This document shows positions 1-43,908 of a DNA stretch of 43,908 bases, piece by piece. Positions within the stretch are counted from its first letter, which is position 1; each line of letters starts with the position of its first letter. Source of the stretch: Patescibacteria group bacterium (lineage in GTDB: Bacteria; Patescibacteriota; Minisyncoccia; Phycocordibacterales; Phycocordibacteraceae); NCBI GenBank assembly GCA_029260935.1, contig JAJDCJ010000017.1, positions 1 to 43,908 on the forward strand. Reading direction: 5' to 3'. Position numbers and translations under genes: made by a program. The notes below the pieces were generated by a model that was given only the letters and a program-made list of their open reading frames with translations, was not told the origin of the DNA and ran no database searches.

Positions 1-506
1 CCGCCGGTAACCGCACCTTGCACATCCTCAGGTAAATTTAAAAGACGTAGAGAATTTGAAACATATACCCTGCTCTTTCCTACCTTTTTTGCAATTTGCG
101 TATTATTTAACTTAAACTCTTGCGCAAGTCGTGCAAAAGCATGCGCTCGGTCAATAGCATTTAAATCCTCTCTTTGAAGGTTTTCAATAATGGCAAGCTC
201 TAGTTTAATGCGGTCGTGCTCTTCATTTGAACGAATAGTAACAGGAATTTGAAGCAATCCTGCGAGCTTTGAGGCGCGCAGACGTCGCTCCCCTGCTATC
301 AATTCGTAGTATGTGGACATACCGCCGTTTTCGCGCACTTCCTCGTGCCTGGTTACTACCAATGGCTGCAATACACCATATTGCCTGATTGAGTCGGCTA
401 AACCACGCAAGCGCTCCTCATTAAATTCAGTACGAGGTTGATAGGGGTTAGGTTTAACCTTGTCTATCTCAACCCAAAAAATTGCATCGCCTTGGAAGTA
501 GGACAT
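1..506 (-). CDS. parB: ParB/Spo0J-like chromosome partitioning protein (partial, C-terminus outside window)
   Basis: Minus-strand translation MSYFQGDAIFWVEIDKVKPNPYQPRTEFNEERLRGLADSIRQYGVLQPLVVTR...YELIAGERRLRASKLAGL...ENLQREDLNAIDRAHAFARLAQEF: ParB N-terminal NPxQPR and GERR motifs. Confidence 0.93.
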   Translation of the reverse strand, partial: MSYFQGDAIFWVEIDKVKPNPYQPRTEFNEERLRGLADSIRQYGVLQPLVVTRHEEVRENGGMSTYYELIAGERRLRASKLAGLLQIPVTIRSNEEHDRIKLELAIIENLQREDLNAIDRAHAFARLAQEFKLNNTQIAKKVGKSRVYVSNSLRLLNLPEDVQGAVTG

Positions 507-584
507 GTAAAAAATTGTAACATAGACACGGGCAAAAATACGAAGTAGGATACATATTAATGCACAGTACCAACTGTCGCATGT

Positions 585-666
585 GCCGAAGTGGCGGAAT
601 TGGTAGACGCGCACGACTCAAAATCGTGTCCTTTCGGGGGTGTGGGTTCGATTCCCACCTTCGGCA
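585..666 (+). tRNA. tRNA-Leu(CAA)
   Basis: Acceptor GCCGAAG/CTTCGGC, anticodon loop CTCAAAA, long variable arm, T-arm GTGGGTTCGATTCCCAC. Confidence 0.95.
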
Positions 667-950
667 CAAAATAAACGAGCATAATGCGAAGCATTGTGTG
701 ACTATTATTTTGATGCAGGAGGTGGGAGTTGAAGAGAGGCTACTGCGAAGCCCGCGAGTATACGCGGTAGGAGCCGACGGGGTCGCGAACGCTTAGTATC
801 TTTGCGAGTCATACGATGCAAAGTACTTAGCAATGGCGACCGATGCGTGCCGAGCAGAGCGAGGACACTTCCCACCTTCGGCACAAAATAAACGAGCGCA
901 ATGCGAAGCATTGTGTGACTATTATTTTGATGCAGGAGGTGGGATGAGAA
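667..950 (+). repeat. tRNA-linked modular element downstream of tRNA-Leu(CAA)
   Basis: Inverted T-arm-like copy (GGAGGTGGGAGTTGAAG), AGTATA-loop hairpin, T-T mismatch hairpin 781-841, direct copy of tRNA 3' end (CCCACCTTCGGCACAAAATAAACGAGCG) near 870-900, then the post-tRNA spacer repeated. Confidence 0.85.
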
Positions 951-1004
951 GAACGGAAACGGAAATAAAAAATAACGTGATTAATCAGGTTATTTTTTAT
1001 TTAA

Positions 1005-1637
1005 TTACATAGACCCCGCTTTTTTGATACCGGGTTCTAATGTATCATCACCCTCCTCCCAATTTGCAGGGCATACCTGACCGCCGTGTGTACGTACAAA
1101 TTGTGCCGCTTTAAGTTTCCGAATCAGCTCATGTGTTGAACGACCAATAGCATTGTCATTAATTTCCATTGCCCGCAAAATACCATCAGGGTCAATGATA
1201 AATGTACCGCGCAGTGAAATACCCTCGTCTTCGGTGTAGTCAAGTGAACCACCCTCTACGTAGGTTCCAAACGCGATTGCCAGTCTCCCTGAAGGATCAG
1301 CCGCCATAGGAAAACGAATACCTTTTACCGCCTCTGATGTTTCCAACCATACCTTGTGTGCAAAAACAGTATCGCTTGAGACACTAATAACCTCAACGCC
1401 CATATCTTGAGTCTCCTCATAGTATTTTGAAAGTTCTTCCAGTTCAGTCGGACACACAAACGTAAAGTCAGAAGGATAAAAGAATAAGACAAGCCATGTA
1501 TCTTTATAATCAGAGAAACGTACGGTGTTTACCTTATCTTTGTGGTATGTGCGAAACTCAAAGTCTGGCACTGGATGCCCCACACGCACCATACTGACAA
1601 ATCCATTCACTTCCTCTTCGGGGATATCGTTTTTCAT
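1005..1637 (-). CDS. Peroxiredoxin (AhpC/TSA family, 2-Cys type)
   Basis: FFYPSDFTFVCPTELEELS and HGGQVCPANWEEGDDTL motifs. Confidence 0.95.
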   Translation of the reverse strand: MKNDIPEEEVNGFVSMVRVGHPVPDFEFRTYHKDKVNTVRFSDYKDTWLVLFFYPSDFTFVCPTELEELSKYYEETQDMGVEVISVSSDTVFAHKVWLETSEAVKGIRFPMAADPSGRLAIAFGTYVEGGSLDYTEDEGISLRGTFIIDPDGILRAMEINDNAIGRSTHELIRKLKAAQFVRTHGGQVCPANWEEGDDTLEPGIKKAGSM

Positions 1638-1687
1638 ATTATTTTGCTATTTATTTCGTATGCCCCTATAGTACCATTAGTTTAATT

Positions 1688-2581
1688 ATGGGTAATAAAA
1701 AAATAATCTGTATAGTTGGGCCGACCGCAGTTGGCAAAACTTCACTTTCAATCCACATAGCAAAAAAAATAAAAGGTGAAGTAATCTCTGCTGATTCACG
1801 GCAGGTTTATACTGGACTTGATATAGGAACAGGAAAAGTCACCTCCGAGGAGGCCCAAGGAATACCCCACCACCTTATTGATGTTGCTGATCCTCGCGCT
1901 GTATTCAGCGCGAGCGACTATGTAAAAAAAGGCACAGAAGCTATTGCCAATATTTACTCACGAGGGGCAGTACCACTTATTGTTGGGGGAACTGGTTTTT
2001 ACATTGATGCACTGTTGGGGAAAGTTGGACTTGCCGAAGTGCCACCCAACCCCGCGCTACGGGCGCGTCTTGAAAAAGAACCACTCGCAGAGTTGCAACG
2101 CACATTGCAAGAAAAAGACCCCGAGCGGTTTGAAACGATAGATACTCAAAACCCTCGCCGTTTGGTTCGTGCACTTGAAATAGTTGATGCTCTTGGCAAA
2201 ACCCCACCGCCGTTAAACACCAGCCCCTACGCAGTGCTGTGGATAGGGCTCCGACTTCCACAAGAAGCGCTGTATGAAAAAATACACCGCCGCCTCATTG
2301 AGCGTTTTGAAAACGAACAGATGCTTGACGAAGCACGCTCACTTCATGAAAAAGGTCTCTCCTATGAGCGTATGGAAGAGCTGGGACTTGAGTATCGCTT
2401 TATGGCACGCCACCTGCAGGGGCTTTTGTCGTATGCGGATATGGTTTTAGAACTTGAAAAAGAAATTATTGCCTATGCCAAACGGCAAATGACGTGGTTC
2501 AATAAAAACAAGGAGATTCAGTGGTTTACGCCTGATGAAAAGAAGAAAATAACTGAAACGGTAAAAAAATCCCTGATCTAA
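1688..2581 (+). CDS. miaA: tRNA dimethylallyltransferase
   Basis: IVGPTAVGKTSLSIHIA, GEVISADSRQVYTGLDIGTGKV, VGGTGFYIDALL, YAKRQMTWFNK. Confidence 0.97.
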   Translation: MGNKKIICIVGPTAVGKTSLSIHIAKKIKGEVISADSRQVYTGLDIGTGKVTSEEAQGIPHHLIDVADPRAVFSASDYVKKGTEAIANIYSRGAVPLIVGGTGFYIDALLGKVGLAEVPPNPALRARLEKEPLAELQRTLQEKDPERFETIDTQNPRRLVRALEIVDALGKTPPPLNTSPYAVLWIGLRLPQEALYEKIHRRLIERFENEQMLDEARSLHEKGLSYERMEELGLEYRFMARHLQGLLSYADMVLELEKEIIAYAKRQMTWFNKNKEIQWFTPDEKKKITETVKKSLI

Positions 2582-2599
2582 CAACCTACTATGATTAAT

Positions 2600-2850
2600 C
2601 ATAGTACCCTTCTATATTCTCTCTCCGGCAAAGCCGGGCCCGGCTCCGCCGTGGCGGTTCCCGCTAGTACCAAAAAACAGCACGCAGGTGCTGTTTTTCT
2701 GTCAGGCGGTTACCCGTCACTAAGTATTTTAGTTCGCTTCGCTTCTAAAATACTAAGTGCGCTCAACCCCATCTCGCGGTCGCAAAGCGACATCGCTACG
2801 ACCCTCGCCTGTACCAAAAAACAGCACGCAGGTGCTGTTTTTCTGTCAGG
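2600..2850 (-). repeat. tRNA-linked modular element downstream of tRNA-Trp
   Basis: About 40-bp direct repeat gtaccaaaaaacagcacgcaggtgctgtttttctgtcaggcg at about 2668 and 2812; inverted tRNA-3' copy; T-T/A-A mismatch hairpin 2708-2768. Confidence 0.85.
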
Positions 2851-2921
2851 CGAGCCCACATGGATTCGAACCATGATCGACGGTTTTGGAGACCGTTATT
2901 CTACCATTGAACTATAGGCCC
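2851..2921 (-). tRNA. tRNA-Trp(CCA)
   Basis: Cloverleaf on minus strand; anticodon loop CTCCAAA; T-arm CATGGTTCGAATCCATG; acceptor GGGCCTA/TGGGCTC. Confidence 0.93.
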
Positions 2922-3046
2922 GAGTGAGAAGGATAGCATCATGTAATCATGAATAGTATCTTCGAATGATGGGCCTACAAACTTGCTTTATAGGCCCAAT
3001 ACATACGAGTGTACTCTAATAAAAGCTCTTCGGAAAGAGCTTTTTG

Positions 3047-3205
3047 TTATTTCTTCATTTCTTTGAACACCACCCGCTTGCGTACTGTAGGGTCATACTT
3101 CTTAAGCTCCAGCTTCATATTAGCCAGTTTTTTCTTATTTTTCCGCGTCCACACAATATGGCTGGAAACCGCTGATTTAAGCTTTACTAGATTATCCTGT
3201 GACAT
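3047..3205 (-). CDS. rpmG: 50S ribosomal protein bL33
   Basis: Minus-strand translation MSQDNLVKLKSAVSSHIVWTRKNKKKLANMKLELKKYDPTVRKRVVFKEMKK (52 aa; not in the supplied ORF list). Confidence 0.88.
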   Translation of the reverse strand: MSQDNLVKLKSAVSSHIVWTRKNKKKLANMKLELKKYDPTVRKRVVFKEMKK

Positions 3206-3237
3206 GTTGGTTATCCTACCCTATTTACTGGAAAAAA

Positions 3238-4173
3238 TCAAAATGAGCAGGCCTGGACTACCGTAATATCCCAGTGACCCGACTCTCGCACATACGAGTT
3301 TCCACACACATCTTTATACTGAGGATTACCGCCACGTGATCCTGCACGAGTAAATTTGCCACTATTTTCTATAAAATCATCTAATGGACCGTTCCCTTGA
3401 AGATCAATTTTAAAACCTGCTTCATGTCCAGTGTCTCCCGCCTCATGCACCCCTCGCTCAGTTCCACCGTTTACCTGTATGTCGCACTCACTGCATGCCC
3501 TTTTTAAGTTAACAGTATTATCAACAACCGACTCTTGAATGTTTTTAAGCGAGGTACATCCTGTTCCAAAACAGTCTTCCTTCACACCATCTGCCCCTGA
3601 AGTACTGGTCACCGTAATACCTTCGTCCTCAAATGTGTCTAGGGCTGTTTGATGGTCAACCGCGCTCTCAAGTGAGGGTAATGGGACAGCGTCAGGATTA
3701 CCGGGCAAACTTGCATCAATTCCAGGTGGGCCAAATGGAGTGGTCTGGAAATTTCTTTCAACACACTCAATACTATTCCATGGGAGTTTGGTCTTATCAG
3801 TATCCAAAAATACATTCATAATCAAATTCACAATAAGCCATGCGCCTAAAATAAACACCAAGCCAAGGAACACGTTACCAAATATTTTGCGTGCAGTATT
3901 AATATTTTCCTGGTTGGCAGCCGCAGTAACATAGAGAAAACCTGCATACGTAAACATTAACGTGGCAACCATAATTGCCAGGTAAATGGCAAACCGTAAT
4001 ACGTTATCAAAAAGTGATACCAAATCACATGCACCTATGTTGCCCGGATGTTGCGCAACTTTCCGAGATAATTCCTCAGGAAATATTTGTCCGAAAAAAC
4101 TGTCGGCACCGAAACTCACAAGCGGTATTAAAAACAGCGCAAAAACGCCAACGAAAATCAGTCCCTTTTTCAT
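3238..4173 (-). CDS. Pilin-like (VirB2/TrbC-type) membrane domain fused to a C-terminal M15-like/Hedgehog-type peptidase-like domain
   Basis: Signal peptide MKKGLIFVGVFALFLIPLVSFGA, two TM helices, then GHEAGFKIDL...ESGHWDITV resembling M15 metal-site spacing; start set at internal Met of ORF 3238-4290. Confidence 0.6.
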   Translation of the reverse strand: MKKGLIFVGVFALFLIPLVSFGADSFFGQIFPEELSRKVAQHPGNIGACDLVSLFDNVLRFAIYLAIMVATLMFTYAGFLYVTAAANQENINTARKIFGNVFLGLVFILGAWLIVNLIMNVFLDTDKTKLPWNSIECVERNFQTTPFGPPGIDASLPGNPDAVPLPSLESAVDHQTALDTFEDEGITVTSTSGADGVKEDCFGTGCTSLKNIQESVVDNTVNLKRACSECDIQVNGGTERGVHEAGDTGHEAGFKIDLQGNGPLDDFIENSGKFTRAGSRGGNPQYKDVCGNSYVRESGHWDITVVQACSF

Positions 4174-4536
4174 ACCCTTCAGTATACAAGAAAAAACACA
4201 GTCCCTCGCCACTTTCCAGTTCAAACGTACCCCCTCTGAAAGAGACCCCTCTTTACGCTGGGAGGGTATGTCATCATCTACAGTTGCCAACGAGGCAAGT
4301 CAAACATTCGCCGCCCATCCACAAAACAGTATTTCTACAACCGCACACGTCTCTATGGTCACAGTGAAACTTCCCCTCGTACTGTTGTATTAACGCCTCT
4401 GACTTCATACGTGCAGTATATCCCACAATTGCTTTGGGTGGACGCATGAGTTTTTCCCAAAAGGTTGCAAGTAATTTTAAGTAGCCTAACTGTTAAAGTT
4501 GATGCGGGTAGGCGAGATATAGTTTTTATTGAAGAA

Positions 4537-5103
4537 CTAGGTATGTAAAATATGAAAGGGTCGTATGACATCAGTATCAAATTTCTCAGCTGCCTCAAGG
4601 GCTATTTTAATTCTATCTTCCGCCTTTTGGCCCTCTGAGGCATACAAAGCTCCTAGCGCAATCTGGTCACCACACCCTATGGCCGTATAGTTACCCGCTC
4701 TTTCTTCTATCTGATAGTCATTGTATACAGTAAACACTTTCCCTAACAAACCAACAATGAAACTTCCTTCAAAAACCTGTTTATCTCCCTTTCCCTCCCA
4801 ACCATTTTTACTCAAACAGACGCCGAGAGCGGAAATAAATTGTGTCACAAAAAATTCCATTAAGTCCCCATCTTTCTTTTTTATTTCTGGCAAATCAAGT
4901 TGGTAGCGTACTAACTGCGCCGTGCGATAACTTCCAGAGAAACCAAAAACCCACTTAACACCCTGTGTGTCTGTGCGCATAAAAACCTTTGGGTCTGCTC
5001 GTTCTGTTAGCTGTGTTGACGACGTTGCGGCAGAATCTCCACCTATCCAAACGGTGTCATTTTCCGTTAAGGCAACAATACAGGTTGATGTTTTTGGGTT
5101 CAT
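4537..5103 (-). CDS. HslV/proteasome-like Ntn-hydrolase family protein
   Basis: TCIVALTENDTVWIGGDSAATSS resembles TTIVxVxxxGxVxIxGDxxAT of HslV/beta-type proteasome subunits; AIGCGDQIALGALYA. Confidence 0.6.
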   Translation of the reverse strand: MNPKTSTCIVALTENDTVWIGGDSAATSSTQLTERADPKVFMRTDTQGVKWVFGFSGSYRTAQLVRYQLDLPEIKKKDGDLMEFFVTQFISALGVCLSKNGWEGKGDKQVFEGSFIVGLLGKVFTVYNDYQIEERAGNYTAIGCGDQIALGALYASEGQKAEDRIKIALEAAEKFDTDVIRPFHILHT

Positions 5104-5249
5104 AAATTAACTTTAACACCTTATTTTGATTATTGACAAGTATATTTCTTCGGGTACAGCCATGTAACAAGTTGTACACGACCGTACATAACTTGTTACA
5201 TAGTCTCCAACCCGCACCAAAGCAAAAAACCTACAGCGGTGCATTTTTT

Positions 5250-5568
5250 GTCTTTTATGTGGTCACAGATAATTTCCTCGTCGTCACTCGGAAATTTCCG
5301 CGACCCTGTCTCACTTGTTTTTTCTGCTGAAAAAACATAGCTCCGACTCGCACAAGTGCATCACAAAGCAAAGCAGTTTGCTTTGCTTGCCTTGTGCGCC
5401 GGGCAGGATTTTTCCCTTACAGGGACTGTATGGGTTTCGTATTCACTTCGCTATCGCTTGTTCATATACTCAACCGCTTTCAAATCCTGCCCGAAAGGTA
5501 TGCAGATACCTTTCTCCGGTGATGCACTGAACAAAAAAACCCGCCGGAAGGCGGGATTGTTTGTTCAG
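5250..5568 (-). repeat. tRNA-linked modular element downstream of tRNA-Tyr
   Basis: Inverted tRNA-3' copy interrupted by hairpin (5479-5526), direct copy cgccgggcaggattt near 5398, GGTC..GACC hairpin 5261-5305, CTGC-loop hairpins. Confidence 0.8.
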
Positions 5569-5651
5569 TGCGCCGGGCAGGATTTGAACCTGCGTAGGAT
5601 AAATCCGTCAGATTTACAGTCTGATGCAATTGACCACTCTGCCACCGACGC
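5569..5651 (-). tRNA. tRNA-Tyr(GUA)
   Basis: Anticodon stem-loop CAGACTGTAAATCTG, class II variable arm, T-arm GCAGGTTCAAATCCTGC, acceptor GCGTCGG/CCGGCGC. Confidence 0.94.
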
Positions 5652-5684
5652 GTGCAAAAGTATGCCCTGGGAGTATATCAAGTT

Positions 5685-8387
5685 TTACGAACTTTTTGTA
5701 GTAACAGGAGTCTTTTTCATCGCAGTGCGTCTCGCCTTTGTGGCACGCGCACTTTTAACCACATCAAAGACAAATTCATCCTCTTTCAAAATTACCTTAA
5801 CCATACCTCCCTCCATAACACCACGGTCCACCATAAATGATGCAACCGGGGTGAGAATTTTAGACTGAATAAGACGCTTGAGTGGGCGCGCACCGTATTG
5901 TGGGTTATATCCTTGCTGTGCCAAATAGTCATACACCTCAGGACTTACTTCAAGTGTAATATCTTTTGTTTTGAGCCGGTTGATAACTATTGCGACCTGC
6001 ATTTTTACAATTTCTCGTATCGCCTCTTGCGAAAGTATATTAAAGAGGATAATTTCATCAAGTCGGTTCAAAAATTCTGGTCTGAAATGGTTTTTCAAAC
6101 CACTCATTACTTTTTCTTTCACCTGTTCGTACTCACTCTTGTCATCTCCAGTAACTGCCGAGAAACCAAAACTACTCATCTTATCTATAAACTCAGCCCC
6201 AATGTTACTCGTGAGGATCACAATTGAGTTTTTAAAGTTGACCTTTCTACCTTTTGCATCAGTCAAATGCCCACTATCAAGAACCTGAAGTAAGATATTA
6301 AATACCTCAGGGTGTGCCTTTTCTATTTCATCAAAAAGAATAACCGAATACGGGCGGTGACGCACACGCTCAGTCAGAGAACCACCTTCCTCATGTCCTA
6401 CATATCCAGGCGGTGCACCAATTATTTTAGAAACTGAGTGTTTCTCCATAAACTCACTCATATCAACACGAATAATTGCCTGTTCGTCGTCAAACATAAA
6501 CTTGGCAAGCGCTTTTGAAAGCTCTGTCTTACCTACCCCGGTTGGTCCCAAGAAAAGGAATGATCCTATTGGTTTATTGGGGTCTGCAATACCCACACGT
6601 GAGCGCTTCACTGAGTCGGCAACCAACTGTAGTGCTTCCTCTTGTCCTACTACGTGTGAACGCAATTCCTCTTCCATACGCGCAAGTTTCTTCGCCTCTG
6701 CCTCAAGCATGCGCGAAACTGGAATACCGGTCCATCGCGCCACCACTTCCGCGATATCAACATCAGTCACCTCTTCTTTCAAAACACGGCGAGAGCGATG
6801 GAAGCGTTTGAGGCGACCTTGTTCTTTTTCCAAATTCTTTTCAAGCTCGGGCAATTTTCCATATCTAATCTCAGCGGCCTCCGCTAAATCAGCTCGTGCT
6901 TCAGCACTTTCCGCCGCTGCCTTACGTTCATCAATTTCTTTTTTCAGCTCGCTTATTGCAGTTAATACTTCTTTTTCATTTCTCCACTTCACCTCAAGTT
7001 CTGCAGTTTTTTCTCGCGTCTCAATTATCTCCTTTTCAATACTTTTAATACGCGTCTTAGTGTTTTTACCTAAACTCTCTGCTTCATCTTTTCTGAGTGC
7101 TGCCAATTCAATTTCCAAACGGCGGATTTTTCTATCAGTTTCCTCAAGTTGTGGCGGTTTATTTTCAAGCGCAATGCGTAAGGCAGAAGCGGCCTCATCT
7201 ATGAGGTCAACTCCTTTGTCGGGTAAAAAACGGTCAGAAATGTAGCGACTTGAAAGATCAACAGCTGCAACAATCGCATCGTCCGTTATACGCACACCAT
7301 GGTACAGCTCATATTTGTCACGCAACCCTCGCAAAATAGCAATAGCATCTTCACTTGACGGTTCGTTCACATACACTGACTGGAAACGACGAGTCAGTGC
7401 CGGGTCGCGTTCAATATGTTGCTGATACTCCTTCAAAGTGGTAGCGCCGATAACGCGCAAATCACCACGTGAAAGCGCGGGCTTCAGCATATTACTGGCA
7501 TCCATAGCACCCTCGGCCGCCCCTGCACCAACGAGTGTATGAATTTCATCAATAAACAGTATTACCATACCCTCGGCGCGCTCAACTTCTTTCATAATGG
7601 TTTTCATCCGCTCTTCAAACTCACCGCGGTACTTACTGCCCGCAATCAAAAGCCCGAGATCCAAACTCATCAACTCTTTTCCTTTAAGTGACTCTGGAAC
7701 ATCACCAATTGCCATACGCTGTGCCATCCCTTCTGCAATTGCAGTCTTTCCTACTCCTGCCTCTCCAATAAGCATCGGATTATTTTTAGTGCGCCGAGAT
7801 AGAATTTGAATAATGCGCGCAATTTCAGGATCGCGACCAATCACTGGGTCAAGTTTATTTTCGCTCGCAAGCTTAGTGAGATTTCTTGTGTATTTACTCA
7901 GTGCACGGTATTTTTTTGGTGACTCAGTTTCAGATATCCTGCCATCACGAAACTCCTCCATAACTGATGCAACTGCATCGTATTCAATACGAAAACGACT
8001 AAACACCTCACCGACGGTGCCGGGGTGCTGTAGCACCCCAAGGAATAGATGCTCCACCGCAACAAACTGATCATCAAAAGAAGCTGCAATTTTTACACTC
8101 GCCTCAAGCGCTTGTGCAAGGTCAGGGGTAATGTAGAGCTGATAACTTGGCGCCATCGTACCACCGGTTGAAGGAACCTCAAGTTGTTCAATTAACGAAT
8201 CGGTAAACAGTACCGTATCAATATCAAGGCGCTCTAAAATAGAAAGGACGAGTGATTCTTCTTGTAAAATGAGCGCAAGTGCCATATGTAACGAGCTCAC
8301 TTGGTTTTGTCCACGCTCAATAGCCAGTTCGTGTGCTTTACGAACTGCTTCTTTTGCTTTGGTGGTGAAATTAGTAAAAGGAGGCAT
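5685..8387 (-). CDS. clpC: ATP-dependent Clp ATPase (ClpC/ClpB-type AAA+ chaperone)
   Basis: Clp_N repeats; [13 protein letters not shown] and [15 protein letters not shown] Walker [12 protein letters not shown]; long coiled-coil middle domain. Confidence 0.92.
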
Positions 8388-8440
8388 AGATATACTTATT
8401 TTACACTATATGAATTAGGAAGTGAACGAATGATCTTTTA

Positions 8441-9277
8441 CTACTCTCCGTCGACAGTCTCATCAGGAGTTGGTTCAGATTCAGCCAAAAGAAAGACAAT
8501 ATCCGAGTAGGACACAAACGTATCACGGCTTTCTGCTCGCGAAACAGATGTACTAATACCTACAAGATTACCGAAGATATTTATCAGGGGCGCGCCCGGT
8601 GTGACACGTTCATTAATCGTAGTGTGAACTGAAGCAATAGAAAGTGACTCCTCGTCTTTGAGCACCTCTGTTAGCTGTCCTGTTCCGGAAAGTGTACTCA
8701 TCGCAACGCGATTACTGCGTGCGCCATAGAGTCCAATGAGTGTTTGTCCAAGTTTGAGTGAATTGTTATCAGCTGCAGTGAGTCCTTCAATTTCAAACCT
8801 TGCATCAGTGGCACTCAGAAAAGCAATACCTGCTTCAGGGATTTTTTCAACAACTTCATATAAATGTACACCATCTCCAAATGAAACAGCATGCACACCC
8901 TCAACCATCAGCAAGTCAGTAATAATCCTTCCATCTTTTACAAATGTTCCAAGAGCAATAATAGGAGTAGAGGTTGCCTCTCCTTCATGAATGCGTGCCA
9001 CCTTGCTAAATGAATCACTTATTGATTGTGTAATAAGGTCATCTTCTTTCACTACGATAGTTGTTTCTTTGGTAATAACAGAAGCCGCCTGCTGATTATC
9101 GCTTGGCACCACAGTTTCAATAGTGCGCTCAATAACACGATTAACCGTCTGAGTGATGGCTGGAGGTGCCTGTGCAAGAAGTGACACTGTTACAATACCT
9201 GTTGCAATTGACGTCACAAAAGAGACCAGTAGTACCAGTAATATTATTTGAGATTTTGTTAGTTCTTCAAGTTCCAT
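8441..9277 (-). CDS. Membrane-anchored trypsin-like (S1C/DegP-fold) protein, probably degenerate
   Basis: N-terminal TM, then trypsin-like beta strands (ALGTFVKDGRIITDLLMVEG, PGAPLINIFGNLVGIST); catalytic GNSG replaced by PGAP. Confidence 0.6.
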   Translation of the reverse strand: MELEELTKSQIILLVLLVSFVTSIATGIVTVSLLAQAPPAITQTVNRVIERTIETVVPSDNQQAASVITKETTIVVKEDDLITQSISDSFSKVARIHEGEATSTPIIALGTFVKDGRIITDLLMVEGVHAVSFGDGVHLYEVVEKIPEAGIAFLSATDARFEIEGLTAADNNSLKLGQTLIGLYGARSNRVAMSTLSGTGQLTEVLKDEESLSIASVHTTINERVTPGAPLINIFGNLVGISTSVSRAESRDTFVSYSDIVFLLAESEPTPDETVDGE

Positions 9278-9378
9278 TGTGAGAATTATACTATAAAAAT
9301 AACGACGAATGCATACGTAAGGGTATTCATGTGTTCATGGCGTACACTGAAAACGATAACATAAGTTTAATATATTTA

Positions 9379-10608
9379 TTAACTTTTGTCAAACGTCTGA
9401 ACCGTAATACACCTCTTAAGAGCCCGTAATACAAAATCTACCTCTGCTCTCGTGATGTTGGGTCCAAAACTAAACCGAATAGTGCCTTGTGCCGCCTCTT
9501 TTCCTCGACCTAACACCTTAACTGTGTGCGATATCTGACCCGAGGCAATACAGGCAGAGCGCGGTGAAACCGCAATTCCCTCTTTGTCTAGTAACACAGT
9601 AAGGTAGTCGCCATCAATTCCGGGGATAGAAATATGTACATTATTTGCAACACGATTCTTCACTCCTCCATTGACTAAAATTGTTGGAAGTTCCTTTTTA
9701 AGGTGCTCTAAGAAATAATCACGTAACATGGTTATTCTTTCCACACGTTCCTTTCTTCCTTTTTCAGCTAATTCAAATGCGACCATCATCCCATAAATAC
9801 CCGTGGTGTTTTGTGTTCCTGGTCTCAGTGTTCTTTCTTGAGAACCACCGCGTAACACCGGATCAATGGAAACAGATGAATGTTTGTAGAGGAGCCCCAC
9901 TCCTTTTGGCCCTAAAATTTTCTGTGCATCGTAGGTAATCATGTCCGCTCCAATATGCTCCGGAGAAACCGCAACATACAGTGGTGCCTGACTCGCGTCA
10001 GTATGCAATACAGGGAGTGAACTTTCAGGAACATACTGTTGATTTTTCTGTGACCTCTTTTTTTTATACTCCTCAAGCATATGTGCAATATCTCTCAATG
10101 GCTGTATCTGACCTATCTCTCCTTGAACGAGCGCTACTGACACCAAGGCCGTGTGTGGTGTAATTAACTCAGCAATACCGTGAGGGGTAATAGCACCATT
10201 TTCGTTAGGGTCTAGGCGAGAAACCGCAACGCCACGTCGCTCTAAGTCTTCAATGGGCTCAAGGACTGATGGGTGTTCAAAAGACGAAATAATAATATGC
10301 AAACTGTCGTAGGAGGCTCCTTTCCTCACGAGGTGTTCAATAAACCCGACAAGAGCTAAATTATTTGATTCTGTACCACTTCCCGTAAACAGAAGTGTTT
10401 CCGGGCGCGCCTTAAGGGCGCGCCCGATTCGCACCCGAGCGTCTTCAATCAACAGCGATGCCTTTCTTCCTTCCTTATGGGGCGCTGAGGGGTTACCAAA
10501 AAAACGAGAGGCGTATTTCATTGCCTTCTTTACACGAGGGTCAAGTGGCGTTGACGACGCATAGTCCATGTACACGCGCTTCTTGGAAAACAACATATAT
10601 CTTTTCAT
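9379..10608 (-). CDS. Cysteine desulfurase (NifS/IscS family)
   Basis: MDYASSTPLDPRV, FTGSGTESNNLAL, HTDASQAPLYVAV, YDAQKILGPKGVGLLY, SPRSACIASGQISH. Confidence 0.94.
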   Translation of the reverse strand: MKRYMLFSKKRVYMDYASSTPLDPRVKKAMKYASRFFGNPSAPHKEGRKASLLIEDARVRIGRALKARPETLLFTGSGTESNNLALVGFIEHLVRKGASYDSLHIIISSFEHPSVLEPIEDLERRGVAVSRLDPNENGAITPHGIAELITPHTALVSVALVQGEIGQIQPLRDIAHMLEEYKKKRSQKNQQYVPESSLPVLHTDASQAPLYVAVSPEHIGADMITYDAQKILGPKGVGLLYKHSSVSIDPVLRGGSQERTLRPGTQNTTGIYGMMVAFELAEKGRKERVERITMLRDYFLEHLKKELPTILVNGGVKNRVANNVHISIPGIDGDYLTVLLDKEGIAVSPRSACIASGQISHTVKVLGRGKEAAQGTIRFSFGPNITRAEVDFVLRALKRCITVQTFDKS

Positions 10609-10640
10609 TGTAACTGAAAAAAAGATTGTATACTAAACAC

Positions 10641-11144
10641 ATGGAAAACATAGAGAGCAATGAAATTTTATCCCTAATACTCAACGCGATCTATAGCGAA
10701 TCCCCTCTAGTGCTCACCCTACTTTTTCTCGTACTTATATTAGCGCTCTATTCTTTTTTTCTTTCTCGCCGTATCTATAAACTCACCGCCGGCAAAAACG
10801 GACAATCCCTTGAATCACACATCCACAACACCGCAGAACGAGTTGAGGTACTTGAGCGTGCCGCCCACCACACTTCAAAAAACATTACCGAAATTAATAC
10901 CCGCCTTGAGGGCAGTGTCCGAGGGCTTGCGATTAAACGCTTTGACCCATTCCAACAACAAGGTGGCCAACAAAGTTTTGCTCTTGCTCTTTTAAATGAA
11001 CATGGCTCTGGTGCAGTTATTTCAGGTATTCATGTTCGCGACAATGTTCGTGTGTACGCAAAAGAAATCACCAACTTTACATCAAAACACGAACTCTCAG
11101 AAGAAGAACAAGGCGCCATACAACAAGCAAAAATGGAGCTTTAG
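10641..11144 (+). CDS. DUF4446 family protein
   Basis: N-terminal TM plus RLEGSVRGLAIKRFDPFQQQGGQQSFALALLNEHGSGAVISGIHVRDNVRVYAKEI. Confidence 0.8.
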   Translation: MENIESNEILSLILNAIYSESPLVLTLLFLVLILALYSFFLSRRIYKLTAGKNGQSLESHIHNTAERVEVLERAAHHTSKNITEINTRLEGSVRGLAIKRFDPFQQQGGQQSFALALLNEHGSGAVISGIHVRDNVRVYAKEITNFTSKHELSEEEQGAIQQAKMEL

Positions 11145-11194
11145 TAGCAAAAACCTATTTGCGTTTAAGGCCTGTCCGTGGTTTGCTTTAGTTT

Positions 11195-12676
11195 ATGTCA
11201 GAGAAAAGCTCAAAACATATCCAACCAGTGGTGGCAGTCGTTGGTCACATTGACCATGGCAAAACATCTCTTTTGGACTATATCCGCAAAAGCAAGGTTG
11301 CAGAACGCGAAACTGGTGGTATTACACAGCGTATTTCAGCATACGAGATAGAACATACTCAGAAAGAGAATGATACTCCCCGCCCTATTACATTTATTGA
11401 TACTCCAGGCCACGAAGCATTTCAAGAAATGCGCCGACGAGGTACTTCAGCTGCCGACATTGCTATTTTGGTGATCGCCGCTGACGATGGCGTAAAGCCA
11501 CAGACACTTGAAGCGTGGAATGCAATCACCACCGCAGGTATTCCTTTTATTGTTGCTTTCACTAAAATAGACAAAGACACTGCACACATTGGGCGCGCGA
11601 AGGAAAGTGCACTGAAAGAAGGTATCTACCTTGAAGGGCTCGGTGGCACTATTCCGTGGGTAGGCGTCTCTCCGAAATCAGGAGATGGAGTTTCAGAGCT
11701 TCTTGATCTTATTCTATTAGTGACTGACCTAGAAGAGATTCATTGCAATCCCTCGCTTCCCGCCCGTGCCATTGTGATTGAGTCTTCACGAGACCCAAAA
11801 ACAGGTGTTTCTGCAACGGTCATTGTGCGCGATGGCACCTTTACCGTAGGTTCATGCACCGTTGCCGACGACACATGGGCACCACTGCGCGCCATTGAAG
11901 ATGCACATGGCACCAAAGTAAAAGAAGTAAGGTGTGGTAAACCTGCCTTCATCACTGGCTTTTCAAAAGAGCCACGAGTAGGAAGCGAATTAGTAGTGGT
12001 TGCTTCTAAAAAAGAGGCGGAAGCTCTTGCCAAAGAAGGTGAAAAGCCACTCGCACAACAAAAAACATTGGACGAGAATAAAAAATGTGTCCGACTTCTT
12101 CTGAAAGCAGATACTGCCGGCTCCATAGAGGCGCTTGAATTTGAATTAAAGAAAATACCTCAGGAAAACGCTGAGTTTTTAATAGTGCAGAAAGGTGCAG
12201 GGGCGATATCAGAAAACGACGTACGCTCTCTCGTAGGGTTTGAAAACGCCATTGTCCTTGGTTTTAATGTTGGTGTTGATGCCTCCGCCAAAGACCTCGC
12301 TGAGAGGCAACATATAAAAATTGAAACGCGTCCTATTATTTATGAATTGACCGAGTGGCTTACTGAAGAAATAGAAAAGATTGCCCCACCGGCAGTTGAA
12401 CCGTCTCTACTTGGTGTCGCTAAAATAATAAAACACTTCTCCACTTCAGGAAATAAACACGTCGTTGGAGGAAAGGTTCAGGAAGGCACCATAAAATTAA
12501 GTGCATCAGTTACTATTATCCGCAGAGATATAGAAGTAGGGACTGGAAAAATCGTAAACCTACAATCACAGAAGTCAGACATTGATTCACTTTCAGAGGG
12601 TATGGAGTTTGGTGCACAAATTGAAACAAAATCAGACCTTGCAGGAGGCGATCGTATAGAAATACGAAGTGTATAA
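11195..12676 (+). CDS. infB: Translation initiation factor IF-2
   Basis: VAVVGHIDHGKTSLLDYIRKSKVAERETGGITQRISAYEI, FIDTPGHEAF, IL.AADDGVKPQT. Confidence 0.97.
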   Translation: MSEKSSKHIQPVVAVVGHIDHGKTSLLDYIRKSKVAERETGGITQRISAYEIEHTQKENDTPRPITFIDTPGHEAFQEMRRRGTSAADIAILVIAADDGVKPQTLEAWNAITTAGIPFIVAFTKIDKDTAHIGRAKESALKEGIYLEGLGGTIPWVGVSPKSGDGVSELLDLILLVTDLEEIHCNPSLPARAIVIESSRDPKTGVSATVIVRDGTFTVGSCTVADDTWAPLRAIEDAHGTKVKEVRCGKPAFITGFSKEPRVGSELVVVASKKEAEALAKEGEKPLAQQKTLDENKKCVRLLLKADTAGSIEALEFELKKIPQENAEFLIVQKGAGAISENDVRSLVGFENAIVLGFNVGVDASAKDLAERQHIKIETRPIIYELTEWLTEEIEKIAPPAVEPSLLGVAKIIKHFSTSGNKHVVGGKVQEGTIKLSASVTIIRRDIEVGTGKIVNLQSQKSDIDSLSEGMEFGAQIETKSDLAGGDRIEIRSV

Positions 12677-13000
12677 ATGAGAGAGCGTGTTATTGAAACA
12701 CTAAGAAAAGCGGCGTCTGAGTTTATAAACCTAGAGTCAAACCGTCGCTCAATGATCACAGTGACCAAAGTAACTGTAGACCGTCGCGGTGGGCGCGCGT
12801 ATGTTTTTGTGAGTGTATTGCCGGAAAAAGATACGCACGCGGCTACCGATTTTCTCAACCGACAGCGTGACGAGTTTAGACAGTATTTAAAAAAGAATAC
12901 ACGACTTCATATGTTGCCACGCATCATCTTTATGGCAGACCCAGTTATTGGCGGAACCATAGAACCTGTTGCGCAAGATACTCCTGAGGAAGAGGAATAA
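12677..13000 (+). CDS. rbfA: Ribosome-binding factor A
   Basis: Short KH-fold protein directly after infB; MRERVIETLRKAASEFI...VTVDRRGGRAYVFVSVLPE. Confidence 0.8.
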   Translation: MRERVIETLRKAASEFINLESNRRSMITVTKVTVDRRGGRAYVFVSVLPEKDTHAATDFLNRQRDEFRQYLKKNTRLHMLPRIIFMADPVIGGTIEPVAQDTPEEEE

Positions 13001-13094
13001 CCAAGAAGATACGCAAAACGTACTTTATTTGTTACACTCTCAATACCTATAGTCTTGAGCTGTATGGGCGCTCATCAAAACGATTAGGTACCAC

Positions 13095-13166
13095 GGCCAC
13101 GTGGCGAAGTGGAAACGCAGGGGTCTGCAAAACCTCGACGCGCGGGTTCGATTCCCGCCGTGGCCT
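13095..13166 (+). tRNA. tRNA-Cys(GCA)
   Basis: Acceptor GGCCACG/CGTGGCC, anticodon loop CTGCAAA, T-arm GCGGGTTCGATTCCCGC. Confidence 0.95.
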
Positions 13167-13620
13167 CAAAAAAATACGACAGTATTTTCTTTGGGCGCGG
13201 AGCACGTAAACTGCTTTACGTGCGGCGGGAATCGAAAGCCGCAGCCATATCGCTTTGCGATGGCGAGGCCGGGTAGGAGCCACTTAGGATGTTACGACTA
13301 GGGGGAGTAACATCCTTAGTGAGCTGACGCCGATTCCCGCCGTGGCCTCACGACAAAAAACGACACCTGCGTGTCGTTTTGCTGTACGTGAGGCAGCCGG
13401 AAGCATATTTCTTTTTCACTGTATTCATGGTGAAAAAGAAAAGCTGAGGCGGGGCCGAGCGCACTTAGTGTTTTAGAAGCGAAGCGAACTAAAACACTTA
13501 GTGACGAGTGGCCTCAAAATAAACGGTATCTGTGACCGATGCGTGCCGAGCAGAGCGAGGACACTTCCCGCTATATTAAATGGCCTCCAATTTAAACGGT
13601 ATCTGTGTTATTTTAGTAAC
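13167..13620 (+). repeat. tRNA-linked modular element downstream of tRNA-Cys (two units)
   Basis: Inverted copy GGCGGGAATCGAA at 13224-13236; direct copy GATTCCCGCCGTGGCCTCA near 13331-13350; two T-T mismatch hairpins (13278-13325, 13453-13513); tggcctc copies near 13510 and 13578. Confidence 0.87.
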
Positions 13621-13623
13621 GAT

Positions 13624-13705
13624 GCCGGGGTGATGGAATGGTAGACATAGGGGACTTAAAATCCCCGGGCCCTAGGCCGTGTGGGTTCGAGTCCCACTCC
13701 CGGCA
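13624..13705 (+). tRNA. tRNA-Leu(UAA)
   Basis: Acceptor GCCGGGG/CTCCCGGC region, anticodon stem-loop GGGGACTTAAAATCCCC, long variable arm. Confidence 0.95.
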
Positions 13706-14173
13706 CAAAATAAACGAGCGCGATGCGGAGCATTGCGTGACTATTATTTTTGGCCACGGCGGGAATCGAAGAGAGGCTACTGCGAAGCCCGCGAGCATAC
13801 GCGGTAGGAGCCGACGGGGTCGAGGGTACTTACTATTTTATGAGCAACGCGAAGTAAAATAGTTAGTACCGGTGACCGACCCCCACTCCCGGCACAAAAA
13901 ACTGGATGCGCATGCATCCAGTTTTTTATTTTGTGTGTAGGCCGGAGAACTCCCAACCACTCGCTTCGCTTATGTGCTGGGGAGAGGCTCGGTCACGAGT
14001 CACTAAATATTTTATTCCTCCGCGTCATAAAATACTAAGTGCTCGCGACCCCGACTCAGCGACAAGCACTCGTCGTACCTCCTCGTCTTGTATACCGCCT
14101 CCGTCTTTCGAGTCCTCTCCCAGCAGTAAAATAATAAAACTGAATGCATGCGCATCCAGTTTTTTATTTTATG
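13706..14173. repeat. Two converging tRNA-linked modular elements (tRNA-Leu(UAA) + strand; tRNA-Leu(UAG) - strand)
   Basis: T-T mismatch hairpins 13818-13877 and 13991-14050; direct copies CCCACTCCCGGCACAAAA and CCTCTCCCCAGCACATAA; inverted copies GGCCACGGCGGGAATCGAA and CTGCTGGGAGAGGACTCGAA. Confidence 0.85.
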
Positions 14174-14254
14174 TGCTGGGGAGAGGACTCGAACCTCCAC
14201 GCCCGAAGGCACCTGCTCCTAAGGCAGGCGTGTCTACCATTTCACCACCCCAGC
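14174..14254 (-). tRNA. tRNA-Leu(UAG)
   Basis: Anticodon stem-loop CTGCCTTAGGAGCAG, class II variable arm, acceptor GCTGGGG/CCCCAGC. Confidence 0.95.
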
Positions 14255-14409
14255 AATGTGCATACTGTAGCAAATTATTTTAAATTTGTCGTCAGTTATT
14301 TTTCTATATATGTTCCCATAGAACAACATTGTAATCCCATCAACCTACTATGATTAATCATAGTAGGTACTTCTTTTTGTCGCCTTAAATGTTAAGAAAT
14401 TAGGATAAC

Positions 14410-15064
14410 CATATGGGGGCAAACAAGTGGCTAAGCAAAGCATTTTGCTTGCATGTCGTCACGAATAATTATTCGTCAGCCGCTCGCAATTTCCACGCGA
14501 CCAATTTCTCTTATGAGTCAGACGAATTAGAGAAATGGAAGTACTCCTGTGGTGACCCCAGCTCGCCCGGCTCTGCCGGGCTGCGCCTCGGACATGTACA
14601 AAAAAACAGCACGCAGGTCGTCTTGTCGCCACCAGTCACTAAGTAGAATGTTTCGCTACGCTCACATTCTACTAAGTGCTGTCGGCCCCGCTTCGCCCGG
14701 CCCCGCCGGGCGCCTCGGACATGTACAAAAAAACAGCACGCAGGGCAGGTCTTTGTGTACTTGTCGTCACAAGTTGCTAAGTATTTTAGAGCGCTTCGCT
14801 TCTAAAATACTAAGCACTCGCGACCCCAGCTCGCCCGGCCCCGCCGGGCTGCGCCTCGGACATGTACGCGAAAACGCCAAGTGGTTTATGTTTCGGTCAC
14901 CACCGGTTTCTAAGTATTTTAGAGCATTTCATTTCTAAAATACTAAGAACCTTTGGTCTGGGCTCGGCTTTTCTTTTTCACCTTGAACTCAAGTGAAAAA
15001 GAAATAGAGCCTGCGCCTCGGACATGTACGCGAAAACGCCAAGCAGTTGGCGTTTTCTGTCATG
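14410..15064 (-). repeat. Array of four tRNA-linked modular units downstream of tRNA-Lys
   Basis: CGGACATGTAC at 14589, 14716, 14857 and 15019; T-T/A-A mismatch hairpins 14628-14687, 14766-14824, 14899-14957; repeated cgcccggc..gccgggc hairpins. Confidence 0.87.
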
Positions 15065-15137
15065 TCCGCCCTCTAGGACTTGAACCTAGGACCATCTCCT
15101 TAAGAGGGAGCTGCTCTACCAACTGAGCTAAGGGCGG
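15065..15137 (-). tRNA. tRNA-Lys(CUU)
   Basis: Acceptor CCGCCCT/AGGGCGG, anticodon loop CTCTTAA, T-arm CTAGGTTCAAGTCCTAG. Confidence 0.93.
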
Positions 15138-15206
15138 ATATGTACCGCCAGAAAACAAACCAGCGGAGTGTTACTACTGTAGCAAATTGCACTATTTATT
15201 CAAACA

Positions 15207-15464
15207 CTAGCGAGGTAAACCAACTCCAAATGTTGCGGTAACAACGGTAAGAATACCGAATACCGCGCTCATGATAAACAAACCAATGAATCCGTAAAGT
15301 AAGTTCTTCTTTCCTTCATCGCGCTTGGAGGCATCATCTGAGTTAAGAATAAACTGCGCAGCGCCGTACACGAAAAATGCCAGAGCAAGAGCAAACAAAA
15401 GCCCAATCAGAGGATTGATAATGTCCCGTACAACATTGCCTATAAAAACGAATAGAACTTCCAT
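15207..15464 (-). CDS. VirB2/TrbC-like T4SS pilin-type small membrane protein
   Basis: Two TM helices around FILNSDDASKRDEGKKNLLYGFIGLFIMSAVFGI. Confidence 0.7.
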   Translation of the reverse strand: MEVLFVFIGNVVRDIINPLIGLLFALALAFFVYGAAQFILNSDDASKRDEGKKNLLYGFIGLFIMSAVFGILTVVTATFGVGLPR

Positions 15465-15471
15465 ACTTTTT

Positions 15472-15687
15472 TTATTTTAAATTAACTGCCGGCACTTCAG
15501 GAACATTAGATCCACCGGAGATATTTCGCACAATTGACCCGACAAGGAATGCAACAACAATGAGAGCGAGTACGAGCGCAAGTACTATATATACCCGGGA
15601 AGAATGCGACCTGCGCGATAAATCACCCAATGCATCGGCAGGTCGCGGTGCCTCTTTTGAAGAATCAGTGGTGTGCTCTTCCCGCAC
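15472..15687 (-). CDS. Small single-TM protein in pilin cluster
   Basis: Short ORF with one TM, tightly packed between pilin-like genes on same strand. Confidence 0.5.
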   Translation of the reverse strand: MREEHTTDSSKEAPRPADALGDLSRRSHSSRVYIVLALVLALIVVAFLVGSIVRNISGGSNVPEVPAVNLK

Positions 15688-15692
15688 AAACC

Positions 15693-15986
15693 TTAGTTAG
15701 TCTGACCACTTCTCACGTCAACAACAGGTACATTGATGGTATTGTCGTCAAGGTCAAAAGTGTCGCGTACGACGTTTACAATACCCCATACCGATACCAT
15801 CACGAAAAGTGCAATAATGCCCCAAATCATAATATTGCGCCCCTCATCACGCTTGTCCTTGTTACCCGAGTTAAGAACAAAAGTAGCCAACCCCCAGAAA
15901 AAGTAAAGGAGCGCAAGCGCTACCACGATAGGGGTTGCAAGGTTAATTAAGTCACCGAACACATCCAATATGCCGAAAAGATCCAT
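15693..15986 (-). CDS. VirB2/TrbC-like T4SS pilin-type small membrane protein
   Basis: YFFWGLATFVLNSGNKDKRDEGRNIMIWGIIALFVMVSVWGIVNVV. Confidence 0.75.
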   Translation of the reverse strand: MDLFGILDVFGDLINLATPIVVALALLYFFWGLATFVLNSGNKDKRDEGRNIMIWGIIALFVMVSVWGIVNVVRDTFDLDDNTINVPVVDVRSGQTN

Positions 15987-16083
15987 AAGTTTATTTTAAT
16001 ATATTAATTATTTTTATACCCCGTCAGTATAACATTTTGAACACTCAAAATCGGTACACAAAAATCGTGTGTGGATAGTCACT

Positions 16084-16548
16084 TTATCGCCTACAATCGC
16101 CAATCCCAAGAATACAAAACCCCCCTCTAAACAAGCCGAACCGCCGTCGCGACTGATCTAGTGCGCCCGGGGGAAGCTGATTCACACTATCGTCAGGGGC
16201 GATATGAAGACTCGGAACTGAATCATCAGGTGTGGCAAAAGGACCCGTAAATGGGAGTGTGTTTGCAGGAGCACCGCCCGGTATGTCATGGAGCCCTCCG
16301 CCAGGGAAAAAAGTCCTTTGCACTACCGCCAACAACCCTGAAACTGACAAGATAAGGAAAAGCGCCACCAGCCCCCACACCATGCGCTCCTTTCCCTTTT
16401 TACGCTCATCTTTCTCTCCTGACTTTAAAATAAAATTGGCAATACCCCAAAAGAAATAAAGTAAAGCAAGTGCTACCAAAACCGGTACTATGGCCTGCGC
16501 CAAACCTGTTGCTATGCCTATAATGTCAGTAAGTGTTCCTGGTGCCAT
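16084..16548 (-). CDS. VirB2/TrbC-like T4SS pilin-type membrane protein with extended C-terminus
   Basis: YFFWGIANFILKSGEKDERKKGKERMVWGLVALFLILSVSGLLAVV. Confidence 0.72.
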   Translation of the reverse strand: MAPGTLTDIIGIATGLAQAIVPVLVALALLYFFWGIANFILKSGEKDERKKGKERMVWGLVALFLILSVSGLLAVVQRTFFPGGGLHDIPGGAPANTLPFTGPFATPDDSVPSLHIAPDDSVNQLPPGALDQSRRRFGLFRGGFCILGIGDCRR

Positions 16549-16555
16549 ATATACC

Positions 16556-16978
16556 TTACGGAGTTAATCCTTCAACGGTACCCTGAATTGCAAACGAAAG
16601 TGCCTGCGCCCCAAGCAGTATAAGCGCACCTAGAATTGCCCAGAAAATATTTTTCTTTGCGTTCTTCAACCCCTCTGTATCTCCAGTTGCCGAAGACTGC
16701 ACAAAACGAAACCCAATATAGACAATAAATAGCACAATAATAGGAAACCCAATGGCAATGGCAACTCCTAAGATACCTTCCAAAAACTCGCTGAGTGTCC
16801 CGAAACCGATAGGGTTGCATAACTCACCCGGCGGACACTCAGCGCCAAATGAAATAAAAGGGAGTAAAAACAGCGCGAGTGCGAGTCGGGCTGTTGAAAT
16901 GTATGTATGTATCATAAAAATATAACTACTAACACTATTATTGTACCCTAAGAAGCGCTTGAAGGGCCTGCTGTCCAC
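16556..16978 (-). CDS. VirB2/TrbC-like pilin-type membrane protein with signal peptide
   Basis: Signal-like region then ...GFRFVQSSATGDTEGLKNAKKNIFWAILGALILLGAQAL; the true start is probably an internal Met, avoiding overlap with the next gene. Confidence 0.65.
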   Translation of the reverse strand: MDSRPFKRFLGYNNSVSSYIFMIHTYISTARLALALFLLPFISFGAECPPGELCNPIGFGTLSEFLEGILGVAIAIGFPIIVLFIVYIGFRFVQSSATGDTEGLKNAKKNIFWAILGALILLGAQALSFAIQGTVEGLTP

Positions 16979-18227
16979 TTCTCACGGCCTCTGCAATACG
17001 CAAACGGCCACTTGAAACGTCTTCAATCATACGCTCAAACACTTTGTCACTTTCCTCAGGGTTTGGGTCATAGAAAGAAAAAGCATTAAGAGCTGATTCT
17101 TGGAACACCGCCTCATAAGGACTGTCAGGTGATGCAAACGAAACGTCGCGCCTGACCGAAGGAAGGTTGGTCAGGGTGTTAAGTGTTCTTTGACTTTGTG
17201 CGCCTGAAAGCGTAGCTGCAACCTGAAGTGCCCCTTGTGGGTTTCGCGCCCCTCGTGGAAGCGAAAGTGCAAATAATTCTGCAGGAACCGCAACACGTCC
17301 TTCGCGAACACGAGGATATGAAGAAACATCAAAGTTTAAATTAGGATTTCCATCCCGAAGAGAAAACACTTCGCTGGCCTTGCCTAAATACACCGCCAAG
17401 GTTCCGGCGAGAAATGCGTCACGGGCATTCGGCTGTGAGCGGTTCCATGAGTATGTGCTTTTAACAGGATCTGAAAAATCAACATAGAAACGAAGCGCTG
17501 ACTCTGCCGGAGACTCAGTGGTGTCTGAACGCCCACTAAACACGGACTGAAGTATTCCCGACTCGTCAGGTGCCACAATATCATTACCCAAACCGTACAC
17601 GAGTGAAATAAAGATATCTTTGGCGTGTGCTATATTTCCCCACTGACCGAGTGCAACGGCGCTTTGAATTAACGTTCCATTTTCTCTACTTTTTGAAAGA
17701 CGAGTAGGGATCTCTGAAAACTCGTCCCAAAAACGCGGAGGTCTCGCCACACCTGCTTCCGAGAAAAGCGTGCGGTTCCAATACAGCACGAATGGGTCAA
17801 TGTAAAATGGAAGCCCTAAAATACCTGAACTCGTAAGGTATACCTCCCCTGCTTCAATAAACGAGTCTTGAAAGTCCCTTCTTGAAACAGAACGGAATGA
17901 AATCAGTTGCACCTTGTCACCATGGCTCACCACTAAATCACTTGGCAAAAGAATAAGGTCAGGGCCACTACCCGTTGCAATTGATTCAACTAACGTTCGT
18001 GGAAACACCTGCTCAGGAACTTCCCTATAGGAAACTCCATTAAACCCGTCCGAACTTCTGGCAACGTCGCGTAGCATCTCATCAACAATCTCCTCAGGAA
18101 GGGAGCCCCATATTGCAACAGTACCTACTTGTGCGCCACGATTTCCACTGAACGTTGCAAACATAAATACCGCGCTGAGCGCCAGCGCACCGAATACGAG
18201 AAGTAGAACAACTTGAAAAGATTTCAT
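16938..18227 (-). CDS. ABC-type extracellular solute-binding protein (family 1, sugar-binding-like)
   Basis: TGSGPDLILLPSDLVV, GLPFYIDPFVLYWNRTLFSEAGVARPPRFWDEF. Confidence 0.85.
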   Translation of the reverse strand: MKSFQVVLLLVFGALALSAVFMFATFSGNRGAQVGTVAIWGSLPEEIVDEMLRDVARSSDGFNGVSYREVPEQVFPRTLVESIATGSGPDLILLPSDLVVSHGDKVQLISFRSVSRRDFQDSFIEAGEVYLTSSGILGLPFYIDPFVLYWNRTLFSEAGVARPPRFWDEFSEIPTRLSKSRENGTLIQSAVALGQWGNIAHAKDIFISLVYGLGNDIVAPDESGILQSVFSGRSDTTESPAESALRFYVDFSDPVKSTYSWNRSQPNARDAFLAGTLAVYLGKASEVFSLRDGNPNLNFDVSSYPRVREGRVAVPAELFALSLPRGARNPQGALQVAATLSGAQSQRTLNTLTNLPSVRRDVSFASPDSPYEAVFQESALNAFSFYDPNPEESDKVFERMIEDVSSGRLRIAEAVRSGQQALQALLRVQ

Positions 18228-18874
18228 TATATTTTTGTCGCAATAAACGCGTAGTGGTGACTTCCGCTGGGCACCATAGCGCCTACCATAAACCCGCGCG
18301 AGCGGAACAAGCGCACTGACTCGCCGGGCGCTATCACCTGCGCTTCAGTCGGACCCATATTGTTAAAAGAAGATGTCCAGTCAACAAACAGTACTACTCC
18401 TAATGGTCCCAGTACGCGGTACAGCTCGTCAAGAAACACCTCTCTTTCTGTAATGGCATGGAGTGTATTTGAAACAACAGCACCCTGAAGGAGTCCATCT
18501 TTAAGAGGAATGCCTTGATTCAAATCAGTCTGCAGTGAAAACAGGTTATCCGCTTTCTGTGTAACATGCTCGCGATGGAAGCGATTTACAACATCAGGGA
18601 GAATATCAAATGTATACACTGCCCCATCTTCTGAAATTTTATCTTGAAGAAGTGTTGTGTATTCGCCACTGCCGGCACCGAAATCAGCCACGCGTGCATT
18701 GCTCCGAATAGGGAGATGAGTAATAACTTGTATTGGGCTTACGAACATATCTCTATTGTAACAATGAAAAAGACCCTTTGACGGGACCCTTGTGAACAAA
18801 ACCACACAAGACGCGTGGAGGTTAATTAATTTCTTCTTAAATGCTCGGCGCAGTCGTTGCACCAATTCGGACAT
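18227..18874 (-). CDS. SAM-dependent class I methyltransferase
   Basis: VADFGAGSGEYTTLLQDKI...GAVYTFDILPDVV...GAVVSNTLHAI; start may be an internal Met near MFVSPIQVITHLP. Confidence 0.8.
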   Translation of the reverse strand: MSELVQRLRRAFKKKLINLHASCVVLFTRVPSKGLFHCYNRDMFVSPIQVITHLPIRSNARVADFGAGSGEYTTLLQDKISEDGAVYTFDILPDVVNRFHREHVTQKADNLFSLQTDLNQGIPLKDGLLQGAVVSNTLHAITEREVFLDELYRVLGPLGVVLFVDWTSSFNNMGPTEAQVIAPGESVRLFRSRGFMVGAMVPSGSHHYAFIATKI

Positions 18875-18975
18875 TTATTTTCAATTTTAGTATACGGAAA
18901 AGAAATTCCACAACGTTTACAGTTACAACGCTTTCTACTTGATCGTATGATTTTCAGTGAAAACTTTTCACTCAT
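18826..18975 (-). CDS. Small zinc-ribbon-like protein
   Basis: 49-aa translation MSEKFSLKIIRSSRKRCNCKRCGISFPYTKIENKCPNWCNDCAEHLRRN with four CxxC-type Cys; overlaps the upstream end of ORF 18227-18874, supporting an internal start for that gene. Confidence 0.55.
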   Translation of the reverse strand: MSEKFSLKIIRSSRKRCNCKRCGISFPYTKIENKCPNWCNDCAEHLRRN

Positions 18976-18993
18976 AGTTAGATGCAAGTTATA

Positions 18994-19116
18994 TTATTTA
19001 TGTTCCGGAGAACAGCCACATATACCGCACGTTCCTGACTTACATCCACAGTAACGCCGACACTGTCCACCGCACCCGCAGTTGGAACATGAATCGTCAA
19101 TCTGTTCTTTTCCCAT
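18994..19116 (-). CDS. Very small Cys-rich, metallothionein-like protein
   Basis: MGKEQIDDSCSNCGCGGQCRRYCGCKSGTCGICGCSPEHK: 9 Cys in 26 residues. Confidence 0.5.
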   Translation of the reverse strand: MGKEQIDDSCSNCGCGGQCRRYCGCKSGTCGICGCSPEHK

Positions 19117-19138
19117 AAAATTATAGTACCACAAGTAC

Positions 19139-21622
19139 TTAAAACGCGGCAAATGCAGCAATAGCGTCACCTTCACGTAACTTCATAATACGAACCCCCT
19201 GCGTTGCACGACCCAGTGCAGGTACTTGACTCAACTCTGTGCGAATGACCTGCCCCTTCTTACTTGCCACAATTATTTCTGTCATCTTTTCTTGTTCAAT
19301 AACAAGAGCTGCTATGACTGGACCAGTTTTTTGAGTTACGTTTGCTGTCTTTATACCGCCACCTGCACGTTTTTGAATTTTATACTCTTTAAGAGGCGTA
19401 CACTTACCGTATCCACGGTCAGTAACTACCAAAAGATGTGCCTTATGTATATCACCCACCACGCCAGCGCCAACAACCTTATCTCCTTTTGCTAATTTAA
19501 TACCAGAAACACCAGCTGCTGTTCTTCCCATTACTCTCACGTCTGATTCTTTAAAGTGAATTGACTGCCCTTTTTCAGTAACAAGAGAAACTGATTCTTT
19601 CTCAGAAACTGGAAGTGCCCCAATGAGTCTGTCGTCACTTGAAAGAGTGATAGCAATAATGCCACTTTTACGCACATCTTCAAATTGATTTGCCTTTACC
19701 TTCTTAGTGGTTCCTGATTGTGTAACCAGTAGGAATGAGTCTGCACCACCCTTTTTAGGAACACTCAAAACACTGGTGACATGCTCTTCCTGCGACAGTG
19801 GTAGTACATTCATAATTGACTTACCTTTCGTGGCTCGCCTTCCTTCCGGGATTTCATACATACGTGTACGGTACACTTTTCCCCGATCGGTAAAGAAGAG
19901 AATGGAGTCATGTGTTGAACCCTCAAGGAATCGTGTGACGAAATCTTCGTCTTTTGTTGAGAGGTCAATGACCCCCACACCGCCACGATTTTGCACCTTG
20001 TATTCGCTCGGATTTGTTCTTTTAATGTAGCCACTATTGGTCAACGTCAGCATAGACGGCTCATCAGGAATTAAATCCTCAACTGCCATGTTTTTAACCT
20101 CTCCCTTTACCACCTTTGTGCGACGCTCGTCGCCATATTTTTCTCCTATTGCCTCTAACTCCTTCTTGACCACTGCAAGTATCTTCTTGGCACTTGCCAG
20201 TATAGCTTCAAGTTCTTTAATAAGTACCTGCAACTCTTTCAGTTCATCTTCAATCTTCTTACGTTCAAGGCCGGCAAGTTTTGAAAGACGCATTTCAAGA
20301 ATCGCCGTTGCCTGTGCATCTGAAAATTTAAATTTCTTTTTCAACTCAGCGTGCGCTGTTGGTACATCTTTTGACTTCTTAATCAACGCAATAATTTCGT
20401 CAATATGGTCAAGTGCCTTTTTAAGGCCAAGTAAAATATGTTCACGATCTTTTGCTTTCTTGAGGTCAAACTTAGCACGACGAGTCACTACCTCTTTGCG
20501 GTGATCAATAAAATGCGACAGTATTGCTTCAAGTGAAAGTGTCTGCGGTACACCATCAACCAACATCACCATATTAAAATGGAACGGATCTTCAAGCTGT
20601 GTGTGTTTATATAAATAGTTAAGCACCGTCTGTGGCTGTGCCGTTGATTTAAGGTCAACCACCACCCGAATGTCTTTTGTTGACTCATCACGTAAGTCTT
20701 TAATACCCTCAACTTTTTTGTCTCGCACCAAGTCAGCTATTTTTATAATCAGGTCTGATTTATTGACACGATACGGAATGCTGGTGATGATAATTTGTGC
20801 ATTCCCTTTCTTGTCCTCAGTAATTTCAGCATCGCCTCGCACCACCACTGGCCCACGGCCTGTAGTGTAGGCGTGCGCAATATCTTTTTGATTAAAGGCA
20901 ATACCACCGACTGGGAAGTCAGGCCCTTTTACAAACGCGAGTAAGTCATCAGAAGACGCCTTTGGATTATCAATTAAATGAACTGTCGCATCAACAACTT
21001 CTTTAAGGTTGTGTGGCGGAATGTTCGTTGCCATACCAACTGCAATTCCCAATGTTCCATTTAACAAAAGGTTAGGGATTGAAGCAGGAAGTACTTCAGG
21101 TTCTAACTGAGTACTGTCATAGTTAGGTCGCCACTCAACAGTCTCTTTTTCCAAGTCACGAAGAAGCTCGGACGCAAGGGGCGCCATACGTGCCTCGGTA
21201 TAACGCATGGCAGCAGCCGAGTCGCCATCAATAGAGCCGAAGTTTCCCTGTCCAATAACCATTGGGTATCGGAACGTAAAGTCCTGCGCCATTTTTACCA
21301 TCGCCTCATATACTGAAGAGTCTCCGTGCGGGTGATACTTACCCAAAACATCACCAACAACAGCAGCTGATTTACGTGACTTTGACTGGGACGTCAGACC
21401 CATTTTATGCATCGCAAAGAGAATACGGCGGTGCACTGGCTTCAAACCATCACGCACGTCAGGAAGTGCACGGCTCGTTATAACGCTCATGGCGTAATCA
21501 AGGTAACTCTCCTGCATTTCGGTCGTTATAGAACGACGAATAATCCCAGAGTGTTTTTGAGGAGTGGTGTCATCAGGATTATTCCCCTGTCCGTTTACAG
21601 GTATATCTTTTTTACGAGGCAT
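19139..21622 (-). CDS. gyrA: DNA gyrase subunit A
   Basis: [90 protein letters not shown]-terminal beta-pinwheel repeats. Confidence 0.97.
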
Positions 21623-21718
21623 ATATAGTACCTATTATAATAGTAAACCGTCTACAACGCCAATTACCTCTGCATGGATAATTAAAAATCCAACACCACA
21701 CACATTCTTTTTATACAT

Positions 21719-21925
21719 CTAATAGGGAGAAACAATGCCACCGCTCTCCTGCTGTGGTGTGACTACCTGCCCATCAGAGAAAACCATGCTCCGCAATGAA
21801 ACCAAAAGAAGCCACACTCCAATAAGGATGAGGACTGACACTGCAGTCACGACAAAGGTAACCTGTCGGCGTACTTCAATAGGTTGTGTGCGTAAACGAT
21901 CTATATACCCAAAAATATCAAGCAT
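21719..21925 (-). CDS. Small single-TM hypothetical protein
   Basis: MLDIFGYIDRLRTQPIEVRRQVTFVVTAVSVLILIGVWLLLVSL. Confidence 0.5.
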   Translation of the reverse strand: MLDIFGYIDRLRTQPIEVRRQVTFVVTAVSVLILIGVWLLLVSLRSMVFSDGQVVTPQQESGGIVSPY

Positions 21926-21942
21926 ACTTCACCATAGTGTTA

Positions 21943-22566
21943 TTACTTAAACACTGCAATGTCACCGCGCATCACCGAAATATCTTTTGCGCGTATTGAC
22001 ATCTTCTCAATTGACTTGCCGTCAGTGCCACCGGCCATCTTAATAAATGACTTCAAGTCATCACTATCACCAACGGCATACGGGATAATAAGCTTTGGTT
22101 CAAGCGATACCACTAACTCGTGCGCTACTTTCGGCGCCAGAGTCGCACCGCCAACGGGGATAAATATAATATCAACTTCATCAATACTTGAACGCACATC
22201 ATGTGGTAATTTCCCTGAAGAAAGCGCTCCTAAAAAGAGTATCTGCATACCGTCAAACTCAACATTATAAATAGTGTTGGCATAGTCACTCGTCTCCCCT
22301 TGAAGCGCCCCTTCTGAAGGAAAACCAGTTGCTGTCATCTCACCCACTTCATATGCACCGGGGCCGGAAATAACAAACGGCTCCTTCCCACTATGGCTTG
22401 CCGTATCAACACCACTCCAATCAGGATGATCCGTTGCAACCAGGACAATGTCCGACCCAAACTTTGAAACCTTAAAAGAGCTTTTAGCGCTTGGTGGATT
22501 AACAGCAATAGTAGTGTCTTTTGCGGACAATTTAAACGCATGCCCTCCTACGTACGTAATGTTCAT
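21943..22566 (-). CDS. MBL-fold metal-dependent hydrolase-like protein (UPF0173/L-ascorbate-lactonase-like)
   Basis: MNITYVGGHAFKLSAKDTTIAVNPP, LVATDHPDWSG, VDIIFIPVGGATLAPKVAHELVVSLEPKLIIPYAVGD. Confidence 0.75.
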   Translation of the reverse strand: MNITYVGGHAFKLSAKDTTIAVNPPSAKSSFKVSKFGSDIVLVATDHPDWSGVDTASHSGKEPFVISGPGAYEVGEMTATGFPSEGALQGETSDYANTIYNVEFDGMQILFLGALSSGKLPHDVRSSIDEVDIIFIPVGGATLAPKVAHELVVSLEPKLIIPYAVGDSDDLKSFIKMAGGTDGKSIEKMSIRAKDISVMRGDIAVFK

Positions 22567-22782
22567 GAAAAAAGTATACCAGGTTCTTGAGAAATTAGGT
22601 ATACAATACTTCAGATATAGGAAATACTGCTATTTGAAAGCCGTTCTATACTATGCTATTGTTTCTAACGTATTCCTCATTACTGAGGAATTTTTAGTTC
22701 CACTTTGAGCAGCATTAACCCTTTTCTAGGCATTAGGAAACTCGTACCTACTAAAGTATCTGCTTAATCACTGACTATATCT

Positions 22783-23865
22783 ATGACACAAGAAGAAAAT
22801 ACAAACGATGCAATGCATCACTACTTAGAAGAAGCACCACACGCTCCGCAAATCGGAGAGTCTATTGAAGGGCCGGTAGTTGCAATCAGTAGCGGTAAAG
22901 TCTATATAGACCTTCCTCCTTTTGGCACCGGTATTATTTATGGCCGTGAGTATTTGGCTGCACGCGATATTCTGAAAAAAGTTGCCCTCGGCGACACTGT
23001 TTCAGCGAAAATTGTAAACAACGAAAACAAGGACGGCTACATTGAACTCTCACTAAAAGAAGCCCGCCAGGCAATGATCTGGTCTGACGCAGAAGAGGCA
23101 ATCGCCTCAGGCACCGTGTTTGAACTTACTATTAAAGACGCCAACAAAGGTGGGCTCATTGTTGGGTGGCAAGGCATCAACGGCTTCTTGCCGGCAAGTC
23201 AGCTTAAACCAGAACATTATCCTCGTGTTGCAAATGGTGAAAAACAACTCATTCTTGATGAACTGAAGAAATTAATAGACACACCACTTTCACTTCGCAT
23301 CATAACCGCCGACCCACGTGAAGGAAAACTTATTTTCTCAGAAAGAGACACGGGCGAGGAAGCAACTGAGGCGGTAGCTGCGAGCGAATACAAGGTTGAC
23401 GATGTCCTTACCGGTGAAGTTACCGGCATGGTGGACTTTGGTATCTTTGTAAAAGTAGAGGGAGGACTAGAGGGCTTAGTACATATCTCTGAAATAGAAT
23501 GGGGCCTTGTTGAAGATCCACGTACCTATGCAAAAGTAGGCGACAAAATAAAAGTAAAAATTATTGAGATCAAAGAAGGAAAAATTTCACTCTCAATCAA
23601 ACAACTTACTGAAGATCCATGGCAGAAGGTTGCTGATAAGTATAAAAAAGAAGACACTGTTGAAGCCGCAATTATAAAGTACAACAAATACGGCGCGCTC
23701 GCTTCCATTGAAGAAGGTGTTGCCGGCTTAGTACATGTCTCCGAATTTGAAAGTGAAGAAGCGCTTAAAAACGAGCTTGGACTTGGAAAAGTCTACACAT
23801 TCAAAATTACACTCTTTGATCCAAACGAACACAAAATGACCTTGTCATACAAAAAAGAAACGTAG
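22783..23865 (+). CDS. rpsA: 30S ribosomal protein S1 (multi-S1-domain RNA-binding protein)
   Basis: Four S1 repeats, e.g. GEVTGMVDFGIFVKVEGGLEGLVHISEIEW. Confidence 0.93.
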   Translation: MTQEENTNDAMHHYLEEAPHAPQIGESIEGPVVAISSGKVYIDLPPFGTGIIYGREYLAARDILKKVALGDTVSAKIVNNENKDGYIELSLKEARQAMIWSDAEEAIASGTVFELTIKDANKGGLIVGWQGINGFLPASQLKPEHYPRVANGEKQLILDELKKLIDTPLSLRIITADPREGKLIFSERDTGEEATEAVAASEYKVDDVLTGEVTGMVDFGIFVKVEGGLEGLVHISEIEWGLVEDPRTYAKVGDKIKVKIIEIKEGKISLSIKQLTEDPWQKVADKYKKEDTVEAAIIKYNKYGALASIEEGVAGLVHVSEFESEEALKNELGLGKVYTFKITLFDPNEHKMTLSYKKET

Positions 23866-23889
23866 ACACTGAACATACACGAAACTCAT

Positions 23890-23932
23890 ACCATAAAAAA
23901 ATGTATCATATATGATACATTTTTTTATGTTA
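23890..23932. terminator. Bidirectional terminator-like palindrome after rpsA
   Basis: AAAAAATGTATCATATATGATACATTTTTT, perfect palindrome flanked by A/T tracts; a second hairpin CACACAAAGC..GCTTTGTGTG follows. Confidence 0.75.
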
Positions 23933-23976
23933 GAACAACGACAACACACAAAGCTGGCGTGCGCCGGCTTTGTGTG

Positions 23977-24168
23977 TTAAAAAATACCATTCTTTTTTCT
24001 TCTACAGGTAGGACACCGACCTTTAATTGAAATCCCCACAATCTTGCATTTAAAACACGTCCAACGCGGATCCTCTATATACGTGTCATTGGTAATTTTC
24101 CTACCGCGAGTATTGGTGTCAGGACCCTTAAAGACCTCTCTCAATTGAAAACTCATATGAGGCGACAA
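23977..24168 (-). CDS. Small zinc-ribbon hypothetical protein
   Basis: ...DPRWTCFKCKIVGISIKGRCPTCRRKKNGIF with CxxC pairs. Confidence 0.5.
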   Translation of the reverse strand: MSPHMSFQLREVFKGPDTNTRGRKITNDTYIEDPRWTCFKCKIVGISIKGRCPTCRRKKNGIF

Positions 24169-24196
24169 TACGCTCGCTTGCGGGAAAAGTCAAATC

Positions 24197-24823
24197 CTAC
24201 ACAATAGGCAGTCCATTGACCGCATTCATACCCTTCACTGGGTCGCCGGTCTCAAGAATCGTTTGCAGTGCCAAAAAAACACGCTCTTTAATGGGCCCCT
24301 GCACTTTTTCAAAATCTCCTTTAGTAAAAGATTTTAAAAGATGTTCAACCACAGCTTTCTCTCCTACCGGCTTTTTTGCACTTATAATTTTCTCGCCTTT
24401 AGCGGTGCGACTCGCCGACTTTGAAACACCCACACGAATTTTTATAAAGTTGCGTGTCTTTAGTGCACGTTCAATACTTTTAATACCATTATGTCCACCT
24501 GAGCTGGAGCCAAACGCAACGCGCACCACACCCAGTGGTAAATCAATTTCGTCATATACCACAATAAGTTTTTTTGCAGCGGCAACACTTTTTATATATT
24601 TAGAAACCGCACCTCCTGATTTATTCATATAGGTGTTGGGCAGTACTAGACGCACTCTCTCTGAAAACGCATCTCCAGTCCCCACCAAAAGATCGGGCTT
24701 TTTTTGCTCTTTTAATTCAAAATCATTCTCGTCTGCTAAGTCGTTCACCATAATACGCCCCGTGTTGTGACGCGTCTTCGTATATTCACTCCCTGGATTA
24801 CCTAAACCGACAATAGTGTACAT
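24197..24823 (-). CDS. pth: Peptidyl-tRNA hydrolase
   Basis: MYTIVGLGNPGSEYTKTRHNTGRIMVNDLA, LPNTYMNKSGGAVSKYIK, VVYDEIDLPLGVVRVAFGSSSGGHNGIKSI. Confidence 0.96.
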   Translation of the reverse strand: MYTIVGLGNPGSEYTKTRHNTGRIMVNDLADENDFELKEQKKPDLLVGTGDAFSERVRLVLPNTYMNKSGGAVSKYIKSVAAAKKLIVVYDEIDLPLGVVRVAFGSSSGGHNGIKSIERALKTRNFIKIRVGVSKSASRTAKGEKIISAKKPVGEKAVVEHLLKSFTKGDFEKVQGPIKERVFLALQTILETGDPVKGMNAVNGLPIV

Positions 24824-25011
24824 ATAAACAGCATACAGTAGTCAACACCGAGCATCTAGTACAAAAAAATTCGTATCATCGTCCATTGATGACTGCCGTT
24901 CGCTCATTGCGCTTTACTGAATGCTCGTTGCTGTTCGTTCAATACTCACTGCTCAATGCTAATTACCGAATGTCAATTGACTCTCACTACCCAACACGTA
25001 CAATACACGTA

Positions 25012-25575
25012 ATGAAAAACACACAACGTGATGGTGTCGTTGATGATCTGGTTAAGTTCGCACTCATTGCTCTTCTTATTGTGTTGCCTATCCGTATTTT
25101 TATAGCCCAACCATTTATTGTGCGCGGGGCATCAATGGAACCGACCTTTTTTGGCAACGAATATCTCATTGTTGACCAACTCACCTACCGTTTTGAGGAC
25201 CCGGAGCGTGGTGATGTCATTATTTTGCGCTATCCTCGTGACGAATCCATCTTTTTTATAAAACGCGTCATTGGACTGCCCGGAGAGACTGTTGAAATTG
25301 TCGGTACAAGTGTAGTTATACAACGTGGAGATGACGCACCCCCACTCATTCTTAATGAAGAATTTATTCCTGAAGAAAAACTCCAAAATGAGTTCGGTAT
25401 CTACACCCTAAAAGAAGAAGAGTACTTTGTGCTCGGCGACAACCGCCGAGAGAGTTCTGACTCACGTTCATGGGGTGTGCTGACACGAGACAAAGTAGTG
25501 GGACGCGCAGCTCTGCGCCTCCTTCCAATAGGACGCACAGATATTCTTCCGGGCGATCAGATGTATCAACAATAA
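25012..25575 (+). CDS. lepB: Signal peptidase I
   Basis: IAQPFIVRGASMEPTFF, RGDVIILRYPRDESIFFIKRVIGLPGETVEI, YFVLGDNRRESSDSRSWG; start at internal Met of ORF 24886-25575. Confidence 0.95.
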   Translation: MKNTQRDGVVDDLVKFALIALLIVLPIRIFIAQPFIVRGASMEPTFFGNEYLIVDQLTYRFEDPERGDVIILRYPRDESIFFIKRVIGLPGETVEIVGTSVVIQRGDDAPPLILNEEFIPEEKLQNEFGIYTLKEEEYFVLGDNRRESSDSRSWGVLTRDKVVGRAALRLLPIGRTDILPGDQMYQQ

Positions 25576-25602
25576 TTATTACGTAAACAACACTTTTTAT
25601 AT

Positions 25603-26721
25603 ATGAGATCAATTGAACGAGGAGCGAAAAGAGAATCCCTAGACGCCTTAATTTTTTCAATTGCACAAGCGTATGGTTTTACCGCACCTCCTCTTTCGCT
25701 TACGAGAAAAGACATCGCAGACACTCCCGACCACGTTGATAAAGACCTCGGGCTCATTACAAGCATTTCACAAAAAATTGGACCCGTGACTCAAACGACC
25801 CAAGCATGGGCAACGGCAAAACGCGGCGGCGGAACTGCAATAGTGTTTGCTGCAGTCAGTCCAAAAATTTCAACCGCGCAGGCATTTGTCGTAAAGGCAG
25901 CACTTGCAACTGCCGAATCAGCAGGTTTTAGCGATCCTCTGGTAAAAATATCATCAGTGGGAGATGCTGAGTCACGAAAACGATATGTCCGAGAACTCGG
26001 AAACTTCTTCAAAAAAAATATAAAGGAAATACCGGAAGATATTGCAGTACTTTCGGTAAAAAATCCAGATGAGGCAATCAAAAAAATAAAAGAGAACGAG
26101 GAAATTACCCTCAACAGTATTCCTCGGACAATTGATTATCTCTCAGAGTCGTCCCGAAAAATAATGCTTGAAACAATTGACTTATTTGAGAAACTGGAAA
26201 TCACGTACGAACTTGACCCGAACCTTGCCTCTACACCTGACGTAAATCACGAGCTTGTGTTTGCGATCGTAGGAAAAAATAAAAAAGGAGAAGAGGTACA
26301 GGTAGCAACTGGAGGGCGACTAGAAAAACCACCGAAGAGAAACCAAAAGAAAGAAAAGAACGCACCTGAATTTATCGGCATGAACGTCTTTGTTCCCGAT
26401 CAGGTTACTATAAGAAAAAATGAAATTGCGCCAACACCTGCATGTTTTGTAGTGCATGTTGGAGAAGCAGCAAAAATTAAAGCATTCACTCTTCTTGATG
26501 CGCTCTGGCGTGCACACATTTCGCTCGGGCAAGCGCTCCTTGATGACACTATTCAAGACCAAATGGAAAAAGTGACTGAGTCCAAGGCAAAATACATGGC
26601 AATCATCGGACAAAGAGAGGCACTTGATAATACAGTGATTGTAAAGAATATGACCACTCAATTACAAGAAACAGTGCCCCTTGAAAAGCTTGTCAGTCGC
26701 ATGGGTCGCGTTAAAGTATAG
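25603..26721 (+). CDS. Histidyl-tRNA synthetase-like paralog with HGTP anticodon-binding domain, catalytic core apparently degenerate
   Basis: C-terminal VVHVGEAAKIKAFTLLDALWRAHISLGQALLDDTIQDQMEKVTESKAKYMAIIGQREALDNTVIVKNM; RGLDYYT-type HisRS signature not seen. Confidence 0.65.
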   Translation: MRSIERGAKRESLDALIFSIAQAYGFTAPPLSLTRKDIADTPDHVDKDLGLITSISQKIGPVTQTTQAWATAKRGGGTAIVFAAVSPKISTAQAFVVKAALATAESAGFSDPLVKISSVGDAESRKRYVRELGNFFKKNIKEIPEDIAVLSVKNPDEAIKKIKENEEITLNSIPRTIDYLSESSRKIMLETIDLFEKLEITYELDPNLASTPDVNHELVFAIVGKNKKGEEVQVATGGRLEKPPKRNQKKEKNAPEFIGMNVFVPDQVTIRKNEIAPTPACFVVHVGEAAKIKAFTLLDALWRAHISLGQALLDDTIQDQMEKVTESKAKYMAIIGQREALDNTVIVKNMTTQLQETVPLEKLVSRMGRVKV

Positions 26722-26792
26722 CGCTTGTTTCCTCACACTTTGCGCAAGACGTAGCTTGCATATAAAGAAGCGGTGTGTTTTAATTGTCACAC

Positions 26793-27044
26793 ATGATTAC
26801 AGTATCAGTAGAAAAGAATGAGAACGAGAATACAACCTCGCTTATTCGTCGTTTCTCACGACGAGTACAAGGATCTGGTGTCGTGCGTCGCGCAAAAGGA
26901 ATTCGCTTTCACGCGCGTGCAATTTCAAAAACAAAACGCCGAACTTCAGCAGTCCGTAGATTACGCCGCACTGAAGATATGAAGGAAAAGGAGCTCCTGG
27001 GTCTTATTATTCCTCGCACAAGAGGGAGGGGCAGGGGAAGATAA
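26793..27044 (+). CDS. rpsU: Ribosomal protein bS21-like
   Basis: MITVSVEKNENENTTSLIRRFSRRVQGSGVVRRAKGIRFHARAISKTKRRTSAVRRLRR. Confidence 0.65.
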   Translation: MITVSVEKNENENTTSLIRRFSRRVQGSGVVRRAKGIRFHARAISKTKRRTSAVRRLRRTEDMKEKELLGLIIPRTRGRGRGR

Positions 27045-27063
27045 TACTCGCCCACAAGCATCA

Positions 27064-27459
27064 ATGGACACATTTGCAATCACCAATGGCACACGAGGCA
27101 CCCTTCCTCGGGTGCCATTTTTAGTAATGAAAGAGAAAATACTGGGCAAAAGATATTCACTCTCGTTAGTGTTTATAGGTACTTCGCGCATGAGACGGCT
27201 CAATGCCACATACCGAAAAAAGGATATGCCGACTGATATCCTCTCTTTTCCCCTCTCAAAAACTGAAGGTGAGATGTTTATTAATCGAAATGTTGCCGAT
27301 ACGAAGGCAAAAGACTTCGGGCTCTCTACAATGCACTATTTCTCCTATATATTTATCCACGGTTGTTTGCATTTGAAGGGAATGGAACACGGGCGTACAA
27401 TGGAAAAAGAGGAAGACTCGTGGTGTCGCGTATTTACTATACCTACCTCTACCCGATAG
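27064..27459 (+). CDS. ybeY: Endoribonuclease YbeY
   Basis: MRRLNATYRKKDMPTDILSFPL and FIHGCLHLKGMEHGRTMEKEED; usual HGxLHLxGYDH site recognisable. Confidence 0.85.
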   Translation: MDTFAITNGTRGTLPRVPFLVMKEKILGKRYSLSLVFIGTSRMRRLNATYRKKDMPTDILSFPLSKTEGEMFINRNVADTKAKDFGLSTMHYFSYIFIHGCLHLKGMEHGRTMEKEEDSWCRVFTIPTSTR

Positions 27460-27487
27460 CGCGCTCAAGAGTCCCCACATATAACCT

Positions 27488-28657
27488 ATGGGAAAACGCA
27501 TTGCAGTAGGAATTGATATTGGTACATACCAAGTGCGTGTAGTCGTGGCTCGTGAATCAGAAAATGATGCTCGTTCTCCTAAAGTGATCGGCACAGGGTT
27601 CACTGAAAGCAAGGGACTGCGTCACGGCTACATTACCAATGTTCCTGACGTGACCCGCACAATAGCGCGGGCAGTAGCGCAAGCTGAGGAAACCGCACAT
27701 ATAAAAATACGGAGTGCATTTCTTTCAGTTGGCGGTATTGGGCTGGACGAAATCCGCGCCCGCGGTGAAACCATTATCGCGCGTGCCGACGCTGAAATAA
27801 CCGACCTTGATGTTGAACGCGCCATTGACGCATCTGAACAAAATGTAAAGAGCCAGCTCACCAACAGACGAATACTCCACACTATCCCAAGTACCTATCT
27901 CGTTGATGGAGCCGAGGTGTTGGGTAAACCACAGGGCATGAAGGGCTCAAAACTCACCGTTGAGACACTTTTTATAACCAGTCTAGAACAACACGTAAAT
28001 GATTTAATAGAAGCGGTAGAGGCAGCTGACATCTCAGTAGGCGACGTTATGGCGTCCCCCTTGGCAGGTTCAATAGTAACGGTCACCAACGCTGAAAAGC
28101 GCGCAGGTTCGGTGCTGGCAAACATTGGCGCAGAAACAGTATCCATCGTCGTGTTTGAAAACGGCATCCCCTTCTCTCTTAAGGTGTTTAAAATCGGTTC
28201 AATGGACATCACGAATGACATCGCACTGGGCTTACGCATCTCACTTGAAGAAGCAGAGCATCTCAAACTTGGTGCGATTATTGGCACCACCTATCCAAAG
28301 AAAAAATATGATGACATACTTTCCGCTCGCCTCACTGATATTTTTGAACTGATAGACGCACACCTAAAGAAGTTACGGAAAGACCAACTATTGCCGGCAG
28401 GCATCATTCTTTCAGGAGGAGGCGCCGGTATTGGCTCTATTAAAGAAATAGCAGAGAGTGCCTTAAAACTCCCCTCAAAAACAATTTCACTGAACGGTTT
28501 GCAAGGAGGGAAAATAAAAGACTCATCGTGGGCAGTTGCCTATGGTCTCACGATATGGGGATTGACCGGAGAAAGTGCAGAAAAAAGCGCAATGAAAAAT
28601 GCATTCGGGAAGATAGGGGGCACTATTAACAACTTTTTCAAACAATTTCTTCCGTGA
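27488..28657 (+). CDS. ftsA: Cell division protein FtsA
   Basis: VGIDIGTYQVRVVVA, SVGGIG, ANIGAETVSIVVFENGIPFSLKVFKIGSMDITNDIALGLRISLEEAEHLK. Confidence 0.92.
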   Translation: MGKRIAVGIDIGTYQVRVVVARESENDARSPKVIGTGFTESKGLRHGYITNVPDVTRTIARAVAQAEETAHIKIRSAFLSVGGIGLDEIRARGETIIARADAEITDLDVERAIDASEQNVKSQLTNRRILHTIPSTYLVDGAEVLGKPQGMKGSKLTVETLFITSLEQHVNDLIEAVEAADISVGDVMASPLAGSIVTVTNAEKRAGSVLANIGAETVSIVVFENGIPFSLKVFKIGSMDITNDIALGLRISLEEAEHLKLGAIIGTTYPKKKYDDILSARLTDIFELIDAHLKKLRKDQLLPAGIILSGGGAGIGSIKEIAESALKLPSKTISLNGLQGGKIKDSSWAVAYGLTIWGLTGESAEKSAMKNAFGKIGGTINNFFKQFLP

Positions 28658-28759
28658 GAGACATTGAAAACGATACATAAGTGAGAAAAGTCAAGTGCTT
28701 CACTTTGCTCCTCAATGCGCGTATCATGGGTTTAATTAAAAACGGTAACCATAAAAGAC

Positions 28760-29965
28760 ATGCCAAAAGTACATCAAGAAATGGAATCAACTGCACGAAT
28801 TAGAGTTGTTGGAGTTGGTGGTTCAGGAAAAAACGCAGTCAACCACATGATCTCGGCAAAAGTACGTGGAGTTGATTTTATTGTTATAAACACTGACGCA
28901 CAGGATCTGCAACAGTCGCTTGCCAAAAGTAAAATTCATATCGGAAAAAACCTTACCCGTGGACTTGGTGCAGGAATGAATCCTGAACTTGGACAACGCG
29001 CAGCTGAAGAAACACAGTCTGAAATACAAGATGCACTTCGTGGCTCCGACATGATCTTCATCGCAGGAGGTGAAGGTGGAGGAACCGGTACCGGATCAGC
29101 ACCGGTAATCGCACGTATCGCACGCGAAATGGGAGCGCTGACCGTTGGCGTAGTGACGAAGCCGTTTTCTTTTGAAGGTCAGCAACGTATGCGCCTTGCG
29201 GAAAGTGGTCTGGAGGAGTTGAGGAAAGAAGTAGACGCATTGATCGTTATTCCAAACGACCGTCTCCTTGCTGTTGTTGACCAAAACACTACCGTTAAGA
29301 GTGCCTTTGCTATGAGTGATGAAATACTGCGCCAGGCAGTTGAAGGCGTCTCTGACCTCATCACCACCCCCGGCAGTATCAATCTAGACTTTGCTGACAT
29401 CAAAGCAATTATGGAAGACGCCGGGAGCGCTCTTATGGGCGTTGGTCTCAGCGACGGCGACAAGCGCGCAGAGGAAGCCGCACGTTTGGCTATCTCTTCT
29501 CCCCTTCTTGATATCTCAATTACCGGAGCCAAGGGCGTCTTACTTTCAATTGCAGGTGGTGAAGATTTGGGACTCTTGGAAGTACAGGCCGCCGCTCAAG
29601 TGGTTACTGAAACTATTGATAAAAACGCGAAAGTTATATTCGGTACCAGTAAAGACGAGCGCCTCAAACGAGGCGAAGTACGCGTGACCGTTATTGCAAC
29701 TGGATTTGCCGACGAGCCGGGTAGTGGTCGTGGAGCTCCCCTGTTTCAAATGACCGGTAACAAAAAAGACAAAAAAGAAACAGAAGAGGATCGTTCAGGA
29801 AAAATATATAATACCGTGCTTCCTTCAGGAGAAGAAGACACCGAAGAGGCGACAAAAAAAGATGAGACTGCTACTAAAAAAACAACACCAAAAGCAGACG
29901 AAGACGAGGATGATTGGGGTGCAGTTCCCGCGTTTCTCAGACGCAGTAGAAAGAATCAAGACTAG
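28760..29965 (+). CDS. ftsZ: Cell division protein FtsZ
   Basis: RVVGVGGSGKNAVNHMI, NTDAQDLQ, IAGGEGGGTGTGSAPVIARIA, NLDFADIKAIM. Confidence 0.98.
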   Translation: MPKVHQEMESTARIRVVGVGGSGKNAVNHMISAKVRGVDFIVINTDAQDLQQSLAKSKIHIGKNLTRGLGAGMNPELGQRAAEETQSEIQDALRGSDMIFIAGGEGGGTGTGSAPVIARIAREMGALTVGVVTKPFSFEGQQRMRLAESGLEELRKEVDALIVIPNDRLLAVVDQNTTVKSAFAMSDEILRQAVEGVSDLITTPGSINLDFADIKAIMEDAGSALMGVGLSDGDKRAEEAARLAISSPLLDISITGAKGVLLSIAGGEDLGLLEVQAAAQVVTETIDKNAKVIFGTSKDERLKRGEVRVTVIATGFADEPGSGRGAPLFQMTGNKKDKKETEEDRSGKIYNTVLPSGEEDTEEATKKDETATKKTTPKADEDEDDWGAVPAFLRRSRKNQD

Positions 29966-29985
29966 ATATATTTAGAGAGAGTCTA

Positions 29986-30018
29986 CAAAAAGGCCCCGCC
30001 TACGGCGGGGCCTTTGCT
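29986..30018 (+). terminator. Rho-independent terminator after ftsZ
   Basis: aaaaaggccccgcctacggcggggccttt. Confidence 0.8.
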
Positions 30019-30177
30019 ATAATAAACAGTATCTCACTTGATAAAACAACAGTGATACATTAATTAATGTGAGACTATATGTACCCCGTTAGAAGTCTTT
30101 GGTAGAAAAAATTTGATTCAAATTTTTTCTACCCTGGCGGTAGAAACGGATATTAAGTAAATTAACGTAACAATAGT

Positions 30178-31134
30178 ATGAATACAAACCAAGAGCAGAC
30201 TTCTAACGAGGTGTACGACGTCGCGATAATTGGAGGAGGTCCAGGAGGTGCAGCAGCTGCGGTATATGCCGCACGAAAATTACTCAAAACCGTTTTTATA
30301 ACTAAAGACTTTGGCGGACAAAGTGTTGTCTCAACCGATATCCAAAACTGGATAGGTACCCCAAATATATCAGGAGAAAAACTAGCAAAGAATCTTGAAG
30401 CGCATGTCAGGGCCTATGCAGGTGACGTCGTTGATATAAAAACCAATGACGTAGTGTCAAAAGTTGTCAAAGAAAACGACCATTTCACTATTACCACAGA
30501 GAGTGGTGCACCCTATACAGCAAAAGCAATTCTTGTAACCACCGGGGGTGACCGCAAACGACTTCCTGCAAAAGGAGCCGACACCTTTGAAAACAAGGGA
30601 GTAACCTATTGTGCTTCGTGCGATGGCCCACTCTTTGCAGGACTTGATGTTGCCGTCGTGGGCGGTGGTAATGCAGGGTTTGAAACAGCCGCACAACTTT
30701 TGGCCTACACTAAATCAGTCACTCTTTTGCAACGTACTAATGAATTCAAAGCAGATCCAAAAACCGTTGAAAAAGTACTCAGCCATCCTCATATGACCGG
30801 CATTCTGAACGCTGAAACAACGGAAGTGCTGGGTGACACGTTTGTCTCGGGGCTTACGTATACAGACATAAAAACTGACGAGGAAAAAGAGATCCCAGTC
30901 AGTGGTATTTTTGTTGAAATCGGTATAATACCTAACACCAACTTCCTAGGCGATATGGCTGAGCTTGATCAGATTAAACGAATTGTTGTTGATCCAAAAA
31001 ACCAACGGACGAGCGTTGATGGCATGTGGGCGGCAGGCGACTGCACCGATAGTCTCTACCACCAAAACAATATCGCAGCGGGGGACGCCGTAAAAGCACT
31101 TGAGGATATATACCTCTACCTGAGCACCCAATAA
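30178..31134 (+). CDS. trxB: Thioredoxin reductase-like FAD/NAD(P) oxidoreductase
   Basis: VAIIGGGPGGAAAAVYAAR, GVTYCASCDGPLFAGLDVAVVGGGNAGFETAAQL, GMWAAGDCTD. Confidence 0.94.
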   Translation: MNTNQEQTSNEVYDVAIIGGGPGGAAAAVYAARKLLKTVFITKDFGGQSVVSTDIQNWIGTPNISGEKLAKNLEAHVRAYAGDVVDIKTNDVVSKVVKENDHFTITTESGAPYTAKAILVTTGGDRKRLPAKGADTFENKGVTYCASCDGPLFAGLDVAVVGGGNAGFETAAQLLAYTKSVTLLQRTNEFKADPKTVEKVLSHPHMTGILNAETTEVLGDTFVSGLTYTDIKTDEEKEIPVSGIFVEIGIIPNTNFLGDMAELDQIKRIVVDPKNQRTSVDGMWAAGDCTDSLYHQNNIAAGDAVKALEDIYLYLSTQ

Positions 31135-31153
31135 ACTGGAACCTACACAAACA

Positions 31154-31203
31154 ACAAGAAAACACCCGAAAATGGCGTACGCCATTTTCGGGTGTTTTCT
31201 TGT
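31154..31203. terminator. Perfect 50-bp palindrome between convergent genes
   Basis: ACAAGAAAACACCCGAAAATGGCGT|ACGCCATTTTCGGGTGTTTTCTTGT, zero-nt centre. Confidence 0.85.
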
Positions 31204-31209
31204 CTTATA

Positions 31210-31455
31210 TCATTTTTCAGGAAAAAAAGTCTGATGCCCTCCATAGATGGCAAGTAATGTACCCGCAATAAAACCTCCTCCTTCAAAGGAAAACCACTCA
31301 CCCGCCTCTCCCGTTAGGTACGCAAACGCTCCCGCCACCAAAAGACCAGTTAAAAAATATCCCGCCCCCTCCTTACGAGAACCCAAAAGATTTTGAGAAG
31401 ACTTTGTTGTTTGTTCTGGTGCTCTATAATCTTCAATTTTTACAACATTGTTCAT
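31210..31455 (-). CDS. Small membrane hypothetical protein
   Basis: MNNVVKIEDYRAPE... with two hydrophobic helices. Confidence 0.55.
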   Translation of the reverse strand: MNNVVKIEDYRAPEQTTKSSQNLLGSRKEGAGYFLTGLLVAGAFAYLTGEAGEWFSFEGGGFIAGTLLAIYGGHQTFFPEK

Positions 31456-31722
31456 AAAAGTATGTTTATTTACTACGAATAATATTATACAACATATCTT
31501 AGATTAAAACAAGAAAGTCCATGTAGAAAAAACCCACTGATTGATCAACAATGATGGACGTCCGACGTCCATCATTGTCCTGGTCTGCTAGTGCTCCCTT
31601 CACCCGCACACTAACTTTGGCATTATAGATTTTGCGCGCTCTTGATGTGCATTTCAAATAACGGCGGTGCTCGCGCGTCTCAGACTTGGCGCGTACTCCA
31701 TACTGCTGGCGCGATGCCAAAG

Positions 31723-32349
31723 TTAGTGTGCGGGCTCATCCGCCAAACGCCACAGGTACCAGCTGGCAATGGTGCGGTAGGGCTTCCAGGGCTCTGCAAG
31801 TTTTTTCATTTTTTCAGGGTTCGGCAACGTGCGTAAATTAAAGAGTCTTTGAAAACCCTTCTGAATACCCAAGTCCCCCGTCGGTAAAATATCCGGTCGG
31901 TGCAATGTAAACATTAAAAACATATCAGCAGTCCATGGTCCCACCCCCTTCACGGCAATAATATGTGCACGGATATCCTCGTCTTCCATAGAGGAAAACT
32001 TACGAGGATTAACCGAACCATCTAAGAATTTTACTGAAAGGTCATGTAAATACCCTGCTTTCTGTCCTGAAAGACCCACTGAGCGTAGTTTCGCCTCAGA
32101 CGTTGTGCTGAGCGCTTCAGGCGTTGGGTAGTGCTCTTTTGGGTACAACGCTAAGAACCTGCCAAGAATAGTCCCTGCCGCCTTTCCTGAAAGTTGCTGA
32201 TAGACAATGGCACGAATAAGCGCCTCAAATGGCTTCTTCCCTTTTTGCCCACGGTCAAACTCCGGCTGTGGGTAGCGGGTAATGAGGCTCTTGAGGTGCA
32301 TGTCCTTTTTCAAAGCAAAAAGGGCGTCATTGATGAGCTGTTTTTGCAT
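31723..32349 (-). CDS. DNA-3-methyladenine glycosylase II-like (AlkA/HhH-GPD)
   Basis: FEALIRAIVYQQLSGKAAGTILGRF, IIAVKGVGPWTADMFLMFTLHRPDILPTGDLGIQKGF; start at internal Met. Confidence 0.92.
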   Translation of the reverse strand: MQKQLINDALFALKKDMHLKSLITRYPQPEFDRGQKGKKPFEALIRAIVYQQLSGKAAGTILGRFLALYPKEHYPTPEALSTTSEAKLRSVGLSGQKAGYLHDLSVKFLDGSVNPRKFSSMEDEDIRAHIIAVKGVGPWTADMFLMFTLHRPDILPTGDLGIQKGFQRLFNLRTLPNPEKMKKLAEPWKPYRTIASWYLWRLADEPAH

Positions 32350-32538
32350 CTCGCCACTATAACATTCTGCCCATCCACCGTTGGACGTCGGACGTCCAAC
32401 GGTGGGGCCGACCCGTGGCCAACGCAAAAGATATCCACACAAAAATGATGCACAAAGTGCTTGTGAAAGAAAAAATGATTCTATACTTCAATCGTTATTC
32501 GCTATTAACCAGCGCGTAACCTAAACACAGCAAAAGAA

Positions 32539-32601
32539 ATGAAAAAGAAAAAGGCGGCGGTAAAAAAGACCACTGCCAAAAAAATGACCAAAAAGAAATA
32601 G
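32539..32601 (+). CDS. Possible 20-aa Lys-rich micro-ORF
   Basis: MKKKKAAVKKTTAKKMTKKK followed by terminator aaaacccgcctctcggcgggttttt. Confidence 0.35.
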   Translation: MKKKKAAVKKTTAKKMTKKK

Positions 32602-32616
32602 CGTGCTCTTTCTTCC

Positions 32617-32646
32617 CAAAAACCCGCCTCTCGGCGGGTTTTTGGT
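32617..32646 (+). terminator. Rho-independent terminator
   Basis: aaaacccgcctctcggcgggtttttgg. Confidence 0.8.
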
Positions 32647-32885
32647 TTGCTTCTCTACCTCTACCCCACCCGAACTAACGACTGAATTAATTCGGTTGTA
32701 GTTCGGTTTCCATACTTGGTCAAAATCGGACATCGGATGTCCGATTTTGATAGTTTTAATTTGTGAAAATGTAGCTGTCGGACAGCTACATTTCAGCTAC
32801 ATTTTCAACAACATTCCTGTGGTCACTCGTCACCTGTGGCCCACATGGAAATGGGGTCAGACCCCATTTTCCATTTTCTGTTCTA

Positions 32886-33482
32886 TCATATGAGCCCATT
32901 GCTTTTTAACATCAATTCAGGTTTTCCCGCGTTCAACTCCTCCCCAACAGAAATACCCAGATGTGCTATAAGCGCTATCATTTCACCTTTAACCTCTATT
33001 GCTTCACTATGGCTAAGGTTAGATTTACCATCGTATTCAATCTCAATAAAACTCCCGAGTCCTTCAACTTGTTCTAAGACAATCTCATACAGGTCATTTT
33101 TAAGTATAGTTTTGACGTTATGAATCGTCACCAACGGTTTAAAATGCAGTTTTTCAAGAATTAATTTTAAAACACCATAATCACTAAAACTAGTTTCATG
33201 TTCATCGGAATATTGCCACACCCCATTACCATCAAAGTGATCATGTTTGTATGTGATGATATTTTTTCCGTCTTTTTCTCGCAGTCTAAATGAGGCAAGA
33301 AGGCGTCCGTTTTTATCCACATTTAAATCGTCAAATTTTTCTGAATAATAGTAATCATCTTTTACCGAGGCGGTTTTTACCTCTCTAAACACCTCACTAT
33401 CAAGTGGTTTTGAGTTAAGAATTTTAGTTTTTGCCTCAACCGCTGTTTCTTTTAAATTAAATAGAATTTCAATTTCCTTCAT
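32886..33482 (-). CDS. CYTH-domain protein (class IV adenylate cyclase/thiamine triphosphatase-like)
   Basis: MKEIEILFNLKE (ExExK-like), LLASFRLREKDGKNIITYKH, FIEIEYDGKS. Confidence 0.75.
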   Translation of the reverse strand: MKEIEILFNLKETAVEAKTKILNSKPLDSEVFREVKTASVKDDYYYSEKFDDLNVDKNGRLLASFRLREKDGKNIITYKHDHFDGNGVWQYSDEHETSFSDYGVLKLILEKLHFKPLVTIHNVKTILKNDLYEIVLEQVEGLGSFIEIEYDGKSNLSHSEAIEVKGEMIALIAHLGISVGEELNAGKPELMLKSNGLI

Positions 33483-33638
33483 ATGCTTTCAAAATTTTCC
33501 CTATTTTATCATAGTGACACCCTTTCTCTCTCCACTCGAGGGCTCGGGGAACGGCTCATATTACCCGGTATGTGAGCCGTTGGGGTCCTCGGGAGCTATT
33601 GGTGCGTCACGTGCATGTGGTAGAAATGAGGTCAGCTA

Positions 33639-34817
33639 CTATTCTTTTCTCCCAAATTCCTTTGCAAGAAGATAGCGTTGATATGTCTCTTCATATCGTG
33701 CATAAATAACCGCTTGTGCATATTTGTTGGTAGTTGAGAGTGACACTCCCTTCCCAAAAGTTCCATACCCGTCCGACAATTCTTCTGAGAAATTTTCTTT
33801 TATCGTAGCCATTGAGCTTCCTTTTTTCCTCTCGGTAATATAGACCAGCACACCTCCGGCAAAATCTGTCTCACGTGCTTCCTTGGCTATTTCAATGACT
33901 GTTTTTGCTGGGACATCACCAAATTTCGGTACCTTGAACTTGTCGCTTAATTTATCGTATGCTTTTTCTACATCTTTTTCTTTCTGACTCTTTGCATCTT
34001 TTAATACTTCTCTGGCTATTTCTCTTTGTAGTTCTTTGTCTTTGTCAGGTAGTTTCCCCTTGAATGAAAATATTCCCTTAAAATCGCTCCATGCGTCACC
34101 AACTGTATTGGAAATATTACTGAGTCCACTTCCCGAATGCGCCGCATCATACGCATTATTGTAAAAATGTTTTCCGTCTGACGTGAAGCGTTCCTTGCCG
34201 TACGGATCCACCATTTTGGCAATTTTTGTTCCGTTCTCGTCAGGCCAATTTTGTGTGTCAAATGTATTGAAACTAACACCAGTAAATGCATCGGTCTCAT
34301 CAAATGGATTCTCTTCGTTGGGGTCAAAGTCAGTTATGCCGTCGCCATCAATATCCGTACCCCACTTAGGTTCTTTGTCGCCACCAACAAACGGGATGCC
34401 ATCTTTAATATTCTCAAGTGTACCTATGACGTTCTCTTTCAAAACACCCTTAAGAATGGGAATAATCCTCCCCACTATATATTGTATTTCTTTTGCATCA
34501 ACGCCATCTTCTATGTTTATTTCATTTTCAATTCCTTCAAGTCTTTTCTGAACCTCGCGTACCACCCCTGGGTCAATCTTGTTTACATCAATCCCCGTTT
34601 GCTCCTTAATTTGCTGTATACCTTTTTGTACGTCCGGATTATTGGACAGTTGAGCTGCAGTACCCTTCATTACACATCTGGTACCATTCCATTCAAGATT
34701 CAAAGGACAATTACCAGGAGCTGCGTGTGCTATGGGAGGACCTCCAAGCAACACAGTAAGTGCTATGAATAAACTAACTGACATAAAATACGTTATGTTG
34801 TATGTATGTGCCTTCAT
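33639..34817 (-). CDS. Secreted hypothetical protein with Ca-binding-like DxDxDG motif
   Basis: Signal peptide; DIDGDGITDFDPNEENPFDETDAF. Confidence 0.6.
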   Translation of the reverse strand: MKAHTYNITYFMSVSLFIALTVLLGGPPIAHAAPGNCPLNLEWNGTRCVMKGTAAQLSNNPDVQKGIQQIKEQTGIDVNKIDPGVVREVQKRLEGIENEINIEDGVDAKEIQYIVGRIIPILKGVLKENVIGTLENIKDGIPFVGGDKEPKWGTDIDGDGITDFDPNEENPFDETDAFTGVSFNTFDTQNWPDENGTKIAKMVDPYGKERFTSDGKHFYNNAYDAAHSGSGLSNISNTVGDAWSDFKGIFSFKGKLPDKDKELQREIAREVLKDAKSQKEKDVEKAYDKLSDKFKVPKFGDVPAKTVIEIAKEARETDFAGGVLVYITERKKGSSMATIKENFSEELSDGYGTFGKGVSLSTTNKYAQAVIYARYEETYQRYLLAKEFGRKE

Positions 34818-34894
34818 TGCTATTTAGTATACTAGAAATATCTTCACTTGTAATAAAAAGTTTATTTAAAGACGTAAACGGGGATAAGTACCAT

Positions 34895-36931
34895 TTAATT
34901 TCGTACATAATCGTCTGGGTTGATCGCATCAATACCACCAAGTATCCTCACTACTCCTGTGTTTGCATCCACCTCCACTTCGTCGCCATTTTTTAAGATA
35001 TGTGTTGCTTTTTTTGTACCCACCACACACGGGATCTTTAATTCGCGCGAAACAATAGCAGCGTGAGAGAGCATTCCGCCGCCATCCGTTACAATCGCTG
35101 CAGCTTTCTTCATGAGTGGCACAAAATTCGGATCAGTCATTCCGGTAACGAGGATTTCTCCTTCATTAATTTCAGCTCTTTTAAAGTCTTTAATGATACG
35201 ACATTTCCCTTTCACTATCCCTTTATACGCAGACTGACCCTTAAGTTCCCCTTCTGTATCTAACGCGCTCCAAGCGGCTTGAATGAGTTCAACCTCTTTT
35301 CCTGTAAGTTCATCTAGTCCTCCACGCCTAACATATACTCCTGAACGTTGTGCTCGTTGCGTTAAATGCTTTGGTTCTGGTAACACCCCATTCGTCGTGT
35401 ATCCATGCAACTCGTCAAGCGAAAGCATCGATAACTGTTCAGGTGAGTGAGTGTTAGATTTGATATTACTCATTGCGCTTTTAATAAACGATTCCATTTC
35501 CTTGTAAAAGGTCTCGGAGTACTTTCTTGCTTCGCTCAACACTTCAAGAATTGATGGGTCAGCGTCGAGCGGGAGAAAGTTCACTACTGCTTTCGTTGCG
35601 ATTTGGTATGTGGTATATGTCTCATTGATACGTACTGCTTCGTCAAAACTTGCCCAGAACTCTTCTGGTGGTTTTTGGAAGAGTGCCACAGCGTCATCCG
35701 CAGCAGCTTTGAACTTTTGCGCGAGCTCCTGTGCACCTTCCGAACTGCCAAATCGTTTAGCCAGATATGAACCACACTCTTCGTATTCTGTTGTCGGCAA
35801 CCAAGCAGAGGCGATAGTATCTTTATAAAAAACTAGATATGAAAAGAGTGCTTTACCAAGAAGTTTTTCACTTAAGTCAATATAGGTTGGGCCATTAGCA
35901 ATTGAGACAACAAGAAGAGAGAAACGTCCTTCCCAATCTTTCTGCCAGTCCTTATTTTTCAACTCATTAACAAACGAGTTGGTTTGTGTATCGTTTGTTA
36001 AGGTCGTAATTGGCCTGCTCTGCACAACATACATATCACTTCCTTCCTTTGCCCACTCAATATCTTGCGGTGAACCATAATGGTTTTCAATCATTAGGAT
36101 TGTTTCAGAGAGTTTGAGTATTTCATCGTCAGTTAGTACTTGTTCGCTACCGTTTGTTGTTTCTTTCCATTCGTTTCCGCCACCTTGTTTTCTAAAGAGC
36201 CCTTTCTTTTGTTCAATGACATTTTTATCAAGTATTTTTCTAGGCTCCTTCGTAACAACGTAACTGTCTGGTGTGATTTGTCCTGAAACGACTGCCTCAC
36301 CGAGACCAAACCCAGCTTCAATGATCATTTGGTTTCTATCTTCGGTAACGGGGTGAACGGAAAAAGCAATCCCGGCAGAGTCGCTGTTCACCATCTTTTG
36401 CACCACAACAGCCACTGAAATATGCTCGTTGTTAAGTTCTTTTTCAAAACGATAGAAGATCGCACGAGGTGTAAAGAGTGATGCCCAACACTCACGCACA
36501 TTATGTAAAAGAGTTTTTTCTGTAGTATTTAAAAACGTGTCTAGCTGTCCAGCCCACGCTGCTTCAGCACTATCTTCTGCTGTTGCAGAAGAACGTACAG
36601 CTACAAATTCAGTATCAAGTTCTTTAAATGAATTTAGTATTTCCTGTTCTATTTCTTTTGGAATTTCTTTTTCTTCCAAAATGAGCCGTTGAATCTGCGC
36701 TGACGCTTGTTCTACAGTGTGCATTGCGTCAACATTAACCGTCTTTAAAATTGTATTTATTTCTATGTTAATGTCTGATGTTTCAAGGAATTTTTCAAAA
36801 GCTGACGAAAGAATAACGTACCCAGGAGGTACTCGAATACCAGCCTGAGTGAGCTCACCAAGCGACGCGCCCTTGCCGCCAGCAATGGCGGCATCATTTT
36901 TACCTATTTCAGAGAAGTCTTTTGTCCACAT
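34895..36931 (-). CDS. PEP synthase/rifampicin-phosphotransferase-like enzyme: PEP/pyruvate-binding domain plus phosphohistidine swivel domain
   Basis: GGKGASLGELTQAGIRVPPGYVI, VRSSATAEDSAEAAWAGQLDTFLN, TDGGGMLSHAAIVSRELKIPCVVGT; no TIM-barrel PEP-utiliser C domain. Confidence 0.82.
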   Translation of the reverse strand: MWTKDFSEIGKNDAAIAGGKGASLGELTQAGIRVPPGYVILSSAFEKFLETSDINIEINTILKTVNVDAMHTVEQASAQIQRLILEEKEIPKEIEQEILNSFKELDTEFVAVRSSATAEDSAEAAWAGQLDTFLNTTEKTLLHNVRECWASLFTPRAIFYRFEKELNNEHISVAVVVQKMVNSDSAGIAFSVHPVTEDRNQMIIEAGFGLGEAVVSGQITPDSYVVTKEPRKILDKNVIEQKKGLFRKQGGGNEWKETTNGSEQVLTDDEILKLSETILMIENHYGSPQDIEWAKEGSDMYVVQSRPITTLTNDTQTNSFVNELKNKDWQKDWEGRFSLLVVSIANGPTYIDLSEKLLGKALFSYLVFYKDTIASAWLPTTEYEECGSYLAKRFGSSEGAQELAQKFKAAADDAVALFQKPPEEFWASFDEAVRINETYTTYQIATKAVVNFLPLDADPSILEVLSEARKYSETFYKEMESFIKSAMSNIKSNTHSPEQLSMLSLDELHGYTTNGVLPEPKHLTQRAQRSGVYVRRGGLDELTGKEVELIQAAWSALDTEGELKGQSAYKGIVKGKCRIIKDFKRAEINEGEILVTGMTDPNFVPLMKKAAAIVTDGGGMLSHAAIVSRELKIPCVVGTKKATHILKNGDEVEVDANTGVVRILGGIDAINPDDYVRN

Positions 36932-37045
36932 TAAACCATTGTACCTCTTTATAAAAAACGGCTCAATCTTAGATTGAGCCGTTTTTGAACCGCCCGCCTC
37001 CCGTTTCCGTCCCATTCCGCTTTCAAAAAACACCTCCTACTCAAC

Positions 37046-37079
37046 AACATTCTCATATTCTTGAGAATATGAGAATGTT
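37046..37079. terminator. Hairpin with 15-bp perfect arms, TTGA loop
   Basis: AACATTCTCATATTC-TTGA-GAATATGAGAATGTT. Confidence 0.6.
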
Positions 37080-37127
37080 TAAAACCACCACTGAGAAGTG
37101 TCCGAGCCCCATACAGCATGGGGCCCG

Positions 37128-37312
37128 GCACGCATCGGTCACCTTTGCTAAATATTTTGTTTCGCATACTTACAAAATATCAAGCGACGCGACCCCGTCG
37201 GCTACTACTGTGTATACTCACAGGCTTCGCAGTATCCTTTCTTCGATTCCCCGTAGTGTCTACAAGAACGTAAAAACCCCAATACTTTCGTATTGAGGTT
37301 AACGTCTTGTGA
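37128..37312 (-). repeat. Left copy of about 185-bp direct repeat (tRNA-Glu-linked element without adjacent tRNA)
   Basis: Nearly identical to 40487-40674; ends at gtcttgtga before diverging. Confidence 0.88.
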
Positions 37313-37790
37313 TGAAATCATAACCTTTGCTCGAACTTACTTCCAATCGCGAAGCGATTGATCTGCAACGCGCCGAGCGCGTGGTGACTCTAAACTTAAT
37401 CTTACGCATTGGAGTTTGATGTGACGCGCCACACGCCTCGCTCCACTCGGCGTCCAAAAACCAAAACTATTTCCTTCCTTCTTCTTTTCCTGCGGTGGGT
37501 TTTTTGAAAAATGAAAAGCAAAAAGAATGGTGTTGCGAGGTTCCGCCGGAGCGAAGCGGAGGCGGTTAGGTGTCGTAAAAAGTTCGCGCAAAGGTTAGAA
37601 TATCCTCACAAAAAGAAACTTCGTCCAAAGAAAGGGCGGAACACGCGCTTGCCTGTGGCAAGCGCGTGTGCGTTTTGTCGCGCATCCGCGCGGCGTATTG
37701 GGACGGGACGGGGACGGAAAACTGCATGGATTTACACCTTGCTTCGTATCCACCACAGTCGCTTTTTTGTTAGAATAGAATGAAGCGACT

Positions 37791-39317
37791 ATGGCAAACC
37801 AAAAATGTTTTCTCTACGCACGCAAATCAACGGAACCTGACGACAAGCAGGTGATGTCCATTCCTGCGCAGTTGGTGGAATTGCGAGAATTTGCGCGTAA
37901 AGAAAATCTTGAAATCCTTTCGGAGTTTCAAGAGTCGAAAAGCGCAAAGACTCCAGGGCGTGAACAGTTTGCAGAAATGATAACGCGCATTGAAGCTGGA
38001 GAAGCAAGCGGGATTTTAGCATGGCACCCTGACCGCTTGGCGAGAAATAGTATCGATGGTGGGCGCGTCATTTATGCAGTTGATACACAAAAGGTTACGT
38101 CTTTACGCTTTCCGACATTTTGGTTTGAACCCACTCCGCAGGGACTCTTTATGTTACAAGTGGCGTTCGGACAATCTAAATATTATTCAGACAGCCTAAC
38201 GCAAAATGTGAAGCGAGGAATGCGAGCAAAATTACGCCGTGGCGAGTGGCTAACGCGCGCTCCTTTCGGGTATGTAAATAATCCTAAAACTCGTAACATT
38301 GAACCACATCCCGTGCATAGCAAAATTATCGTGCGCGCTTTTAAGGAGTATGCAAAAGGTACGCATGGACTCGTATCGCTTTCACATTTTTTGCATGAAC
38401 ATGGAGTTAGTACCAAGAAAGGTACGCCACTTGGCAAAGCTTCCATCAAACGACTTTTAACGAACCGTGCATACCTAGGATTTACAAAACATTATGACGA
38501 ATGGTTTGAAGGAAGCTTTGCGCCAATTATAACTCCCAAATTGTTTGAAGCCGTCCAAAAGGTTCTCGCAAGCAAAGCAAGACCTCGGAGAATGAAAGCA
38601 AAACATGACTTTCCATTTACCAATCTTTTTCGTTGCGGAGAGTGCGGGAGTATGTTCACCGCACAATGGGCTACAGGAAAGTGCGGAGGAAAGTATAGAT
38701 ACTATCGGTGTACGAAAAAGAAAGGAAAATGTGCTCAAGGATATTTGCGCGAGGAAGCTCTTGTCGCAGAAATAAAGGAACGGTTCCAAACAATTTCACT
38801 TTGCGATGAGGATACAGATTATATGCTCAAACGTGTTGAGGAGTTTGAGCAAGGGGAAAATCACTCATCGCAAAGTCGTGTTCAAAATCTTTCTTCCAAA
38901 CTCAAAGCAAGCGAGGAGAAACTGGACAAGCTCGTCTCGGTTTATCTTGATGGTGATATTCCAAAGTCAGTGTACATCAAGAAAAAAGACGAGCTTATGA
39001 GAGAATCGCTTGCTTTGAAAGAAAAGCGGAAAGATTTTGAGCACTTGGGAAATAATTGGGTCGAACCCCTGCGGGAATGGATTTTAGATACGAAACAAGC
39101 CAATTTTTTGAGCTCATCCGCAGATTTCCACGAAATCAGCTCCTTCGTCAAAAAGGTTGGAACGAACCCTACGGTTCGTGACAAATCCGCGCGCTTCGGC
39201 GCGCCAGTTCCGTCTGAATTCGTCGCGGAGCGACGCGCATTGGGAAAAGTTCTAAATTGTGACCCTAACGATACGGAACTCAAAACCCATAGTCCAGCAT
39301 CTCCAGGAAGTGGCTAG
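37791..39317 (+). CDS. Large serine recombinase (resolvase N-domain, recombinase domain, zinc beta-ribbon, coiled coil)
   Basis: YARKSTEPDDKQVMSIPAQLVELREFARKENLEI, GILAWHPDRLARNSIDGGRVIYA, FRCGECGSMFTAQ...YYRCTKKKGKCAQGYLREEALV. Confidence 0.95.
   Translation: MANQKCFLYARKSTEPDDKQVMSIPAQLVELREFARKENLEILSEFQESKSAKTPGREQFAEMITRIEAGEASGILAWHPDRLARNSIDGGRVIYAVDTQKVTSLRFPTFWFEPTPQGLFMLQVAFGQSKYYSDSLTQNVKRGMRAKLRRGEWLTRAPFGYVNNPKTRNIEPHPVHSKIIVRAFKEYAKGTHGLVSLSHFLHEHGVSTKKGTPLGKASIKRLLTNRAYLGFTKHYDEWFEGSFAPIITPKLFEAVQKVLASKARPRRMKAKHDFPFTNLFRCGECGSMFTAQWATGKCGGKYRYYRCTKKKGKCAQGYLREEALVAEIKERFQTISLCDEDTDYMLKRVEEFEQGENHSSQSRVQNLSSKLKASEEKLDKLVSVYLDGDIPKSVYIKKKDELMRESLALKEKRKDFEHLGNNWVEPLREWILDTKQANFLSSSADFHEISSFVKKVGTNPTVRDKSARFGAPVPSEFVAERRALGKVLNCDPNDTELKTHSPASPGSG
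39259..39302 (+). repeat. Left copy of about 44-bp direct repeat bracketing the TauE/SafE gene
   Basis: gtgaccctaacgatacggaactcaaaacccatagtccagcatct. Confidence 0.88.
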
Positions 39318-39442
39318 GATAGCGGGCAAATTCAGGACACTGGAGAATAACGCTTATTTTACGGAAGTGGAGAGCAAGGAACTAATCCCCTAACGAAGTT
39401 AAAACCTGTCTCTACGCTATAATTATCTGATAACACACATTT

Positions 39443-40189
39443 ATGATTCTAACTGACCTGATTATTTTTGGCATTGGATTTTTTGCAGCTTTTGTAGGAA
39501 GTATTGCAGCTGGTTCAGGCTTGATACTCATCTCCGCGCTACTCTTCCTTGGAATTCCACTGCCGGTAGCATTAGGAAGTACTAAGGTTGGTGCTCTTGG
39601 TTCTAGAATTGGCAACATAATTCGATTTTTGAAACATCAGAATATGGGTGTGCCATGGAGAGATATTGTTGTACTCACACTAATCGGTATTCCAGGCGCA
39701 CTACTCGGCACTTTTGTAATTGTATCCATTGAGTCTCAGATTCTGGAGAAAATTATAGGTGTGATACTTGTTCTCCTTCTGCCATTTTTATTTCGTGAAA
39801 AAGTGTTGGGAATCGTTGCAAATAGAGCAAGTGGAATTAAAAGATTCTTTTCACATATCGGATTCTTTCTACTCTCAATCTGGGATGGATTTTTCTCTCC
39901 TGGTGCAAGTTTCTTCCAAACATATCTGCTTGCAAAAGGATATGGTTATACTCTTTTGCAAGGTAAGGCAGTGACACGAATTCCGTATTTCATTGCTGAT
40001 GCAGTCAGTATTTCTATTTTCGTTGTGTACGCTTTGATTGACTATCGTATTGCGATTGTGTTGTTTGTTGGAATGTTGCTAGGGGGCTATGTTGGCACTG
40101 CAGTTGCCATCAAAAAAGGTGATGCGTGGATCAAACCACTTCTTGGAATCGTAATAGTAGTAACCGCAATAAAGTTGATATTCTTTTAA
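39443..40189 (+). CDS. TauE/SafE (TSUP) family membrane permease
   Basis: Multi-TM; GIGFFAAFVGSIAAGSGLILISALLFLGIPLPVALGSTKVGALGSRIGN...IPGALLGTFVI. Confidence 0.88.
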   Translation: MILTDLIIFGIGFFAAFVGSIAAGSGLILISALLFLGIPLPVALGSTKVGALGSRIGNIIRFLKHQNMGVPWRDIVVLTLIGIPGALLGTFVIVSIESQILEKIIGVILVLLLPFLFREKVLGIVANRASGIKRFFSHIGFFLLSIWDGFFSPGASFFQTYLLAKGYGYTLLQGKAVTRIPYFIADAVSISIFVVYALIDYRIAIVLFVGMLLGGYVGTAVAIKKGDAWIKPLLGIVIVVTAIKLIFF

Positions 40190-40282
40190 TCTAAAGGCAA
40201 TTCTAAAAAAGAAGTTTAATAACTCGTTAGGGTTGGCACAAAAAACACTAAAATACGTTGAGAAATATGATCGTCACATTAG

Positions 40283-40326
40283 GTGACCCTAACGATACGG
40301 AACTCAAAACCCGTTATCCAGCATCT
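40283..40326 (+). repeat. Right copy of about 44-bp direct repeat bracketing the TauE/SafE gene
   Basis: gtgaccctaacgatacggaactcaaaacccgttatccagcatct. Confidence 0.88.
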
Positions 40327-40486
40327 TAGTGGAGATATGGGGATAAGGAGATATGGGGATAAGTACGATATTTTTTGCATATTTGTGTCATAATATTTTC
40401 CGTGGCCTCCCCGGTCCTCGCAGGGAGGAAATGGGGTCAAGACCCATTTATTGTGACCCTATGGGGAAGTGTCTTTGCTTACGCTC

Positions 40487-40674
40487 GCACGCATCGGTCA
40501 CCTTTGCTAAGTATTTTGTTCGTCCTATAGACTCAAAAATACTAAGCGACGCGACCCCGTCGGCTACTACTGTGTATACTCACATGCTTTGCAGTAGCCT
40601 CTTTTCGATTCCCCGTAGGGTCTACAAGAACGTAAAAACCCCAATACTTTCGTATTGAGGTTAACGTCTTGTGA
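40487..40674 (-). repeat. tRNA-linked modular element downstream of tRNA-Glu (right copy of direct repeat)
   Basis: T-T/A-A mismatch hairpin 40496-40556; AGTATA-loop hairpin; inverted tRNA-3' copy cgattccccgtagggtc; direct copy tgtgaccctatgggg near 40452. Confidence 0.87.
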
Positions 40675-40743
40675 CCCTACGGGGAATCGAACCCCGATTT
40701 CCAGGATGAAAACCTGACGTCCTAACCATTAGACGATAGGGCC
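40672..40743 (-). tRNA. tRNA-Glu(UUC)
   Basis: Anticodon stem-loop CAGGTTTTCATCCTG, T-arm CGGGGTTCGATTCCCCG, acceptor GGCCCTA/TAGGGTC. Confidence 0.95.
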
Positions 40744-41007
40744 GGAGAATTTCCGAATACTGCTCAGGAAACGCGTTTGGGACGATGGAAAAATTCGTGA
40801 GTCATAGCTGGGCTATGGCGATACGGATTTTTTCGAGTACCAGGCGTGTTTACAACGCAGATTTCGAAATTATACGGCACGATCGTCGTCTGCACGATAG
40901 GGCCATATACTAGGTTGTAGGTACTAGGTGTGAGAAAAAACACCTAAGGAAACCAGGAACAACTCTCAAAATATAGCATTTTTCGCCCAAAATGCTAGAG
41001 TTTTAGG

Positions 41008-41058
41008 GCTGGAGGTGTGGCTGAGTGGAGGAAATACAAACTGCTTTGTATTTCCTCC
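41008..41058 (+). repeat. 5'-end fragment duplication of tRNA-Ser followed by 14-bp hairpin
   Basis: ggaggtgtggctgagtgg identical to tRNA-Ser 5' end, then GGAGGAAATACAAA-CTGC-TTTGTATTTCCTCC. Confidence 0.85.
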
Positions 41059-41114
41059 GAAGGAGGGCAATCACGAAGCCACTCGTCTGGTAACCAAAAT
41101 TTGAAATATATTTT

Positions 41115-41201
41115 GGAGGTGTGGCTGAGTGGTTGAAGGCACTGCTTTCGAAAAGCAGCATACGGGCAACTGTATCAGGGGTTCGAATCCTCTCACCTCC
41201 G
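41115..41201 (+). tRNA. tRNA-Ser(CGA)
   Basis: Acceptor GGAGGTG/CACCTCC, anticodon stem-loop CTGCTTTCGAAAAGCAG, long variable arm. Confidence 0.95.
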
Positions 41202-41340
41202 CATATATGAACGCAGTGAATATACTGCGGAGGTGGAGTGAAGCGCCTGCGCGCTTCGCGTGAGGATTCGAAAGGCGGAATACCACACCTCGCGAGGTGT
41301 GGTATTCCGCATGTGTGCGAATCCCGGGATTCGCACAAAC
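41202..41340 (+). repeat. tRNA-linked element downstream of tRNA-Ser: interrupted inverted copy plus two perfect palindromes
   Basis: GCGGAGGTG-[hairpin]-GTGAGGATTCGAA (41227-41272); 36-bp palindrome 41275-41310; 24-bp palindrome 41314-41337. Confidence 0.85.
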
Positions 41341-41392
41341 GAGCTCTCCGACTTTATTTTTTCTTATGTCACTCAAAAGGTATACTGAGTGC

Positions 41393-42517
41393 ATGCAAAC
41401 GCCACGATACGAATATAGCCGGTCAAAAATACAAGAAAAGATAGATTCTCTCCTTGCTTTTAAAACACCTTACGGGCTTACGGTGCGCTATGCAATAAAA
41501 GCAAACCCACACTCGGAGATTATAGACATGATGCATAAGGCGAGTATACATTTTGACGCAAGTTCAAGTTATGAGGCAACTCAACTTTTAAAACAAGGAA
41601 TACCTGGAAGTCACATATCACTCTCATCCCAACAATCACCACATAATCTTGAAGAGCTCCTTGATGCGGGAGTTTTGTTTGTGGCAACATCACTCCATCA
41701 GATGGATGTGTTCCTTGCATGCAAAAATCATCCCGGCACTGTTGGGGTACGAGTAAACCCTGACATCGGGCGCGGACATAACAATAGAACAAGCACTGCG
41801 GGAGTAAGTGCGAGTTTTGGTGTATGGCATGAGTACATAGACAACGTAATTGAACGAGCACAATCACACAACATAAAGATAAACAGAGTGCATGTTCATG
41901 TTGGCTCCGGCGGTGACCCACATTTATGGAGCGGTATTATAGAAAAGTCGCTCACTATGACAGAGAAGTTTACCGATGCCACATCGCTGGATATAGGTGG
42001 TGGTTTTAAAGTGCAACGATTTTCAGATGAACAAGAAGCTGATATGGAAAAAATCATACATATTTTTAAAGACACACTTTCTTCTTTTTATACACGCACA
42101 GGAAGAAAGATTCATTTGGAAATTGAGCCAGGCAGTTACTTAGTGGCGCACGCCGGTGTCTTAGTTGCCGAAGTTGATGACATTGTAGACACTGGGAAAA
42201 ATGGTCACACATTCCTACGTCTCAACACTGGAATGAATGATTTTCTACGAAGCTCACTGTACGGTGCACAGCACCGCATTGAAGTACTAAACGAAAACAC
42301 TGAAACAAAAGAGTATGTCGTCGTAGGTCACAATTGCGAATCCGGGGACATTCTTACCCCTGCCCCTGGTGACCCGGAAAAAATTGAAACGCGAACACTC
42401 AAACAAGCATCTATAGGAGACGAGGTACGGATATACGACACAGGTGCCTATGGGGCAAGTATGCGTGCAAAAGGATACAACTCATTTCCCGATGCCGAAG
42501 AAGTACTAGTTGATTAG
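41393..42517 (+). CDS. PLP-dependent diaminopimelate/ornithine decarboxylase family protein (alanine-racemase fold)
   Basis: YAIKANPHSEIIDMM, HVGSGG, LDIGGGF, EIEPGSYLVAHAG, GHNCESGDIL; start at internal Met. Confidence 0.88.
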   Translation: MQTPRYEYSRSKIQEKIDSLLAFKTPYGLTVRYAIKANPHSEIIDMMHKASIHFDASSSYEATQLLKQGIPGSHISLSSQQSPHNLEELLDAGVLFVATSLHQMDVFLACKNHPGTVGVRVNPDIGRGHNNRTSTAGVSASFGVWHEYIDNVIERAQSHNIKINRVHVHVGSGGDPHLWSGIIEKSLTMTEKFTDATSLDIGGGFKVQRFSDEQEADMEKIIHIFKDTLSSFYTRTGRKIHLEIEPGSYLVAHAGVLVAEVDDIVDTGKNGHTFLRLNTGMNDFLRSSLYGAQHRIEVLNENTETKEYVVVGHNCESGDILTPAPGDPEKIETRTLKQASIGDEVRIYDTGAYGASMRAKGYNSFPDAEEVLVD

Positions 42518-42525
42518 TGTTCTCT

Positions 42526-43554
42526 TTAAAAACTATTTATAAAAAACCCAATGGTGTCTGCGTTTTGAATGGCGAGCGCAATGAGAATTGAAACTGCTAA
42601 GCCGAACATGAGGCGTAACACATCTTTCCCCACAATCGGGAACACATGTTTGAATTTATAGTCTGCAATTCTGGCATACATAGCCAACTCTCTACCACTT
42701 AACAGGCCGATAAACACCCACGTGGTGGACATAGGAATGTTGTTAATTTCTTTGAAGAAAAGCAAAATTAAAGCAAAACAAAAATCAATGATCGTAGCGC
42801 TTCGGATGTAGTTTGTGTGTGATTTTTCAAGTACTATATTCTGAATCTTCCCTCCTCGTTTCCAAAAAATATACGCAAGCCCCAACACAAACACACTCAG
42901 CACCATAATAAATTGTGTGATGTTCAGATCCCGTGGTAAAAAGACGGCAACGTTTGCAATGTCGTGCGAAAGCCACGTGTACCATAAAAAACCAGTGGCG
43001 CTCCACTGAAGTATGCGCCATATAAGTTCTCTTTCTTTTGGAACTGGGTTGTTTTTATTGTCCCACTTGAAAATAACAAACCATAACACGTACGCCACTA
43101 CTGCCGCGATAGCGTAGCCCATTGCTGATTTTAAAAGAATACTACTAAAGAGCACTGACGAAGCAAAAGCACTCAACACTAACAGCGACGTTGAGACAGG
43201 AATACCAAAACGCGTAAGGATAACCAATGCCAATGGCGCAAGTGCGTGGTACCACTGAATTTCTACAAACGGAATTCTCTCAAGTCTCCCTGAGGCAATG
43301 TCGCCACCGTTTCCAAAATAACTCACACTCAACGTGACCACTAAAATAAGGGCTGCGAAGCCCCAGAGGTAGTACCATTTTGTTTTTTCATTTGAGGCAA
43401 TGAAGGTGCCCAGCGTTTGAATACTGTCGTTGCCAATGACCGAGTACGCAGCAAATAAAAAGCCTAGAATCATCCATACAAATGTCATTTCTAGGCCAAA
43501 CATCGCCCTTAGTGTATCAGCCCCTCTTTTTTTAAGAAGTTTTGTTATCCCCAT
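42526..43554 (-). CDS. Polytopic membrane protein, PiT-like phosphate permease family (tentative)
   Basis: GNDSIQTLGTFIA, GIPVSTSLLVLSAF, NIPMSTTWVFIGLLSGRE resemble paired PiT signatures. Confidence 0.5.
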   Translation of the reverse strand: MGITKLLKKRGADTLRAMFGLEMTFVWMILGFLFAAYSVIGNDSIQTLGTFIASNEKTKWYYLWGFAALILVVTLSVSYFGNGGDIASGRLERIPFVEIQWYHALAPLALVILTRFGIPVSTSLLVLSAFASSVLFSSILLKSAMGYAIAAVVAYVLWFVIFKWDNKNNPVPKERELIWRILQWSATGFLWYTWLSHDIANVAVFLPRDLNITQFIMVLSVFVLGLAYIFWKRGGKIQNIVLEKSHTNYIRSATIIDFCFALILLFFKEINNIPMSTTWVFIGLLSGRELAMYARIADYKFKHVFPIVGKDVLRLMFGLAVSILIALAIQNADTIGFFINSF

Positions 43555-43581
43555 TATTACCCATCTGTTACACTGTGTTAA

Positions 43582-43908
43582 ATGACACTTCCTAAAATCA
43601 CTCTTGCCGATATATCCGCTTCGCTGAGTGTGAGTTTTCTCAGCATCGCAGCAGGCGCTGCTTTGGGTGAATGGGTAGGTATTGGTGCCTTTGTAGGCAT
43701 TATCAGCATCGGTGGAGCGGCACTCGTCAGTAGTGTCTTCGGCGGTATTCCTTTTAAAGTAAGTGGTCTTTCGGCAACAACAGGAGCGCTCTACATAGGT
43801 ATAGTAGAAACCACATCACTCAGCCCCGATGCACTCATCTGGTCAATGTTGATAGCCAGTGTTTTATTGTTCTGGTCGGGACAGTACAAAACCGAACGGA
43901 TTATGAAA
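43582..43908 (+). CDS. SulP/xanthine-permease-like transporter (partial, C-terminus outside window)
   Basis: Translation MTLPKITLADISASLSVSFLSIAAGAALGEWVGIGAFVGIISIGGAALVSSVFGGIPFKVSGLSATTGALYIG. Confidence 0.55.
   Translation, partial: MTLPKITLADISASLSVSFLSIAAGAALGEWVGIGAFVGIISIGGAALVSSVFGGIPFKVSGLSATTGALYIGIVETTSLSPDALIWSMLIASVLLFWSGQYKTERIMK

Follow-up and report, generated by a model that had tools for sequence, protein, structure and literature searches.

Among the described systems closest to the locus reported here, the extrahelical bases of the integron attC site are known to matter for recognition by IntI (PMC3053210), and a family 2 casposon inserts at the 3' end of tRNA-Pro with a duplication of 14 to 15 bp (PMC6614799). 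In the window analyzed in this study, which is the whole stretch of 43,908 nucleotides from a Patescibacteria group bacterium, four consecutive units form the 3' flank of tRNA-Lys(ctt) on the minus strand, and the tRNA-proximal end of the array is thus its high-coordinate end. We consider it probable that short, non-autonomous mobile elements have piled up in this array, inserting at the 3' ends of tRNA and tmRNA genes by way of a folded strand and an enzyme provided in trans.

The repeat analysis confirmed the original prediction of a four-unit array behind tRNA-Lys. Within positions 14410 to 15064, a 45-nt repeat family has four copies starting at 14581, 14708, 14849, and 15011, with spacings of 127, 141, and 162 nt, and a second family of 81 nt has three copies. 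Read along the minus strand, the units consist of a terminator-like hairpin, CATGTCCG, which is the inverse of the tRNA-Lys tail CGGACATG, GGCG(CA), a P2 hairpin, P3, and then GTGAC or GGC (Table 1). A mismatch hairpin had been expected in every unit, and P3 takes this form, CTTAG-N-CTTAG, in three of the four units, while unit 4 has a composite P3. The proximal three units matched the covariance model of the module with E values of 1e-10 to 1e-14; two of these three scored units are in the training set of the model or close to it, and many independent copies were matched elsewhere. Identity between the neighboring units 2 and 3 is 72%, in comparison to a mean of 50% and a maximum of 56% for shuffled copies. 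Unit 1 has no close counterpart behind other tRNAs of the genome, unlike units 2, 3, and 4, whose counterparts at tRNA-Ile(tat), tRNA-Lys(ttt), and tRNA-Ile(tat), respectively, indicate that copying between loci also shapes the array; as judged from these identities, units are also copied between tRNAs with a common 3' end. The distal units had been thought to be more decayed, and this was not borne out: P3 pairing is intact in units 1 to 3, so that no gradient of decay is seen along the array, and unit 4, with its composite structure, is a module of another kind.

Table 1. Coordinates of the array anchor, modules, and tRNA 3'-end copies in the window.
Feature	Position	Strand	Evidence and remarks
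tRNA-Lys(ctt), array anchor	15064..15137	-	ARAGORN and Rfam
Terminator-like hairpin and inverted arm CATGTCCG adjoining tRNA-Lys	15019..15063	-	Sequence
Lys unit 1 module (P2 and P3)	14899..15021	-	Covariance model, 74.6 bits
Lys unit 2 module	14766..14859	-	71.7 bits; 91% identity to unit at tRNA-Ile(tat), same genome
Lys unit 3 module	14628..14724	-	59.8 bits; 77% identity to unit at tRNA-Lys(ttt), same genome
Lys unit 4, P2 as in the others, composite P3	about 14458-14589	-	Sequence; 86% identity to tRNA-Ile(tat) unit; under model threshold
Distal short repeat GACATG (tRNA-Lys end GAC plus ATG)	14452..14457	-	Sequence
Module behind tRNA-Leu(tag)	13991..14109	-	90.2 bits; arm 14107-14121 and tRNA 3' half form a near-perfect palindrome (inverted repeat I6)
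Module behind tRNA-Leu(taa)	13769..13877	+	82.7 bits; inverted arm (13745-13760 region, GGCCACGGCGGGAATC) is the tRNA-Cys arm, by arm test
tRNA-Leu(taa) 3' end, 18 nt, copy 1	13689..13706	+	tRNA call and repeat scan
tRNA-Leu(taa) 3' end, copy 2, 2 mismatches	13878..13895	+	Repeat scan
tRNA-Cys module 1	13234..13331	+	80.0 bits
tRNA-Cys 3' end, exact 18-nt copy	13332..13349	+	Repeat scan
tRNA-Cys module 2 (variant site)	13392..13513	+	92.1 bits
Module behind tRNA-Leu(caa)	732..841	+	66.6 bits; tRNA copy 867-884, 2 mismatches
Module behind tRNA-Trp	2708..2806	-	84.0 bits
tRNA-Tyr 3' end, exact 18-nt copy, closing a unit of another class (..CCTGTAAGGGAA)	5394..5411	-	
tRNA-Tyr module 2 (variant site)	5261..5351	-	52.9 bits
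Module behind tRNA-Glu(ttc)	40496..40605	-	62.6 bits; tRNA copy near 40453-40470, 3 mismatches
Orphan module without adjoining tRNA	37137..37243	-	74.2 bits; preceded by tRNA-Glu(ttc) spacer

The architecture of the Lys array was also observed in the window behind the tRNAs Leu(caa), Trp, Tyr, Cys, Leu(taa), Leu(tag), and Glu, and in part behind tRNA-Ser. In the general plan, the tRNA is followed by a terminator, an inverted copy of the 3' half of its T-arm ending in GAA, the module (GAAAGNCGGAG-P2-GAGNCGGGGTC-P3-GTGACC), and a direct copy of the tRNA 3' end, which starts in the T-loop and comprises tRNA positions 57 to 74, exactly 18 bp. The units are ORF-less and mostly 130 to 240 nt long, and unit classes with other cores, ending in CTCCTGTAAGGAGA, GAGAGGC, or GACGCC, are found at the same 57-74 site. 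The Lys array, the second Tyr unit, the second Cys unit, Trp, and several relatives make use of a variant site, which lies at the very 3' terminus of the tRNA. The arm at this site mirrors the terminator together with the final bases of the tRNA, and the repeat is a short one, reading GACATG in the Lys array and CACAAAA in locus L048. No empty counterpart of this site, including that of the Lys array, was found.

Several smaller features were noted at these loci. Behind Leu(caa) (about 842-884), Glu(ttc) (about 40453-40496), and Glu(ctc) at locus L013, the direct tRNA copy is interrupted between its GA and its TTCC by a smaller, nested hairpin (TGCGTGC..GACACT). A dispersed perfect palindrome, ACCTACTATGATTAATCATAGTAGGT, with GTAG/CTAC ends, is located at 14343-14368 of the window, in locus L011, near tRNA-Trp, and once inside a coding sequence; it looks like the REP of RAYT-type Y1 transposases, of which this genome has eight. 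By eye, a small GIY-YIG-like ORF was seen inside a unit bounded by tRNA 3'-end copies at tRNA-Trp of genome G009 (L078 570-1140), which hints at gene-bearing forms of the elements, and another such ORF is located directly behind tRNA-Ser(tga) of G006 (L114).

We compared the 3' ends of tRNA genes within and between genomes. An exact copy of tRNA positions 57 to 74 was found downstream in 43 of 214 distinct tRNA loci, which are not a random sample because part of them were chosen for holding a module, in comparison to none upstream and 2 of 2113 for mismatched pairs. The boundaries of the repeat are near-constant at both ends (32 repeats with at most one mismatch), and a recognizable right-hand repeat is missing in about half of the modules. 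For the close species G004 and G009, empty and filled sites were identified at tRNA-Gln(ttg), Gly(gcc), and Pro(cgg), and the 18-bp repeat is perfect in all three cases. The filled site exceeds the empty one by a block of terminator, inverted T-arm arm, GAA, and module, placed between two tRNA 3'-end copies; the tRNA is intact at the filled sites, and the inserted 130 to 170 nt have no precursor at the empty sites. These results showed that filled and empty tRNA ends differ by a unit with an 18-bp repeat. At Gln, a third species has, by eye, an empty-type flank, which suggests that the filled state there is probably derived from the empty one; part of the empty sites could be precise deletions across the direct repeat, Gln alone having third-species support for insertion.

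Whole units thus differ in number between close species at orthologous tRNAs, and the position of the differing units was as predicted if the proximal unit is the newest. At tRNA-Glu(ctc), the extra unit of G009 sits between the tRNA and a unit whose start is common to G004, and at tRNA-Lys(ttt) the two species differ in their proximal units and have the distal unit in common. With the lineage-specific unit proximal and the shared, older one distal, the sequences of these two loci support growth at the tRNA-proximal end. The proposal of serial accretion at a tRNA 3' end is therefore upheld in general, with the amendment that inter-locus copying also shapes the Lys array.

The inverted arm fits its own tRNA, with 1.86 mismatches in 10 in comparison to 4.22 with shuffled tRNAs (minimum 3.6 in 2000), and the excess of matches is limited to positions 57 to 65, which correspond to the T-loop and to the T-stem in its 3' strand. 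In some insertions flanked by perfect repeats, the arm is a better fit to another tRNA. The clearest foreign arm is that at Leu(taa), where 16 nt of tRNA-Cys are flanked by tRNA-Leu repeats (2 mismatches), indicating that elements move between tRNAs, and a foreign arm together with a target-type repeat indicates that the arm travels with the element while the repeat comes from the target. It is possible that the Cys arm reached Leu(taa) by local recombination, the tRNA-Cys array being its neighbor, but mobility between tRNAs is strongly supported.

The same observations make unlikely an integration of the Campbell type, in which small circles with a block of tRNA 3'-end identity would recombine at the T-loop, a host Xer or phage integrase acting in trans, and the 18 bp would be an element-borne attL/attR identity rather than a duplication of the target. 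tRNAs that differ in their 3' ends are followed by related modules, and the repeats at each of them are those of the local tRNA, where a foreign circle would leave a chimeric tRNA; the Leu(taa) element has a Cys arm but Leu repeats; and the sequence to the left of the crossover varies by class (GACC, GGAGA, GAGGC, GACGCC). Such circles would nevertheless account for several features, since islands that integrate at tRNAs are usually recognized by direct repeats of tRNA 3' ends, a block running from the crossover point to the tRNA end would explain positions 57 to 74, both Pro tRNAs of G004, which have identical 3' ends, carry related elements, and nearly every genome has a XerD-like recombinase.

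In single-sequence folds, two hairpins (P2 and P3) are common to most modules, and an alignment of 14 modules, from which the covariance model R1 was built, has compensatory changes in P3. In 68 modules from many species, P3 was paired at 96%, in comparison to 31% to 47% for structures slid by one to three columns, with 252 double-change cells, none of 500 shuffles as good, and both-side changes at 19 of 21 pairs; the alignment was fitted to R1, which favors the structure somewhat, but such a fit would hardly yield changes on both sides at so many pairs. P3 thus covaries strongly. Its irregular features are conserved as well: 48 sequences have the T.T mismatch, and of the 68 modules, 62 have the unpaired A and 61 the G.T wobble. 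In the Rfam scan only tRNA reached the gathering score, and a permissive scan gave only chance-level matches.

The distribution of the modules was then considered for this genome, which was read outside the window through fetched flanks around tRNAs, and for its relatives. Most tRNA genes of this genome (35 found) have such units at their 3' side, and 33 matches to R1 were obtained at a looser threshold. Modules were identified by R1 in 63 of 100 related genomes, covering 33 of 43 genera of Paceibacteria, and 37 of the 100 have none. In nearly all fetched loci, the module follows the 3' end of a same-strand tRNA at a distance of up to about 250 nt, and in one it follows a tmRNA; loci L030 and L046 have a module without a callable tRNA. 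In a search of 85,488 species genomes with a 24-nt consensus pattern, 17 stretches were matched, titled Patescibacteria or Paceibacteria (with names such as Kaiser-, Yonath-, Lloyd-, and Campbellbacteria) except one titled just "uncultured bacterium," and a tRNA adjoins the module in 16 of the 17. Among viral contigs, a single strict 24-nt consensus pattern gave no hit. Targets also include the tmRNA gene, whose 3' end is followed by two modules in locus L036 (871-1738).

The strong covariation, the fixed orientation downstream of tRNAs, and the pairing of the arm with the tRNA copy would also be compatible with a functional trailer, in which case tRNA transcripts would contain a selectively maintained RNA structure, serving as a terminator, a processing signal, or a storage signal and including the tRNA-end copies in its fold. 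We regard this as very improbable, as close species differ in the presence and number of modules at the same tRNA, the 37 relatives mentioned above have none by R1, each module is preceded by a terminator, and several unrelated classes occupy the same site. Least credible is an origin without any insertion enzyme, through tandem duplication or template switching at palindromes in which the tRNA end is copied to and fro when replication errs at a tRNA terminator, since the near-perfect palindromes (e.g., 14107-14193), the hairpins nested inside arms, and the units common to tRNAs with similar 3' ends that speak for it are opposed by the lack of a precursor of the inserted block at empty sites, one module family across many families of an order, and repeat boundaries constant at 57 and 74.

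For mobile elements inserting at tRNA ends, a mechanism may be outlined as follows. The active form of the element would be a single strand that has folded: the arm would pair with the downstream tRNA copy over about 9 bp (P1), and P2 and P3 would complete a three-way junction. The irregular P3 features, i.e., the T.T mismatch, the extrahelical A, and the G.T wobble, may mark strand and site, and a recombinase supplied in trans would perform the insertion. After a jump to another tRNA, the arm could become matched to its new host by copying or by selection, the putative routes being template switching in the quasi-palindrome or selection for P1 pairing. As a tentative possibility, we further propose a structure-guided insertion system in Paceibacteria, in which ORF-less DNA elements recognized as a folded three-way junction, a tRNA-complementary arm that finds tRNA T-loops genome-wide, a fixed 18-bp duplication, tRNA-anchored arrays, arm re-matching, and some host enzyme, perhaps a repurposed one, are combined.

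None of the enzyme candidates tested accounts for the distribution of the modules. The tyrosine recombinase is a single copy in most genomes, whether module-rich or module-free; that of this genome, located at C16:43186, is XerD-like over its full length, with IntI4 matching the C-terminal part alone, and most module-rich genomes have no copy beyond Xer, so that a dedicated tyrosine integrase was rejected as a required driver. Also rejected as required drivers were the Y1/RAYT transposases, given six genomes (G019, G059, G069, G080, G090, and G097) with 6 to 11 modules and no Y1 match; reverse transcriptase, which 21 of 28 module-rich genomes lack (G000, G004, G006, and G009 among them); and Cas1, with none in this genome and absence from 27 of 28 module-rich genomes. 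No modules were seen by regular expression in the RAYT loci fetched. As to a GIY-YIG nuclease beyond UvrC, G086, with 16 modules, has only one GIY-YIG match, which at most weakly disfavors this nuclease as a required driver.

Serine recombinase elements were found adjoining orphan modules. Large serine recombinase genes with a repeated junction-like sequence, GGTTAGAATGTCAGCAC|AGATTGAAACTTC, are located at 37600-39317 of the window, where the recombinase itself spans 37791-39317, and at 112-4700 of locus L147 (G000:C16:52300-57500). In L147, the serine-recombinase element, with an ABC transporter operon, lies between tRNA-Gly(tcc) and its module, at CAC/A; the orphan module at C16:57047 is 4.6 kb from this tRNA and ends in an exact 18-nt copy of it, and a serine-recombinase element at the same left boundary appears to explain the orphan. 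In the window, a TauE gene and a serine recombinase lie within the 3.4 kb between tRNA-Glu(ttc) and the orphan module, which, with the spacer of that tRNA, is located at 37137-37330.

No published description of these elements was found in the literature searched, a search whose reach ended short of subscription papers and preprints. If the reading is true, most tRNA genes of some streamlined, uncultured bacteria are occupied by one family of mobile elements, which would have escaped recognition so far for lack of both genes of its own and a model in the databases. Its natural insertion polymorphisms with exact boundaries would make the integrating enzyme, the role of the matched arm, and the tolerance of essential tRNAs to repeated insertion directly testable.

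The likeness to cassette arrays and to leader-proximal acquisition that had been suggested for the Lys array holds for the geometry, but not for membership in either system. As in integron cassette arrays, growth takes place next to a fixed anchor (seen at Glu(ctc) and Lys(ttt) in G004 and G009), and the site resembles attC in that its stems vary and its extrahelical bases are conserved in a strand presumed here to act in folded form; unlike integrons, an integron-type integrase was not found, cassette genes are absent, the anchor is a tRNA gene, and an 18-bp direct repeat matches the anchor. CRISPR arrays and casposons share the anchor-proximal insertion and a duplicated anchor repeat of fixed length, here 18 bp, for which duplication and carried identity are not fully separated, but they differ in the use of Cas1, absent as stated above, and in that the insert described here is folded and conserved and has no sequence-defined terminal inverted repeats. 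REP/BIME sequences with RAYT (Y1) are likewise short, ORF-less palindromic repeats in many copies, and RAYT-like genes are present in this genome, whereas several module-rich genomes are without Y1, the modules have an 18-bp repeat and target tRNAs, and none was seen in the fetched RAYT loci. The tRNA-targeting genomic islands and MITE-like non-autonomous elements have direct repeats of tRNA 3' ends and small forms without an enzyme gene in common with the modules, which are set apart by their size of mostly 130 to 240 nt, tRNA-matched inverted arm, covarying fold, and several unrelated classes per site. Each of the integron, CRISPR/casposon, REP/RAYT, retroelement, integrase island, and Rfam families fails a tested defining feature, and, if the reading is right, the arrays at tRNA genes would be another independent case of anchor-adjacent array growth, beside integrons and CRISPR.

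Follow-up and report, generated by a model that had tools for sequence, protein, structure and literature searches.

The 3.4-kb segment next to the tRNA-Glu(TTC) gene raises the question of how a large serine recombinase gene and a TauE/SafE permease gene came to lie between this tRNA and a far-side repeat, and of whether the recombinase mobilizes the repeats themselves. The window (the whole stretch of 43,908 nt analysed here) makes up contig C9 of a 695-kb genome with Ca. Kaiserbacteria and their neighbours among its close kin. Two repeat copies, E0 (37128-37312) and E1 (40487-40674), showed 91% identity across 188 bp (E 1e-69), with exactly 6 mismatches in the 120 bp nearest the junction, and both are terminated by GTCTTGTGA. 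This sequence continues into tRNA-Glu(TTC) on the right side (ARAGORN) and into island DNA (TGAAATCATAACC) on the left side. The initial annotation had described these points in the same manner (approximately six differences per 120 bp, a common end, and the tRNA 3' end and island sequence as the respective continuations), and domains of the recombinase and permease were detected where it had placed them. Across positions 30000-43908, in the right part of the window, Rfam reported nothing besides tRNAs at family thresholds. Beyond E0, no clear direct copy of the tRNA was found.

The initial annotation had proposed a single insertion of recombinase, TauE/SafE, and one element copy between E0 and the tRNA-Glu 3' end. 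A serine-recombinase island at a GTGA/TCAC core was retained from this proposal, and one event was not. The segment is better regarded, with a probability of approximately 0.8, as a stack of independent insertions at the tRNA-Glu 3' end, in which the recombinase unit is an arm-decayed member of a family of islands at tRNA/tmRNA ends and the elements are separate. Comparisons between genomes show the boundaries, architecture, targets, and core identity of these islands and their independence from the element family. The features are collected in the table.

Table. Features of the tRNA-Glu locus and tRNA-linked elements in the window (positions of the window; arms, att sites, and island remnants are putative)
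Feature	Position	Strand	Remarks
Element E0 with tRNA-Glu terminator	37128-37312	-	Far side of the stack
Distal P arm	37309-37339	+	Core GTGA 37309-37312; inverted relative to the internal P arm
Recombinase unit proper	37313-39258	+	Between GTGA 37309-37312 and GTGA 39259-39262
Internal uncut attP-like site, P.P'	37582-37630	+	AAAGGTTAGAATATCC-TCAC-AAAAAGAAACTTCGTC
Large serine recombinase, 508 aa	37791-39317	+	Intact ORF; PF00239, PF07508, PF13408
tRNA-side P' arm, degenerate	39120-39262	-	Resembles P' arms of the G011 and G000:C16 islands
D2, distal end of B-type tRNA-Glu island remnant	39259-39302	-	
TauE/SafE permease gene	39443-40189	+	Between two D2 copies; PF01925, E 3e-30
D2', shortened distal end of second (B-type) tRNA-Glu island	40283-40326	-	
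Element E1: terminator hairpin, inverted T-arm, structured core	40453-40686	-	R1 hit 40494-40615
Direct tRNA-Glu 3'-end copies flanking E1	40453-40468 and 40671-40686		
Degenerate tRNA-Glu 3'-end copy	40453-40468		GTGACCCTATGGGGAA; the left one of the two copies above, left of E1
tRNA-Glu(TTC), integration target	40671-40743	-	ARAGORN, Rfam
Shared core GTGA (+ strand), last 4 nt of tRNA-Glu	40671-40674		Compared with 46 islands
Other tRNA-linked elements in the window	660-950, 2707-2849, 5390-5568, 13167-13570, 13700-14175, 14700-15064		

The window protein possesses the three domains of a large serine recombinase: the catalytic Resolvase domain (E 3e-21), the Recombinase domain (E 1e-11), and the zinc ribbon (Zn_ribbon_recom; E 1e-11). 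The boundaries of its unit were set by comparison with junctions in three genomes (G002, G005, and G019). In G002, a recombinase with 85% identity adjoins tRNA-Glu directly (GGGGTCAC|AATTTAAAACTTTTCCC); the same gene end is found in the window (AAATTGTGA, containing the core at 39259-39262), followed by D2 (GTGACCCTAACGATACGG) instead of the tRNA. The gene is directed toward a tRNA 3' end or a copy of one, as seen from the tRNA-Glu-like end at 39259, tRNA-Glu itself at 40671, and the G002 orthologue. The tRNA-side junction is crossed by the C-terminal codons of the recombinase, similar to rumA-targeting streptococcal ICEs, in which such codons are exchanged at the junction (PMC4701971). The enzyme may recombine attP with attB at a short core, for which the junction comparison suggests 4 nt.

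TauE/SafE lies between the recombinase and the tRNA, bracketed by the 44-bp repeat D2 (93% identity between copies); recombinase-unit cargo of relatives is not located on this side. D2 resembles the tRNA-Glu 3' end (TTAGGGTCAC), and where the recombinase unit meets it on the tRNA side, positions 39259-39262 form the core. Homologues of D2 form the distal ends of tRNA-Glu islands in G005 and G016, which are of a different type with their own recombinase beside tRNA-Glu. Since D2 is the far end of a different island in these genomes, 39259-40330 is best read as remnants of this second type, with TauE/SafE between the D2 copies. D2 was also considered as a tRNA pseudogene or cargo; this was rejected because D2-like DNA was confined to 3 of 61 genomes and, in the other two, lies at the distal ends of tRNA-Glu islands. 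The second serine-recombinase island type at tRNA-Glu (L138 in G005:C30 and L139 in G016:C2) has half-sites that are nearly palindromic (ATCGTT/AACGAT) and ends distally with a small ORF.

The D2 pair, the degenerate tRNA copy left of E1, and the attP-like site within the recombinase unit indicate that the region is not one simple insertion. A single island carrying recombinase, TauE/SafE, and E1 between E0 and tRNA-Glu, with the recombinase mobilizing the elements, would account for the physical linkage between recombinase and element and for the terminator and junction that E0 and E1 have in common; however, the recombinase unit ends at 39258, TauE/SafE and D2 appear to belong to another island type within the segment, and the elements duplicate approximately 16 bp of the tRNA 3' end as opposed to the 4-nt core of recombinase units. 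The two related islands examined likewise lack an element copy. At the genome's own tRNA-Gly(TCC), an island is wedged between the tRNA and its element, with a far-side direct copy matching at 19/20 positions (the best of 500 random stretches matched at 15/20). The tRNA-Glu of G019 shows the same order, with the element on the far side of the island. In neither of these islands was an element copy found inside the island or next to the tRNA, contrary to the earlier claim that the island carries one.

The distribution of the two families points in the same direction. A covariance model detected the element in 103 of 148 genomes of the order; a blastn-level search of relatives had returned almost nothing, and the notion that the element is private to this genome was abandoned. 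Genomes with both, recombinase only, element only, and neither numbered 76/29/27/16 (Fisher p=0.33) among the 148, and 16/6/9/10 (p=0.12) among 41 relatives; the claim that the recombinase mobilizes the element family thus found no significant association. An excess of elements with the closest recombinases was weak and non-significant (19/3 vs 84/42, p=0.08), and would favour the single island if anything. A mobilizing enzyme should be present wherever the elements are abundant and have the element inside its boundaries, and the window recombinase showed neither property. The initial annotation had named abundant elements without a related recombinase as evidence against itself, and these exist: 27 of the 43 genomes lacking a related recombinase carry elements, and genomes with 11-18 copies and no recombinase match occur in the 41- and 148-genome sets alike (G004, 16; G009, 11; G171, 18; G094, 13; G178, 11). 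A close relative of the recombinase is unlikely to have been missed because the search reached homologues down to approximately 24% identity. In G029, several recombinases are present and elements are absent. The single island is, therefore, very unlikely indeed. E1 is separate from the recombinase unit, and the tRNA-linked elements, judged from these comparisons, are a separate family whose spread this recombinase fails to explain.

The element consists of a terminator hairpin, an inverted T-arm, and a structured core, followed by the tRNA 3' end repeated in direct orientation. A structured element was observed downstream of nearly every tRNA of the window, often in tandem and usually with the 3'-end copy of that tRNA. 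Two elements bear a foreign inverted T-arm, as if moved between tRNAs: that of Glu-TTC at Glu-CTC, and that of Cys at Leu-TAA (L003 1501-1629 and window 13752-13879). A second core class, with the motif GTACTG-hairpin-TGTAA at the same site between the inverted and direct T-arm copies, was noted at window 5393-5520 (Tyr), L006 (Ala), L104, L105, and L123, and a third (GGTGCCCAGAC...GTCGCGGGC) near L106-L108.

Scanning of genome contigs for the recombinase family gave 80 named loci. The recombinase converges on a tRNA 3' end 29-136 bp away in 61 of them (348 bp in one), and the contig ends before any tRNA in 7. Eleven tRNA isotypes are targeted in the arm-bearing set, and ARAGORN placed tmRNA beside the recombinase in three further loci (L226, L241, and L246); L211 and L243 resemble tmRNA ends by eye. 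Self-comparison of relatives' islands revealed two long inverted-repeat pairs meeting at one site: P' arms (100-145 bp) around the recombinase and P arms (178-295 bp) around the cargo. Inverted P' arms were found in 52 of the 54 testable loci, namely those with enough upstream DNA, and the second pair in several islands with enough flank. The arms are mostly 98-100% identical inside one island and divergent between islands. When the tRNA-side and internal sites of 46 islands were compared, identity was 93-100% from -4 onward, 35% at -5, and mostly <30% farther out; therefore, the internal attP carries the last 4 nt of the host tRNA. Among the cargo genes of relatives are those for EcoRI-type restriction-modification, an aromatic amino acid lyase, a D-Ala-D-Ala ligase, and an ABC transporter, together with AbiL-like genes. 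In L199 (3087-7381) and L251 (4061-7279), EcoRI-type restriction-modification is accompanied by AbiL-like or PDC-S19 candidate defence genes. In L082-L086, L093, and L094, the recombinase frame often crosses the junction into antisense tRNA, such that the target gene encodes the C-terminus.

Most relatives are metagenome assemblies, in which inverted repeats can mislead assembly, as at L204, where a scaffold gap lies in an arm. The inverted-repeat architecture might accordingly be an assembly artefact or a functionless by-product of gene conversion, and many contigs do end 50-450 bp from the recombinase start, with L204 mis-scaffolded. This explanation is nevertheless very unlikely: the arms recur in dozens of assemblies made independently, with contigs of 638-831 kb among them, they differ between islands in spite of 98-100% identity within many, and the cores follow the host tRNA. 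In L206, L212, and L204, the 3' side of the recombinase is joined to a P arm or cargo with no tRNA, which may represent a circle, an inverted form, or mis-assembly; given the gap in L204, these loci were set aside as proof of inversion of the recombinase module.

In the window, the internal attP-like site has the core TCAC (37606-37609), which equals the last 4 nt of the target tRNA-Glu and fits the P-arm consensus and core rule from the 46 islands. The distal P arm matches the internal one in inverted orientation at 26 of 31 bases (score 42; best of 200 shuffles, 34), and all three sites (internal attP, distal P arm, and tRNA-side core) bear the Glu core. The P' arms have diverged, their mutual score (36) being barely above the best shuffle (32); taken separately, that on the P' side of the internal site resembles the G019 arm, and the other resembles those of G011 and of the genome's own tRNA-Gly island. 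The closest relatives of the window copy, L178 (5' truncated) and L179, are also without a P' arm, and the ORF list contains no cargo gene between the window's P arms. Because clear P' arms and a cargo gene are lacking, the window copy is assigned to the family on the strength of its protein, P arms, cores, and junctions. The unit reads as a minimal or decayed member, cargo-free and arm-decayed, with an intact recombinase gene.

Read in tRNA orientation, the family design is tRNA / P' arm - recombinase (towards tRNA) - inverted P' arm. inverted P arm - cargo - P arm / original flank, with one core at three places: the tRNA junction, the internal uncut attP, and the distal junction. From these junctions, we infer the following scheme for catalysis, excision, the circular form, and the order of insertions. 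Most likely, the recombinase would join attP to the last bases of the tRNA gene, displacing the terminator and element outward; the tRNA would be undamaged because the crossover falls in its last 4 nt. Specificity for a single tRNA would be carried by the 4-nt core of attP. The excised circle would consist of two unique regions parted by long inverted repeats, with an att core central in each. The yeast 2-micron plasmid of the FLP system likewise has two unique regions with inverted repeats between them and a recombination site in each. The resemblance is confined to geometry: FLP is a tyrosine recombinase acting on an autonomous circular replicon, whereas the present islands encode a serine recombinase, integrate, and have no identified replication function. 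The uncut attP that is kept may permit inversion or repeated use. A circle of the window's recombinase unit alone would join GATTTCATCAC to AATTTAGAAC, the other predicted joint being CGTTAGGGTCAC-AAGACGTTAACC. A search for the empty site through flanking genes in close relatives found no tRNA-Glu beside the decarboxylase homologues; no empty allele of this locus, circle, or activity was seen, and neither integration nor excision was directly observed.

Later insertions at the same tRNA end, or at a copy of this end carried by an element, would build the stack; in the window, the second tRNA-Glu island type (D2 ends and TauE/SafE) and E1 lie between the tRNA and recombinase unit. We prefer an order in which the stack entered at a tRNA 3'-end copy between pre-existing tandem E1 and E0 (tRNA-E1-copy / stack / E0), and give it about even odds. 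Tandem elements occur in the window at Leu(CAA) and Lys, and taking the stack out gives CCCATAGGGTCAC|AAGACG, which is a normal joint between tandem units; however, all integrated relatives examined are inserted at the tRNA itself and never at an element-borne copy. A possible order, to which we assign somewhat less than an even chance, has the islands inserted first between the tRNA and E0, after which E1 was added as a fresh insertion of an element at the 3' end of the tRNA. Elements do appear to move between tRNAs, as judged from the Glu(CTC) element with the Glu(TTC) T-arm and the Leu(TAA) element with the Cys T-arm, while E0 is the sequence closest to E1, with a nearly identical terminator, which is more difficult to reconcile with a late arrival.

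Similar to Ccr/SCCmec, XisF, and phiC31/Bxb1-type elements, the islands combine Resolvase, Recombinase, and Zn-ribbon domains with a short shared core and attP/attB halves. They differ from large serine recombinase elements in targeting the 3' ends of tRNA/tmRNA of many isotypes, and in keeping a second, inverted uncut attP with long inverted repeats around the recombinase and cargo. Insertion at the tDNA 3' end, cargo genes, and stacking are shared with the tRNA-gene islands of Islander/TIGER, which use a tyrosine integrase and a long repeat restoring the tDNA; here, the recombinase is of the serine type and a 4-nt core keeps the tRNA, with no long restoring repeat. In the Islander study, only tyrosine integrases, and not serine integrases, were known to target tDNAs (PMC4383910). 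A serine recombinase integrates phiRSM filamentous phages of Ralstonia at the 3' 13 bp of tRNA-Ser (PMC4471427) and Paracoccus phage Pami6 at tRNA-Met (PMC6536676); these are single cases, and a double inverted attP is not described in the passages concerned. The multi-targeting LSRs of Durrant et al. are related recombinases with many targets, in which tRNA targets and inverted repeats are unmentioned (PMC10083194), whereas the targets here are tRNA/tmRNA ends. No description of this island family was found in the open-access literature, where no paper combined Parcubacteria and serine recombinase; one may exist elsewhere.

On balance, we lean toward the view that Patescibacteria carry previously undescribed integrative islands, in which one serine-recombinase lineage is aimed at many tRNA/tmRNA ends by a 4-nt core, two inverted attP sites lie within long inverted repeats, the circle would be invertible in a 2-micron-like manner, and the integrated copy keeps a ready attP. 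Apart from isolated exceptions, tRNA genes had been described as outside the targets of serine integrases (PMC4383910); here, a whole lineage appears to do so, spanning many patescibacterial groups, at least 11 tRNA isotypes, and tmRNA, under a simple core rule that is directly testable. In these genome-reduced and mostly uncultured bacteria, the family appears to be a vehicle for metabolic genes as well as for restriction-modification and Abi-like ones, and its compact integrases would have universal genes as natural targets. For models of directional serine integration, the internal inverted attP is structurally puzzling. Separately, a tRNA-Glu gene in G012 (C4:46989-47379) appears to be split, perhaps by an insertion or an intron, with approximately 310 bp between the matches to query positions 1-36 and 28-73.
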